DNA of 44,213 nt from Verrucomicrobiia bacterium (lineage in GTDB: Bacteria; Verrucomicrobiota; Verrucomicrobiia; Limisphaerales; UBA11358): contig JANWKE010000114.1 of the NCBI GenBank assembly GCA_025451535.1, positions 1 to 44,213 on the forward strand, read 5' to 3'. The number at the start of each line of letters is the position of its first letter. Position 1 is the first letter of the stretch. Below, one piece after another: positions 1-44,213 of the stretch. The notes beneath the pieces were generated by a model, which did not search any database, was not told where the DNA came from, and was given only the letters and a program-made list of their open reading frames with translations. The position numbers and the translations under genes were made by a program.

Positions 1-732
1 AACCCGTTCGTACCCCAAGGCTCCTTGTTGGAGCTGCAAAGCAAACGCCGTTCACGTGTGAAAGTCGCCGTGTTCTGCGTGCTCGCCATCAACGTCGTCG
101 GCCTCATGGCCCTGCTCATGCAAGGTTGCAAACGCGAGCAAACCGAGGTGGAAAATCAGCCGTCCCTCGATACCAACGAGACGGCGATGATGAATACCAA
201 TCCGCCGGCGGTGGAAGCGTCCAATCCGCCGGTCCAGCCGCCGGCGATGACCCAGCCGCCCGTTGTGCCGGAGACCGCCGGTACGGAATACGTCGTGGTC
301 AAGGGCGATTCGCTTTGGAAAATTGCCAAGAAGAATGGCGTGACGATCAAGGCCATCGAAGCCGCCAACCCCGCCGTTGACCCGTCCAAATTGAAGGTCG
401 GCCAAAAACTATCCATCCCGGGGGCCACCGGCGCCGCCGGGTCGGCTGCTGACATGACCGGTGCGCCCGGCGCAAGCGGCGGTGGGGAAATCTATATCGT
501 CAAATCAGGCGACACGCTGTCAAAGATCGCCAAACGTTACGGCACGACCATCAGGGCGATTGAAGCTGCCAATGGTCTTTCCACGACCCATATCAAAGTG
601 GGTGAGAAGTTGAAGATTCCAGCGAAGGCCGAAGCAGCCCCGGCCGCGGCGCCTGCGGCCGCGCCGGTTGCCGTTCCGCCGGCAACGGGGACAACGCCGG
701 CGCCGGATAACACCGCGTCAGGTGCGCAATAG
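1..732 (+). CDS. LysM-domain membrane-anchored protein (5' end cut by window edge)
   Basis: The frame is open from base 1, reading NPFVPQGSLLELQ before the first possible start (TTG at 25), so the true start probably lies outside the window. A basic stretch (KRRSRVK) precedes one hydrophobic segment ending LLMQGC. That is either a signal anchor or an imperfect lipobox. Two LysM repeats follow, at about residues 88-131 and 154-198 counted from the TTG, each with the GDSLWKIAKK / GDTLSKIAKR signature and an IP end. A Pro/Ala/Thr-rich tail closes the protein. LysM repeats bind N-acetylglucosamine-containing glycans such as peptidoglycan, which fits its place directly upstream of ftsW in the wall-synthesis cluster. 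A structural or septal wall-binding role is inferred; no catalytic domain is seen. Confidence 0.85.
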   Translation, partial: NPFVPQGSLLELQSKRRSRVKVAVFCVLAINVVGLMALLMQGCKREQTEVENQPSLDTNETAMMNTNPPAVEASNPPVQPPAMTQPPVVPETAGTEYVVVKGDSLWKIAKKNGVTIKAIEAANPAVDPSKLKVGQKLSIPGATGAAGSAADMTGAPGASGGGEIYIVKSGDTLSKIAKRYGTTIRAIEAANGLSTTHIKVGEKLKIPAKAEAAPAAAPAAAPVAVPPATGTTPAPDNTASGAQ

Positions 733-771
733 CCGCATGGACTGCGTCCGGCGTTGGTTTGAAAAGTTGCA

Positions 772-1896
772 ATGAAGTTCGCCGTCACAACTTTGGCGTT
801 TTGTGTCGCCGCCCTGCTGGCGCTGGGGCTGGTGATGCTTTACAGCTCGAGCATGAGCCAGGTCGGCGCACACTATCTGATGTTGCAACTTGTCTGGTGC
901 GCGTTCGGCTTTGTCTTCTGTGTGGTGGCGACCACCCTTGATTATCAACTGCTTCGAAAATTCGCCTGGCCGATTTTCCTTCTGGCCGTGCTGCTGTTGC
1001 TGGCAGTATTGGTGCCGCATATCGGCCGAAAAATCAATGGCGCGCGCCGCTGGTTCGATTTCCACGGCGTGCGCTTTCAACCTTCTGAATTTGGCAAGCT
1101 CGCCCTCGTCGTCATCCTGGCCTGGTATGGTCACCATTGCCAGCGACACATGCACACGTGGACCCGCGGTGTCGTGTTGCCCGGCATTTTGATCGCGCTC
1201 GTGCTCGGTCCGGTGTTCGTTGAACCGGATCGCGGCACGACCATTCTGCTGGCCACAGTGGGCGGCGCCATGCTGCTGCTGGCCGGCGCGCGCTGGAAAT
1301 ACATTGTCCCGCCGGTCGTCCTCGGGATGATTGCCCTGGCCATTTCCATTTTATTTGATCCGATGCGTCTGAGACGCATTTTCAGCTGGTGGGATTTGGA
1401 ACAGCACAAGGACGGCGTGGGTTACCAGGCTTATCAGGCCATGATCGCGCTCGGCTCCGGCGGCTGGACCGGCCTCGGCCTCGGCAATGGCCGTCAAAAA
1501 CTCGGCTTTGTGCCCGAGGACCACACGGATTTCATCCTCTCCATCATCGGTGAGGAACTGGGTCTGATGGCGACGCTGTTCATCCTGCTGGCTTTCGTCA
1601 TCATCGTGATTTGCGGGATTTACATTGCGCTCAATGCCCGCGATACGTTCGGCCTTTTGCTGGGAACCGGTCTCACGCTGTTAATCGGTCTGCAGGCGGC
1701 GATCAACATCGGCGTGGTCACCAGCGCGCTGCCGAACAAAGGCCTGCCGCTGCCGTTCATCAGTTACGGCGGCTCGAACCTGATGGCCATGTTGACCTGT
1801 GTGGGAATTTTGTTCAGCATCGCGCGCCACGCCCAGGCGCGTGAAAAAATCCCCGCCCTCGGAACCGACGAACTTCCCTCCACCCAATCCACATGA
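772..1896 (+). CDS. ftsW: FtsW, SEDS-family septal peptidoglycan polymerase
   Basis: A 374-residue polytopic membrane protein with about ten hydrophobic segments. FtsW/RodA/SpoVE signatures are clear: PDRGTT in the central region, and near the C-terminus ALPNKGLPLPFISYGGSNL, the family's hallmark loop. SEDS proteins polymerise lipid II glycan strands with a partner class B PBP; FtsW acts at the septum. Position in the dcw cluster next to murG supports FtsW over RodA. The gene starts 39 bases after the LysM gene and its stop overlaps the murG start by four bases (ATGA at 1893-1896), which indicates translational coupling. The ATG at 772 is the only good start before the first transmembrane segment. 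Confidence 0.95.
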   Translation: MKFAVTTLAFCVAALLALGLVMLYSSSMSQVGAHYLMLQLVWCAFGFVFCVVATTLDYQLLRKFAWPIFLLAVLLLLAVLVPHIGRKINGARRWFDFHGVRFQPSEFGKLALVVILAWYGHHCQRHMHTWTRGVVLPGILIALVLGPVFVEPDRGTTILLATVGGAMLLLAGARWKYIVPPVVLGMIALAISILFDPMRLRRIFSWWDLEQHKDGVGYQAYQAMIALGSGGWTGLGLGNGRQKLGFVPEDHTDFILSIIGEELGLMATLFILLAFVIIVICGIYIALNARDTFGLLLGTGLTLLIGLQAAINIGVVTSALPNKGLPLPFISYGGSNLMAMLTCVGILFSIARHAQAREKIPALGTDELPSTQST

Positions 1897-3110
1897 CCCA
1901 GCCCGGAGCCAAACCGCCCTTCGTCGCCATCGCGTGCGGCGGGACGGGCGGGCATCTCTTTCCGGGACTGGCCGTCGCCGGGCAATTGAACCAGCGCGGC
2001 TGCCGAACCGCCCTGCTCATTTCACCCAAAGAAATTGATCAGCAGGCGGTGAAATCCGCGCGCGGCATGGAGATTTTCATCCTGCCGGCTGTCGGCCTGC
2101 AAAATCGCAATTATTTTTCCTTCACCGCCAGTTTTGTAAAATCGTTGTTCACTGCGCGAAAAATTTTCCGTCGGTGCAAACCGGATGCCGTTCTGGCGAT
2201 GGGCGGCTTTACCAGCGCCCCACCGATTTTCGTGGCCAGGGAGCTTGGCGCTAAAACGTTCCTGCACGAATCCAACACGATTCCCGGCCGTGCGAACCGG
2301 TTCCTGGCACGTTTCGTGAACGAGGCATTTGTCGGCTTTCCGGAGACGGTTTCGCGGTTGCGGGTGGGGAAAATCACCCACACGGGCACGCCGGTGCGTC
2401 CGCAATTTTCGGTGGGACAAGACCCTGTCGAGCCCCGGCTCCGGCAATGCCGCCTTGCCCTTGGACTCGATCCCAACCGCCCGACGGTTTTGGTCATGGG
2501 TGGCAGCCAGGGGGCCAGCGGTATTAATGAAATCATCCTGGCCACCCTGCCCGGGTTGGCAGATCACCATTCAACCTGGCAATGGCTGCACCTCACCGGC
2601 GCGGCTCATTTTGAACAGGTAAAGCGCACCTATGCCGAACGCAGTTTGAAGGCCGTCGTTCAACCCTTTCTCGCGGACATGGATTTGGCACTGGGCGCAG
2701 CCACCGTTGCCGTAAGTCGGGCCGGCGCTTCGTCGCTGGCCGAAATTGCGGCGATGCGCCTGCCATCGCTGCTCGTCCCGTTTCCGGCTGCGGCGGACAA
2801 TCATCAATTCCACAATGCGCGCGCCTTCGAGACCACTGGCGCGGCCCGGTTGCTCGAACAGAAAAACGCGGCCCCGGAAAGAGTGGCGGCCATGCTGCGC
2901 GAGCTGGCCGAAAATGAAGCCACACGGATTTCCATGCAAACCGCGCTCGTACCATGGCACTCGCCCAAAGCGGCGGAACAAATTGCCGAAAACATCCTGA
3001 ACGCTTGCTGGAGTTCGAGCGTTAGCTTGCCGAAAGAAAACCGGCGGGAGGCGGAACTCCCGCAACCGCTCTCCGGCGAACCGAAGCAGGAACATGTTTG
3101 TGCCGCATGA
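1893..3110 (+). CDS. murG: MurG, lipid II-forming GlcNAc transferase
   Basis: A 405-residue GT28 glycosyltransferase that adds GlcNAc from UDP-GlcNAc to lipid I at the inner membrane face. Family motifs are present in order: the N-terminal glycine loop GGTGGHLFPGLAVA, then MGGFTSAPP, LHESNTIPGRANR, MGGSQGASGINE, and the nucleotide-sugar region VSRAGASSLAEIA followed by PSLLVPFPAAADNHQ. Homology to usual MurG proteins appears to end near residue 370 (QIAENILNAC). The last ~35 residues (WSSSVSLPKENRR onward) are low in resemblance to the family and are encoded by a palindrome-rich stretch (about 3003-3090), so the tail may be repeat-derived. Its stop overlaps the murB ATG. murC, which commonly follows murG, is not here. 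Confidence 0.93.
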   Translation: MTQPGAKPPFVAIACGGTGGHLFPGLAVAGQLNQRGCRTALLISPKEIDQQAVKSARGMEIFILPAVGLQNRNYFSFTASFVKSLFTARKIFRRCKPDAVLAMGGFTSAPPIFVARELGAKTFLHESNTIPGRANRFLARFVNEAFVGFPETVSRLRVGKITHTGTPVRPQFSVGQDPVEPRLRQCRLALGLDPNRPTVLVMGGSQGASGINEIILATLPGLADHHSTWQWLHLTGAAHFEQVKRTYAERSLKAVVQPFLADMDLALGAATVAVSRAGASSLAEIAAMRLPSLLVPFPAAADNHQFHNARAFETTGAARLLEQKNAAPERVAAMLRELAENEATRISMQTALVPWHSPKAAEQIAENILNACWSSSVSLPKENRREAELPQPLSGEPKQEHVCAA

Positions 3111-4057
3111 ACGCGCCTGAAGCCATTTTGGAAATGCCTGTGCACAACAAAAATGATCTGGCTGGCGAGCTGGCCGCGTGCCTTTCACGCGAAGCCGTGA
3201 TTTGCCGCGCCGAACCGATGACAAAGCACACCACGCTGCGCGTCGGCGGGCCGGCGGATGTATACGTCGAGCCGGCTTCGGAAATGGATTTGGCGGGCAT
3301 CGTGAAGTTTTGCGGCGCGCGCGGCGTGCCGTTTTTTGTGATTGGCCGCGGCTCAAACTTGCTGGTGCGCGACGGCGGGTTTCGCGGCGTGATGATTTGC
3401 CTGACACACGCGAATTTCAGCCGGATTGAGGTGGACGGCGAATGCCTGCGCTGTGGCGCGGGCGCGAGATTGAAGAACGTCGCTGTGGAAGCGCGGCGGA
3501 GCGGTTTAAGCGGCGTGGAATTTCTGGAAGGCATTCCGGGTAGCGTCGGCGGCGCATTGCGGATGAATGCCGGCGCCATGGGTGGCCAGACGTTCGATGT
3601 CGTCGAGTCGGTCCGGCTGATGGATTTTGATGGCAACATCCGCGAACTCGCGCCCCAGGCAATGGCGGTGGAATACCGCCATTGCGCCGCGTTGAAAAAC
3701 CGGATCGCCCTGGGCGCGGTTTTCAAATGCCAATCCGCGCCGCGTGGAGAGATTGAGGCACGCATGAAGGCGTTCAGTGAAAAACGCTGGGCATCGCAGC
3801 CCGCCGCGCCCAGTGCCGGCTGCCTGTTCAAAAACCCCGCTCAAATTCCCGCGGGAAAACTGGTGGACGAACTGGGTCTGAAGGGCGCCCGCGTCGGCGG
3901 TGCCGTGGTTTCCGCCGAACACGGCAATTTTATCGTGAATGACGGCACGGCCACGGCACGCAACATATTGAATTTGATTGACTTGCTTAAACAACGCGCG
4001 AAAGTCGAGCGCGGAATCGAGTTGGAAACGGAAGTTGAAATCATTGGCGAAGGATGA
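3107..4057 (+). CDS. murB: MurB, UDP-N-acetylenolpyruvoylglucosamine reductase
   Basis: About 316 residues. It reduces UDP-GlcNAc-enolpyruvate to UDP-MurNAc with NADPH and FAD. Visible motifs are the early TTLRVGGPAD, the FAD-binding IGRGSNLLVRDGGFRG, LEGIPGSVGGALRMNAGAMGG in the middle, and the catalytic-loop segment SAGCLFKNP, where the proton-donating Ser of many MurBs is Cys. A final conserved Glu lies in IELETEVEIIGEG. The ATG at 3107 is chosen because it overlaps the murG stop (ATGA). A TTG at 3098 is in frame with a nearer purine-rich stretch (GCAGGA) and is the alternative. The 3' end overlaps ddl by four bases. Confidence 0.94.
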   Translation: MNAPEAILEMPVHNKNDLAGELAACLSREAVICRAEPMTKHTTLRVGGPADVYVEPASEMDLAGIVKFCGARGVPFFVIGRGSNLLVRDGGFRGVMICLTHANFSRIEVDGECLRCGAGARLKNVAVEARRSGLSGVEFLEGIPGSVGGALRMNAGAMGGQTFDVVESVRLMDFDGNIRELAPQAMAVEYRHCAALKNRIALGAVFKCQSAPRGEIEARMKAFSEKRWASQPAAPSAGCLFKNPAQIPAGKLVDELGLKGARVGGAVVSAEHGNFIVNDGTATARNILNLIDLLKQRAKVERGIELETEVEIIGEG

Positions 4058-5001
4058 ATCGGAAATTGAATATCACGGTCATGTTGGGTGGCCCCAGCGC
4101 CGAGCGCGAAGTATCGTTGCGTTCCGGCGCGGCGGTAACAGCGGCTTTGCGCTCGCTCGGCCACACGGTTTTCGAAGTGGATCCGAAAGACGGTGAATTT
4201 GATTTGCCGAAGGCAACGGACGTGGTGTTTCTGGTGTTGCACGGCACCTATGGCGAGGACGGCACGGTTCAGCGGCGCCTGGACGAACTTGGCGCCATTT
4301 TCACGGGTTGTGATGCCGAAGCGAGCCGCATTGCGTTCGACAAGGTGCTGACGAAACGGCGCTGCCTTGAAACCGGTATCCCAACGGCGAAATTTTTTGT
4401 TGTGAATTCGGCGGAGACTCCGTGGCCGCAGGATTGGCAGCCCCCCCTGGTGGTGAAGCCCGTCCGGCAGGGTTCAAGTGTTGGATTACAGTTTGTGGAG
4501 CGCGTCGCGGACTGGCAAACTGCGCTGGTCGAGGCGATGAAATTTGATTCGGAAGTTTTGATTGAAGAAAAAATTGTCGGACGCGAATCCACGGTCGCTA
4601 TCCTCGCGAACGAAACATTACCGGTAGTGGAAGTCCGCCCCAGGGTTGGCAGTTATGATTATCACAACAAGTACACGGCGGGCCGCACGGAATATTTCTG
4701 CCCGGCGCCCTTTGATGCGCTGACGACGCGGCGGATTCAGGACGCTGCGCTCGGCGCATTCAAAGCCGTGGGCGGGCGCGATTACGCCCGGGTGGACGTG
4801 ATGGTGCGGGCCAATGGCGAACCGGTGGTGCTCGAGGTCAATACCTTGCCGGGCATGACGGAAACGAGCCTGCTGCCGAAAGCGGCGGCGGCGGCCGGGT
4901 TGAATTACGCGCAGCTTTGCCAGCGCATGGTGGATTTGGCCCTGCAAAGAAAGGAAAAATGCAAAATTAAGAATGCCAGGTCACCGGCGTCGGTTGGCTG
5001 A
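4054..5001 (+). CDS. ddl: Ddl, D-alanine-D-alanine ligase
   Basis: A 315-residue ATP-grasp enzyme that joins two D-alanines for the pentapeptide stem. The N-terminal domain carries GGPSAEREVSLRSG and LHGTYGEDGTVQ. The ATP-grasp core shows VVKPVRQGSSVGL, the acidic pair in LIEEKIVGRESTV, and EVNTLPGMTETSLLPKAA with the metal-binding Glu and Asn. Length is normal. The start overlaps the end of murB (ATGA), so the two are probably translationally coupled. The last ~12 residues (KEKCKIKNARSPASVG) are rich in Lys and Asn and lie beyond the family's conserved region. A 44-base AT-rich gap follows before ftsQ. Confidence 0.95.
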   Translation: MNRKLNITVMLGGPSAEREVSLRSGAAVTAALRSLGHTVFEVDPKDGEFDLPKATDVVFLVLHGTYGEDGTVQRRLDELGAIFTGCDAEASRIAFDKVLTKRRCLETGIPTAKFFVVNSAETPWPQDWQPPLVVKPVRQGSSVGLQFVERVADWQTALVEAMKFDSEVLIEEKIVGRESTVAILANETLPVVEVRPRVGSYDYHNKYTAGRTEYFCPAPFDALTTRRIQDAALGAFKAVGGRDYARVDVMVRANGEPVVLEVNTLPGMTETSLLPKAAAAAGLNYAQLCQRMVDLALQRKEKCKIKNARSPASVG

Positions 5002-5045
5002 GCCGGTTATTTGTTAATTTTTCCTTTTAAATTTTGAATTGAACC

Positions 5046-6008
5046 ATGTGGTTTTTTAGACGCGAACCAAAGAACCGGCGATTAAGTCACCGGTACGTGC
5101 TCGACGTGAAACTGCGCTCGCGGCAGGTGCGCGCGACGCGCCTGCGGCTGGGGGCCGTTGCGCTGGCCGTCACTTTTGGCACGGTCTTCGGTCTCTACCT
5201 GTTCTGGCGCGCGGGCGAGTGGACGCTCGACAAATTCGTATATGAAAATTCCGAATTCGCCATCCGGCGCGTTGACGTGCAAACGGACGGGGTCATTGCT
5301 CCGGATAAATTGCGCCGGTGGTCAGGCGTGCGACCCGGTGACAATCTGATGGCGCTGGATCTGGCGGCAGTGAAGCGGAATTTGGAGCTGGTTTCGACCG
5401 TTGGCTCCGTTTCGGTCGAGCGCGTCCTGCCCAGCACGTTGCGGATTCGGGTGACGGAGCGCCAGCCGGTCGCGCAGGTGGACGTGCCGCGGGCCGGTGC
5501 GGCGGGCGGTATCCAGGTGACAGTGTTTCAACTGGATGCGGATGGTTATGTCATGCAACCGCTCGATCCCCGGCTTTGTGTGATACCACTGGCACAGATA
5601 CGGGACCAGTTGCCGGTGATCGTGGGGTTGAACACATATCAATTGCAGCCGGGCCAGCGGGTTGAGTCGCCGCAGGTACTGGCGGCGTTGCAGTTGGTCG
5701 GCACCTTCAACCGCTCCGTGATGACCGGGCTGGTCAACTTGCGGCGCATCGACGTGTCGTCGCCCGGCGTGGTGCTGGCAACGACGGAGCAGGGCAGCGA
5801 AATTACTTTTGGTCTCGACAATCTGGACCAACAATTGCGACGCTGGCGCGAGATTTACGATTTGGGACAACGCATGAACAGGGCGATAGCGGCGCTCAAT
5901 CTGGCGGTTTCCAACAATGTGCCGGTTCGTTGGGTGGAAGCCGTCGCCGTGCCGGCCACATTGCCGAGGCCAAACAACCCGCCACCCGTCCGGAGGAAAA
6001 ATGTTTGA
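5046..6008 (+). CDS. ftsQ: FtsQ/DivIB-type cell division protein
   Basis: 320 residues with the FtsQ layout. A basic cytoplasmic N-terminus (RREPKNRRLSHRY) precedes one transmembrane helix at about residues 36-58. A POTRA domain follows (FAIRRVDVQTDGVIAPDKLRRW to the GDNLMALDL region), then the conserved VERVLPSTLRIRVTERQP beta strand region and a longer periplasmic FtsQ domain. FtsQ links early (FtsA/FtsZ) and late (FtsB/L/W/I) divisome parts. The identification rests on this architecture plus the position between ddl and ftsA. Sequence identity in this family is generally low, so position carries real weight. The 3' end overlaps ftsA by eight bases. Confidence 0.9.
   Translation: MWFFRREPKNRRLSHRYVLDVKLRSRQVRATRLRLGAVALAVTFGTVFGLYLFWRAGEWTLDKFVYENSEFAIRRVDVQTDGVIAPDKLRRWSGVRPGDNLMALDLAAVKRNLELVSTVGSVSVERVLPSTLRIRVTERQPVAQVDVPRAGAAGGIQVTVFQLDADGYVMQPLDPRLCVIPLAQIRDQLPVIVGLNTYQLQPGQRVESPQVLAALQLVGTFNRSVMTGLVNLRRIDVSSPGVVLATTEQGSEITFGLDNLDQQLRRWREIYDLGQRMNRAIAALNLAVSNNVPVRWVEAVAVPATLPRPNNPPPVRRKNV
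5992..5997 (+). promoter_or_regulatory. Strong ribosome binding site for ftsA
   Basis: GGAGGA sits just upstream of the ATG at 6001 and inside the end of ftsQ. It decides the ftsA start: the frame is open upstream to 5917, but the earlier in-frame starts have no such site and would add residues unlike any FtsA. Confidence 0.75.
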
Positions 6009-7224
6009 CGATTCATCCATCATTGTCGGTTTGGAAATCGGCACGTCGAAGGTCTGCGCCGTCGTGGGCGAGCAGGGCGCTGACGGCGCGCTGAACATCA
6101 TCGGCCTCGGCCAGGCCCGCTCGCGCGGCGTGCGCAAGGGCGAGATTGCGGACACGACCCAGGCCGAAGAGGACGTGCGCAACGCCGTCGTCGAAGCCGA
6201 GCAGATGGCCGACGTGGAGATCCGCAATGTTTATCTGGGGGTGACCGGTGGGCACATCCGCGGCTTTAACAATCGGGGCGTCCATCCGGTGGTTTCCGCC
6301 GACCGCGAAATTTCCGAGGACGATGTGCAGGATGTCATTAAAAATGCGAAGGCGATCAATTTACCCACGGAAAACAATGTCGTACACGCCATCCGCCAGC
6401 ACTTTTTCGTGGACGGCCAGGACGGCGTAACGAACCCGGTCGGAATGCTGGGGTCACGTTTGGAAGTGGACGTGCATGTGGTCCACGGCAACACCAACCG
6501 GTTGCAGAATGCCATCCGGCTGGTAAAAGGTTTGCAACTGGAAGTGGATGAAATTGTTTTTAACGGTCTCGCTTCGTCGCTCGCCCTGTTGACCAGCGAG
6601 CAAAAGGAGCTGGGCGCGCTGGTCATTGATATCGGCGGTGGCACGACCGATTACGTTGTGTATGCGGGCGGTGTCATCCGGCATACCGGCGTGCTCGCCA
6701 TTGGCGGCGATCATGTGTCCAATGATCTGGCTTACGGGCTGAAGGTGCCGTTGAGCCGCGCGGAAAAGCTCAAGCTGGAACATGGCTGCGCCTTGCTGGA
6801 TGGGAAAATCGAAGGCCAGACCGTCACCATCACCAATGAACTCGGCCTGCCGCTCAAGACCATCAACGTCGAGCATTTGCAACGCATCATGTCGCTGCGG
6901 CTGGAGGAAATCTTCCAGCTGGTCGCCCAGGATTTGGAGCAGGCCGGGCTGTTTGACTATTTGCGCGCGGGCGTTTTTCTTGGCGGCGGCGGCGCGCGTA
7001 TTCCGCAGATCGCCAAACTCGCGGAGCAGGTTATGCAAATGCCGGTTTCCATCGGCCAGACCAATTCCATCAGCGGCCTCAAATCCGCGCTCGACCAGCC
7101 GGAATTTTTCACCGCCATCGGCCTCGTGAAATTCGGCTCGTTCAAGACGCGCAAACGCGAAGGCAAACCGTCGCTGGCGCAGGGTATCAAGGGTGCGCTG
7201 GGCCGCTTTCTGCAACGACCCTGA
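6001..7224 (+). CDS. ftsA: FtsA, actin-like Z-ring membrane tether
   Basis: 407 residues of the actin/Hsp70 ATPase fold that anchors FtsZ filaments to the membrane. Phosphate 1 motif: IVGLEIGTSKVCAVVGE at the N-terminus. Phosphate 2: VIDIGGGTTDYVVYAGG. Adenosine motif: FLGGGGARIPQIAKLAE. The 1C (SHS2-like) insertion lies at about residues 80-160. A C-terminal amphipathic helix resembling the membrane-targeting sequence is seen (IKGALGRFLQRP), after a charged linker. The start is fixed by a strong Shine-Dalgarno. It overlaps ftsQ by eight bases and is followed by ftsZ after 12 bases, so FtsA and FtsZ are probably made from one transcript. Confidence 0.95.
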   Translation: MFDDSSIIVGLEIGTSKVCAVVGEQGADGALNIIGLGQARSRGVRKGEIADTTQAEEDVRNAVVEAEQMADVEIRNVYLGVTGGHIRGFNNRGVHPVVSADREISEDDVQDVIKNAKAINLPTENNVVHAIRQHFFVDGQDGVTNPVGMLGSRLEVDVHVVHGNTNRLQNAIRLVKGLQLEVDEIVFNGLASSLALLTSEQKELGALVIDIGGGTTDYVVYAGGVIRHTGVLAIGGDHVSNDLAYGLKVPLSRAEKLKLEHGCALLDGKIEGQTVTITNELGLPLKTINVEHLQRIMSLRLEEIFQLVAQDLEQAGLFDYLRAGVFLGGGGARIPQIAKLAEQVMQMPVSIGQTNSISGLKSALDQPEFFTAIGLVKFGSFKTRKREGKPSLAQGIKGALGRFLQRP

Positions 7225-7236
7225 ATCCCATCCACG

Positions 7237-8520
7237 ATGAAGACCAAAACTCAAACCCCTGCGGCGATGCTGGAACCGGCCAAAACCCCTGCCGCCAAAA
7301 TATTCGGCGTCGGCAGCGCCGGCGTCAGCCTGCTGGAGGTGATGAACCGGGAGGAATTCGCTGGCGCGGGTTTCGTGGCGGTCAATACGGATGCGACGTC
7401 GCTCGCCGGATCGACCGTCGCCTTGAAAATCCATCTCGAAACGAAATTGTTGCGTGGTTTGGGCACCGGCGGCGATCCCGAACGCGGACGGGCGATTGCG
7501 GAAGAGCAATTCACCACGCTTAAAACCGCGTGCGAAGGCGCAGATGTGATTTTTGTTGTCGCTGGCCTTGGCGGCGGTGCGGGCAGCGGCATCACGCCCG
7601 TGCTGGCGCGTGCGGCCAGGGAAACGGGAGCGCTGGTGCTGGCTTTTGTGACGCTGCCCTTCGTTTGTGAAGGCAATCGCCGCCTGCAACAGGCACAACA
7701 AAGTCTGGAGCAGATCAAGTCCGTCGCGGACGGCGTCATCTGCCTGCCGTGCCAGAAAACGTTCAAGCTGATTGACGAAAACACGAGCGTGCTCGACACG
7801 TTTCGCATTACCGATGAGTTGCTGGTCGATGGCGTGCGCGGCGTGTGGCGGCTGCTCACGCGGCCGGGCTTGATTCAGATTCACTTTGACGATTTATGCG
7901 CCCTGGTGCGCAACCGCCATTCCGAAAGCGCGTTTGCCTCCGTTGAAGCCTCCGGCCCGGCGCGTTCGCGCGAGGTGGTGGAAAAATTGCTCAACCATCC
8001 GTTGCTGGAAGAAGGCCGCGTGCTGGCCGAATCCGATGCCGTGCTGGTGAGCATGATGGGCGGCAAGGACTTGACGATGGCCGAGGTGGGGCGGGTGATG
8101 GAACAAATCAGCCGTCATTGCGAACGCGCGCAGGTTATCATGGGCGCAGCGGTGGACGAGGCATTAAAAAACCATTTATCCGTGACGGTTATCGCGGCGA
8201 AAGCAAACGGCGCCATGGCGATGGCTGAAACGCCGATGACGACGGGTTATTTGGACCAACCGACGGGTGCGCGCGGTTCAGCGCGGTCGGCGTCACGTTG
8301 TGCGCCGCCCGCTCCGCCCTTGACGCAGGAACAGCGCGAGCAAGTGCTGGCCCGACATGGCAGCGGACGCGCGCGGAAAACGGTTGCCAAAATGCGCCAG
8401 GCCCAGTTGCCGCTGGCGATAATTTCCAAGGGCCGGTTCGACAAGAGCGAACCGACGATTCACAAAGGCGAAGACCTCGACATCCCGACCTACATCCGCC
8501 GCGGCGTCGCGTTGAATTAA
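7237..8520 (+). CDS. ftsZ: FtsZ, divergent tubulin-like division GTPase
   Basis: 427 residues with the FtsZ plan: a GTPase domain, a variable Ala/Arg-rich linker (about 330-410) and a conserved C-terminal peptide, DLDIPTYIRRGVALN, that matches the FtsA-binding tail consensus. The GTPase domain is atypical. The glycine-rich tubulin signature is GGGAGSG (residues 112-118) where nearly all FtsZs have GGGTGTG or GGGTGSG. The T7 synergy loop reads QIHFDDL (214-220) where NxDFADV is usual, so Asn and the first Asp are replaced by Gln and His while the last Asp remains. The N-terminus (KIFGVGSAGVSLLEVM) lacks the typical GGGGxNA loop. The tail and its position after ftsA support a division role; GTP hydrolysis may differ from standard FtsZ. 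Confidence 0.9.
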   Translation: MKTKTQTPAAMLEPAKTPAAKIFGVGSAGVSLLEVMNREEFAGAGFVAVNTDATSLAGSTVALKIHLETKLLRGLGTGGDPERGRAIAEEQFTTLKTACEGADVIFVVAGLGGGAGSGITPVLARAARETGALVLAFVTLPFVCEGNRRLQQAQQSLEQIKSVADGVICLPCQKTFKLIDENTSVLDTFRITDELLVDGVRGVWRLLTRPGLIQIHFDDLCALVRNRHSESAFASVEASGPARSREVVEKLLNHPLLEEGRVLAESDAVLVSMMGGKDLTMAEVGRVMEQISRHCERAQVIMGAAVDEALKNHLSVTVIAAKANGAMAMAETPMTTGYLDQPTGARGSARSASRCAPPAPPLTQEQREQVLARHGSGRARKTVAKMRQAQLPLAIISKGRFDKSEPTIHKGEDLDIPTYIRRGVALN

Positions 8521-8614
8521 ATTGCGGATTTGCGGGGCAGGGAAATTCAGGCGTGCACTCGCGCGCCAGGGGCGAAAACGCTTCGTATGAAACAGCCATA
8601 AACCACTCAAGATT

Positions 8615-9088
8615 ATGCCAGGAAATCATTTGATAAAGTGTATCCTGGGCATCGTTATTCTGTTGTGCCTGGCGAGTGCTGTTTGGTTCGCGTGGTTGAC
8701 GGTTGATAATTCCAGGTTTGACTCGCTTGCTCTTACTCCTGAGGCGCGTACAAAAAAGTCCCCATTAATCGTCTATGCAGTCGCAAAACGAGATGAACCC
8801 GGGTCGCCGTTCGTCATTCAACAGATATGGAAGGATGCCCGGAAATTGCGTACTCCCTTAACGGGTTCGCGCATACCCGAGGTCATGTCAAATAATCTAA
8901 CCAATCGGAACCTGGATGGGGTGGTAGTGTTTTATGGAAATGACTCTTTGAACCCGGAGGATTTAGAGTCGTTCACGTTGGTCACTGTGCAAGATGGAAT
9001 GGTGGAGGATACGGCGCCAGAACAATCTGGAGAACTCGGAGAAATTAAAACATCTTTGGAACAGTACAAAAGGAACTGCGGATTATAA
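8615..9088 (+). CDS. Hypothetical membrane-anchored protein
   Basis: 157 residues that I do not recognise. One hydrophobic segment at about residues 6-28 (KCILGIVILLCLASAVWFAWL) suggests an N-terminal signal anchor with the rest outside the membrane. The remainder is soluble with a mixed alpha/beta look (PLIVYAVAKRD, LDGVVVFYGND, SFTLVTVQDG) and an acidic region before the C-terminus. Base composition is clearly more AT-rich than the neighbouring ftsZ. It starts 94 bases after ftsZ in the same direction and ends 21 bases before the convergent NHL gene. It could be a recently acquired or weakly constrained gene. The ATG at 8615 lacks a strong Shine-Dalgarno. Confidence 0.6.
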   Translation: MPGNHLIKCILGIVILLCLASAVWFAWLTVDNSRFDSLALTPEARTKKSPLIVYAVAKRDEPGSPFVIQQIWKDARKLRTPLTGSRIPEVMSNNLTNRNLDGVVVFYGNDSLNPEDLESFTLVTVQDGMVEDTAPEQSGELGEIKTSLEQYKRNCGL

Positions 9089-9109
9089 ATTGGAGCATTA
9101 ACCGTCGGG

Positions 9110-12100
9110 TCAAGGCGCAAGGGACCGGTAGAACTTCGCCGGGCTGGTTGGCGCGGTGGCGTCGGTAAATTGCCAATTGCCATCGATCCCGGCGATGTTG
9201 GTCGAAAGCGGCTGCCAGACGGCCGGCGGCGAAAGGTTGGTGGTACAAAGCACCACATTGGTTGAACCGGGTTGGCTCACGAAATTGAGCGACACACTGC
9301 CGTCGGGGTTGGGAACGGTTTGATAAATGAGCGGCGAGAGGGCTACGGTCAGGTTGGCCACACTGCTGGTCACACTGCTGCCCGGACCGTTCACGACTAC
9401 TTGATAATCGCCCGCATTGGCCGCCGTCACGTTGTTCAGCGTCAAGACCGGGCCCCGGGTGTTGGTCACTTTGCGGACACGGTAGTTGGCGGTATCCGAA
9501 ATGAACAAGTTGCCGGCGGCATCCACTGTCACACCATAGGGATAATTCAAACGGGCATTGGTGGCGGCGCCGCCGTCGCCGGAATAACTTCCATGTGCCG
9601 GGTAACCCGCCCCCGAGCCCGCCACCCTTGTGATAAAGTCGTTGGTGTTGACCTGACTGATCCGGTAATTGTAGGTGTCTGCGATGAACACGTTATCCTC
9701 GGCATCCACCGCCACGCCAAAAGGACGGTCCAGACTGACGCTGGTCGCAGGTGTGCCGTCGCTGGAATCGGTTCGGTAATCCATCGCGCTGGTGGAGACA
9801 ACTGCCGGAACGGGTCCGCCAGTCCCCGCCACGGTGGTGATCATGCCATTGGTGTATATTTCGCGAATGACGCTGTTGCCAGCCTCGGCGACGAACACAT
9901 TGCCGGCGACATCCACCGCAATACCGAAGGGAGCATCCAGGTTGGCGCCGGTGGCGGGACCGCCGTCGCCGGCATACCCCGCCGTGCCGTTGCCTCCGAT
10001 GGTTGTGATTATGCCGTTGGTGTCTACCATTCGAATGCGCTGGTTGCCGGTATCGGCAATGAACAGATTGCCGGCGGCATCCAACGCCACGCCACCGGGC
10101 TGGTACAAGCTCGCATCAGTGGCGGGGCCGCCGTCTCCGGAATAACCGTAATAGTTATCGCCCACCACGGTGGTGATGATGCCATGGGTATCCACTTTTC
10201 GGACCCAGTTGTTCCCGTCATCCGCAATGAACAGGTTACCGGCGGCATCCACCGCCACGCCCGTTGGAGATTCCAAATTGGCGTTGGTGGCTGCGCCGCC
10301 GTTGCCGGCATGACCTGCCGTGCCGTTGCCGGCTATAGTGGTAATGATGCCGCCGGCGTTCACTTCGCGAATGACACAGTTATTATTGTCCGCAATAAAA
10401 AGGTTGCCAAACGTATCCTCCGCTGTGCCGAGAGGGCCATTCAAGCTGGCGCCGGTGGCGGGGCCGCCGTCACCCGAATAACCCGCCGTGCCATTGCCGG
10501 CGATCGTCGTGATGATGCCGTTGGCCAGATTCGTGTGGTTGAATTGCCATTGATAGGTGAACGGCCCGACGCCGGAAACTTCCGCGCTGAAGGTGACATT
10601 GCCGCCTGCCCACAGGGCTCGACTGGCGGGTTGCGTATTGATGGACAGGGGCGAATCAACAACCGTGAGGATGGCCAGTGAACTGGTGACACAGCCCGCC
10701 ACATTGGTTATCACCACCGCATAGCTGGCCGCATCGGCATGTTGCACAGCGCCCAAGGTGAGGGTATCGGCCGTCGAACCCGAGGCATTGCCACCGTCGG
10801 TCATGGCCAAACCATTTTTCAGCCATTGATAACCCGACGAAGCCACTCCACCGACCGCCACGGAAAAAGTTGCCGTTGTGCCCACCACATTGGCGCGGCT
10901 GGCCGGTTGGCGGGTAATCGTGGCTACAATCACGGTGGCGACGCTGCTGGTCACACTGCCGCCGGAACCGGTTACCACCACCTGGTAATCCCCCGCATTG
11001 GCCGCCGTCACGCTGTGGAGTGATAACGTGGGCAGATCGGGCGTTACTTTACGGATACGGTTGTTGTCCGTGTCCGCAATAAAAAGATTGTCGGAAGCAT
11101 CTACCGCCACACCATAAGGAAAGTTCAAACTGGCGCTGGTAGCCATCCCGCCGTCACCGTAATAACCGTTGTTGCCGTTGCCGGCCACCGTTGTAATGAT
11201 GCCGTTGGCATTGACCATGCGAATGCGTTGAAGGCCATAGTCGGCGATGAACAAGTTGCCAAGGGCGTCCACGGTTACTCGCCAGGGGTAACCCATACTG
11301 GCGTTGGTGGCGGGACCGCCGTCGCCCGAATAACCATAGGTACCGTTGCCGGCCACCGTTGTGATGATGCCGTTGGTGCTCACCTTGCGGACGCGGGTAT
11401 TAGACCAATCGGCAATGAACAAGTTACCCGAGTTGTCCACGGCCACGCCTTTGGGAGCATTCAGGTTGGCGTTGGTGGCGGGACCGCCGTCGCCGGAAAA
11501 ACCCGGCGTGCCGTTGCCGGCTACGGTCGTGATGGTGCCATTGGTGCTTACTTCCCGGATGCACCGGTTGCCGGTATCCGCGATGAACAAGTTGCCGGAG
11601 GTGTCCACGGCCACGTCGTCAGGGAAGTGCATACTGGCATTGGTGGCGGGGCCACCGTCACCGGAATAACCCAATGCGCCATTACCCGCTACTGTGGTGA
11701 TGGTGCCGTTGGTACTTACTTTGCGAACACGTTCATTGAGGTTGTCCGCAATGAACAGGTCGCCGGTGGCGTCCACCGCCACTCCATCGGGATAAGCCAG
11801 GCTTGCATTGGTGGCGGAGCCGCCGTCACCCGAATAACCGTATGTGCCGTTGCCCGCGACCGTCGTCATAATACCGTTGGTGCCCGCCATACGGACGCTT
11901 TGGTGGCCCAGATCCGCAATAAACAGGTCGCCGGAGGCATCCGCAGCCACGGCAAAGGGACTGTTCAGACTGGCGTTGGTGGTGGCGCTGCCGTCACCAC
12001 CGTTTCCTCCGCCGGCAACCGTCGTGATGATACCATTGGGCAGGTTTATTGAATCGATCTGCCATTGATAATGGAATGGTCCGTTGCCAGAAGCCCCCAC

Positions 12101-12229
12101 GGTCAAAGTGACGTTGCCGCCCGCCCATACAGCTTGACCGACCGGTGGGTTGGTGATGGCGGGAGGTTGTGCAGACAGCGGTACCAACGCACCGGTCCAG
12201 ATTGTCAGGAGGATGCTGCAAATTCTCAT
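9110..12229 (-). CDS. Secreted protein with two NHL propellers nested in Ig-like domains
   Basis: About 1039 residues. The signal peptide is MRICSILLTIWTGALVPLSA; this ATG is preferred over a TTG five codons upstream. The protein is a near-duplicate of one module used twice. Each module opens as an Ig-like domain (AVWAGGNVTLTVG...FHYQWQ), is interrupted by six NHL repeats of ~56 residues (GIITTVAGNG, GYSGDGGPATNA, GVAVD.GNLFIAD, RIRKV), then resumes the Ig fold (TLSLHSVTAANAGDYQVVV). Another Ig-like domain lies between the modules. The C-terminus (SVSLNFVSQPGSTNVVLCTT to FYRSLAP) resembles a terminal beta module also seen in the kelch protein at 38104. NHL propellers often bind proteins or glycans or mimic enzyme folds; no catalytic residues were identified. 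A secreted or surface role is inferred. Confidence 0.88.
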   Translation of the reverse strand: MRICSILLTIWTGALVPLSAQPPAITNPPVGQAVWAGGNVTLTVGASGNGPFHYQWQIDSINLPNGIITTVAGGGNGGDGSATTNASLNSPFAVAADASGDLFIADLGHQSVRMAGTNGIMTTVAGNGTYGYSGDGGSATNASLAYPDGVAVDATGDLFIADNLNERVRKVSTNGTITTVAGNGALGYSGDGGPATNASMHFPDDVAVDTSGNLFIADTGNRCIREVSTNGTITTVAGNGTPGFSGDGGPATNANLNAPKGVAVDNSGNLFIADWSNTRVRKVSTNGIITTVAGNGTYGYSGDGGPATNASMGYPWRVTVDALGNLFIADYGLQRIRMVNANGIITTVAGNGNNGYYGDGGMATSASLNFPYGVAVDASDNLFIADTDNNRIRKVTPDLPTLSLHSVTAANAGDYQVVVTGSGGSVTSSVATVIVATITRQPASRANVVGTTATFSVAVGGVASSGYQWLKNGLAMTDGGNASGSTADTLTLGAVQHADAASYAVVITNVAGCVTSSLAILTVVDSPLSINTQPASRALWAGGNVTFSAEVSGVGPFTYQWQFNHTNLANGIITTIAGNGTAGYSGDGGPATGASLNGPLGTAEDTFGNLFIADNNNCVIREVNAGGIITTIAGNGTAGHAGNGGAATNANLESPTGVAVDAAGNLFIADDGNNWVRKVDTHGIITTVVGDNYYGYSGDGGPATDASLYQPGGVALDAAGNLFIADTGNQRIRMVDTNGIITTIGGNGTAGYAGDGGPATGANLDAPFGIAVDVAGNVFVAEAGNSVIREIYTNGMITTVAGTGGPVPAVVSTSAMDYRTDSSDGTPATSVSLDRPFGVAVDAEDNVFIADTYNYRISQVNTNDFITRVAGSGAGYPAHGSYSGDGGAATNARLNYPYGVTVDAAGNLFISDTANYRVRKVTNTRGPVLTLNNVTAANAGDYQVVVNGPGSSVTSSVANLTVALSPLIYQTVPNPDGSVSLNFVSQPGSTNVVLCTTNLSPPAVWQPLSTNIAGIDGNWQFTDATAPTSPAKFYRSLAP

Positions 12230-12288
12230 ATTACAGCGCTTCAAAGTTTTCCGGATTGTTGCAGTACTCAGAAGGCAATCCGCAAACT

Positions 12289-12319
12289 ATATTATTAGAA
12301 TGACCATAAGTAAAGTCAA
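12289..12319 (-). promoter_or_regulatory. Candidate promoter of the NHL/Ig gene
   Basis: Reading on the minus strand, TTGACT (12319-12314) is followed after 16 bases by TAATAA, or after 19 bases by TAATAT (12294-12289). This AT-rich patch contrasts with the surrounding GC-rich DNA and lies about 60-90 bases before the ATG at 12229. Confidence 0.4.
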
Positions 12320-12420
12320 GTTAAAACAGGGTGGTTAAAATAATATCGACCTGGATTTTAGTCAGCCGCACCGCAATCTCACCGTGAGTTTTTTCAAAAA
12401 GCGAGCAGCGCTCTCGAGTT

Positions 12421-12478
12421 CAGCCGGCGAATACCCACCGCCGTGTGTATGGCGGGTGTTCGCGTGACTGACCGGCTG
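12421..12478. terminator. Long imperfect hairpin in the gap 12230-12549
   Basis: CAGCCGG (12421-12427) pairs with CCGGCTG (12472-12478), and inside it GCGAATACCC..GCC (12427-12442) pairs with GGCGGGTGTTCGC (12451-12463). It sits between the start of the NHL gene and the 3' end of the lipoprotein gene at 12550, so it may end minus-strand transcripts of that operon. No T-run follows, so a plain repeat element is equally possible. Nothing else gene-like is seen in this 320-base gap. Confidence 0.4.
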
Positions 12479-12549
12479 CGGCAACCGGACAACGCTTAAA
12501 ATGAGATTCATCCGGGACCCGGCGCCAGGCACAACGGCAAATTCTCAAT

Positions 12550-12906
12550 TCAATAATTCTTCGACCAATCTGTCAGCACGCCGTTGGTGTCGAACGTCAA
12601 TTGCAGATAGCGGTCGTTCAAACCAACACTCATACTCTGGCCCACGCCGAAGCCATTGTTCATGCCATTGTTGGGCACGCCGGCACCGCCAGCCGGTTGG
12701 AGAAACCATTTAAGCACCGTCCCGCCGTTACTGAGCCGGCTTTGCCGATTCGGAGGCCCAAGTTCATGGACGGCTTGGGCGAAGGTGTAGCTGCCGACGC
12801 GACTGTTCCAATCCACCGGCGGAACCGTGGCGCAGCCGGAAATAAAAACAACGGCGAGAACCAGAACGGCCAGCAGGGAACCTTTTGCCACGAATTTCAT
12901 TTTCAT
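12550..12906 (-). CDS. Small lipoprotein, paralogue of the one at 13461
   Basis: 118 residues with a lipoprotein signal (LLAVLVLAVVFISGC, Cys at about residue 25) followed by ATVPPVDWNSRVGSYTF. The mature part shares almost its whole plan with the lipoprotein at 13461-13829: PVDWNSRVGSYTF, QAVHELGPPNRQ, LSNGGTVLKW, a Gly-rich GFGVGQ segment, LQLTFDTNGVLTDWSKNY. The pattern of small secreted domain, 'GPP' turn and terminal 'GVL..W' strand is reminiscent of SmpA/BamE-type domains, but this is a guess at fold level only. It is the last gene of a three-gene minus-strand group with the cytochrome c and the paralogue. Confidence 0.8.
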   Translation of the reverse strand: MKMKFVAKGSLLAVLVLAVVFISGCATVPPVDWNSRVGSYTFAQAVHELGPPNRQSRLSNGGTVLKWFLQPAGGAGVPNNGMNNGFGVGQSMSVGLNDRYLQLTFDTNGVLTDWSKNY

Positions 12907-12976
12907 TGGATTTATTTAATAGAAGGCATTTTTCCTGCCAACGACGTTTGCTTTTTCGGTTTCCGACGCTTTAGAC

Positions 12977-13459
12977 CTATTCCGTTGTTCTGAAGGTGCG
13001 TACGTACTTTGCCAGCGCTTCAATTTCGGACGGGGATAATTTATTTGCGAAAGCCGGCATCAGGCCCGGCCCGGCTTTGATCGCATTGACAATCTGTCCA
13101 TCCGTGGTACCCATCTGCCATTCCAGGTTGGCGAAATTCTGCGCGCCAACAAACCAGCCGTGGAAAGTGTGGGCGCGTCCATTTTTACCGTGGCAGGTGA
13201 CGCAATTTTCGGCGAACAGGCCGCGGGCGTCCACTTTGTCTGCCGGATAATTCGCCTGCTGTGTGGTTAAAGGGCCGGTGGACGTGCAGCCGGAAAGCAG
13301 CAGGAGAAGCACTCCCGAAATGACCATCAGCAGAAATGCTCCGCTGAAAAAACTTTGCTTTAGCGTAGCGGCGTCTCGGCAGAGCGCCGCAAATCCCAGA
13401 AACGGAAAGAGTCCGGCTTTCGTTCGAAAGCTGCTACGATTGCTTCGCGGAGGTTTCAT
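12977..13459 (-). CDS. Lipoprotein c-type cytochrome
   Basis: 160 residues from the ATG at 13459, which lies one base after the stop of the upstream lipoprotein gene. The haem-binding motif is CVTCH (residues 86-90), and GPGLMPAFANKLS supplies the likely Met ligand, so this is a class I mono-haem cytochrome. A hydrophobic stretch ending LLLLLSGC makes a lipobox. The first ~35 residues are odd. They are translated from a palindromic repeat (13364-13438) whose first 31 bases recur exactly at 35784-35814. A start at the internal ATG at 13327 (MVISGVLLLLLSGC) would give a normal lipoprotein signal peptide and may be the original start. A role in periplasmic electron transfer is inferred; no partner oxidase is nearby. 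Confidence 0.82.
   Translation of the reverse strand: MKPPRSNRSSFRTKAGLFPFLGFAALCRDAATLKQSFFSGAFLLMVISGVLLLLLSGCTSTGPLTTQQANYPADKVDARGLFAENCVTCHGKNGRAHTFHGWFVGAQNFANLEWQMGTTDGQIVNAIKAGPGLMPAFANKLSPSEIEALAKYVRTFRTTE
13364..13438 (+). repeat. Dispersed palindromic element, copy C1 (inside cytochrome c gene)
   Basis: The element opens with CGTAGCGGCGTCTCGGCAGA and closes with CGAAAGCTGCTACG. Its first 31 bases (13364-13394) are identical to 35784-35814, and the closing 14 bases match 35844-35857 with one difference. The ends CGTAGC..GCTACG form an inverted repeat. It is read through in frame by the cytochrome gene on the opposite strand. Confidence 0.85.
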
Positions 13460-13460
13460 G

Positions 13461-13829
13461 TCAGTAATTCTTTGACCACGCGGTGAGCACATTGTTCGTG
13501 CCGAAGGTCAGTGTCAATACGCGGTCGCTGTAACCCGTTCCAACCGTCTGGCCGACACCGAACCCGGTGTTGCCGCCATAGAAACCCGTGCCGACGCTGA
13601 AGCTGGTGCCGCCTTCGCGATGCGTAATCCAGACAGCCACGGTTTTGCCGTCGCTCAGTTTGGCCTGCTTGTCCGGCGGACCCAGCTCGGTCACGGCCTG
13701 GTCAAAGGTGTAGCTGCCGACGCGGCTGTTCCAGTCAATCGGCCTGGTGGTGGCACAACCGGTCATGACCAGGGCGGCCAGCACCAAGGTCACGAGCGAG
13801 GAAAAGGTCGAAGCAAGACCCGTTTTCAT
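13461..13829 (-). CDS. Small lipoprotein, paralogue of the one at 12550
   Basis: 122 residues. The signal peptide ends VLAALVMTGC (lipobox TGC), followed by ATTRPIDWNSRVGSYTFDQAV, TELGPPDKQAKLSDGKTVAVW, a Gly-rich segment with GFGVGQ, and LTLTFGTNNVLTAWSKNY. The near-identity of the N- and C-terminal segments to the product of 12550-12906 points to duplication, with the cytochrome gene now lying between the two copies. Function is unknown; an outer-membrane or periplasmic location is inferred from the lipobox. It is the first gene of the minus-strand group, and its stop is one base from the cytochrome ATG. Confidence 0.82.
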   Translation of the reverse strand: MKTGLASTFSSLVTLVLAALVMTGCATTRPIDWNSRVGSYTFDQAVTELGPPDKQAKLSDGKTVAVWITHREGGTSFSVGTGFYGGNTGFGVGQTVGTGYSDRVLTLTFGTNNVLTAWSKNY

Positions 13830-13869
13830 GGACCTAATTTAACGCCGCGCCGGCGAACTGCAACGGCGT

Positions 13870-15105
13870 TTATCCCACCAACAACAGGATTGCTACGCCA
13901 ATGACGGTGGTCAGCAACGTCACCGGGATGCCGATTTTCGCATAGTCCCAAAAGCTGATCTTGATGTGCTGGCGCGCGGATTCGACCACGATGATGTTGG
14001 CCACGGAACCGAGGATGGTAAGGTTGCCGGCAAAGGTGGTGGCCAGCGCCATGACCTTCCACATCAACTCGGGATGGGCAAAGCCGGGAATCCATTTGCC
14101 GGCGACCAGCACGAACGGCACGTTGGAAAAAACATTGGAACCGGCGACCGAGAACCAGGCGAGGTTCCAGGCCTGTCTTCCGGTGCTTGAACCGAAAAGT
14201 CCGCGCAGCTGATGATAAATCTGTTCCGGCAGGCCGGTGCGGTTGAGTCCTTCGACGACAACAAAAAGGCCGGCGAAGAAAAAAAGAAGGTTCCAATCCA
14301 CCAGCTTGAGTACCGCGTGCGTATCACGTCGGGCAATGACCATCACCAGCGTCGCGCCGGCGAGCGCCGTCCACGAGAGATTGAATCCGGCCACAAACCC
14401 CGCAAACACCAGCGCGAGCACGCCGAGGGTCATGGCCATGAGCCGCCGGTCCAGCGGGTGTTGAGGAACTTCGGCCAGTTGAATCGAAATGGTGCGAAGC
14501 GTCTTGCGGAAGGCAAAACTCAGGATCGCGAATTCAACCGCCAGTCCGGCGATGGAAACCGGGAGGAGCGACAGGCAAAAGTTTGTGAAAGGGATTTTGG
14601 ACAGATGGCCGATAATCATGTTTTGCGGGTTGCCGACAAGCGTGCAGGTGCTGCCGATGTTGGCGCTCATCGCCAGGGCCAGGAGGTAAGGCAATAACGG
14701 CAATCGCCCGCGCACCACAACGGTAACGACCAGTGGCGTCAACATCAGGCAAATTGTGTCGTTCACGAGCAGCGCGGACAAAACGCTGGCCGAGAGTGTC
14801 AGGTACAGGAGCAGCCGCTGCGGAGTTTTTGCCACGCGCAGCACCCAGTCCGCCGTCCATTCAAAAAATCCCGCGAGATAAAGGTAAGCCGAGATAAGGC
14901 TCATGCCCAGCAGCAGCACCAGCGTGTCGTAGTCCACGGCCCGGTAGGCTTGTTCGGGCGTGAGGATGCCACAGCCGACCATCAGCACCGTGCCGAGCAG
15001 CGCGGCGGCGGGTCGGTTCAAGGGCAGAATGTGCAATTGGCGTCCGCTGAGCAACAGATAGGTCAGTGCAAAAATTGCGAGGGCAACAATTTCCTTGGAA
15101 TGCAT
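13870..15105 (-). CDS. ArsB/CitT-type (ion transporter superfamily) anion permease
   Basis: 411 residues with about eleven hydrophobic segments. It resembles the ion transporter superfamily (ArsB/NhaD/SLC13-like): the repeated half-motif [14 protein letters not shown] followed by [16 protein letters not shown] in the first half, and [14 protein letters not shown] followed by [21 protein letters not shown] in the second. Such paired NxP-type hairpins form the substrate site in these antiporters and symporters. Substrate cannot be told from sequence alone; arsenite, dicarboxylate, sulfate or sodium are possible. No arsR or arsC is nearby, so an arsenic role is not supported. It ends 40 bases after the lipoprotein gene start and may head the same minus-strand group. 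Confidence 0.8.
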
Positions 15106-15159
15106 AGGAAATGTTATCGGTTTTGGAAATGGGATTTCAGAACTGCCGGCCTCAACCCG

Positions 15160-15290
15160 GTAGCGCGGGCGTCCTTGCCTGCGAGTTCACCCGGCGACTC
15201 GCCGGGTGTTCCTGCTGGCGGCGGGACACCACCGCAACCCTCGGTTGGGATGACTGCGGTACGAGCCGGTTTGCGGGAAGCAAGTGTCGT
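15160..15290. repeat. GC-rich structured repeat between transporter and metG
   Basis: The 190-base gap between the transporter start and the metG stop holds GC-rich repeat-like sequence. A perfect palindrome lies at 15188-15208 (CACCCGGCGA, centre C, TCGCCGGGTG). The opening GCGCGGGCGTCC is similar to the element inside dsbD at 29701-29745. No gene is seen. Confidence 0.55.
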
Positions 15291-15295
15291 CGCCA

Positions 15296-16852
15296 TCACG
15301 GTTCTTTGCGGGGAAACAGCGGCGCGGGTTCACCGATTTTATGGCCCGGCTGCAGTCCACCCCATGTCGCTTCGGAAAATTTGTCCGGCGCGCCGGTCAA
15401 ACCGAGTTGGGCGTAAATCTTTGTCGCCGTGCCGGGGAGGAATGGCCAGAGCAAAACCGCCAGCACGCGACAGGTTTCGGCAAGGTTGTAGAGCACGTCG
15501 TCGAGCCGTTTGGCTTGTGCCGGGTCCTTGGCGAGTTTGAACGGCGCGGTTTGGTCTACATACTGATTAGCGCGCGCAACCACCTTCCAAATCCATTCAA
15601 GCCCGGCTTGTAGTTCATTCGCTTGCAGCGAAGCCCGGCACGATTCTGCTTTCGTGGTCACATCTTCCGAAAGTTCATTTGCTTTCGCCGGCACGATTCC
15701 GTTGCGATAGCGCTTGAGCATCGAGAGCGAACGGTTGACCAGATTGCCGAGACCGTTGGCGAGTTCGGCCTGGTAGCGCGCCTTAAAACCGGCGTCGGTC
15801 CAGTTGCCGTCCGGGCCGATGTCGAGTTCGCGCAAGACGTAAAACCGGAAGGCGTCCAGACCCCATTCGTCAATGACGACAATGGGATCCACAATGTTGC
15901 CGGTGCTCTTGCTGATTTTCGCGCCGTCCTTCTGCCACCAGCCGTGAACCAGAAGTTGTTTCGGCAGCGGCAGGCCCATGGCTTTGAGCATGATGGGCCA
16001 GAACACGGCGTGAAATTTCAAAATGTCCTTGCCGATGACGTGAATCTCCGCGGGCCACAATTCAAGTTCGGAGTCCGGAGTCCGGAGGTTGGAGTGCGAT
16101 GCCGCGCGAATGGCAGCATCGCCATGCGCGGCGGGGATGGAGATGTAATTCACCAGCGCGTCGAACCAGACGTAGGTGACGAAATCCTTGTCGAAGGGGA
16201 GGGGAATGCCCCAGTTCAAGCGTGCGGCCGGGCGCGAGATGCAGAGGTCTTCCAGCGTGTTGTTCTTGAGAAAGCCGAGCACTTCGTTGCGCCGGTAATC
16301 CGGCTGTACAAACGATGGATTCGCTTCGAGATAATCAATCAACCATTGCTGATGATCGCGGAGTTTGAAGTAGTAATTGTCCTCTTTCAGTTTAATGACT
16401 TCGCCATAGGACGGATCAAACGTTCCATCGGGAAGCCGGTCCTTCTCGGTCAGAAACGTTTCTTCTTTGGTCGAATAAAATCCTTCGTAAGTAGCCCGGT
16501 AAAATTGTCCGGCGGCGTGAAGCCCGGCCAGAATCGCCTGGACAAATTCCTTGTGTCGCGGCTCGGTGGTCCGGACAAAATCATCATTCGTCAGTTCCAG
16601 TTTCTTCGCGAACGCCTTCCAATCGGCCGCCAGTTCGTCGCAGTAAGCCTGCGGCGATTTACCCTCCGCCTGCGCCGCCTGCTGGACCTTCTGGCCGTGT
16701 TCATCCAGGCCGGTCAGGAAAAAAACCTGCTGCCCGAGGCTGCGTCGCGACCGCGCGATCACGTCGGCAACGATTTTTTCGTAAGCGTGGCCGAGGTGCG
16801 GCTGGCCGTTCACGTAATCGATCGCGGTGGTGATGAAAAACCGTTTGTTCAT
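15296..16852 (-). CDS. metG: Methionyl-tRNA synthetase
   Basis: 518 residues from the ATG at 16852 (MNKRFFITTAIDYVNGQPHLGH). Class I synthetase motifs are HLGH (HIGH) near the N-terminus and KISKS (KMSKS) in the second half, with the TGLDEHGQKV and DALVNYIS segments typical of MetRS. The anticodon-binding helical domain follows (ANGLGNLVNRSLSML). There is no CxxC zinc-knuckle pair and no C-terminal tRNA-binding appendix, as in the shorter MetRS type. A 7-bp tandem array (16065-16095) is translated in frame as HSNLRTPDSELEL within the catalytic region just before WPAEIHVIGKD. An upstream extension of the frame to 16915 looks non-coding. Confidence 0.95.
   Translation of the reverse strand: MNKRFFITTAIDYVNGQPHLGHAYEKIVADVIARSRRSLGQQVFFLTGLDEHGQKVQQAAQAEGKSPQAYCDELAADWKAFAKKLELTNDDFVRTTEPRHKEFVQAILAGLHAAGQFYRATYEGFYSTKEETFLTEKDRLPDGTFDPSYGEVIKLKEDNYYFKLRDHQQWLIDYLEANPSFVQPDYRRNEVLGFLKNNTLEDLCISRPAARLNWGIPLPFDKDFVTYVWFDALVNYISIPAAHGDAAIRAASHSNLRTPDSELELWPAEIHVIGKDILKFHAVFWPIMLKAMGLPLPKQLLVHGWWQKDGAKISKSTGNIVDPIVVIDEWGLDAFRFYVLRELDIGPDGNWTDAGFKARYQAELANGLGNLVNRSLSMLKRYRNGIVPAKANELSEDVTTKAESCRASLQANELQAGLEWIWKVVARANQYVDQTAPFKLAKDPAQAKRLDDVLYNLAETCRVLAVLLWPFLPGTATKIYAQLGLTGAPDKFSEATWGGLQPGHKIGEPAPLFPRKEP
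16065..16095. repeat. 7-bp tandem array D1, inside metG
   Basis: AGTTCGG, AGTCCGG, AGTCCGG, AGGTTGG, AGT: about 4.4 heptamers. It is translated in the metG frame as part of SNLRTPDSELEL, almost the same peptide that a similar array gives in the phosphohexomutase gene (36521-36555). Confidence 0.8.
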
Positions 16853-16991
16853 TGAAAAACGAGTGTGACGGACAAACGCACCATTGGCAATCCTGCGCCA
16901 CAAATCCCGCGGCAATCCCCTTGCCGCAAGCGCATTTCAGGGTATAATGCCTGTCGGCTGTGGCGGAAAACCAGCCGGCAAATAAAACCGC

Positions 16992-18206
16992 ATGAACCAG
17001 GAACTTTCAGACTTCGCGGCGCGCTGGCGCCGGGCTATTTCTTCGGAGGGACGAGTTACACGTGGCCCTGACTCAAAGAATGAGAATGGGGACTCGTGTA
17101 ACTCGCCCCTCCGAGGGTTCAATGCTCTGGCCCTCGAACTTTTTGCGCTCCAGTTCAAACACAACGCCGCCTACCGAAAAATCTGCGAGGCGCGTGAGGT
17201 GACGCCGGAGTTCATTGAACATTGGACGCAAATTCCCGCCGTGCCGACGAGTGCATTCAAGGAACTGGAACTTACCTGCCTTCCGCCGGAGGAACGTACT
17301 GCGGTTTTCCATTCCAGCGGCACCACCGCGCAGAAGCCCAGCCGCCACTTCCATTCGGTGGAGTCATTGAATGTTTACGAGACATCACTATGGCCATGGT
17401 TCCTGGCGAATGTTTGGCCAGATTTACGATTTGCGATTTACGATTTACGATTGATCTGTCTGACCCCGCCACCGGTGCAAGCGCGGCACTCTTCGCTGGT
17501 CCACATGTTAGAAACAGTGCGTAGCCGCGTTTGTGAAAGCGCGGGGCGTTCATTTTTTGGATCCGCTGCCTCCGACGGTTCCTGGACTTTGGATTTTGAC
17601 GCCGTGCTTGCCGCACTGAACTCGTCACTCGTCACCCGTCACCCGTCATTGCTGTTGGGCACGGCCTTTTCGTTTGTGCATCTGCTGGATTTTTTAGCAG
17701 CACGCGACCTCCGGTTTCAGCTTCCCGCCGGTTCGCGCGTGATGGAAACCGGCGGTTATAAGAACCGTTCCCGCGCGCTGCCGAAGGAGGAATTACACGC
17801 ACTCATCGCGGAACGACTCGGTGTTACACCTGAGAATATCATCTGCGAATACGGCATGAGCGAGTTAAGTTCGCAGGCTTACGCAGTGGCGGGTGACAAG
17901 TGGCAAGTGGCACGAGAAACCACTCCATCTTGTCACCTGTCACCTGTCACTTGTCACTTCCAATTCCCTCCCTGGGCGCGGGTACAGATCGTTTCGCCGG
18001 AGACGGGACGGGAAGTGGCGCACGGGGAATCAGGTTTGGTCCGTGTATTTGATCTGGCGAACGTTTTTTCCGTGATGGCCATTCAGACGGAGGATATGGC
18101 TGTTCGGCGTGGTGACGGATTTGAATTGATTGGCCGCGCCCAGGCCGCTGAACCACGCGGCTGTTCATTGATGATGTTGGAGGGAAGTGCTTCGTCACTT
18201 CCCTGA
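16992..18206 (+). CDS. LuxE-like acyl-protein synthetase
   Basis: 404 residues of the LuxE/acyl-AMP ligase type. Motifs are FHSSGTTAQKPSRH (AMP-binding Ser/Thr loop), VMETGGYKNRSRALP, and ICEYGMSELSSQAY, all typical of LuxE (PF04443). LuxE proteins activate a fatty acid and pass it to the LuxC reductase. The gene directly precedes a LuxC-like gene, so the two probably make a fatty aldehyde. The reading frame is loaded with repeats: a palindrome at 17043-17114 (SSEGRVTRG...), heptamer arrays at 17421-17452, 17620-17650 and 17893-17959, and its last residues (EGSASSLP) plus stop come from another palindrome (18177-18240). These fall outside the motifs and keep frame, so the enzyme may remain active. 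Confidence 0.82.
   Translation: MNQELSDFAARWRRAISSEGRVTRGPDSKNENGDSCNSPLRGFNALALELFALQFKHNAAYRKICEAREVTPEFIEHWTQIPAVPTSAFKELELTCLPPEERTAVFHSSGTTAQKPSRHFHSVESLNVYETSLWPWFLANVWPDLRFAIYDLRLICLTPPPVQARHSSLVHMLETVRSRVCESAGRSFFGSAASDGSWTLDFDAVLAALNSSLVTRHPSLLLGTAFSFVHLLDFLAARDLRFQLPAGSRVMETGGYKNRSRALPKEELHALIAERLGVTPENIICEYGMSELSSQAYAVAGDKWQVARETTPSCHLSPVTCHFQFPPWARVQIVSPETGREVAHGESGLVRVFDLANVFSVMAIQTEDMAVRRGDGFELIGRAQAAEPRGCSLMMLEGSASSLP
17043..17114. repeat. Palindromic element A1, inside luxE-like gene
   Basis: Twenty-base arms (17043-17062 and 17095-17114) are inverted copies with one mismatch, beginning TCGGAGGGACGAGTTACACG. Between them lies the core CCCTGACTCAAAGAATGAG. It is translated in frame. 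Confidence 0.85.
17421..17452. repeat. 7-bp tandem array D2, inside luxE-like gene
   Basis: GATTTAC, GATTTGC, GATTTAC, GATTTAC, GATT. It is translated as DLRFAIYDLRL, showing the 7-residue period that a 7-base repeat must give. Confidence 0.8.
17620..17650. repeat. 7-bp tandem array D3, inside luxE-like gene
   Basis: ACTCGTC, ACTCGTC, ACCCGTC, ACCCGTC, ATT. It is translated in frame as part of NSSLVTRHPSLL. Confidence 0.8.
17893..17959. repeat. Paired inverted 7-bp arrays D4, inside luxE-like gene
   Basis: Left array GTGACAA, GTGGCAA, GTGGCAC (17893-17913). Right array CTTGTCA, CCTGTCA, CCTGTCA, CTTGTCA (17929-17956). The right array is the reverse complement of the left unit type, so the two can fold into a hairpin. 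It is translated in frame. Confidence 0.82.
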
Positions 18207-18240
18207 CGAGTTTGGGCATTGACGAAGCAATGCCCTCCAA
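18177..18240. repeat. Palindromic element at the luxE-like/luxC-like junction
   Basis: TTGGAGGG (18177-18184) pairs with CCCTCCAA (18233-18240), and the left arm ends CTTCCCTGACGAG, matching the CCTGAC core of the other palindromes. The luxE-like stop codon (18204-18206) and one candidate luxC-like start (18230) both lie within it. Confidence 0.75.
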
Positions 18241-18244
18241 AGAA

Positions 18245-19606
18245 ATGAATCTACCAAATTATTTTCTCGCGGATCTGCCGCCGGAAGCGACGTTGTCGCC
18301 GGCCATGTTGGCGGAGGCATGTCAGACGCTGAAGCGCAATCGTGAGCGTTATCTTTCCGGGCGCTCGACAGAGCAACTCGTGAAAGTGTTGAGTGACGTG
18401 GCGGACGCCTGGTTGAAACCTGACCATACCTTTCGGAAACTGGTTCTGGAACGCGGCCCGGGCGAAACCGGTTTTTCCCATAAAACGCTTCAGCGCGGTT
18501 TGGACGATTTCTTCCGACAAGTGACGCCGGAGAACCTGCGTGCGTTGTTGGTTCAGGAATTCGGTAACGCCCGCCGGCTCGACGCGGTGACCGCGACGGA
18601 AGTGGAACAAAAATCGTCGCGCGCAGCCATGGCCGTCGGCCCGGAATTTCTTGTTCACGTCGCCGCCGGCAACATTCCGAATCCGGCGTGGATGAGCATC
18701 ATCCTCGGCTTGCTGGCGCGTTCGGCCCAGTTCGTGAAATGCGCCAGCGGCTCGGCATTCCTGCCGCGGCTGTTTGCGCATTCGCTCTATGAGGCCGATC
18801 CGAAACTGGGGGCGTGCCTGGAAATTGCCGAATGGCGTGGCGGGAATGCGGATCTGGAGAATATCCTTTTTGCCGAGGCCAGTTGTGTCACCGCGACCGG
18901 CAGCGATGAAAATCTGGCGGCCATCCGCTCGCGGTTGCCGGCGCACGTGCGTTTTCTCGGCTATGGCCAGCGCGTGAGTTTTGGTTTTGTGGCAAGGGAA
19001 GTATTGTCCCGTTTGAACGCGCCACGGATTGCAGCCCGCGTGACGGACGATGTCGTGGCTTGGAACCAGCTCGGCTGTCTTTCGCCGCACGTGATTTACC
19101 TGCAACCCGGCGGTGAAATGTCGCCGGAAAAGTTTGCTGAATTGCTGGCGGATGAATTGGAACGGCGCGAGCAGACCGAGCCGCGCGGTGAACTGCCGGC
19201 GCCGCATGCGGCCGGCATTGCCTCGCGCCGGGGGATTTACAAAGTGCGCGCGGCGCATTCACCCGAGACCCTGATGTGGCACAGCCAGGAGTCCACGGCG
19301 TGGACGGTGGTGTTTGAGGCGGATGCGCGTTTCCAAATTTCCTGCCTGAACCGGTTCATTTACGTGAAACCGGTGAAGGATCTGGTGGAAATGCTGCAAC
19401 ACGCCGAAGTTGTGCGCGGCAAGGTTTCGACCGTCGGCATTGCTGCGTCCGAACATCAAATCGAGGAGCTGGCGACGCAACTGGCGCGCTGGGGTGTGAC
19501 ACGGGTCTGCCCCCTCGGCCGGATGCAGAATCCCCCGCTGACGTGGCGGCATGATGGCCGGCCGGCGCTCGGCGAGCTGGTGACGTGGGCGGATTTGGAA
19601 ATGTGA
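18245..19606 (+). CDS. LuxC-like acyl-CoA/acyl-protein reductase
   Basis: About 453 residues of the LuxC family (PF05893), which reduces an activated fatty acyl group to an aldehyde with NADPH. Features are HVAAGNIPNPAWMSII, FVKCASGSAFLPRLFA, the NADPH-linked VTATGSDENLAAIR, and the catalytic-cysteine region WNQLGCLSPHVIYL. The end (CPLGRMQNPPLTWRHDGRPAL) is typical of the family. ATG 18245 (MNLPNYFLADLPP) is preferred; ATG 18230 and TTG 18212 are in frame but lie in a repeat element. It follows the LuxE-like gene by 38 bases, so the two are probably one operon. No luciferase genes are present; a role in aldehyde or wax-type lipid metabolism is possible but not shown. Confidence 0.82.
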   Translation: MNLPNYFLADLPPEATLSPAMLAEACQTLKRNRERYLSGRSTEQLVKVLSDVADAWLKPDHTFRKLVLERGPGETGFSHKTLQRGLDDFFRQVTPENLRALLVQEFGNARRLDAVTATEVEQKSSRAAMAVGPEFLVHVAAGNIPNPAWMSIILGLLARSAQFVKCASGSAFLPRLFAHSLYEADPKLGACLEIAEWRGGNADLENILFAEASCVTATGSDENLAAIRSRLPAHVRFLGYGQRVSFGFVAREVLSRLNAPRIAARVTDDVVAWNQLGCLSPHVIYLQPGGEMSPEKFAELLADELERREQTEPRGELPAPHAAGIASRRGIYKVRAAHSPETLMWHSQESTAWTVVFEADARFQISCLNRFIYVKPVKDLVEMLQHAEVVRGKVSTVGIAASEHQIEELATQLARWGVTRVCPLGRMQNPPLTWRHDGRPALGELVTWADLEM

Positions 19607-19607
19607 C

Positions 19608-19680
19608 AAGTCAGTGGTCAGTAGTTTTTCGATCGTCGTTCCTGTGTTGCCACTGACTATTGACCACTGACCACTGACTT
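19608..19680. repeat. Paired inverted 7-bp arrays D5 between luxC-like and queD-like genes
   Basis: Left AAGTCAGTGGTCAGTAG (19608-19624). Right CCACTGA, CTATTGA, CCACTGA, CCACTGA, CTT (19650-19680). The right side is the reverse complement of the left unit, making a hairpin that ends seven bases before the QueD-like ATG at 19687. Confidence 0.82.
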
Positions 19681-19686
19681 AAAAAA

Positions 19687-20046
19687 ATGAAAATGGAATT
19701 GCGAAACACGTTTCAGTTCGAGGCGGCACATCTGTTGCCACATCTGCCGAAGTCACACAAATGCCGGCGGTTGCACGGTCATAGCTTTCAGGTGGACATG
19801 GTCGTCGCGGGTGAATGCGATCCGAAGTTGGGCTGGCTGATGGATTACGCTGACATCACCGCAGCCTTCAAGCCGGTTTGGGAAAAGCTCGATCACCGTT
19901 ACCTGAACGAAATTCCCGGGCTCGAAAATCCCACCAGCGAGGAGATTGCGGTTTGGATCTGGAGAAAATTGAAACCGAAACTTCCGTTGCTCACCGAGAT
20001 CGTCGTGGCCGAAACCTGCACGGCCTGCTGCGTTTATCGCGGGTAG
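19687..20046 (+). CDS. QueD-like 6-carboxytetrahydropterin synthase / PTPS family
   Basis: 119 residues of the 6-pyruvoyltetrahydropterin synthase fold. The zinc-binding histidines are His15 (FEAAH) and His30/His32 (LHGH), and Cys26 (KCRRLHGH) is the likely catalytic cysteine of QueD-type enzymes. Also seen are MDYADI, the LDHRYLNEI motif and the substrate-anchoring Glu in [12 protein letters not shown]. QueD converts dihydroneopterin triphosphate in the queuosine (7-deazaguanine) path; folate- or biopterin-type roles are possible in this family, and no queC, queE or queF is in the window. The TAG stop (20044-20046) is part of a repeat element beginning GTAGCACCCGCG. Both ends of the gene abut repeats. 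Confidence 0.85.
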
Positions 20047-20196
20047 CACCCGCGTCCCGCGGGTATAATTCGGCGTCCCGCCGAATTGCGGCGGCGGGTG
20101 CACGACTGATCCAAGCCCGCACTGGAATCGGTGAGAACCCGTTTCCAAAGGTTTCGGGCGTGACGCCCGAAACGACCCGCGAGACGCGGGTGCTAC
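20043..20196. repeat. Multi-hairpin palindromic element at the queD-like 3' end
   Basis: The perfect 12-base ends GTAGCACCCGCG (20043-20054) and CGCGGGTGCTAC (20185-20196) enclose further hairpins: ACCCGCG/CGCGGGT (20048-20064), AATTCGGCG/CGCCGAATT (20067-20087), GTTTCGGGCG/CGCCCGAAAC (20151-20173) and a second ACCCGCG/CGCGGGT (20175-20191). It supplies the queD-like stop and fills the gap to the convergent gene. Confidence 0.88.
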
Positions 20197-20204
20197 CGAC
20201 AGGA

Positions 20205-21104
20205 TTACGGTGAAAAAACCATGTTCGTGCCGGTAAGCGGGTCCTGCAGAATGGCTTTGAGATAGTCTGGCACCAGATCGGCAACGGTCGCGACTGAATG
20301 GCCCTTGTCCAGTTGATAGGCGCGGGCGGCAAATTCAATGATCAATTGGCGTGTTTTTTCAATCTGTGCATCAAATTTTTCCTCAGCCGTTTTGAATGTA
20401 GTTTGCAGGGTGCGACGCATTGCTATTCGCCCAATTTCATTTCTGATATCTGGAAATGTCCGGCGCGACCAGTCGCGTTCCTGCTGCATCACTGCGTTCC
20501 AGGTTTGCCTTTGGGAATCCAGGGTTTCCAAGGTCGCCGCGGTCTCCCGGCAGGATTTGGCGTCAAGTTGATCGACGAGCTTCTGCAAATTTCCAACTCC
20601 GATTGATTCGATGGCCGTGCCCACCAGTTGATCGATGAGGACTCCGCCGCGTGCCGACGCGTCGCCCAATCGAATTGTGTCCAAATAGGATTTGGCGGCG
20701 TCAGCGGGGCGTTTTTCCATTTCCGCCAGGCGACCTTCCGCGACGAAGGCGTAGGCAAGACGTTTCAGGGCGGCCAGCTGATCCAGGTGCGCCGAGGACG
20801 TCACTGAATAATCCAGCGTTACCCGGCATTCCTGCTGCAATCCGGTTCGGGCTGTTTGCAATGTCATGGCATCGTTGTTTATTAATTCCCGCAGTTTTGC
20901 TGAAGTAAGTTCGTCGTAGTCCTCGAAGTCATTCGATACCATATTCCCCGCCTTGACCAGATTCTCGTAGCCGTTGGGATGGGGCAGGGGCGGCACGGGG
21001 GGCGGCGGTTCGGCGTCCCAGAACAGCAGCAGACAGAGCAGGAAAACAAACGGACCGGCCAGAATGAAGAAAGTAATCAGCCGGTTACGGGTTCTGACAG
21101 TCAT
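20205..21104 (-). CDS. Hypothetical membrane-anchored protein
   Basis: 299 residues, not recognised. One transmembrane helix near the N-terminus (LITFFILAGPFVFLLCLLLFW) is followed by a Pro-rich stretch (EPPPPVPPLPHP), then a mostly alpha-helical extracytoplasmic domain (LAALKRLAYAFVAEGRLAEMEKRPADAAKSYLDTIRLG) that looks like a degenerate TPR-type helical repeat. The C-terminal part (RAYQLDKGHSVATVADLVPDYL, DPLTGTNMVF) resembles an ending I associate with secreted proteins of Verrucomicrobia and planctomycetes, from memory only. ATG 21104 is preferred to a TTG at 21140. It is convergent with the QueD-like gene and divergent from the MscS gene (about 100 bases). Confidence 0.7.
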   Translation of the reverse strand: MTVRTRNRLITFFILAGPFVFLLCLLLFWDAEPPPPVPPLPHPNGYENLVKAGNMVSNDFEDYDELTSAKLRELINNDAMTLQTARTGLQQECRVTLDYSVTSSAHLDQLAALKRLAYAFVAEGRLAEMEKRPADAAKSYLDTIRLGDASARGGVLIDQLVGTAIESIGVGNLQKLVDQLDAKSCRETAATLETLDSQRQTWNAVMQQERDWSRRTFPDIRNEIGRIAMRRTLQTTFKTAEEKFDAQIEKTRQLIIEFAARAYQLDKGHSVATVADLVPDYLKAILQDPLTGTNMVFSP

Positions 21105-21203
21105 GCCGGAACAGACTCGCAAAAAGTCCGCCGCCGTCAATCATTCTGATGTTGACGCGGCGCAATAAATCCGTTTAACCAGTGACGGATTTTAAATTCA
21201 TAT

Positions 21204-22041
21204 ATGGGAGATACCGCCAGTCAGACCATTGACACCATCAGCCGGATCCAGGCGAAGGTCGTGGATTTCCTCACCGACTACGGACTTCAAATCGTCGGTG
21301 CACTCATCATCCTTGCGATCGGCCTGGTCATCGCGTGGTGGATTGGACGCGCTCTCCGGCAATGGCTGGAGAAAAAAACATGTCGAGCCGCCCATCATCA
21401 TGCTGGCCGTGCGTGTCGTCCGGCTGCTTATCTTTCTCGTTGCCCTGTTGCAGGCGTTGGAGAAATTAAGCGTGCCCATCGGCCCGGCGTTGGCGGGCAT
21501 CGGCGTGGCTGGTGTCGGCATTGGCCTGGCCCTGCAAAGCGTGCTTGGAAACCTGGTCGCCGGCCTGAGCATCATTTTCACCAAGCCGTTTCGGGTGGGC
21601 GAATGGATTGAAATCGCCGGCATATCAGGGCAGGTGAAAACGATCGAACTCTTTTCCACTATACTGCTGCACACCGACCTGTCGCGCGTCGTCATCCCCA
21701 ACCGCAAAATCATCGGCGAAGTTCTGCACAACTACGGCAGCGTCCGGCAGCTCGACCTTTCTGTGGGTGTGGCGTACGGGACGAATTTGAACGAAGCCAC
21801 GGCCATCGTGCGCCGGGTATTGAGCGCCAACCCTCGCGTTCTCAAGGAGCCTGTGCCGGTCGTTGGCGTCTCTCTGCTCGCCGATTCCTCTATCAACATT
21901 GCTATCCGGCCCTGGACCAAGGTGGGCGATTTCGGCCCGGCGCAAATGGAAATCAACCAGGCCATTGCGGAGGAATTGCGCGCGGCCAACATTTCCATTC
22001 CATTTCCGCAACGCGAGGTGCGGTTGCTCAATAACGCGTAG
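21204..22041 (+). pseudogene. mscS: MscS-type mechanosensitive channel gene with a one-base frameshift
   Basis: The N-terminal part (MGDTASQTIDTISRIQAKVV, then a transmembrane helix LQIVGALIILAIGLVIAWWIG and LRQWLEKK) is in one frame. The rest (HVEPPIIMLAVRVV, pore helix GVAGVGIGLALQSVLGNLVAG, beta domain FRVGEWIEIAGISGQV to FPQREVRLLNNA) is in the frame one base on. The switch lies in a run of seven A at 21372-21378. Six A would give a continuous MscS of about 278 residues. The pore-lining TM3 and beta domain are otherwise intact. This may be a sequencing indel, a true lesion, or transcriptional slippage at the A-run. MscS releases solutes on hypo-osmotic shock. Confidence 0.85.
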
Positions 22042-22070
22042 CCGCCTGAAAAATTCATTTGATCGCAAAA

Positions 22071-22172
22071 GGCGAGGTAACGAGTCTCAAAATAAAACCG
22101 GAAATCGGAAATGAATTGGAGACTCCTTCCGCCTTCGCCCGGCTACGGCGAGACAAGCACGTCGTCTCCTGC
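22071..22172 (-). repeat. Palindromic element I4 after mscS, related to 39964-40021
   Basis: CGAGGTAACGAGTCTCAA at 22073-22090 matches, with one mismatch, the reverse complement of the stretch ending 40013, and GTCGTCTCCTGC at 22161-22172 matches the other arm of the 39964 element. GGCGAGG.. and ..CCTTCGCC arms (22071-22139) form an inverted repeat. It fills the gap to the cysteine desulfurase gene. Confidence 0.7.
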
Positions 22173-22180
22173 ATAACCTC

Positions 22181-23329
22181 TCACGCTTCGGCATGCGCCC
22201 TGGTGTGGCTCATCTCTTCGTGGATTTTACCCAAGGCATCGGCCAGCGCGGCCCAGTCCGCCTCGGTGGTTTCCCAGCCGCTGCTGAACCGCAGCACGCG
22301 ATGCGCGTCTGCCGCCTTGAAATGCATTGCGGCGAGAACGTGCGACGGTTCCTCCTTGCCGGTCGTGCAGGCGGAGCCGGTGGAAACGGCAATACCCGCC
22401 TGGTCGAGCCGGGAAACCCAGCGGAGCTGGCTGCCTTCCGGGACCAGCGCCGAAACGGTGTTCCACAATCGCGGCGAACCTGCGCCGACGAGCACCGCGC
22501 CGGGCAGTTTGTGCAATAGTTGCCGTTCAAAATTCTCGCGCCACACGCCGCGCAGAATGTGCTCGTTGCGCGCAAGCTGTTTCTCGCGTGCCTCCAGTCC
22601 GGCGAGCATGGAAACGATGATCGGGACGTTTTCCGTCCCCGCACGCTGGCCGCGTTCCTGTTTGCCGCCGACAATCAATGGTGTGACATGGCCACGCCCG
22701 GGAACTTTCAGAAAGCCGACGCCGCGTGGTCCGCCGAATTTGTGCGCCGCCCCGCTGAGAAAATTGCATTCGCCCAGCCCCTTCGCGGGCATTTTGCCGA
22801 TCCATTGTACAGCGTCGCAGAAAAACGGCACCTCGTACTGCTGACAAATGGCCAGGATTTCGCGCCACGGCTGAATCACGCCGGTTTCATTATTTGCCGC
22901 CATCACGGCCACCAGTCCCGGTCGGATATCGGCCATTTCGACCGTCAACCAGTCCAGATCAATCACCCCGGCGTGCGTGACGGGAATGAATTTTGTCCGG
23001 TGGTGGAAGTAAGCCGAGGACGACTCCATGATGCACGGGTGTTCAATCGGAGAAATCCAGATTTGAGCCTTTGGATCCAGCACCTGCGCAAAATGGTGCA
23101 AGGCCATGTTATTGGCCTCGGTCGCCCCGCTGGTCCAGATGATTTCGGCCGGGCGACAGCCGAGGAACGCGGCGAGTTTTTCGCGCGCCTCGGTCATGGC
23201 CTTGTTGGCCGCCGCGCCAAACTGGTGCGGGCTCGACGGATTGCCGGCGATGTGCTCAGTGGCATTCAGCCAGGCTTCGCGCGCCTCGCGCATGACCGGC
23301 GCGGTGGCATTATGGTCGAAATAAATCAT
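22181..23329 (-). CDS. NifS/IscS-family cysteine desulfurase
   Basis: 382 residues of a PLP-dependent class V aminotransferase fold that takes sulfur from cysteine for Fe-S clusters or tRNA thiolation. It begins MIYFDHNATAPV, typical of NifS/IscS. The PLP lysine lies in LSGAAHKFGGPRGVGFL and the active-site cysteine in AVSTGSACTTGKEEPSHVL, whose loop length fits the IscS/NifS type rather than SufS. Other motifs: TSGATEANNMALH, NNETGVIQPW, RAGTENVP. The start overlaps the mutY stop by three bases (ATGA at 23329-23326), so it is coupled to mutY, which itself needs a 4Fe-4S cluster. No iscU is next to it, so iscS is not assigned. Confidence 0.9.
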   Translation of the reverse strand: MIYFDHNATAPVMREAREAWLNATEHIAGNPSSPHQFGAAANKAMTEAREKLAAFLGCRPAEIIWTSGATEANNMALHHFAQVLDPKAQIWISPIEHPCIMESSSAYFHHRTKFIPVTHAGVIDLDWLTVEMADIRPGLVAVMAANNETGVIQPWREILAICQQYEVPFFCDAVQWIGKMPAKGLGECNFLSGAAHKFGGPRGVGFLKVPGRGHVTPLIVGGKQERGQRAGTENVPIIVSMLAGLEAREKQLARNEHILRGVWRENFERQLLHKLPGAVLVGAGSPRLWNTVSALVPEGSQLRWVSRLDQAGIAVSTGSACTTGKEEPSHVLAAMHFKAADAHRVLRFSSGWETTEADWAALADALGKIHEEMSHTRAHAEA

Positions 23330-24663
23330 CGGTCGGATAAGATACAATTGAACGCCGCGCTGGCCAGTTTTTTGTGGGCTGAGCTGAAAGCCAGTTCTCG
23401 CATTTGCGCCGGTGTCTTCCAGACACCAGTTTCGGAGGGGCGAGTTCCGCTAGCCACCAACTTCATCTGTTTTGAATGGGGGCTCGTATAACTCGTCTTT
23501 CCGAGGTTCATGCGAAACGCTTCCAGCGTAATGCGATAGCGCGTGATAGAATGTTTTACGGTGCAAAGGGGTGCCAGTTTCGCCGGTGTGAAACCGAGAG
23601 CTTGCGTCGCAGCGTTCGCGACTAATTCGGAGCGCGGGTCTCCTGACCCGCAGCGCGTTCGCATGGCATTCGTCGCTGGAATTTCACCGTTGCCAGTCCG
23701 CAAGCGGGTGGGCTGCGGCTCGGAGAGCCGCGCTCCAATTTCAACATTCGGGAATTCCCACAAATGCGCATTCACGACCCCGGCCGGCCGCTGCCGAATC
23801 AGGAAATGCCCATTCCGCTCGACGACGAAAGCGACAAAATGGCGGGCTGTGGCGGCTTCGCGTAGGCCAAGGTTGGGCAGCTCATTCACGCGATGTCCCT
23901 GGAAGGCGATGCAGGGTTTTTTGACCGGGCAAAGCCCGCATTGCGGGTTTCGTGGTGTGCAAACCAGAGCACCGAGTTCCATCAGGGATTGGTTTAATGC
24001 GGAGCAATTTCCGGTTATGGTAACAGCCGACGTAAGGAGGCTCTGACTGGTTCCAATTTCGGAATGAGCCTCCTGACGTCGGCTGCTACGGGTACTATGA
24101 TGCTTCGCCGCAGTTGTCACCAGTTCTTCAGCCAGCTTCCAAAGCCGCGCGTTCGTTTCCTTCTCCTTCGGATTTTGTGAAATGCCAAAAATGCGTGTCA
24201 GCACGCGGATAACATTGCCGTCCAGAATCGGCGTTGGCTGGTTGAAGGCGATGCTGCAAATCGCGCCGGCGGTGTAACGACCGATGCCTGGCAACGCAAG
24301 GACGTCATCAAAGTTTTCCGGGAATTTCCCTTCGTGTTTTTCCACAGTCTGCCGCGCAGCCTTTTGCAGGTTCCGGGCGCGGCTGTAGTAGCCGAGCCCT
24401 TCCCAAAGCTTGTGGATTTTGTCCGGGCTGGCCTTGGCCGCGGCCTTGATGGTTGGCAGTTCGCGCAGCCAGCGTTCCCAATAGGGAATCACCGTTTTGA
24501 CCTGGGTCTGCTGGAGCATGATTTCCGAGACCCAGACGGGGTAGGGATCGCGGGTGCGGCGCCAGGGCAGATCGCGGGCGTGGGCGGCAAACCAATTAAG
24601 CAAAGCCGGCACAAGTTTCCCCAATTTTGAATTTTGAATTTTGAATTTTGAGTTGGAACTCAT
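23326..24663 (-). CDS. mutY: MutY, A/G-specific adenine glycosylase with repeat insertions
   Basis: 445 residues from ATG 24663, about 90 longer than usual. MutY removes adenine mispaired with 8-oxoguanine. Seen are LPWRRTRDPYPVWVSEIMLQ, the helix-hairpin-helix LPGIGRYTAGAI with catalytic Asp in PILDGNVIRVL, the 4Fe-4S ligands CTPRNPQCGLCPVKKPC (C-x6-C-x2-C-x5-C), and a C-terminal NUDIX-like 8-oxoG domain (GHFLIRQRPAGVVNAHLWEFPN). The extra length comes from palindromes read in frame: about residues 192-215 (24020-24089), 309-345 (23626-23739) and 387-411 (23432-23504). A 7-bp array (24623-24650) encodes the NSKFKIQNSK start region. All insertions lie between, not within, the motifs. Confidence 0.92.
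   Translation of the reverse strand: MSSNSKFKIQNSKLGKLVPALLNWFAAHARDLPWRRTRDPYPVWVSEIMLQQTQVKTVIPYWERWLRELPTIKAAAKASPDKIHKLWEGLGYYSRARNLQKAARQTVEKHEGKFPENFDDVLALPGIGRYTAGAICSIAFNQPTPILDGNVIRVLTRIFGISQNPKEKETNARLWKLAEELVTTAAKHHSTRSSRRQEAHSEIGTSQSLLTSAVTITGNCSALNQSLMELGALVCTPRNPQCGLCPVKKPCIAFQGHRVNELPNLGLREAATARHFVAFVVERNGHFLIRQRPAGVVNAHLWEFPNVEIGARLSEPQPTRLRTGNGEIPATNAMRTRCGSGDPRSELVANAATQALGFTPAKLAPLCTVKHSITRYRITLEAFRMNLGKTSYTSPHSKQMKLVASGTRPSETGVWKTPAQMRELAFSSAHKKLASAAFNCILSDR
23432..23504. repeat. Palindromic element A2, inside mutY
   Basis: TCGGAGGGGCGAGTT (23432-23446) pairs with AACTCGTCTTTCCGA (23490-23504) with a few G:T or mismatched positions. It belongs to the same arm type as the element in the luxE-like gene (17043) and the one before pgm (36325). 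It is translated in frame. Confidence 0.8.
23626..23739. repeat. Two-hairpin palindromic element inside mutY
   Basis: Outer arms GGAGCGCGG (23629-23637) and CCGCGCTCC (23728-23736) enclose GCGGGTC/GACCCGC (23634-23651) and GCGGCTC/GAGCCGC (23715-23731). It is translated in frame as a spacer in the C-terminal domain. Confidence 0.8.
24020..24089. repeat. Palindromic element B1, inside mutY
   Basis: 24-base arms (24020-24043, GTAACAGCCGACGT..., and 24066-24089, ...CGTCGGCTGCTAC) match at 22 positions. The core between them is CTGACTGG..GGAATGAG. It is translated as HSTRSSRRQEAHSEIGTS and onward, between the catalytic and Fe-S regions of MutY. Confidence 0.85.
24623..24650. repeat. 7-bp tandem array D6 at the mutY start
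   Basis: Four perfect copies of AATTTTG. On the mutY strand they encode part of SKFKIQNSK just after the ATG at 24663. Confidence 0.85.
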
Positions 24664-24687
24664 TTTGCGCGCCCGAATTATCGCCAC

Positions 24688-24747
24688 AAAAAGGCGCGAA
24701 AGCCGCAAAAAACTTTGTGTCCTTTGCGTTCTTTGCGGTTATCCTTT
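24688..24747. repeat. Repeat-like imperfect inverted sequence before rnhC
   Basis: AAAAGGCGCGAAAGCCGCAA (24690-24709) is complementary in part to TTTGCGTTCTTTGCGGTTAT (24723-24742). It lies in the divergent gap between mutY and rnhC and extends the rnhC frame without resembling RNase HIII. Confidence 0.6.
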
Positions 24748-24752
24748 TATCT

Positions 24753-25715
24753 GTGCAACCGCTGACATCTTATACGTGCAAGCTGACCGACGAGCAGGCG
24801 TCGGCGCTCGATGCCGCTTTGCGCGCGCGTAATTGGAAATTTCGCGAAGTACCTTATGCGCGTTTTGCGTTCGAGTCCGACAAGGCCAACATCGTCTTTT
24901 ACGAGAGCGGCAAGCTGGTGGTGCAAGGAAAGGGCACGCAGGAAATCATTGAGTTCCTGCTGGAACCGGAAATACTGAAACAGGCGCGTCTCGGCTACGA
25001 AACCGTGCTGAATCCCGAGTTACTTCTGCCGCGCATTGGTGTGGACGAAAGCGGCAAGGGCGATTTCTTCGGGCCGTTATCCATTGCCGGGGTTTACATC
25101 AATGAAAGCGTCATCCAGGCGTGGCAGGGCGCCGGTATCCGCGATTCCAAGAACATTTCCAGCGACAAAAAAATCTCCGAGTTGGCGGAAAAAATCCGCA
25201 AAACGTCCGGGTGCGTCGTGAACACGGTAGTGATTGGCAACGAGGCTTACAACCGGTTGTACGCAAAAATGAAAAGCGTGAACGCGATCCTGGCGTGGGG
25301 TCACGCGCGGGTGATTGAAAATCTGATGGGCCAGCGGCACCAGATGAATCCCGCACCGGTCAAGGCCATTAGCGACCAGTTCGCGTCGAAAAAGGAAGTG
25401 GTAGCCAAGGCGCTAATGGCGCTGGGCCGGGAGATTGAATTGGTTCAACGGCACAAGGCAGAAGAGGATTTGGCGGTGGCGGCGGCTTCGATTCTGGCGC
25501 GGGACGAGTTTGTGAAAGGGCTGGCGAAGCTGGAGAAACAATTCAACGTGGAGCTGCCGAAAGGCGCTTCCAGCGCAGTGGACGAAGCGGCGAAGAAATT
25601 TGTGACGGAGCAGGGCGCGGAGAATTTGCCAAAAATTGCCAAGGTCCATTTCCGCACGGCCTTGCGCGCGCAAGGCCTGCCCGAACCGCCGAAAACTGAA
25701 TGGCGCAAGCATTAA
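24753..25715 (+). CDS. rnhC: Ribonuclease HIII
   Basis: 320 residues from a GTG at 24753. RNase HIII cleaves RNA in RNA/DNA hybrids. The N-terminal TBP-like substrate-binding domain is present (SYTCKLTDEQASALDAALRA, FRKFVPYARF-like strand, IVFYESGKLVVQGKG), which separates it from RNase HII. The catalytic domain shows GVDESGKGDFFGPLSIAGVY (first Asp and Glu), GIRDSKNIS (Asp) and AEEDLAVAAASILARDEF. The frame is open upstream to 24648, but that stretch is a repeat (24688-24747, alternating GCGAAAGCCGC and TTTGCGGTT) and would add a spurious hydrophobic leader, so the GTG is preferred. It is divergent from mutY. Confidence 0.88.
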   Translation: MQPLTSYTCKLTDEQASALDAALRARNWKFREVPYARFAFESDKANIVFYESGKLVVQGKGTQEIIEFLLEPEILKQARLGYETVLNPELLLPRIGVDESGKGDFFGPLSIAGVYINESVIQAWQGAGIRDSKNISSDKKISELAEKIRKTSGCVVNTVVIGNEAYNRLYAKMKSVNAILAWGHARVIENLMGQRHQMNPAPVKAISDQFASKKEVVAKALMALGREIELVQRHKAEEDLAVAAASILARDEFVKGLAKLEKQFNVELPKGASSAVDEAAKKFVTEQGAENLPKIAKVHFRTALRAQGLPEPPKTEWRKH

Positions 25716-25917
25716 CCTGTTGGTCGGGCACGGTTCCGAATTTTTCCGGAGGCACTTATTGCATCCAATTTTCCGTTGCGTGAAGGTCGCGCGTTTTGCG
25801 TGAAAAACACGCGCGTGGTTGGTGTCATCCCGATGAAACATGGGATTTTCCAAGGAAATTCCATTTGGCATGGCCAATGCAAGGCGGTCTTTCAACAAAA
25901 CCAACCTTTGGATGTTT

Positions 25918-26349
25918 ATGATGCTCGTAAAGATTCAGTGTGGTTGTGGTCAACGGTACGCCTTCGATATCGAACCTTTCTGCGGCCGGATGCCTTTTCC
26001 AGTAGCTTGCCCGGTCTGCGGTGCCGATGGCACCGGCACGGCCAATGAAGTGATCGCGTTTACGCTGGCAACAGAGTTGTCCGCCCATAATGGCGGCCGG
26101 GACAGGATGATGCTTCTGGCCATCTTCGGCTGTCTGATGGCCGGCATCGTCGGTGTCATCAAGGCGTCAACGATGGCAAGCGGACTTGACGTCCTGTTGT
26201 GCCTGTGGGGCTCTGTGCTGGCGTTCAGCGTGGCGATTGGCGTCTACATCTGGAAGCAGGCTCATCACCTGCCGGGACTGACGAAAAAGCGGGCGTCAGC
26301 ACCGGCCCGGCCTGCCCCGGTAAATCGAAGATTTCGAGTTGCAATTTAG
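25918..26349 (+). CDS. Zinc-ribbon membrane protein of unknown function
   Basis: 143 residues if it starts at the paired ATG codons at 25918 (MMLVKIQCGCGQRYAFD). The N-terminal domain has CxC (Cys8, Cys10) and CPVC (Cys31, Cys34), a probable zinc ribbon, around the segment FDIEPFCGRMPFPVACPVCG. Two hydrophobic segments follow (about 64-84 and 89-110), then a basic, Pro/Ala-rich tail. The frame is open back to 25840, but those residues look unlike a domain. A GGAT at 25909 is a weak Shine-Dalgarno for 25918. The combination of cytoplasmic zinc ribbon plus two membrane helices suggests a small membrane regulator or scaffold, but function is unknown. Confidence 0.65.
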   Translation: MMLVKIQCGCGQRYAFDIEPFCGRMPFPVACPVCGADGTGTANEVIAFTLATELSAHNGGRDRMMLLAIFGCLMAGIVGVIKASTMASGLDVLLCLWGSVLAFSVAIGVYIWKQAHHLPGLTKKRASAPARPAPVNRRFRVAI

Positions 26350-26540
26350 TCAACGGCCGGAATTGCCGTAAGACAATCCACCGGAACGAATTGCCCCGAT
26401 GATATGCCGTAGCGGCCATTGTGAGCCGTTTACGGCTTTCGGTCGTTTCTGCCAGACGACCGTGCCTGTGAACATCCGGCGAATAAAAAGGAATAACTTT
26501 TCTTTGCGTAAAAAACTCTCAGCTGGAACATGGCCAACTT

Positions 26541-26789
26541 ATGGCTCGCAAGACCCGGTCCGGCTGGGGTTGCTCCCATTCAGGCGAACGCATTCTGCAT
26601 GAACCTGCGCTCACCGTGCATGAGTCGTTGTCGGACACGACCGCGTGGGGGGCAATCATTCATCGGGTCTTCGAGAAATTGCGCCAGGCCGCCGGGATTG
26701 AGGTGCGGACCGGCTATCAAGACGAAAAGGGATTCCACCACGGCATCAAACCGGCCAGGAATGAAATTCAATGGCCGCCGGTTTGGTGA
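26541..26789 (+). CDS. Small hypothetical protein
   Basis: 82 residues: MARKTRSGWGCSHSGERILH start, then SLSDTTAWGAIIHRVFEKLR and GYQDEKGFHHGIKPARN, ending IQWPPVW. The middle reads like a genuine amphipathic helix followed by a conserved-looking turn, and codon third positions favour G/C. No signal peptide or membrane segment is seen. It lies between the zinc-ribbon gene and the pseudouridine synthase gene, same strand. The region 26350-26540 before it shows no gene. I cannot name a family; it may be lineage-specific. Confidence 0.45.
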   Translation: MARKTRSGWGCSHSGERILHEPALTVHESLSDTTAWGAIIHRVFEKLRQAAGIEVRTGYQDEKGFHHGIKPARNEIQWPPVW

Positions 26790-26904
26790 ACCAGGTCCGC
26801 CTCGCGGAGGTTCCGCTTCGCTTTCAGCCGCCCCGGCCAGTTGCCCCTGCCGCCACCGATAAAAATTTGTGCAATGGGCGCAATCTGTGAATCCTATCCA
26901 CCGC

Positions 26905-27615
26905 ATGGCCAAACCAGATTTTATTGAACTGCCGGACTGCGAGTCGATTCCGGTTCTTTACGAGGACCGCTCGGTGTTGGCGGTGGACAAGCCGCGCGGG
27001 TGGATGCTGGTGCCGGTTTCGTGGCAGAAGACCGCGCGCAATCTGCAGGCGGCCATCAATTCGTCCACCGCCCGTGATTTTTGGGCGCGATCGCGCGGCC
27101 TGAAATTTCTCCACTACGTCCATCGCCTCGATACTGACACCAGCGGCGTTCTGTTATTTGCCAAAAGTCGGGGCGCGGTCGAAAGCTATTCCAAAATGTT
27201 CGAAGGCCGGCAGATGGAGAAAACGTACCTGGCGGTGATGTCGGGCAGGCCGCTTGATGGTGAATGGACTTGCCAGCTTAAACTCGCCCCGGACCCGGGG
27301 CAGGTCGGACGAGTGAAGGTGGACGCGCGTCACGGCAAACTGGCGGAAACGCAATTTCGGCTGTTGAAAACTCATGGAAATTTTTCGCTGGTTGAGGCTC
27401 AACCCGTCACCGGCCGCACACATCAGATTCGCGTGCATTTGGCCGAAGCCGGCCTGGCGATTGTGGGTGATGAACTTTATGGAAAACGGGAAGGCAATTT
27501 GCCGTTTGGTTTGCGCGCAGTGCGGTTGGCGTATATCGATCCGTTCACCAGAGCACGTGTGGAAATCCGCGCGCCAACTTGGGATTTTTTAAAGGAGTTT
27601 GGTTTTTCTCTCTAA
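26905..27615 (+). CDS. RluA-family 23S rRNA/tRNA pseudouridine synthase
   Basis: 236 residues from ATG 26905 (MAKPDFIELPD); a GTG at 26869 is an alternative. The catalytic motif is HRLDTDTSGVLLFAKS, where the Asp in RLD attacks the uridine. VDKPRGWMLVP is the RluA motif I region, and PVTGRTHQIRVHLAEAGLAIVGDELYG is the conserved C-terminal motif. There is no N-terminal S4 domain, so it is of the short RluA type; the target uridine cannot be told. A palindromic element (27618-27679) begins two bases after the TAA stop. Confidence 0.9.
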   Translation: MAKPDFIELPDCESIPVLYEDRSVLAVDKPRGWMLVPVSWQKTARNLQAAINSSTARDFWARSRGLKFLHYVHRLDTDTSGVLLFAKSRGAVESYSKMFEGRQMEKTYLAVMSGRPLDGEWTCQLKLAPDPGQVGRVKVDARHGKLAETQFRLLKTHGNFSLVEAQPVTGRTHQIRVHLAEAGLAIVGDELYGKREGNLPFGLRAVRLAYIDPFTRARVEIRAPTWDFLKEFGFSL

Positions 27616-27617
27616 TC

Positions 27618-27679
27618 GTAGCAGCGAACATCAGTTCGCTCTGACTTTTTAGAATGAGCCGACTCACGTCGGCGGCCAC
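27618..27679. repeat. Palindromic element B2 after the pseudouridine synthase gene
   Basis: It begins GTAGCAGCGAAC and has the core CTCTGACT..AGAATGAGCC shared with the mutY element at 24020. The right arm ends GTCGGCGGCCAC. It lies between two convergent genes and may act as a terminator for both. Confidence 0.75.
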
Positions 27680-27692
27680 GCATTTTTGGTTT

Positions 27693-28298
27693 TTAATCCG
27701 CGTATTTCACGCTGCAGCCGTAAGGCTTGGTTTCCGTCACTGCCACCGATTTGTCGGTCAGCAGAGCCTCAATGGCGGCACTCACATAGTTCTGCGCCTT
27801 GGTCGGGTCGTGAAATGGATCCGGCTGGTTGTCAATCGCGCCGCGATAGACCAGGATGCCCTCTTTGTTGATAACATACATGTCCGGTGTGGTTTTCATG
27901 TCGTATAGATGGCCGACGGCGCCGGAGCTGTCGTCAATCCATGCCGTCACGTCCATTTTTTCCGAGGCGATTTCCGCCTTGGCCTGGGCCGGCGTGCGAT
28001 GGCTGGCATTGTTCGGGTTCACGGAATTGACCAGCAACCACACCACGCCCCTGGCCGCGAGGTCGCGCTGCAACGACTGCATCGCGCCGGTTTTGTACTG
28101 ATTGTGACAGAAGGGGCAGTCGGAATTATAGGATTCAAGCACGACGATTTTGCCTTTGTAATCGCTGAGGTGAATTGTTTTGCCATTGACGTCCGTGGCC
28201 GTGAAATCCGGAGCGGGCTTGCCAACCTCCACCGCCAGCGCCACCGAAGCCAGCGTCAGTGTAACAACCAGAGCAAGTGCAGTTTTCGTAATCATCAA
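27693..28298 (-). CDS. Exported thioredoxin-like redoxin (AhpC/TSA type)
   Basis: 201 residues. The signal peptide is MMITKTALALVVTLTLASVALA, followed directly by a peroxiredoxin/TlpA-like domain: VGKPAPDFTATDVNGKTIHLSDYKGKIVVLESYNSDCPFCHNQY. The CPFC pair is a thioredoxin-type dithiol. DMKTTPDMYVINKEGILVYRGAID is the cis-Pro region and last strand. The C-terminus (VTETKPYGCSVKYAD) with a further Cys resembles the redoxin family found with cytochromes and copper proteins. It sits 155 bases downstream of the DsbD gene on the same strand, so it may receive electrons from DsbD in the periplasm. That link is inferred from context. Confidence 0.88.
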   Translation of the reverse strand: MMITKTALALVVTLTLASVALAVEVGKPAPDFTATDVNGKTIHLSDYKGKIVVLESYNSDCPFCHNQYKTGAMQSLQRDLAARGVVWLLVNSVNPNNASHRTPAQAKAEIASEKMDVTAWIDDSSGAVGHLYDMKTTPDMYVINKEGILVYRGAIDNQPDPFHDPTKAQNYVSAAIEALLTDKSVAVTETKPYGCSVKYAD

Positions 28299-28452
28299 TT
28301 TAATCTTAAGTTTAGATTGTTAGAATACAAGACGCATCTCGCGGGCGTTTGGTTCAAAAAATTTTGTAATTGCCGGCGTAAGTCAGCTCCCCTTTTTCCG
28401 TGAACTTTAATGTTAGAGTGGACTTATCGCCTTTGCGGGGCGGCTGCGCTGC

Positions 28453-30596
28453 TTATCTGGCCGCCCGGGCAAGCGCGTCCAGCACAATGCCGGGCGTCAA
28501 TATTGCCGGCAGCACAATGGGTTGCGCATTAACGCCTTTGGGATAAACCAGAACCAAAGGTACGCCCGCGCGGTCGTAGCGGTTCAGTTCCGCCGTGATG
28601 TCATCAGGGAAATGTGTGTAATCGCCGACCAACGCCTCGGCGTTGATTTCCTTCAATCTCTGGCGGACGGAAGGAGTGTCAATGGCGAGTTTTTTGTTCA
28701 CCTGACAGGTCAGACACCAGTCGGCGGTAAAATCCACCAGCACCGGGTGGCCTTTGCTCAGTGCCTTCGTCACGGCGTCGGGACTCCACGGCTGCCAGTC
28801 AATGCCATCCGGCGAATCAATGGTTGAACCCGATGTGCTGGCGATGATGACTGGCTCGCGCCAATGCAACTGGTTTTCCAGGGCGAAGGCGTAGCCGCCG
28901 GCCACGAGCATCAAGGCGATGACGGCCGCAATGCCCTTGCCGGAACGCCCGCGTTGAACAAACTCGCCGAAAATCCAGGCCGCCAGCGCGACCATCACCA
29001 GAAAGAGGCCCAGCCAAAAACGTTTTTGCCATAGTCACCAAAGGCCAGATTAAACAGCCAGACGGCCGTCGCCAGCATCGGGAAACCCATGGCGACTTTG
29101 AACTTCTCCATCCAAACGCCGGGTTTTGGTAAAAATTTCAGCCACGCCGGATTCCAGCTCAGCACGACATACGGCGCCGCGAGACCCAGTCCGACGAACA
29201 GGAAAATTAACACAATCAACGACGGGCTTTTGGCGAAGGCAAAGCCGAGAGCCGGCGCCAGAAAGGGTGCGGTACAGGGCGTGGCCAGCGCCGTCGCCAG
29301 CAGTCCGTTGAAGAATGCGCCGGGCGCACCTGGTTTGGAGGCCAGTTGGCCCGCTGCGCTCAACGTGCGTCCGCCGAGCGTCACTTCAAACACGCCAAAC
29401 AGATTCAGCGCCACGAGTGTGATGAGGGTGGTGAGGCAGACGAGGAAGACCGGGCTGCCGAACTGCATTCCCCAACCGGCATGATGTCCGGCGACCTTAA
29501 CACTGATGACAACACCCGCCAGCACAAGAAACGACACCAGCACACCCGCGGCATAAACCAATCCGAGCACACGAACGCGGCCCGGTTCATGTCGGGCGTG
29601 GTTGATGAAACCGAGGATTTTCAGCGCGATGACCGGCAACACGCACGGCATGATGTTCAGAATCAATCCGCCGATGAAGGCGTAGAGCAGCATTAAAGGC
29701 AGCGCGGGCGTCCCGCCCCGGACAGGCGGGACGCCGGTGCCTCCCTGGGATAAAGTCATTCCACCGGCGGGAGCCTGGTCGTTGACCGGCACGGTTATAT
29801 TGAATCCCTGACGTTGACCGCCAATATCCATGACGATGACGCCGCTGATTGCCTTCGGCCAGGCGCCGGAAAATTTTTGGACTGTTTTCCGCAGGTGAAT
29901 TTCATCAGCTCCGCCAGGCAGATTTTCGGTTGCGGCTTGAATATCAAAATTGTCGCTGGCTTTGGGGAAGAAGTCGGCTTCGGTGGCTCCATTTGGCGCG
30001 GACCATTCAAGAATCAATGGTCGTTTGTCACCATTGGCTGGCTTTTGCCACCAGGCCTGTGCTTTCAAAGTGTCACCGGATTTTGGCACTTTGCTTTTCC
30101 ACAAATCAATCGTCGCGGCGGCTGCGGAATTTTTCGTTTCCCGACCGGTGTTTAATGTGGCTTCGACGCTGGCGCTGCCGGGAACGCATTCCTCCCTGCA
30201 TTCCAGCCAGGAAACTTTTGCCTTCAAATCGAACGCGAAGCCGGGTTTGAAATCGGCGGCAATCTTCAGCGGCGCGAGCAACATCACTTCGTTGTTGTAA
30301 CCGTAGGTGGTGACTTCGGCAGGCGGGAGTTTTTCCGGCAAGGGCCATTGGATGTCGCCGGCGGTGACACCGGGCGGCAGTTGCCATTGGATTTTGGTGG
30401 CCATGCCGGCCTCGCCCGGATTTTTCCAGTAGGTGTGCCAGTCCGGATCCATTTTCATGTCCACGCCGACCCAGATCGTGTCGCCGGGCCGGGCGGTGTC
30501 GGCGGACAACAGCAATTGCACGTGCGTATGCGCGGCATGGGCAGTGAGGGTCGTGAGGCAAAGCCAGCCTGACAGGATGATTCCGATGCGTTGCAC
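28453..30596 (-). pseudogene. dsbD: DsbD-type thiol:disulfide interchange protein, frameshifted
   Basis: Two frames together make a full DsbD of ~714 residues. The first (30596-28995; GTG start) holds a signal peptide, the N-terminal periplasmic domain with CREECVPG, and the eight-helix membrane domain with NIMPCVLPV and ATPCTAPFL cysteines, but stops after FGDYGKNVFGWASFW. The second (from about 29015 to 28453) resumes as FWLGLFLVMVALAAWIFGE and carries the C-terminal thioredoxin domain with DWCLTCQVNKK. One extra T in the T5 run of the coding strand (A-run 29016-29020) would join them. DsbD passes electrons from thioredoxin to periplasmic proteins. A hairpin element (29707-29735) is translated as GGTGVPPVRGGTPALP between the domains. 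Confidence 0.88.
29701..29745. repeat. GC-rich hairpin element inside dsbD
   Basis: The perfect 11-base arms GGCGTCCCGCC (29707-29717) and GGCGGGACGCC (29725-29735) have a seven-base loop. The translated peptide GTGVPPVRGGTPALP falls in the linker before the first membrane helix of DsbD. Confidence 0.8.
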
Positions 30597-30655
30597 ACCG
30601 ATTAGATGCCAGATTCAGGCAAACGTTAGAAGTGATTTTGTGTTGAATAACGCTC

Positions 30656-30691
30656 GCCCTCATCCTGACCTTCTCCCCCAGGAGAAGGAAT
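30656..30691. repeat. Dispersed repeat G1 in the gap 30597-30898
   Basis: GCCCTCATCCTGACCTTCTC and onward contains CTTCTCC/GGAGAAG arms. It is the reverse complement of 35357-35393 apart from one missing base. The 302-base gap shows no gene. Confidence 0.8.
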
Positions 30692-30751
30692 AGCGATGTG
30701 TCCGACGTGTTAATTTTGACGGCTCACGATTTGCCAACAGACTGGCGTTAA

Positions 30752-30789
30752 TTCTCCCTCTCCTTGGGGAGAGGGCCGGGGTGAGGGAG
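30752..30789. repeat. Dispersed repeat G2 in the gap 30597-30898
   Basis: TTCTCCCTCTCCTTGGGGAG with the trailing GGGCCGGGGTGAGGGAG. It is similar in plan to G1 (CTC-rich arm, GGAG arm, GAGGG end) but in the opposite orientation. Repeats of this type are common in many bacterial genomes. Confidence 0.65.
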
Positions 30790-30898
30790 GGCTGAGAGAC
30801 TTAATTCCATTACACCAGCAAAACACTTAATCAAGGTATGCCTAAACAACCTCATCCGAATTGATAATTCCGTCCGATACCATAACCTGAACCCACCG

Positions 30899-32035
30899 AT
30901 GCAGAGCGAACCCACTTCCGTCTACCAGTGGTTGCGCGCCGGTGACGAAATTTTTCCGGCGATGCTCACGGCCATCGACGCCGCGATCCAATCGGTGCGC
31001 CTGGAGATTTACATTTTTGAGGAATGTCCGCTGGGGCGCGATTTTTGCGAGGCCCTGGTGCGTGCCTGCGGGCGCGGGGTGCGCGTGCGCGTGCTGGTGG
31101 ATTCAATTGGCTCGCTTCTGTTGCCTGACCATTTTTGGGAATCGTTGCGGAAGGCCGGTGGCGAGGTTCGCTGGTTTAATCCCATCACGTTAAAACGGGC
31201 AACAATCCGGAATCATCGCAAACTGCTGGTGTGCGACGAGCGGGCGGCGTTCGTGGGCGGTTTCAATGTCTCACCGGAATACGAAGGCGACGGCGTGAAC
31301 GACGGCTGGTGGGATGTTGGATTGAAAATCGAAGGTCCGCTGGCGGCACGATTGGCGTCGTCGTTCGAGGACATGTTCGGCCGCGCCGAATTTCGCCACC
31401 GGCACATCACCCGCTGGCGCGAATTCAGCGCCAAACAGGCCGTGACGCTGCCACCGGAACAGATTCTGTTCAGTGGGCCGGGGCGGGGCCAAAGCCCGTT
31501 CACACGCGCCTTGCGAAAGGATTTGGCGGGCGCGAAAGATGTGAGGCTCATGGTTGCCTATTTCCTGCCTTCCTGGCGGCTGCGACGCGATTTGATGCGC
31601 GTCGTCCGGCGCGGCGGGCGGGCGCAACTGATCCTGGCCGGCAAGTCCGACATCTACCTTTCCAAGCTCGCCGCGCAGAGTTTGTATCGGCGGCTGCTGC
31701 GGGCCGGTGTGGAGATTTACGAGTATCAACCGCAGGTCTTGCATGCAAAACTGTTTATGGTGGATGACGCGATTTACACCGGTTCCAGCAATCTCGACAC
31801 GCGCAGTTTACAGATCAATTACGAGTTGATGATCCGTTTTGCCGGGGGGGAGATTGCGGGGCAGGCGCGCGAAATATTTGCCGACACCCTCCAGCATTGC
31901 CGGCGGGTCACGCGTGAGGAATGGCGTCAATCGCGCACGTTCTGGCAAAGAATGAAGCAACGCTGGGCGTATTTCCTGCTGGACCGGATTGACCCCTATG
32001 TGGCGCGATGGCAGTGGCGCGGCCTGCCGAAGTAA
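30899..32035 (+). CDS. Phospholipase D-family cardiolipin synthase-like enzyme
   Basis: 378 residues with two HKD motifs: NHRKLLVCDERAAFVGGFN in the first half and LHAKLFMVDDAIYTGSSNLD in the second, each HxKx4D followed by the G..N pattern. There are no N-terminal membrane helices, so it is the soluble ClsB-like type rather than the ClsA-like type found at 42216. These enzymes make cardiolipin from phosphatidylglycerol or swap phosphatidyl head groups; a nuclease or phosphodiesterase role also exists in the superfamily. It starts about 300 bases after the DsbD gene in the opposite direction and is followed after eight bases by the pyrimidine-dimer glycosylase gene. Confidence 0.88.
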   Translation: MQSEPTSVYQWLRAGDEIFPAMLTAIDAAIQSVRLEIYIFEECPLGRDFCEALVRACGRGVRVRVLVDSIGSLLLPDHFWESLRKAGGEVRWFNPITLKRATIRNHRKLLVCDERAAFVGGFNVSPEYEGDGVNDGWWDVGLKIEGPLAARLASSFEDMFGRAEFRHRHITRWREFSAKQAVTLPPEQILFSGPGRGQSPFTRALRKDLAGAKDVRLMVAYFLPSWRLRRDLMRVVRRGGRAQLILAGKSDIYLSKLAAQSLYRRLLRAGVEIYEYQPQVLHAKLFMVDDAIYTGSSNLDTRSLQINYELMIRFAGGEIAGQAREIFADTLQHCRRVTREEWRQSRTFWQRMKQRWAYFLLDRIDPYVARWQWRGLPK

Positions 32036-32043
32036 CCGGCATT

Positions 32044-32508
32044 ATGCGATTGTGGACGTTGCATCCGAAGTATCTGGACGCCAAAGGACTGGTCGCGTTG
32101 TGGCGCGAAGCCCTGCTGGCACAAGAGGTTCTGCGGGGTAAGACGCGCGGCTACAAGCATCATCCGCAACTTTTCCGCTTCGCCAAAACAGACCATCCAC
32201 CTGCCACGCTGGCGGCCTATTTAAAAGTCGTCCAGGCGGAAGCCGGGCAACGCGGGTATAAATTCAACGTTGCTAAAATTGGCCGGCGACGATTTCGGGG
32301 GAGATTGAAGGAAACCCGTGGCCAGTTGCTTTACGAATGGCGGCATCTGAAACGAAAATTGAAAAAGCGCGATCCGAGAAGGTTTCGTGATTTTGTTTCT
32401 GTGAAGATTCCCGAGTCGCATCCGCTGTTCAGGATTGTGTCCGGCGAAGTGCGCGCGTGGGAAAAAGTGAAGCAGCAGTCCCGCAAAGCAGGACGGCTAC
32501 GAGATTAG
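32044..32508 (+). CDS. Pyrimidine dimer DNA glycosylase (endonuclease V type)
   Basis: 154 residues from ATG 32044 (MRLWTLHPKYLDAKGLVALW). The opening MRLWTLHPKYLD, LLAQEVLRGKTRGYKHHPQLFRF and LYEWRHLKRKL match the Pyr_excise family (PF03013), whose T4 DenV member excises UV-induced pyrimidine dimers. A longer frame from 32008 overlaps the upstream gene and is less likely. The last residues (SRKAGRLRD) derive from a GTCCCGCAAAGCAGGAC hairpin, so the end may be repeat-derived. It is in probable operon with the PLD gene. An alternative activity within the family (a different base-excision substrate) cannot be excluded. Confidence 0.78.
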   Translation: MRLWTLHPKYLDAKGLVALWREALLAQEVLRGKTRGYKHHPQLFRFAKTDHPPATLAAYLKVVQAEAGQRGYKFNVAKIGRRRFRGRLKETRGQLLYEWRHLKRKLKKRDPRRFRDFVSVKIPESHPLFRIVSGEVRAWEKVKQQSRKAGRLRD

Positions 32509-32590
32509 TCAACTGCTCCAATTGTTTCTGCTGCAAAAAATTCAGTGACTGAATATTTACTGATTGGCAGTTTTGCGCTAAGATACATTC

Positions 32591-33122
32591 ATGGAGTGGC
32601 TCAATATTCTCGCTGGTCTGGCGATCCTGTTTTTTGGACGACGGCTGTTCTGGCTGTTCGTGGGATGCGTCGGCTTCTTTGTCGGTTTTAAACTTGCTGG
32701 CGACATGCTGCTGGGCCAGCCAGCCTGGGTGATTCTGGTCATTGCGCTGGTCGTGGGTGTGCTGGGCGCCATCGCCTCTGTCTTCTTGCAACGTGTTTTC
32801 GTTGTCGTCGCCGGATTTTTCGCCGGTGGCTACTGCCTGTTCACTCTGGCGCCGGCGGTGCTGCATACGCAGGCCGAGGTCGCCTTGTGGATTGCGTTTG
32901 CCGTGGGCGGATTGATTGGCGCGATTCTGTCCATCGCCTTGCTGGATCCGGCGCTGATTATCCTGTCTTCCCTCGCTGGTGCGACGGCGGTTTCCCAAAA
33001 CTTCCCGCTTGAGCCGCAGGCCAGAACGGTGCTTTTCATTGTGCTGTGTTCTCGGAATCGGTGTCCAGGCCGGACAATATGCACGGGAAACCAAACCGCA
33101 GCGGCCCCAGCGGGCGGGGTAA
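32591..33122 (+). pseudogene. Polytopic membrane protein of unknown function, one-base frameshift near the end
   Basis: The frame starting MEWLNILAGLAILFFGRRLF has at least five hydrophobic segments and a repeated glycine-rich pattern (FVGCVGFFVGFKLAGDMLLG, VVAGFFAGGYCLFTLAP), resembling DUF4203-like membrane proteins. Near the end the sense changes. If one base is skipped around 33050, the reading continues FIVLCLGIGVQAGQYARETKPQRPQRAG and stops at TAA 33120-33122, a natural membrane-protein end. As it stands the frame runs on to 33256, overlapping the end of uvrD by 128 bases with an unlikely Arg-rich tail. A sequencing indel or a true mutation would explain this. Confidence 0.7.
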
Positions 33123-33128
33123 AGCCAA

Positions 33129-35171
33129 TCAGTAACGCGACCGCAGATTCCATTCGTTCAACAGTTCGCCGGGAATTTCCGACAGAAACCGTGACGGATG
33201 TTGCATCGCGTCGCCGCCGGAACTGCCAAAGCTGGCTCGCACCAGGGGGTAAATGAGGTAAAGTTCATTCCGGGCGCGGGTGATGGCCACGTAAAACAAC
33301 CGGCGTTCCTCTTCCTCGCCGTCTTCGGAGTTCAGCGAGCGTTCGGACGGAAACAATCCGTCGCAGAGCATGATGACGAACACGGCGTCGAACTCCAGTC
33401 CCTTGGCCTGATGGATGGTTGAAAGCTTGATTTGCTCCGAGTCGCGGTTGGCGGCCTGGTCGTCTTCGGCCTCGACGTTGGTGAGCAGCGCGAGCTGTGT
33501 GAGGAAATCTTCGACCGAATTGAACTGGTAGGCGAAGATGGCGAGTTGTTCCAAATCCTCCAGGCGGTTCCGATAGTTGGCAAAATTTTCCTTGAGATAA
33601 TCGTCGTAGCCCGCGTCAATCACCAATCGCAACATCTTCGCCGCGCTTTGGCGGACGGTCTTTTCCTCCAGCTGGGAAATGGTGGCAACGAATTGGGCCC
33701 AGGCGATTGCCGCTTTGGCCGGAACAGATTTGGCACAGGCCTGGAGGACAGAAGCCAGAGGTCGGACGGCAGAGGTCGGGGGGTTGTTTTCTGATTTCTG
33801 ACTTCCGACTTCCGACTTCTGGGAAAAAATTTTCCAGATTTTTTCCGCGCCTTTGGCCGCAATGCCCGGCAGCAGTTGCGCCAGCCGTTTGAAGGCGATT
33901 TCATCCTGGGCATTCACGACCAGCTTCAAATAAGCCGTGGCGTCCTTGATGTGCGCCTGCTCGAAAAACCGGATGCCGCTGGTGATGGAGAAGGGGATGT
34001 TCCGTTTCGTGAGTTCAAGCTGCAGTTCGAGCGCGTGAAAATGCGAGCGGTACAGCACGGCGACCTGGTTCAGGCTGGTGCCTTCGTCGCGCAATTCCAA
34101 CACGCGCTGCGCGATGAACGCGGACTGCTGCGCGGCGTCCATACAGGCGACCAGCGCGGGTTTGAGGCCGGATTTGCGCGCCGGCGCCAATTGTTTGGTG
34201 AACTGGTTCCGGTTCGCGGCGATGGCGGCATTGGCGACCTTCAGGATTTCCGGCGTGCTGCGGTAATTGGTTTCAATCTTGAAAACCTTCGCGCCGGGAT
34301 AACGTTTGGGAAATTCCAGGATGTTGGCGAAGTTCGCGCCGCGCCAGGCGTAAATGCTTTGCGCATCGTCGCCGACGACGGTGACGTTGTGGTGCCGCCC
34401 GGCCAGCAGGTCCACCAGATCGCTCTGGAGCTTGTTCGTGTCCTGGTATTCGTCCACGAGAATGAACTGGAACCGGCGCTGATAATGTTCGCGCACGTCG
34501 GCGTGCTCCTGCAACAGCTTGAGCCAGAGCGAAAGCAGGTCGTCGAAGTCCATCGCATTCGTCGCGCGCTTGCGTTTGGTGTAGCGTTGCGCCAGGTCCG
34601 CAATCTGCGCGGCAAATTGTGAAAAATAATCGTACTGCGATTCCAGAATATCGTCCGTCGTCTTGTGTGTGTTGGCGGAAAACGAAAAAATTTCGTTAAG
34701 CACCTCGGGTTTCGGGAAATGCGTGCCTTTGGTCTCAATCCCCGCGTCGGCGATGCAGGCTTTGATTAAATCCTTAGAGTCGTCACGGTCGAGAATTGAG
34801 AAATCGCGGCGGTAACCGAGCAGGTCGGCGTGCGAGCGTAAAATCCGGGCGCCGATGGAATGGAACGTGCCGCCCCAAAGCTCGCGCAATTCATGTCCCA
34901 GCAAATCCGCGACCCGCCGCATCATTTCGCCGGCGGCCTTGTTGGTGAATGTCAGCAGCAGGATGCGGTCGGCGGGGATGCCCTGTTCGAGCAGGTAGGC
35001 GACGCGATAGGTGAGTGTGCGCGTTTTGCCCGAGCCGGCCCCGGCGATGACGAGCGCGGGACCGGGTGGCGCGGTGACGGCCGCGAGCTGCTGCGGATTA
35101 AGCTCGTGCGCGTAATCAATCTGCAAATGGACGGCAGAATGAAACGGTTCCAAAACATACTCGCGCGACAT
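33129..35171 (-). CDS. UvrD/PcrA-type superfamily 1A DNA helicase
   Basis: 680 residues from ATG 35171 (MSREYVLEPFHSAVHLQIDY). SF1A motifs in order are LNPQQLAAV (Q motif), AGAGSGKTRTLTYR (I/Walker A), LLTFTNKAA (Ia), FILVDEYQDTN (II), VVGDDAQSIYAWRGA (III), ETNYRSTPEIL (IV), LSTIHQAKGLEFDAVFVIM (V) and YVAITRARNELYL (VI). It unwinds DNA 3' to 5' in repair and at stalled forks. A frame extension to 35333 is translated from repeats and rejected. Paired 7-bp arrays (33749-33820) are read in frame as SQKSEVGSQKSENNPP between motifs IV and V. pcrA and uvrD cannot be told apart from sequence alone. Confidence 0.9.
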   Translation of the reverse strand: MSREYVLEPFHSAVHLQIDYAHELNPQQLAAVTAPPGPALVIAGAGSGKTRTLTYRVAYLLEQGIPADRILLLTFTNKAAGEMMRRVADLLGHELRELWGGTFHSIGARILRSHADLLGYRRDFSILDRDDSKDLIKACIADAGIETKGTHFPKPEVLNEIFSFSANTHKTTDDILESQYDYFSQFAAQIADLAQRYTKRKRATNAMDFDDLLSLWLKLLQEHADVREHYQRRFQFILVDEYQDTNKLQSDLVDLLAGRHHNVTVVGDDAQSIYAWRGANFANILEFPKRYPGAKVFKIETNYRSTPEILKVANAAIAANRNQFTKQLAPARKSGLKPALVACMDAAQQSAFIAQRVLELRDEGTSLNQVAVLYRSHFHALELQLELTKRNIPFSITSGIRFFEQAHIKDATAYLKLVVNAQDEIAFKRLAQLLPGIAAKGAEKIWKIFSQKSEVGSQKSENNPPTSAVRPLASVLQACAKSVPAKAAIAWAQFVATISQLEEKTVRQSAAKMLRLVIDAGYDDYLKENFANYRNRLEDLEQLAIFAYQFNSVEDFLTQLALLTNVEAEDDQAANRDSEQIKLSTIHQAKGLEFDAVFVIMLCDGLFPSERSLNSEDGEEEERRLFYVAITRARNELYLIYPLVRASFGSSGGDAMQHPSRFLSEIPGELLNEWNLRSRY
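33749..33820. repeat. Paired inverted 7-bp arrays D7, inside uvrD
   Basis: Right side CTGATTT, CTGACTT, CCGACTT, CCGACTT, CT (33791-33820). Left side AAGCCAG, AGGTCGG, ACGGCAG, AGGTCGG (within 33749-33778) is the reverse-complement type. It encodes two copies of SQKSE. Confidence 0.8.
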
Positions 35172-35238
35172 AGCGCGGAATTGAAATGGGAAACGAACGA
35201 AGGGGAAAGATAATTTTAACCACGAATGAACACAGATA

Positions 35239-35293
35239 TTGGTAGGGCTGACCTGCTGGTCAGCCGGACGCGCGGCAGCGCGTCCCTGCCAAC
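35239..35293. repeat. Branched three-stem repeat element upstream of uvrD
   Basis: The ends TTGGTAGGG and CCCTGCCAA pair (one G:T or mismatch) around two perfect hairpins, GGCTGACC/GGTCAGCC and GGACGCGC/GCGCGTCC, forming a three-way junction. The gap 35172-35539 otherwise holds an AACCACGAATGAACACAGAT-type repeat (35219-35238), the G3 repeat and no gene. Confidence 0.8.
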
Positions 35294-35356
35294 TAAAAAT
35301 TCGCACATCTGGAGTCGCCGAACGGGCATCCATAAAACGGGAAGCGCGCGCCTGTT

Positions 35357-35393
35357 ATTCCTTCTCCCTGGGGGAGAAGGTCAGGATGAGGGC
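35357..35393. repeat. Dispersed repeat G3, inverted copy of 30656-30691
   Basis: ATTCCTTCTCCCTGGGGGAG and onward to GGATGAGGGC. It is the reverse complement of G1 with one extra base. It lies between uvrD and the DUF2905-type gene. Confidence 0.8.
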
Positions 35394-35539
35394 GGACGTC
35401 AAACATGACTTCGTTCCAATATTTCCGATCAAAGATGCCAGCCCGACGAGCTTCCGAAATTGAATTCGTGTTAATTCGTGAAATCGGTGTCAAAAACCCT
35501 TCGTTGCCTTCGTGTTCTGCGCGCGCCATTTTTAAATAC

Positions 35540-35752
35540 GTGAACGAGTTGGGCAAATTCCTGGTGATGGCCGGGCTGTTGCTGGTGGCGGTGGGCGCGT
35601 TGTTGTGGTCTGGCTTCGGCAAGGGCTGGCTCGGACGTCTGCCCGGCGACATCAATTATTCCAAGGGGGATTTCAGTTTTCATTTTCCCATCGTCACCTG
35701 CCTGATTTTGAGCGCGATCCTGACGCTGTTACTCTGGTTGTTCCGAAGGTGA
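35540..35752 (+). CDS. DUF2905-type small membrane protein
   Basis: 70 residues from a GTG at 35540: an N-terminal helix (LGKFLVMAGLLLVAVGALLW), a short loop WLGRLPGDINYSKGDFSFHFP and a second helix (IVTCLILSAILTLLLWLF). The LGRLPGDI loop and the two-helix plan match DUF2905 (PF11146), a small inner-membrane family of unknown function. The frame is open upstream to 35405, but that part is made of dispersed repeats. The stop is followed by another GAACCACGAAATACACC-type repeat. Confidence 0.8.
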   Translation: MNELGKFLVMAGLLLVAVGALLWSGFGKGWLGRLPGDINYSKGDFSFHFPIVTCLILSAILTLLLWLFRR

Positions 35753-35783
35753 ACCACGAAATACACCAAACACACGAACGGGC

Positions 35784-35857
35784 CGTAGCGGCGTCTCGGC
35801 AGAGCGCCGCAAATTCCTGAATTTGAAGGGTGCGGTTTTCTACCGAAAGCCGCTACG
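35784..35857 (+). repeat. Dispersed palindromic element, copy C2 (before nuoA)
   Basis: The first 31 bases (35784-35814) are identical to 13364-13394. The closing CGAAAGCCGCTACG (35844-35857) differs by one base from the other copy. The middle part differs between the copies. Confidence 0.85.
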
Positions 35858-35925
35858 CTGTGTTTGTGTGGTTAATCCCCGTTTTCCTCATTGAATTTTT
35901 CGCGCGTTGCCCTACATTTCCCGCT

Positions 35926-36321
35926 ATGGAACAACCGTCGCAATTGGCCCAATATATCCCGGTGCTTATGTTGCTCGTCGCCGCCATCGGCTTCGCCGCG
36001 GGCACGCTCATGGTATCCGTGCTTTTTGGCAAGTACGGCAAACGCACCAAGGCCAAGGACGCCCCCTACGAATGCGGCAAGGACCCCATCGGCGAAGGCA
36101 ACGCGCGGTTCTCGGTGAAATTCTATCTCGTCGCCATGCTGTTCATCCTCTTCGACATCGAAGTGGTCTTCATGTACCCGTGGGCCGTGGTTTATCGCCA
36201 GATGCTCGCCGACCATGCCACGCGGAATTTGATCCTGGCCTCGATGGTCTCGTTCCTGTTGATTTTATTCGCCGGTTACCTGTACGCGCTCAAGAAAAAG
36301 GCGTTTGACTGGAAATCCTGA
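35926..36321 (+). CDS. nuoA: NuoA, NADH-quinone oxidoreductase subunit A
   Basis: 131 residues from ATG 35926 (MEQPSQLAQYIPVLML). Three transmembrane helices and the family loops are present: KDAPYECGKDPIGEGNARFSVKFYLVAMLFILFDIEVVFMYPWA, including the conserved acidic FDIE. It is a membrane subunit of complex I next to the quinone site. The frame extends upstream to 35830 through a repeat element, which is why the later ATG is taken. The gene stands alone: no nuoB or other nuo genes follow, and the next gene is a sugar phosphomutase. Complex I subunits elsewhere in the genome are presumed. Confidence 0.93.
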   Translation: MEQPSQLAQYIPVLMLLVAAIGFAAGTLMVSVLFGKYGKRTKAKDAPYECGKDPIGEGNARFSVKFYLVAMLFILFDIEVVFMYPWAVVYRQMLADHATRNLILASMVSFLLILFAGYLYALKKKAFDWKS

Positions 36322-36324
36322 TTT

Positions 36325-36402
36325 CCGGAGGGGCGAGCTCTGCGAGTCCCTGAAATCTTTCCGGCGAATAGAATAATGGGACTCGTGAAACTCGTCCCTC
36401 CG
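36325..36402. repeat. Palindromic element A3 between nuoA and the phosphohexomutase gene
   Basis: CGGAGGGGCGAG (36326-36337) pairs with CTCGTCCCTCCG (36391-36402) at 11 of 12 positions. The inner part has GAGTCCCTGAAATC and ATGGGACTCG. It lies four bases after the nuoA stop. Confidence 0.82.
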
Positions 36403-36416
36403 ATTTAGCGACTCAC

Positions 36417-37847
36417 ATGGATTCAATCAAATTCGGCACCTCCGGCTGGCGCGACATCATCGCGCGCGACTTCACTTTCGACAACGTCCGCCTCGCGACC
36501 CAAGCCATCGCCGACTATTTGAATTCAGAACTCCGAACTCCGAACTCCGAACTTCGCGGGCGCAAGCCTGTTGTTATCCTCGGTCACGACACTCGGTTCC
36601 TAGGGCGCGAATTTTCGCTGGCCGCCGCCGAGGTGCTGGCCGCCAACGGATTCAAACCGTTGCTGTGCAATCGCGACACGCCTACGCCGGTCATCGCCCA
36701 TACCATCCGCCATCGCAAAGCAGTAGGCGGTATCAACATGACCGCCAGCCACAACCCGGCGGAATATCAGGGACTCAAATTTTCCACGAGCAACGGCGCG
36801 CCCGCCACGCCCGATGTGACGAAACAAATCGAAGCGAACATCGCGAAGCTTCAGGCACAGGGCTGGTCTTTCAAAGGTGCGGTCATCGGCACGTATCAAT
36901 GCCCGACGTTTGATCCGCAGCCGGATTATTTCAAACAACTCCGCAAATTGATTGATTTTGCCGCGCTCAAAAAGGCGAAGCTCAAGGTGGCCGTCGAACT
37001 CGAATACGGCACCGGGCGCGGTTATCTGGATCACCTGCTGGAAGGCGTCGGTGCGAAGGTGACGGTTTTTCACGCCGAGATTAATCCACTGTTCGGCGGG
37101 CATCATCCGGAGCCGAATGCCGCCGGCATGGCCGACGTCAGTAAATTCGTCCGCAGCGGCAAGGCGCAAATCGGCCTCGGGCTCGACGGCGACGCCGACC
37201 GGTTCGGCATTGTGGACAAGGACGGCAGCTGGCTGACGCCGAACCAGATTCTGGCGCTGACGCTTTATCATTTGAAAAAGAACCGCGGTTGGACGGGCGC
37301 CGTGGTGCGAACCGTGCCGACCAGTCATCAGGTGGATGCCGTGGCAGAATTGCTCGGGGTGAAGGTTTACGAGACGCCAGTTGGCTTCAAATATATCGGG
37401 GCGCTGATGGAGAGCGAACCCATCATTGTTGGTGGCGAGGAATCCGGCGGCTTGAGTGTCAAAGGTCACGTGCCGGAAAAGGACGGTATCCTGGCCTGCC
37501 TGCTCATGGCCGAACTCGTGGCGACCGAAAAGAAATCGCTCGGCGAAATATTGAAAGAACTTTCGAAAAAGATTGGTGAATTTTACACTGACCGCATCAA
37601 CGTCTCATTCGCGCCGGAGAAAAAGGACACATTGTTGGCCAAACTCGGCAGTGGTTTGAAAAACATTGGCGTATTCAAGGTGGAAAAATTCATCACCACC
37701 GACGGGTTCAAATTTCTTCTGCCGGGAAGAGAATGGGTGGCTTTCCGTGCCAGCGGGACTGAGCCGCTGATTCGCTGCTATATCGAAGCCAAATCCAAAG
37801 CGAACTTGAAAAAGCTTCAGGCAGCCTGTCGGGAAGTGCTTTCGTAG
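36417..37847 (+). CDS. Phosphoglucomutase/phosphomannomutase family enzyme
   Basis: 476 residues of the alpha-D-phosphohexomutase family. The order of motifs is normal: KFGTSGWRDII start, active-site phosphoserine loop MTASHNPAEYQGLK, metal loop GLDGDADRFG, sugar-specificity loop GGEESGGLS, and the phosphate-binding FRASGTEPLIRCY. The substrate (glucose, mannose or glucosamine phosphate) is not decided by these motifs; the GEESGG loop favours phosphoglucomutase/phosphomannomutase over GlmM. A 7-bp tandem array (36521-36555) is translated as NSELRTPNSELRG near residue 40. The TAG stop belongs to a GTAGCAGCCGA element. Confidence 0.9.
   Translation: MDSIKFGTSGWRDIIARDFTFDNVRLATQAIADYLNSELRTPNSELRGRKPVVILGHDTRFLGREFSLAAAEVLAANGFKPLLCNRDTPTPVIAHTIRHRKAVGGINMTASHNPAEYQGLKFSTSNGAPATPDVTKQIEANIAKLQAQGWSFKGAVIGTYQCPTFDPQPDYFKQLRKLIDFAALKKAKLKVAVELEYGTGRGYLDHLLEGVGAKVTVFHAEINPLFGGHHPEPNAAGMADVSKFVRSGKAQIGLGLDGDADRFGIVDKDGSWLTPNQILALTLYHLKKNRGWTGAVVRTVPTSHQVDAVAELLGVKVYETPVGFKYIGALMESEPIIVGGEESGGLSVKGHVPEKDGILACLLMAELVATEKKSLGEILKELSKKIGEFYTDRINVSFAPEKKDTLLAKLGSGLKNIGVFKVEKFITTDGFKFLLPGREWVAFRASGTEPLIRCYIEAKSKANLKKLQAACREVLS
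36521..36555. repeat. 7-bp tandem array D8, inside the phosphohexomutase gene
   Basis: GAATTCA, GAACTCC, GAACTCC, GAACTCC, GAACTTC. It is translated as NSELRTPNSELR. The unit is close to the reverse complement of the metG array. Confidence 0.82.
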
Positions 37848-38103
37848 CAGCCGATGTGAATCGGCTCGTTTTTTCTGTTTGGCATCGTGGAGATGGAGCG
37901 GACTGATCCCGCCTTGCGGGACTGCTGCCAAACGAAACCCGGCTCACGAAGACAGTGCACGGGCTGGAGTGCAGGGGCGCTGGGCGCAAGCACAGCAGCG
38001 CGACACACCGCGCAGCCAGGGTTGCAAATCCGAAATGGAAATGGGGAGCTCAGGCGTCACGCCTGGAAGGAGATTAGCCGATAGCGGGACCCCTTTATGG
38101 TAC
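37844..38103. other. Gap with a truncated GTAGCAGCC element; no gene seen
   Basis: CGTAGCAGCCGATGTGAATC with CGGCT pairing starts at the stop codon of the phosphohexomutase gene and ends in a TTTTTTCT run (about 37870-37877), which could terminate transcription. A further inverted pair CAGGCGTCACGCCTGGA lies near 38051. The rest shows no coding sense. Confidence 0.5.
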
Positions 38104-39489
38104 TCATGGCGAGCGAACGCGGTAGTAGCGGGCGGGGTAATTGGTCGCCTCCGTGTCCGTGAAGAAAAACAAACCAGGCGAGAGCTCGCCAGGTGCGCCG
38201 AGCTGGGCCCAGTCTGGCGGCGGCTGGGCCAGGCTGGTGGAAGACAAAAGCGTGTTTACGCTGTGGGGAAAAGCGGCAAAACCAAGTTGAAAAGCTCCAG
38301 ACGGCTCCAACATCGTGCCATTTAAGTTCAATGTGGTTGAATTGGGCCCATACAATTCCGTGGCGGCAAGAAAAGTGCCCAGGTCGGCATAACCGCCGGC
38401 GACCAGAACGTCGCCATTGGTGAGAGTTGTCGCGGTGAAATCACCACGAGGAGAACTCATTTGGTTGGTCAGCGTCCAAATGCCCGTGGCGGGATTGTAG
38501 GTCTCGGCACTGGACACTGCGCCAACGTATTCAGAATTGCTGTATCCTCCTGCAACAAGTACCAGTCCATCCGGCAGCAGGATTGCGGTATGCTCTCCAC
38601 GCGCCATGTTGAGTGGTGTCGCGGATGCTGTCCATGTCTGTGTAGCCGGGTCGAACAGTTCCGCATTCGAAATAGCACCGGGAACATTAGAGCGATATCC
38701 TCCGGCAACTAGCACTTGGCCGTTCGGTAGCAAGGTAGCCGTGGAAAGGAAACAGTTGGTGATCATCGGATTTGTTGTGATTGTCCAAGTCCTTGTTGCA
38801 GGATCATAAAGTTCGGAAGTGGAAGGATTGTTTGTATCTCCGCCAGCAGCGAGAGCCAGCCCGTTGGGCAACAGGGTCGCGACATGGAATGCGCGAGGCA
38901 CATTCATGCCGCCTGTCGCGGACCATGTTCCGGTTGAAGGGTCATATAATTCACAATTTGTGAGAGTACCAGCGTCGCCATTGCCTCCGGCGACCAAGAC
39001 CTGCCCGTTGGGCAGCAGCGTCGCCGTGTGCCCGGAGCGCGCGTTAGCCATGGACCCGGTTTTCGTCCAGGCTCCCGTTGCTGGATTGTATAATTCCGCG
39101 CTGGCAAGAATCCCGAACGGATAACCTAGTTGGGAGAAAAAGCCTCCGGCGGCGAGGACCTGTCCGTTTGTGAGCAAAGTCGCTGTGGAAGCTCCCCGCG
39201 GATCGTTCATCCCTCCTGTCATCGTCCAACTCTTTGTGGCCGGATTATACAGTTCTGCGTTCGTCGTTGAGCCCGCATCATCATAGCCGCCGGCAATCAA
39301 AACCTGGCCGGACGGCAATAAAGTGGCCGAATGCCAATAGTGCGGGCCGGGCATGGGAGTATTCGTGATCCAAATGGCTCCTTGTGCCAAGGAGCCAGCG
39401 AGAAGAATACCACCAATATAGAGGAGCGAAGCAAGGCAACCGACAACTGAGCCGCCCGCCCCTGCATTTGGTAATCTGGACTGTTTCAT
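38104..39489 (-). CDS. Secreted kelch-repeat beta-propeller protein
   Basis: 461 residues. The signal sequence (about 1-37, ending LAGSLAQGA) is followed by seven kelch-like repeats of ~52 residues with the pattern HTATLLPNGQVLVAGG, AELYNPATGTW, and M..AR. Seven repeats match a seven-bladed propeller. The C-terminus (SGAFQLGFAAFPHSVNTLLS to ATNYPARYYRVRSP) looks like the same kind of terminal beta module as in the NHL protein at 9110. An AAAGGAGTCC Shine-Dalgarno (39491-39500 on the complement) precedes the ATG. The ligand is unknown; a surface or extracellular binding role is inferred. Confidence 0.85.
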   Translation of the reverse strand: MKQSRLPNAGAGGSVVGCLASLLYIGGILLAGSLAQGAIWITNTPMPGPHYWHSATLLPSGQVLIAGGYDDAGSTTNAELYNPATKSWTMTGGMNDPRGASTATLLTNGQVLAAGGFFSQLGYPFGILASAELYNPATGAWTKTGSMANARSGHTATLLPNGQVLVAGGNGDAGTLTNCELYDPSTGTWSATGGMNVPRAFHVATLLPNGLALAAGGDTNNPSTSELYDPATRTWTITTNPMITNCFLSTATLLPNGQVLVAGGYRSNVPGAISNAELFDPATQTWTASATPLNMARGEHTAILLPDGLVLVAGGYSNSEYVGAVSSAETYNPATGIWTLTNQMSSPRGDFTATTLTNGDVLVAGGYADLGTFLAATELYGPNSTTLNLNGTMLEPSGAFQLGFAAFPHSVNTLLSSTSLAQPPPDWAQLGAPGELSPGLFFFTDTEATNYPARYYRVRSP

Positions 39490-39600
39490 TGGACTCCTTT
39501 CTTTCGAGTTCTTTTTTGCCAGCCCCGGAATTTACTACTCTGAGAAATATTCTGACCCGTGTCGTTTTGTTGAGGGCGAAGTTTTCAAGGCACTTTTGAC

Positions 39601-39628
39601 TTTATAAAAAGGTGGCCTAATACGTCAA
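39601..39628 (-). promoter_or_regulatory. Candidate promoter of the kelch gene
   Basis: On the minus strand TTGACG (39628-39623), 16 bases, then TATAAA (39606-39601). It lies about 110 bases upstream of the ATG at 39489 in an AT-rich patch. Confidence 0.5.
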
Positions 39629-39654
39629 TGTAAAAAGTGTAGCGAATTGATTGA

Positions 39655-39852
39655 TACAAGAAAGATTTTAGTGCGGGGCATCGTCATTTGGCTTCCGATG
39701 GTTACGCCATCGAGAGCAGTTTTCTTTTGAGTTTCCTGGAATCGGTGCCGGTCGTGGCAAACAAGCTCAAAGCGCCCAACACGAAAGAGGAGAAGTTTGA
39801 GGACGTGGCGAAATCGGCGCAGGCGGCCACGGTGCTGGTTTTGGTTTGTTGA
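39655..39852 (+). pseudogene. Possible remnant of a gene's 3' end
   Basis: An open stretch between two stops reads YKKDFSAGHRHLASDGYAIE onward to KLKAPNTKEEKFEDVAKSA and stops at 39850-39852. It has no start codon. In its second half, third codon positions are strongly G/C, as in real genes here. The final bases (CACGGTGCTGGTTTTGGTT) recur slightly changed at about 40028-40046. It may be a decayed gene end and a second partial copy. I cannot name the family. The whole gap 39490-40116 otherwise holds repeats: an ACGAATT-type repeat near 39858-39884 and the palindrome at 39964. Confidence 0.25.
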
Positions 39853-39963
39853 TACACGAATTGCACGAATTTTCACGAAGGGGAATTTGAGCGGTGTTAA
39901 TCCATGAAATCTGTGTCCAAACAACTTTCGCGCAAATTCGCGTCATTCGCGGATTCAAAAATA

Positions 39964-40021
39964 GTAGGAGACGACGCGAGGAGTCTCTGACTGAATTGAG
40001 TCTCGTTACCTCGACTCCTAC
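39964..40021. repeat. Palindromic element I3, related to 22071-22172
   Basis: GTAGGAG at the left and CTCCTAC at the right, with the core GTCTCTGACTGAATTGAGTC and an inner GAGTCTC/GAGTCTC pair. CTCGTTACCTCG is shared with the copy at 22073 (reverse strand). Confidence 0.8.
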
Positions 40022-40116
40022 GAAGGCGACGGTACTGGTTTTGGTTCATTGAATAAGGAAGGCAGCAACCGAGGAATTGGTTTTTCCTGGTTTCCTGTGT
40101 TCCTTATTGGCTCCAC

Positions 40117-40542
40117 TCAACCCTTCCGCGGTTTGCGCAGTTTGACCACGTCCGCGTGCGCAAAAACCACGTCCGGGTCACGTTGCATGGCCTCGAAATA
40201 ATGCCCGGAAAATCCGTCGTTGTTTTCCGATGCTACCAGCAGGAGTTTTGATTGGTGGGCCAGAGCATCAACCTTGGCCGCGGTCAACGGTTCTTCGGCG
40301 TCCAGGGCTTCGTCCATGGTGACGATGAGCTGTGAAAATGGCTGCAACCAGGCGAACCACGGATCGTTGGTGACAAGCTGGAGAAAATGGTTTGGCGAAT
40401 GGATTTTGCCCATGGTCTTTTCGTAAGCTATCCGTTCCGAGTCGACCAGCGCCTTGTGCAGTTTGAGCAACGCCAGGCGTAGTTCCGACAGGCGTTGCCG
40501 GAGACCTTCCGGTTCCGATGTAGTTGTCGTTTTCCGTTTCAT
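40117..40542 (-). CDS. Conserved-looking hypothetical protein
   Basis: 141 residues from ATG 40542 (MKRKTTTTSEPEGLRQRLSE). It is alpha-helical throughout: LRLALLKLHKALVDSERIAYEKTMG, then NHFLQLVTNDPWFAWLQPFSQLIVTMDEALD, a segment with LTAAKVDALAHQSK, and the end FEAMQRDPDVVFAHADVVKL. There is no signal peptide or membrane helix. It looks like a cytoplasmic helical-bundle protein of a type I have seen annotated only as hypothetical. It is transcribed just after the FMN reductase gene (gap 12 bases), so it may share that operon. A TTG at 40554 is an alternative start. Confidence 0.7.
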   Translation of the reverse strand: MKRKTTTTSEPEGLRQRLSELRLALLKLHKALVDSERIAYEKTMGKIHSPNHFLQLVTNDPWFAWLQPFSQLIVTMDEALDAEEPLTAAKVDALAHQSKLLLVASENNDGFSGHYFEAMQRDPDVVFAHADVVKLRKPRKG

Positions 40543-40554
40543 CGATAACTTCAA

Positions 40555-41127
40555 TCAGGGTGATGGTTTTTTGGCTTTTTGGGCGGCAATGGCTTCGGTG
40601 AACCAGATGACTTCATCAAGAAATACCGCCGCCCGTTTCTCATAAGCGGCATCGTTGGGTGTGCCATCTTCCTGGAAACTGTCGTGCACGCGCGAAACGG
40701 ACAGATTTTCCGGGATGGGAAAGGCGCCCATGCCAATCGTCACCAGCCGCAGTTGGGCCAGGCAATTGATGCCGCCGAAACCACCCGCCGAAACCGTCAC
40801 GATGCCGACCGGCTTTCGTTCGTATTCCGGCAACAGATAATCCAGTGCGTTCTTCAGCACGCCGGGATAGCCGTTGTTATATTCCGGCGAGACGATGATA
40901 AACGAATCCGCCCGGCCGATTTTGTCGCCGAATTCCTGCAGGCGCGGCGGCGGATCATCGCGGCGATGCAGGCGTTCCTCCATGATGGGAAAGTTGTATT
41001 CCAGCAGGTCGAGCAGTTCCGTCTGAACGCCTTCGCGTTGCTGCAACCGTGCCAGTACAAAGCGCGCGACCTTGATGCTTTGCCGATCCCGGCGGGTGCT
41101 GCCAGCGATGATCGGAATGTAATACAT
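40555..41127 (-). CDS. NADPH-dependent FMN reductase / flavoprotein
   Basis: 190 residues of the flavodoxin-like NADPH-dependent FMN reductase family (PF03358). The FMN phosphate loop is IIAGSTRRDRQSIKVA near the N-terminus, SPEYNNGYPGVLKNALDYL is the signature flavin-binding loop, and VTVSAGGFGGINCLAQLR is the second flavin loop. Such enzymes reduce free flavin, quinones, chromate or azo dyes; reduced flavin can also release iron from ferritin. The neighbour upstream (41176) is an MbfA-type iron protein on the same strand 48 bases away, so a link to iron release is possible but not proven. Confidence 0.88.
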   Translation of the reverse strand: MYYIPIIAGSTRRDRQSIKVARFVLARLQQREGVQTELLDLLEYNFPIMEERLHRRDDPPPRLQEFGDKIGRADSFIIVSPEYNNGYPGVLKNALDYLLPEYERKPVGIVTVSAGGFGGINCLAQLRLVTIGMGAFPIPENLSVSRVHDSFQEDGTPNDAAYEKRAAVFLDEVIWFTEAIAAQKAKKPSP

Positions 41128-41175
41128 GCGTTACATTACCGGAGTTTCGCAACTTCGCAAACGCCGCAAGGTGGT

Positions 41176-42120
41176 TCATGAATTCCCAATCAAAATCCCG
41201 GCCAGGAAAACCAGCGCGCCGCCGAGGGCCACCTGCAACACCGCGGACACCAGCGGCGTGTCCATGAACTTGTGGCGCACCCAGGAAATGACGCTGAGTT
41301 CAACCAACACGACGCCCACGGCGACGGTGGTGGCGGTGTTGATGCTGGGAATCAGGTAGGGCAGGGTGTGGCCGATGCCACCCAGGGTCGTCATCAGGCC
41401 GCAAACAAAGCCGCGCGCCCACGGATGGCCGCGCCCGGTCAGGCTGCCGTCGTCGGACAACGCCTCGGCGAATCCCATGCTGATGCCGGCGCCGACGCTC
41501 GCGGCGAGGCCGACGAGAAAAGTCTCAAAACTGTTATGCGTGGCGAACGCCGCGGCGAACAATGGCGCCAGGGTTGAAACCGAACCGTCCATCAACCCGG
41601 CCAGTCCCGGCTGTACGACTTGCAGCAGAAACAGGCGCTTGGCCCGCGATTTTTCATCCTCGCTCAATTTTGTGTGTGCGATTTGTTCGGCGGTAACGGC
41701 ATGGTTGCGTTCCTCCTCCGCGAGGTCGCCGAGCAACTGGCGGATGCCGGTGTCGGTGGTGCGGCGGGCGGCGGCTTCGTAAAAGCGCCGGGTTTCCACT
41801 TCCATGCTCTCAGCGGTCTTCTGGACGGTCTTCAAGCCGAGCGGCCGTACGAGCCAGACGGGTTTTCGGTCCACAAACCCCCGCACGTCCTGCCGCCGGA
41901 GGTGCGGGACGTGGTCGCCGAAACGACTCTTGTAGAGTTCCAGCAGGCGGTGACGATGACCGTCCTCTTCGCGGCGCATCGTGCGGAATTTTTCGGCTTG
42001 TTCGGGATAATTGGTTTGCAGGCCGTCCGTGAAATCTTCGTAGATGCGGGCGTCTTCCTCTTCCAGCGAAATGGCCAGGGCGAGGATTTCCTGTTCCGTC
42101 AGGCTGTCGAATGTTTTCAT
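41176..42120 (-). CDS. MbfA-type membrane-bound ferritin (rubrerythrin-VIT1 fusion)
   Basis: 314 residues. The N-terminal di-iron four-helix domain (about 1-165) has the carboxylate/His motifs SLEEEDARIYEDF, MRREEDGHRHRLLE, ESMEVETRRFYEAAA and LAEEERNHA. The C-terminal VIT1/CCC1-like membrane domain (about 175-314) has five helices and conserved GLMDGSVSTLAPLFAAAFA and GISMGFAEALSDDG. This fusion is the MbfA architecture, an iron exporter in alpha-proteobacteria that lowers cytoplasmic iron and helps resist peroxide. By analogy it binds Fe(II) with the ferritin-like domain and passes it to the membrane part. No Irr or Fur box was identified upstream. An A-type palindrome (42141-42210) precedes the start. 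Confidence 0.88.
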   Translation of the reverse strand: MKTFDSLTEQEILALAISLEEEDARIYEDFTDGLQTNYPEQAEKFRTMRREEDGHRHRLLELYKSRFGDHVPHLRRQDVRGFVDRKPVWLVRPLGLKTVQKTAESMEVETRRFYEAAARRTTDTGIRQLLGDLAEEERNHAVTAEQIAHTKLSEDEKSRAKRLFLLQVVQPGLAGLMDGSVSTLAPLFAAAFATHNSFETFLVGLAASVGAGISMGFAEALSDDGSLTGRGHPWARGFVCGLMTTLGGIGHTLPYLIPSINTATTVAVGVVLVELSVISWVRHKFMDTPLVSAVLQVALGGALVFLAGILIGNS

Positions 42121-42140
42121 ATCAAGATTGTATTTTTATT

Positions 42141-42210
42141 TCGGAGGGCGAAGCTCTGCGACGCCCTGATAACTTCAAATTGTGGGGCTCAAGGAACTCG
42201 CCCTTCCGGG
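42141..42210. repeat. Palindromic element A4 between mbfA-like and cls-like genes
   Basis: TCGGAGGGCGAAG at the left and CTCGCCCTTCCGGG at the right, with the core GCCCTGATAAC and TGTGGGGCTC. Arm type and core match the elements at 17043 and 36325. Confidence 0.75.
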
Positions 42211-42215
42211 TTGAT

Positions 42216-43658
42216 TCATAAATAAGGAGAAAATAACCGGGCGACGGCATCTCGCAATTTGGGCAGCAACGGCCGTCCGTCGGCTTCGGCCAGGGTCACT
42301 TCGCGGGCATGGCGAAGTTTTTGTTGAACGACTGATGCCATACGCTGTGCGAACTCACGCCCGTAACACTCGACGTTCAACTCGAAATTCAGCCGCAGAC
42401 TGCGCGCGTCCCAGTTGGCCGAGCCGAACAGGACCCAGTGGCCGTCCACAATCATCAATTTGGAATGGTCGAATGGCGGCGGTGTGAGCCAGACGTGGCA
42501 GCCGCGTTCGAGCACCTGCCACCACATCGCACGCGACGCCCAATGAACGAACGGCAGATTGTTTTTGCCCGGCAGAACGATGTCCACCCGCACGCCGCGC
42601 AGCGCGGCGAGATTCAACCCCGTGATCAACGCCGGGTCCGGTAGAAAATACGGTGTGACAATTTGGATGGACGTCTGCGCTTCCGTAAGCCCCGCCAGCA
42701 TCGTCAAGCGCGCTTTTTCAAAATCCCCGTCCGGTCCGTCCGTGATGACCCGGGCGATGACGCTACCGGCATCGGCCAATTCGGGCAACCATTCGCTGCC
42801 TTTAAGAATTTCCCTGGTACAAAACGCCCAATCATTGACGAAGGCTTCCTGCAACTGGGTGACCACCGGGCCTTCGACGCGGAACTGCAGGTCCTGCACG
42901 GGACTTTTGGGCCGGTCGGCGAGCACATTTCCATGCCGGATATTCATGCCGCCGGTGAAAGCGGTTTTTCCATCCACGATGAGGATTTTGCGATGGTTAC
43001 GGAGATTAATGGTCGCCACCCGCCACGGCGTCAGCAGTGATGCTGGCAGAAACCGGGCGAAGGGAATTTTTGCACGGTGCAATCTCCGCGTCACGGGCGG
43101 CCACGAATAGCGTGTGCCGGCAGCATCAATCAACACGCGCACTTCGACGAGGCGTTTGACGGCGCGCGCCAGCGCGGCAACGAATTGTTGTCCAGTGGGA
43201 TCGTTGTCGAAAATGTAAGTCGAGAGCGAGATGGTCCTTTGCGCGGATTCGATGGCGGCGAGCATGGCGGGAAAAGCCTCATCGCCATTGACCAAGGGCT
43301 GGATTTGATTGCCCGGCAGTAACGGCCGGGTGACGACACTGTTCACCACCCGCGCCAGCATTTTCAGATGTTCGGCACCTTCGTGTTCCACATCACCGAG
43401 ATTTTCCGGGACCGGGCGGGTGAGGGTTTTATGCACACCGAGCTGAAGGGCGCGGCGGCGGATGCGATTGACCCCGAGCGCGAGATAAAGCAAGGGACCG
43501 AACACCGGCATCAGCCAGATGACACCGATCCAGAGCGTGGCGGCGCGGGAATCACGTTTATGAAGCAGAGCGTGAATGGAAGCGAGCAGGGAAGCCAGAA
43601 AATCAAAGCCCGCAGCCAGATGCGGCCAGAACCGGGATATGTGCTCAAGCCAATCCAT
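42216..43658 (-). CDS. Cardiolipin synthase (PLD family, membrane type)
   Basis: 480 residues. Two N-terminal hydrophobic segments (FDFLASLLASIHALL and TLWIGVIWLMPVFGPLLYLALGVNR) are the PLDc_N-type anchor of ClsA. Two HKD motifs follow: NHRKILIVDGKTAFTGGMN and FDHSKLMIVDGHWVLFGSANWD. The length and anchor match ClsA, which joins two phosphatidylglycerols into cardiolipin at the inner membrane. It is the second PLD enzyme of the window and is not closely alike to the one at 30899 beyond the motifs. The 3' end is separated from mbfA-like by the A4 element. Confidence 0.9.
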   Translation of the reverse strand: MDWLEHISRFWPHLAAGFDFLASLLASIHALLHKRDSRAATLWIGVIWLMPVFGPLLYLALGVNRIRRRALQLGVHKTLTRPVPENLGDVEHEGAEHLKMLARVVNSVVTRPLLPGNQIQPLVNGDEAFPAMLAAIESAQRTISLSTYIFDNDPTGQQFVAALARAVKRLVEVRVLIDAAGTRYSWPPVTRRLHRAKIPFARFLPASLLTPWRVATINLRNHRKILIVDGKTAFTGGMNIRHGNVLADRPKSPVQDLQFRVEGPVVTQLQEAFVNDWAFCTREILKGSEWLPELADAGSVIARVITDGPDGDFEKARLTMLAGLTEAQTSIQIVTPYFLPDPALITGLNLAALRGVRVDIVLPGKNNLPFVHWASRAMWWQVLERGCHVWLTPPPFDHSKLMIVDGHWVLFGSANWDARSLRLNFELNVECYGREFAQRMASVVQQKLRHAREVTLAEADGRPLLPKLRDAVARLFSPYL

Positions 43659-43718
43659 CGTCCGCCTTCTTTATGGCGGAAACACGCTCCGATGCAAGCA
43701 CGGTGTCTGAAAACGTTG

Positions 43719-43750
43719 CCGCCGCGGGAGTATTGCTCCGCGCGGCGGCT
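43719..43750. terminator. GC-rich hairpin downstream of the aldolase gene
   Basis: GCCGCCGCGGGAG pairs with CTCCGCGCGGCGGC with one unpaired base around a short TATTG loop. It lies about 30 bases beyond the aldolase stop (43779) on the minus strand. There is only a weak T-run after it, so it may be a Rho-independent terminator or an mRNA-stabilising hairpin. Confidence 0.55.
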
Positions 43751-43778
43751 CAATCCTGCTCCTGACCCTGTGTTATGG

Positions 43779-44213
43779 TCAGGCAACCGTGATGTCTTTA
43801 TCGAGATAAACGTCCTGAATCAGGTTCAGCAATTTCACACCTTCCTGCAACGGACGTTGAAACGCTTTGCGGCCGGAAATCAAACCCATGCCGCCGGCGC
43901 GTTTGTTGACGACGGCGGTTTTCACCGCGGCCGCCAGGTCGCCCGCACCCTTGGATTCGCCACCGGAATTGATGAGGCCGGCCCGGCCCGCATAGCAGTT
44001 CAATACCTGATAACGGCACAGGTCAATCGGATGTTCGGTGGTCAATTCCGTATAGACGCGCTCGTCGGTTTTGCCGTAGCTGCCGGCGGCGGCCGCCATT
44101 GCCTTGTAACCACCGTTGTTCTCCGGCAGTTTCTGTTTGATGATGTCCGCCTCGATGGTGACGCCGAGGTGGTTCGCCTGGCCGGTGAGGTCGGCGCTCA
44201 CGTGATAATCCTT
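43779..44213 (-). CDS. Class I fructose-bisphosphate aldolase (FbaB type), C-terminal part, cut by right edge
   Basis: 145 residues are visible; the frame is open to the window end ([18 protein letters not shown]), so the N-terminal part lies beyond. The visible part matches the DhnA/FbaB-like archaeal-type class I aldolase: [62 protein letters not shown], and [23 protein letters not shown] with the phosphate-binding GGMGLISGR. The NSGG segment and ISGR form the phosphate site; the Schiff-base Lys is presumably upstream. It splits fructose-1,6-bisphosphate in glycolysis and gluconeogenesis. A GTG at 44201 is internal, not the start. Confidence 0.88.

Follow-up and report, generated by a model that had tools for sequence, protein, structure and literature searches.

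The mutY gene of this Verrucomicrobiia bacterium very probably carries three short mobile palindromes, non-autonomous and each of a different dispersed family, together with a heptamer array, all of them translated and tolerated in linkers of the protein. The gene lies on the minus strand at 23326..24708 of the window, by which we mean the whole stretch of 44,213 nucleotides that was analysed. It was identified as an A/G-specific adenine glycosylase gene by TIGR01084 (314 bits, above the cut-off) and by its HhH-GPD, NUDIX_4 and HHH domains. Its open reading frame has 460 amino acids counted from a TTG start, the ATG at 24663, which gives 445 amino acids, being the likelier start. The frame is uninterrupted across all three palindromes and the array.

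Three palindromes and a heptamer array in mutY

The first palindrome (family A; 24020..24089, residues 207-230) was recognised as an inverted repeat, by its family model and by its fold. It is a head-to-head dimer of GTAG-tagged REP units, that is, a REPIN, and is surrounded by a variable segment that we call s1 (24004-24117, residues 198-235). Its 24-nt arms are 92% complementary, its ends read GTAG on one side and GTAA on the other, and it folds with a z of -10.8, equalled by none of 200 shuffles. It is also the top family A copy of the genome (E 2.4e-18), being itself one of the 10 sequences used to build the model. The second palindrome (family B; 23624..23741, residues 323-362), of the form GGAGCGCGG ... 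CCGCGCTCC, was detected as an inverted repeat with 20-nt arms, 85% complementary, and by a fold with z -5.4, which again no shuffle out of 200 equalled. The third (family C; 23431..23505, residues 402-426), CGGAGGGACGAG ... CTCGTCCCTCCG, is degenerate. It did not pass the simple inverted-repeat test (p 0.446), and was recognised by its family model (E 6.8e-12, itself one of 18 model sequences) and by its fold (z -3.6, equalled by 1 of 200 shuffles). This copy has the appearance of an old insertion in decay. Each palindrome belongs to a dispersed family unrelated to the other two, and the three are at differing stages of decay. A tandem-repeat scan located the heptamer array, AATTTTG in 4.1 copies, at 24623..24651, directly after the likely ATG, where it encodes the N-terminal peptide NSKFKIQNSKL. 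The preliminary description, which had placed three in-frame palindromes and an array in this gene, was therefore confirmed on both counts, with A and B as robust folds and C as a real but degenerate copy.

The same description had put the excess length of MutY at about 90 residues. The protein is indeed longer, the excess being about 70-80 residues over insert-free members of the genus. From the LPWR motif to the C-terminus it has 414 residues, against 334-344 in the insert-free G020, G034, G008 and G033; the other proteins with no detectable insert have 345 (G018, with a visible remnant) and 358 (G011). As had been proposed, the inserts lie between functional motifs. E62, Y145 and D163, which correspond to the catalytic residues of MutY, are present, and so are all four cluster cysteines (250, 257, 260 and 266), the HhH-GPD domain and the NUDIX-like C-terminal domain. 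An AlphaFold2 model made with 48 sequences has a mean pLDDT of 85.5, with values of at least 90 for 314 of 460 residues, and predicts the full fold. It matches the MutY-DNA complexes of B. stearothermophilus with Z 36-38, 342-349 residues aligned and an rmsd of 2.2-2.8 A. As the model covers nearly the whole length of that enzyme, the inserts would be additions to an otherwise complete protein. Their block-mean pLDDT is only 45-73. As to whether the peptides may be surface loops, the model predicts low-confidence segments outside the conserved fold. Residues 386-391, HSITRY (window 23536-23553), belong to an order-wide H-x-I-T-R-Y motif in which each of these residues is nearly invariant (48 rows), at the place of the FSH motif, used for 8-oxoG recognition, in other MutY proteins.

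Families A, B and C are dispersed in the genome

BLAST within the same genome returned numerous partial copies of A and C and few of B. For covariance models we used 10 copies of A and 18 of C, the mutY copies included in both (in the A model, R1, two of the 10 sequences, from L065 and L080, contain one doubled spacer base). After hand-merging of matches on both strands, they placed family A at 51 or more sites of the genome and family C at 55 or more. Family B is present in a handful of copies. Among the matches listed, A occurs in 35 of 35 genomes of the genus and C in 21 of 35, this one counted. In G016, which is 73% complete, the sole family C place among the matches listed lies within mutY (L196, G016:C239:1333-1407).

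In family A two 24-nt units with a GTAG end are joined head to head as a REPIN-like dimer. At its left end G1, T2 and A3 are invariant in 10 aligned copies and base 4 is G in eight of them. Folded singly as stem-loops, one variant of the unit gives a good structure (z -4.35); the mutY unit and a second variant give z values of -0.25 and -0.32. Family C is a pair of arms ending in CGGAGGG, and family B measures about 110-115 bp with ends as in mutY; neither has a GTAG tag. The window holds a further family A copy at 39964..40021 (E 2.9e-15), a weak A match at 22065..22146 (E 1.1e-4) and further family C copies at 17042..17115 (E 2.1e-14), 36324..36404 (E 7.0e-14) and 42140..42210 (E 8.8e-10).

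The genome encodes three strong Y1-type transposases (Y1_Tnp; L144, L145 and L146). In this 188-contig assembly none of the three genes is directly flanked by GTAG units, and the sole units within 1.5 kb of Y1_Tnp genes belong to a gene situated some 1 kb upstream from one of the three. The sequences upstream of L144 and L145 are alike and contain other short palindromes.

The heptamer array of mutY has company as well. Period 7 predominates in the window, accounting for 10 of 24 tandem-repeat rows with differing units (arrays at 9168, 16065, 17421, 17623, 17885, 17929, 19650, 24623, 33789 and 36528), and for 41 of 86 rows, with 25 different units, in 335 kb of the genome, a sample drawn around repeats. 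Mononucleotide-shuffled sequence gave zero period-7 arrays. Cyanobacteria have heptanucleotide short tandem repeats (STRR) with many different units; likened by description, the present arrays share the period and the variety of units, and are found here also within mutY linkers. The window also contains a 168-bp tandem repeat of 5.1 copies (11148-11998).

In-frame copies in other genes

Counting the places listed, 39 of 106 A and C copies (13 of 51 A, 26 of 55 C) are in frame within ORFs with coding-like flanks. Thirty-eight of them (13 A, 25 C) were found by script and the mutY C copy was added by hand, its 34-residue downstream flank having scored too low. We required at least 30 amino acids on each side and a hexamer score of 0.1, and a score of 0.2 in the frame test below, thresholds of our own choice. 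The phenomenon is hence genome-wide and not peculiar to mutY, where three inserts in a single repair gene had at first seemed striking. The analogy with the Rickettsia palindromic elements (RPE) drawn at that stage is supported, since palindromes are carried in frame by protein genes in a member of the Verrucomicrobiota. The Rickettsia genome is smaller than the 4.4 Mb of the present one, so the density of in-gene copies is lower here.

A frame test scored each flank separately. Both 150-nt flanks were coding on the same strand in 36 copies, and 33 of these were in frame and open, where chance would give one third. Of the exceptions, two were in frame with a stop and one was out of frame with a stop; all three may lie between neighbouring genes. 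The test covered 36 of the 106 copies, the others having flanks not both coding (58) or coding on different strands (10), or lying near a contig end (2). The mutY A copy was classed automatically as coding on different strands and is hence outside the 36. The training set of the coding model, used here and in the ORF search, consisted of long ORFs at these very loci, including some with elements inside, which makes the approach mildly circular. Selection would purge insertions that break the frame, which would leave in-gene copies nearly all in frame and open.

The frame use of in-gene elements follows stop codons. Family A uses only two frames (7 and 6 of 13), the frame that turns GTAG into TAG being used by none of the 13, and family C uses all three (5, 9 and 11 of 25). 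Better preservation of in-gene than of other copies was also considered as a signal and rejected, the difference being not significant for A (p 0.25) or C (p 0.065).

Pfam was run on 37 of the in-gene proteins, MutY excluded. After sorting by hand, a single domain spans the element in 16, among them an AcrB-like transporter, a RecN-like protein, QueG, a RuBisCO-like and an AIR-synthase-like protein, a class-I tRNA synthetase (Ile/Leu/Met/Val type), KsgA, ArgRS and aminotransferases. In two more, the element seems to lie between two parts of one domain, the output giving no position for the second part. Different domains lie on either side in 11 (LigA, DnaE, TilS, PrmC, HypF, a helicase and others), and Pfam support on both sides of the element is absent in 8.

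MutY loops across related genomes

Out of 59 genomes, 50 contributed a MutY locus, 31 of them belonging to the genus and 19 to other members of the order. The remaining genomes gave good matches that were left unfetched (G048, G051), fragments (G028, G029), weak distant matches only (G004, G015, G039, G050) or zero matches (G035). The core is conserved throughout, and length differences fall mainly at four sites behind the N-terminus. Site s0 follows the helix that precedes KFPxxFD and has the usual insert-free length of 4 residues in our MutY. Site s1, between LAEELV and CSxLNQSLMELG, has 38 residues against a usual insert-free 6-14; site s2, behind LWEFPNVE, 65 against about 33; and site s3, in the NUDIX-like domain before W-K-T-P, 30 against about 13. 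The comparison with related MutY proteins that had been called for thus returned insert-free homologues that lack the extra residues. Repeat-free homologues with the same extra residues conserved were not found: s1 linkers of 17-24 residues with no palindrome or period-7 signal do occur (for example in G011, G040 and G054, and in several species outside the genus), and they are unconserved in sequence.

A palindrome or a period-7 array occupies at least one of the four sites in 25 of the 31 species of the genus (a palindrome in 18), at a shuffle p of 0.01 or less, uncorrected over many tests. The members with no signal are G018, with its remnant, G011, G034, G020, G008 and G033. Outside the genus a signal was detected in three of 19 members of the order (G045, G052 and G037).

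The repeats differ in kind, as classified by eye. Site s1 holds GTAG dimers in G000, G010, G025 and G045, GGTGGGGCGAG palindromes in G031, G024, G005, G002 and G022, GCGAAG palindromes in G001, G003, G007 and G023, GCAAAG palindromes in G026 and G006, and various heptamers elsewhere. In G017 (L016) pieces of three repeats form a mosaic at this site: a GCGAAG arm, a GGAAAGC array and the right arm of a GTAG element. This variety and the mosaic, read from alignments, point to serial insertion into one and the same loop. At site s2 of G030 (L013), a GTAG element in mutY is, by eye, seemingly broken by a small second hairpin in one arm.

Placed on the MutY tree, C at s3 requires at least 5 changes and the repeat kind at s1 at least 19. 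Clade tests gave p-AU values of 0.051 for GTAG at s1 (G000, G010, G025), 0.068 for C at s3 and 0.021 for GGTG at s1; these tests are weak, as the groups were named post hoc from the tree and resolution is poor (8 of 44 inner branches starred). The tree omits L054 and L055, in which the N-terminal part is absent, and L058 (G058), in which three of the four sites are unreadable.

Two further genes were compared. The cysteine desulfurase gene adjoining mutY aligns in a single stretch in 33 of 35 genomes of the genus, this one counted, with at least 66% identity; G004 and G015 have only a distant paralogue. LigA, which is not a random sample because it was picked for its insert in G000, has a match in 34 genomes and was readable in 28 of 30 fetched loci. 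Its linker before the zinc finger has 46-73 residues in 13 of the 28 readable rows and 20-26 in the other 15, with C-type peptides in G000, G022 and G005 and other sequences elsewhere. Judging from these alignments, the LigA linker seems to resemble MutY in its uptake of repeats, whereas the cysteine desulfurase does not. Insertions appear to follow tolerant linkers, mutY being one target among several. A second LigA site (L309-L338, matching G000 residues 198-220) carries repeat-like inserts in several species, such as TGFQPV...DRRDACP.

Excess identity of the s1 element between species

The s1 GTAG element sits at the same position in G000, G010 and G025, with identical orientation and length. 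Between any two of these species its arms are equal at 16 of 16 third codon positions, while the mutY core shares 70-76% of bases and 51-60% of third positions; the excess is significant (P 2e-5 to 3e-4). In the adjoining linker, 3, 4 and 11 of 15 third positions are equal. This excess of arm identity is not accounted for by neutral tolerance. No comparable excess was seen for the C element at s3.

The spacers of the element are 73-82% equal ungapped, whereas 210 control comparisons of other copies at fixed positions averaged 29% and peaked at 59%. Once gaps were permitted and the comparison was extended to copies from other species, 154 other spacers came up to 0.77-0.78 at best, close to the 0.73-0.82 of mutY, so the spacers favour common descent of the element in a way that is suggestive only. 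Exact copies of the consensus arm exist outside mutY in three fetched loci (L157, L164 and L168). Recent insertion of a conserved family at a fixed place would therefore explain the arms as well as hairpin selection or homogenisation would. Only 2 of 100 arms in the genome of this bacterium reach 92% identity to the mutY arm, which counts against homogenisation by its own copies.

It is tempting to propose that the MutY and LigA linkers are serial landing pads for unrelated mobile palindromes, with GTAG copies held at the DNA level by hairpin selection or by repeated insertion at one site, an idea that we consider rather improbable. If true, either a mobile palindrome has been domesticated within coding sequence or a transposition target is fixed to one codon of a repair gene, and each would be new.

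Discussion

We propose that the palindromes and the array are transcribed and translated as part of MutY, that they would form disordered loops in linkers tolerant of length change, and that the same linkers of MutY and LigA would repeatedly have taken up different repeats in related species. The palindromes would have reached mutY by mobility and may be neutral there.

Ordinary indels in MutY linkers, with the repeats as incidental low-complexity sequence, are a very unlikely source of the extra residues. The sites are variable loops in the family, and s1 linkers of 17-24 residues occur in several species with no repeat signal, but the extra DNA comes from families that recur at some 50 other places of the genome, the A element folds at a z of -10.8, and other palindromes occupy the same sites in different species. 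Some hairpins in coding sequences are skipped by ribosomes, as in the mitochondrial byp elements and T4 gene 60. Such bypass, or removal of the hairpins by splicing at the RNA level, seems just as improbable in mutY, even though strong hairpins are predicted in the sense strand of the mRNA. Elements that are skipped need neither frame nor open codons, and the 33 of 36 copies found in frame and open lack this indifference to frame and stops. In addition, an Rfam search of window positions 23000-25000 gave zero matches at E up to 1. The insertions could instead damage MutY and turn the lineage into a mutator, as has been speculated for REP-tagged repair genes in the text of Di Nocera and others (PMC3733652). 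We give this scarcely more credit. The targets do include repair and replication genes (mutY, ligA, a recN-like gene, dnaE and an addB-like nuclease gene; a listing, not an enrichment), but they also include aminoacyl-tRNA synthetases, KsgA, PrmC, IspG and others, while the catalytic and cluster residues of MutY are intact and its whole fold is predicted to be so.

Translated and tolerated mobile palindromes have precedents. The account of PMC3733652 reports GTAG and CGTC REPs within genes, chiefly in Opitutus terrae (Verrucomicrobia) and Rickettsia conorii, with many intragenic REPs in repair genes and mutators guessed at. In O. terrae two uvrA genes have two insertions each and a DNA ligase gene is also hit; the majority of REPs are intergenic, and RPE ends are CGTC. 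The main text of the paper does not mention mutY. Family A fits these GTAG-REPs better than it fits RPE, the intragenic elements of O. terrae being the closest parallel. It shares with GTAG-REPs and REPINs the GTAG end, the head-to-head dimers, the tens of copies and the presence within replication and repair genes. Our case differs in that families B and C have no GTAG, that 13 of the 51 listed copies of A and 26 of the 55 of C are in frame in genes, and that a directly flanking RAYT was not found.

According to the passages of a 2024 review on these elements (PMC10969869), R. conorii has 44 RPE integrations, almost half of RPEs lie in ORFs, and the Rickettsia elements are an unusual extreme, a similar process elsewhere being conceivable. 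Like our elements, RPE come in several palindromic families and sit in frame within unrelated genes; they belong to another phylum, and here different families sit in orthologous linkers of different species, a comparison of arrangement and not of RPE sequences. Like MITEs, the present palindromes are short, non-autonomous by size and dispersed, with inverted arms. Unlike MITEs, they gave no parent transposon, and target-site duplication was not established in flanks read by eye. Compared with the known systems, this one has more repeat kinds and shows turnover at orthologous sites, and two families by themselves supply 39 in-gene copies. A literature search with little coverage of subscription journals turned up no report of repeats in the mutY of Verrucomicrobia.

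Rickettsia is the best-documented case of in-frame mobile palindromes that supply new protein segments. Here they are met in a genus of Verrucomicrobiota with at least 35 searchable genomes, in which orthologous loops hold different repeats by species. Comparison across the genus now makes it testable whether such elements represent junk, hairpins subject to regulation or raw material for proteins, and the finding also bears on annotation and on how MutY and LigA serve as markers.
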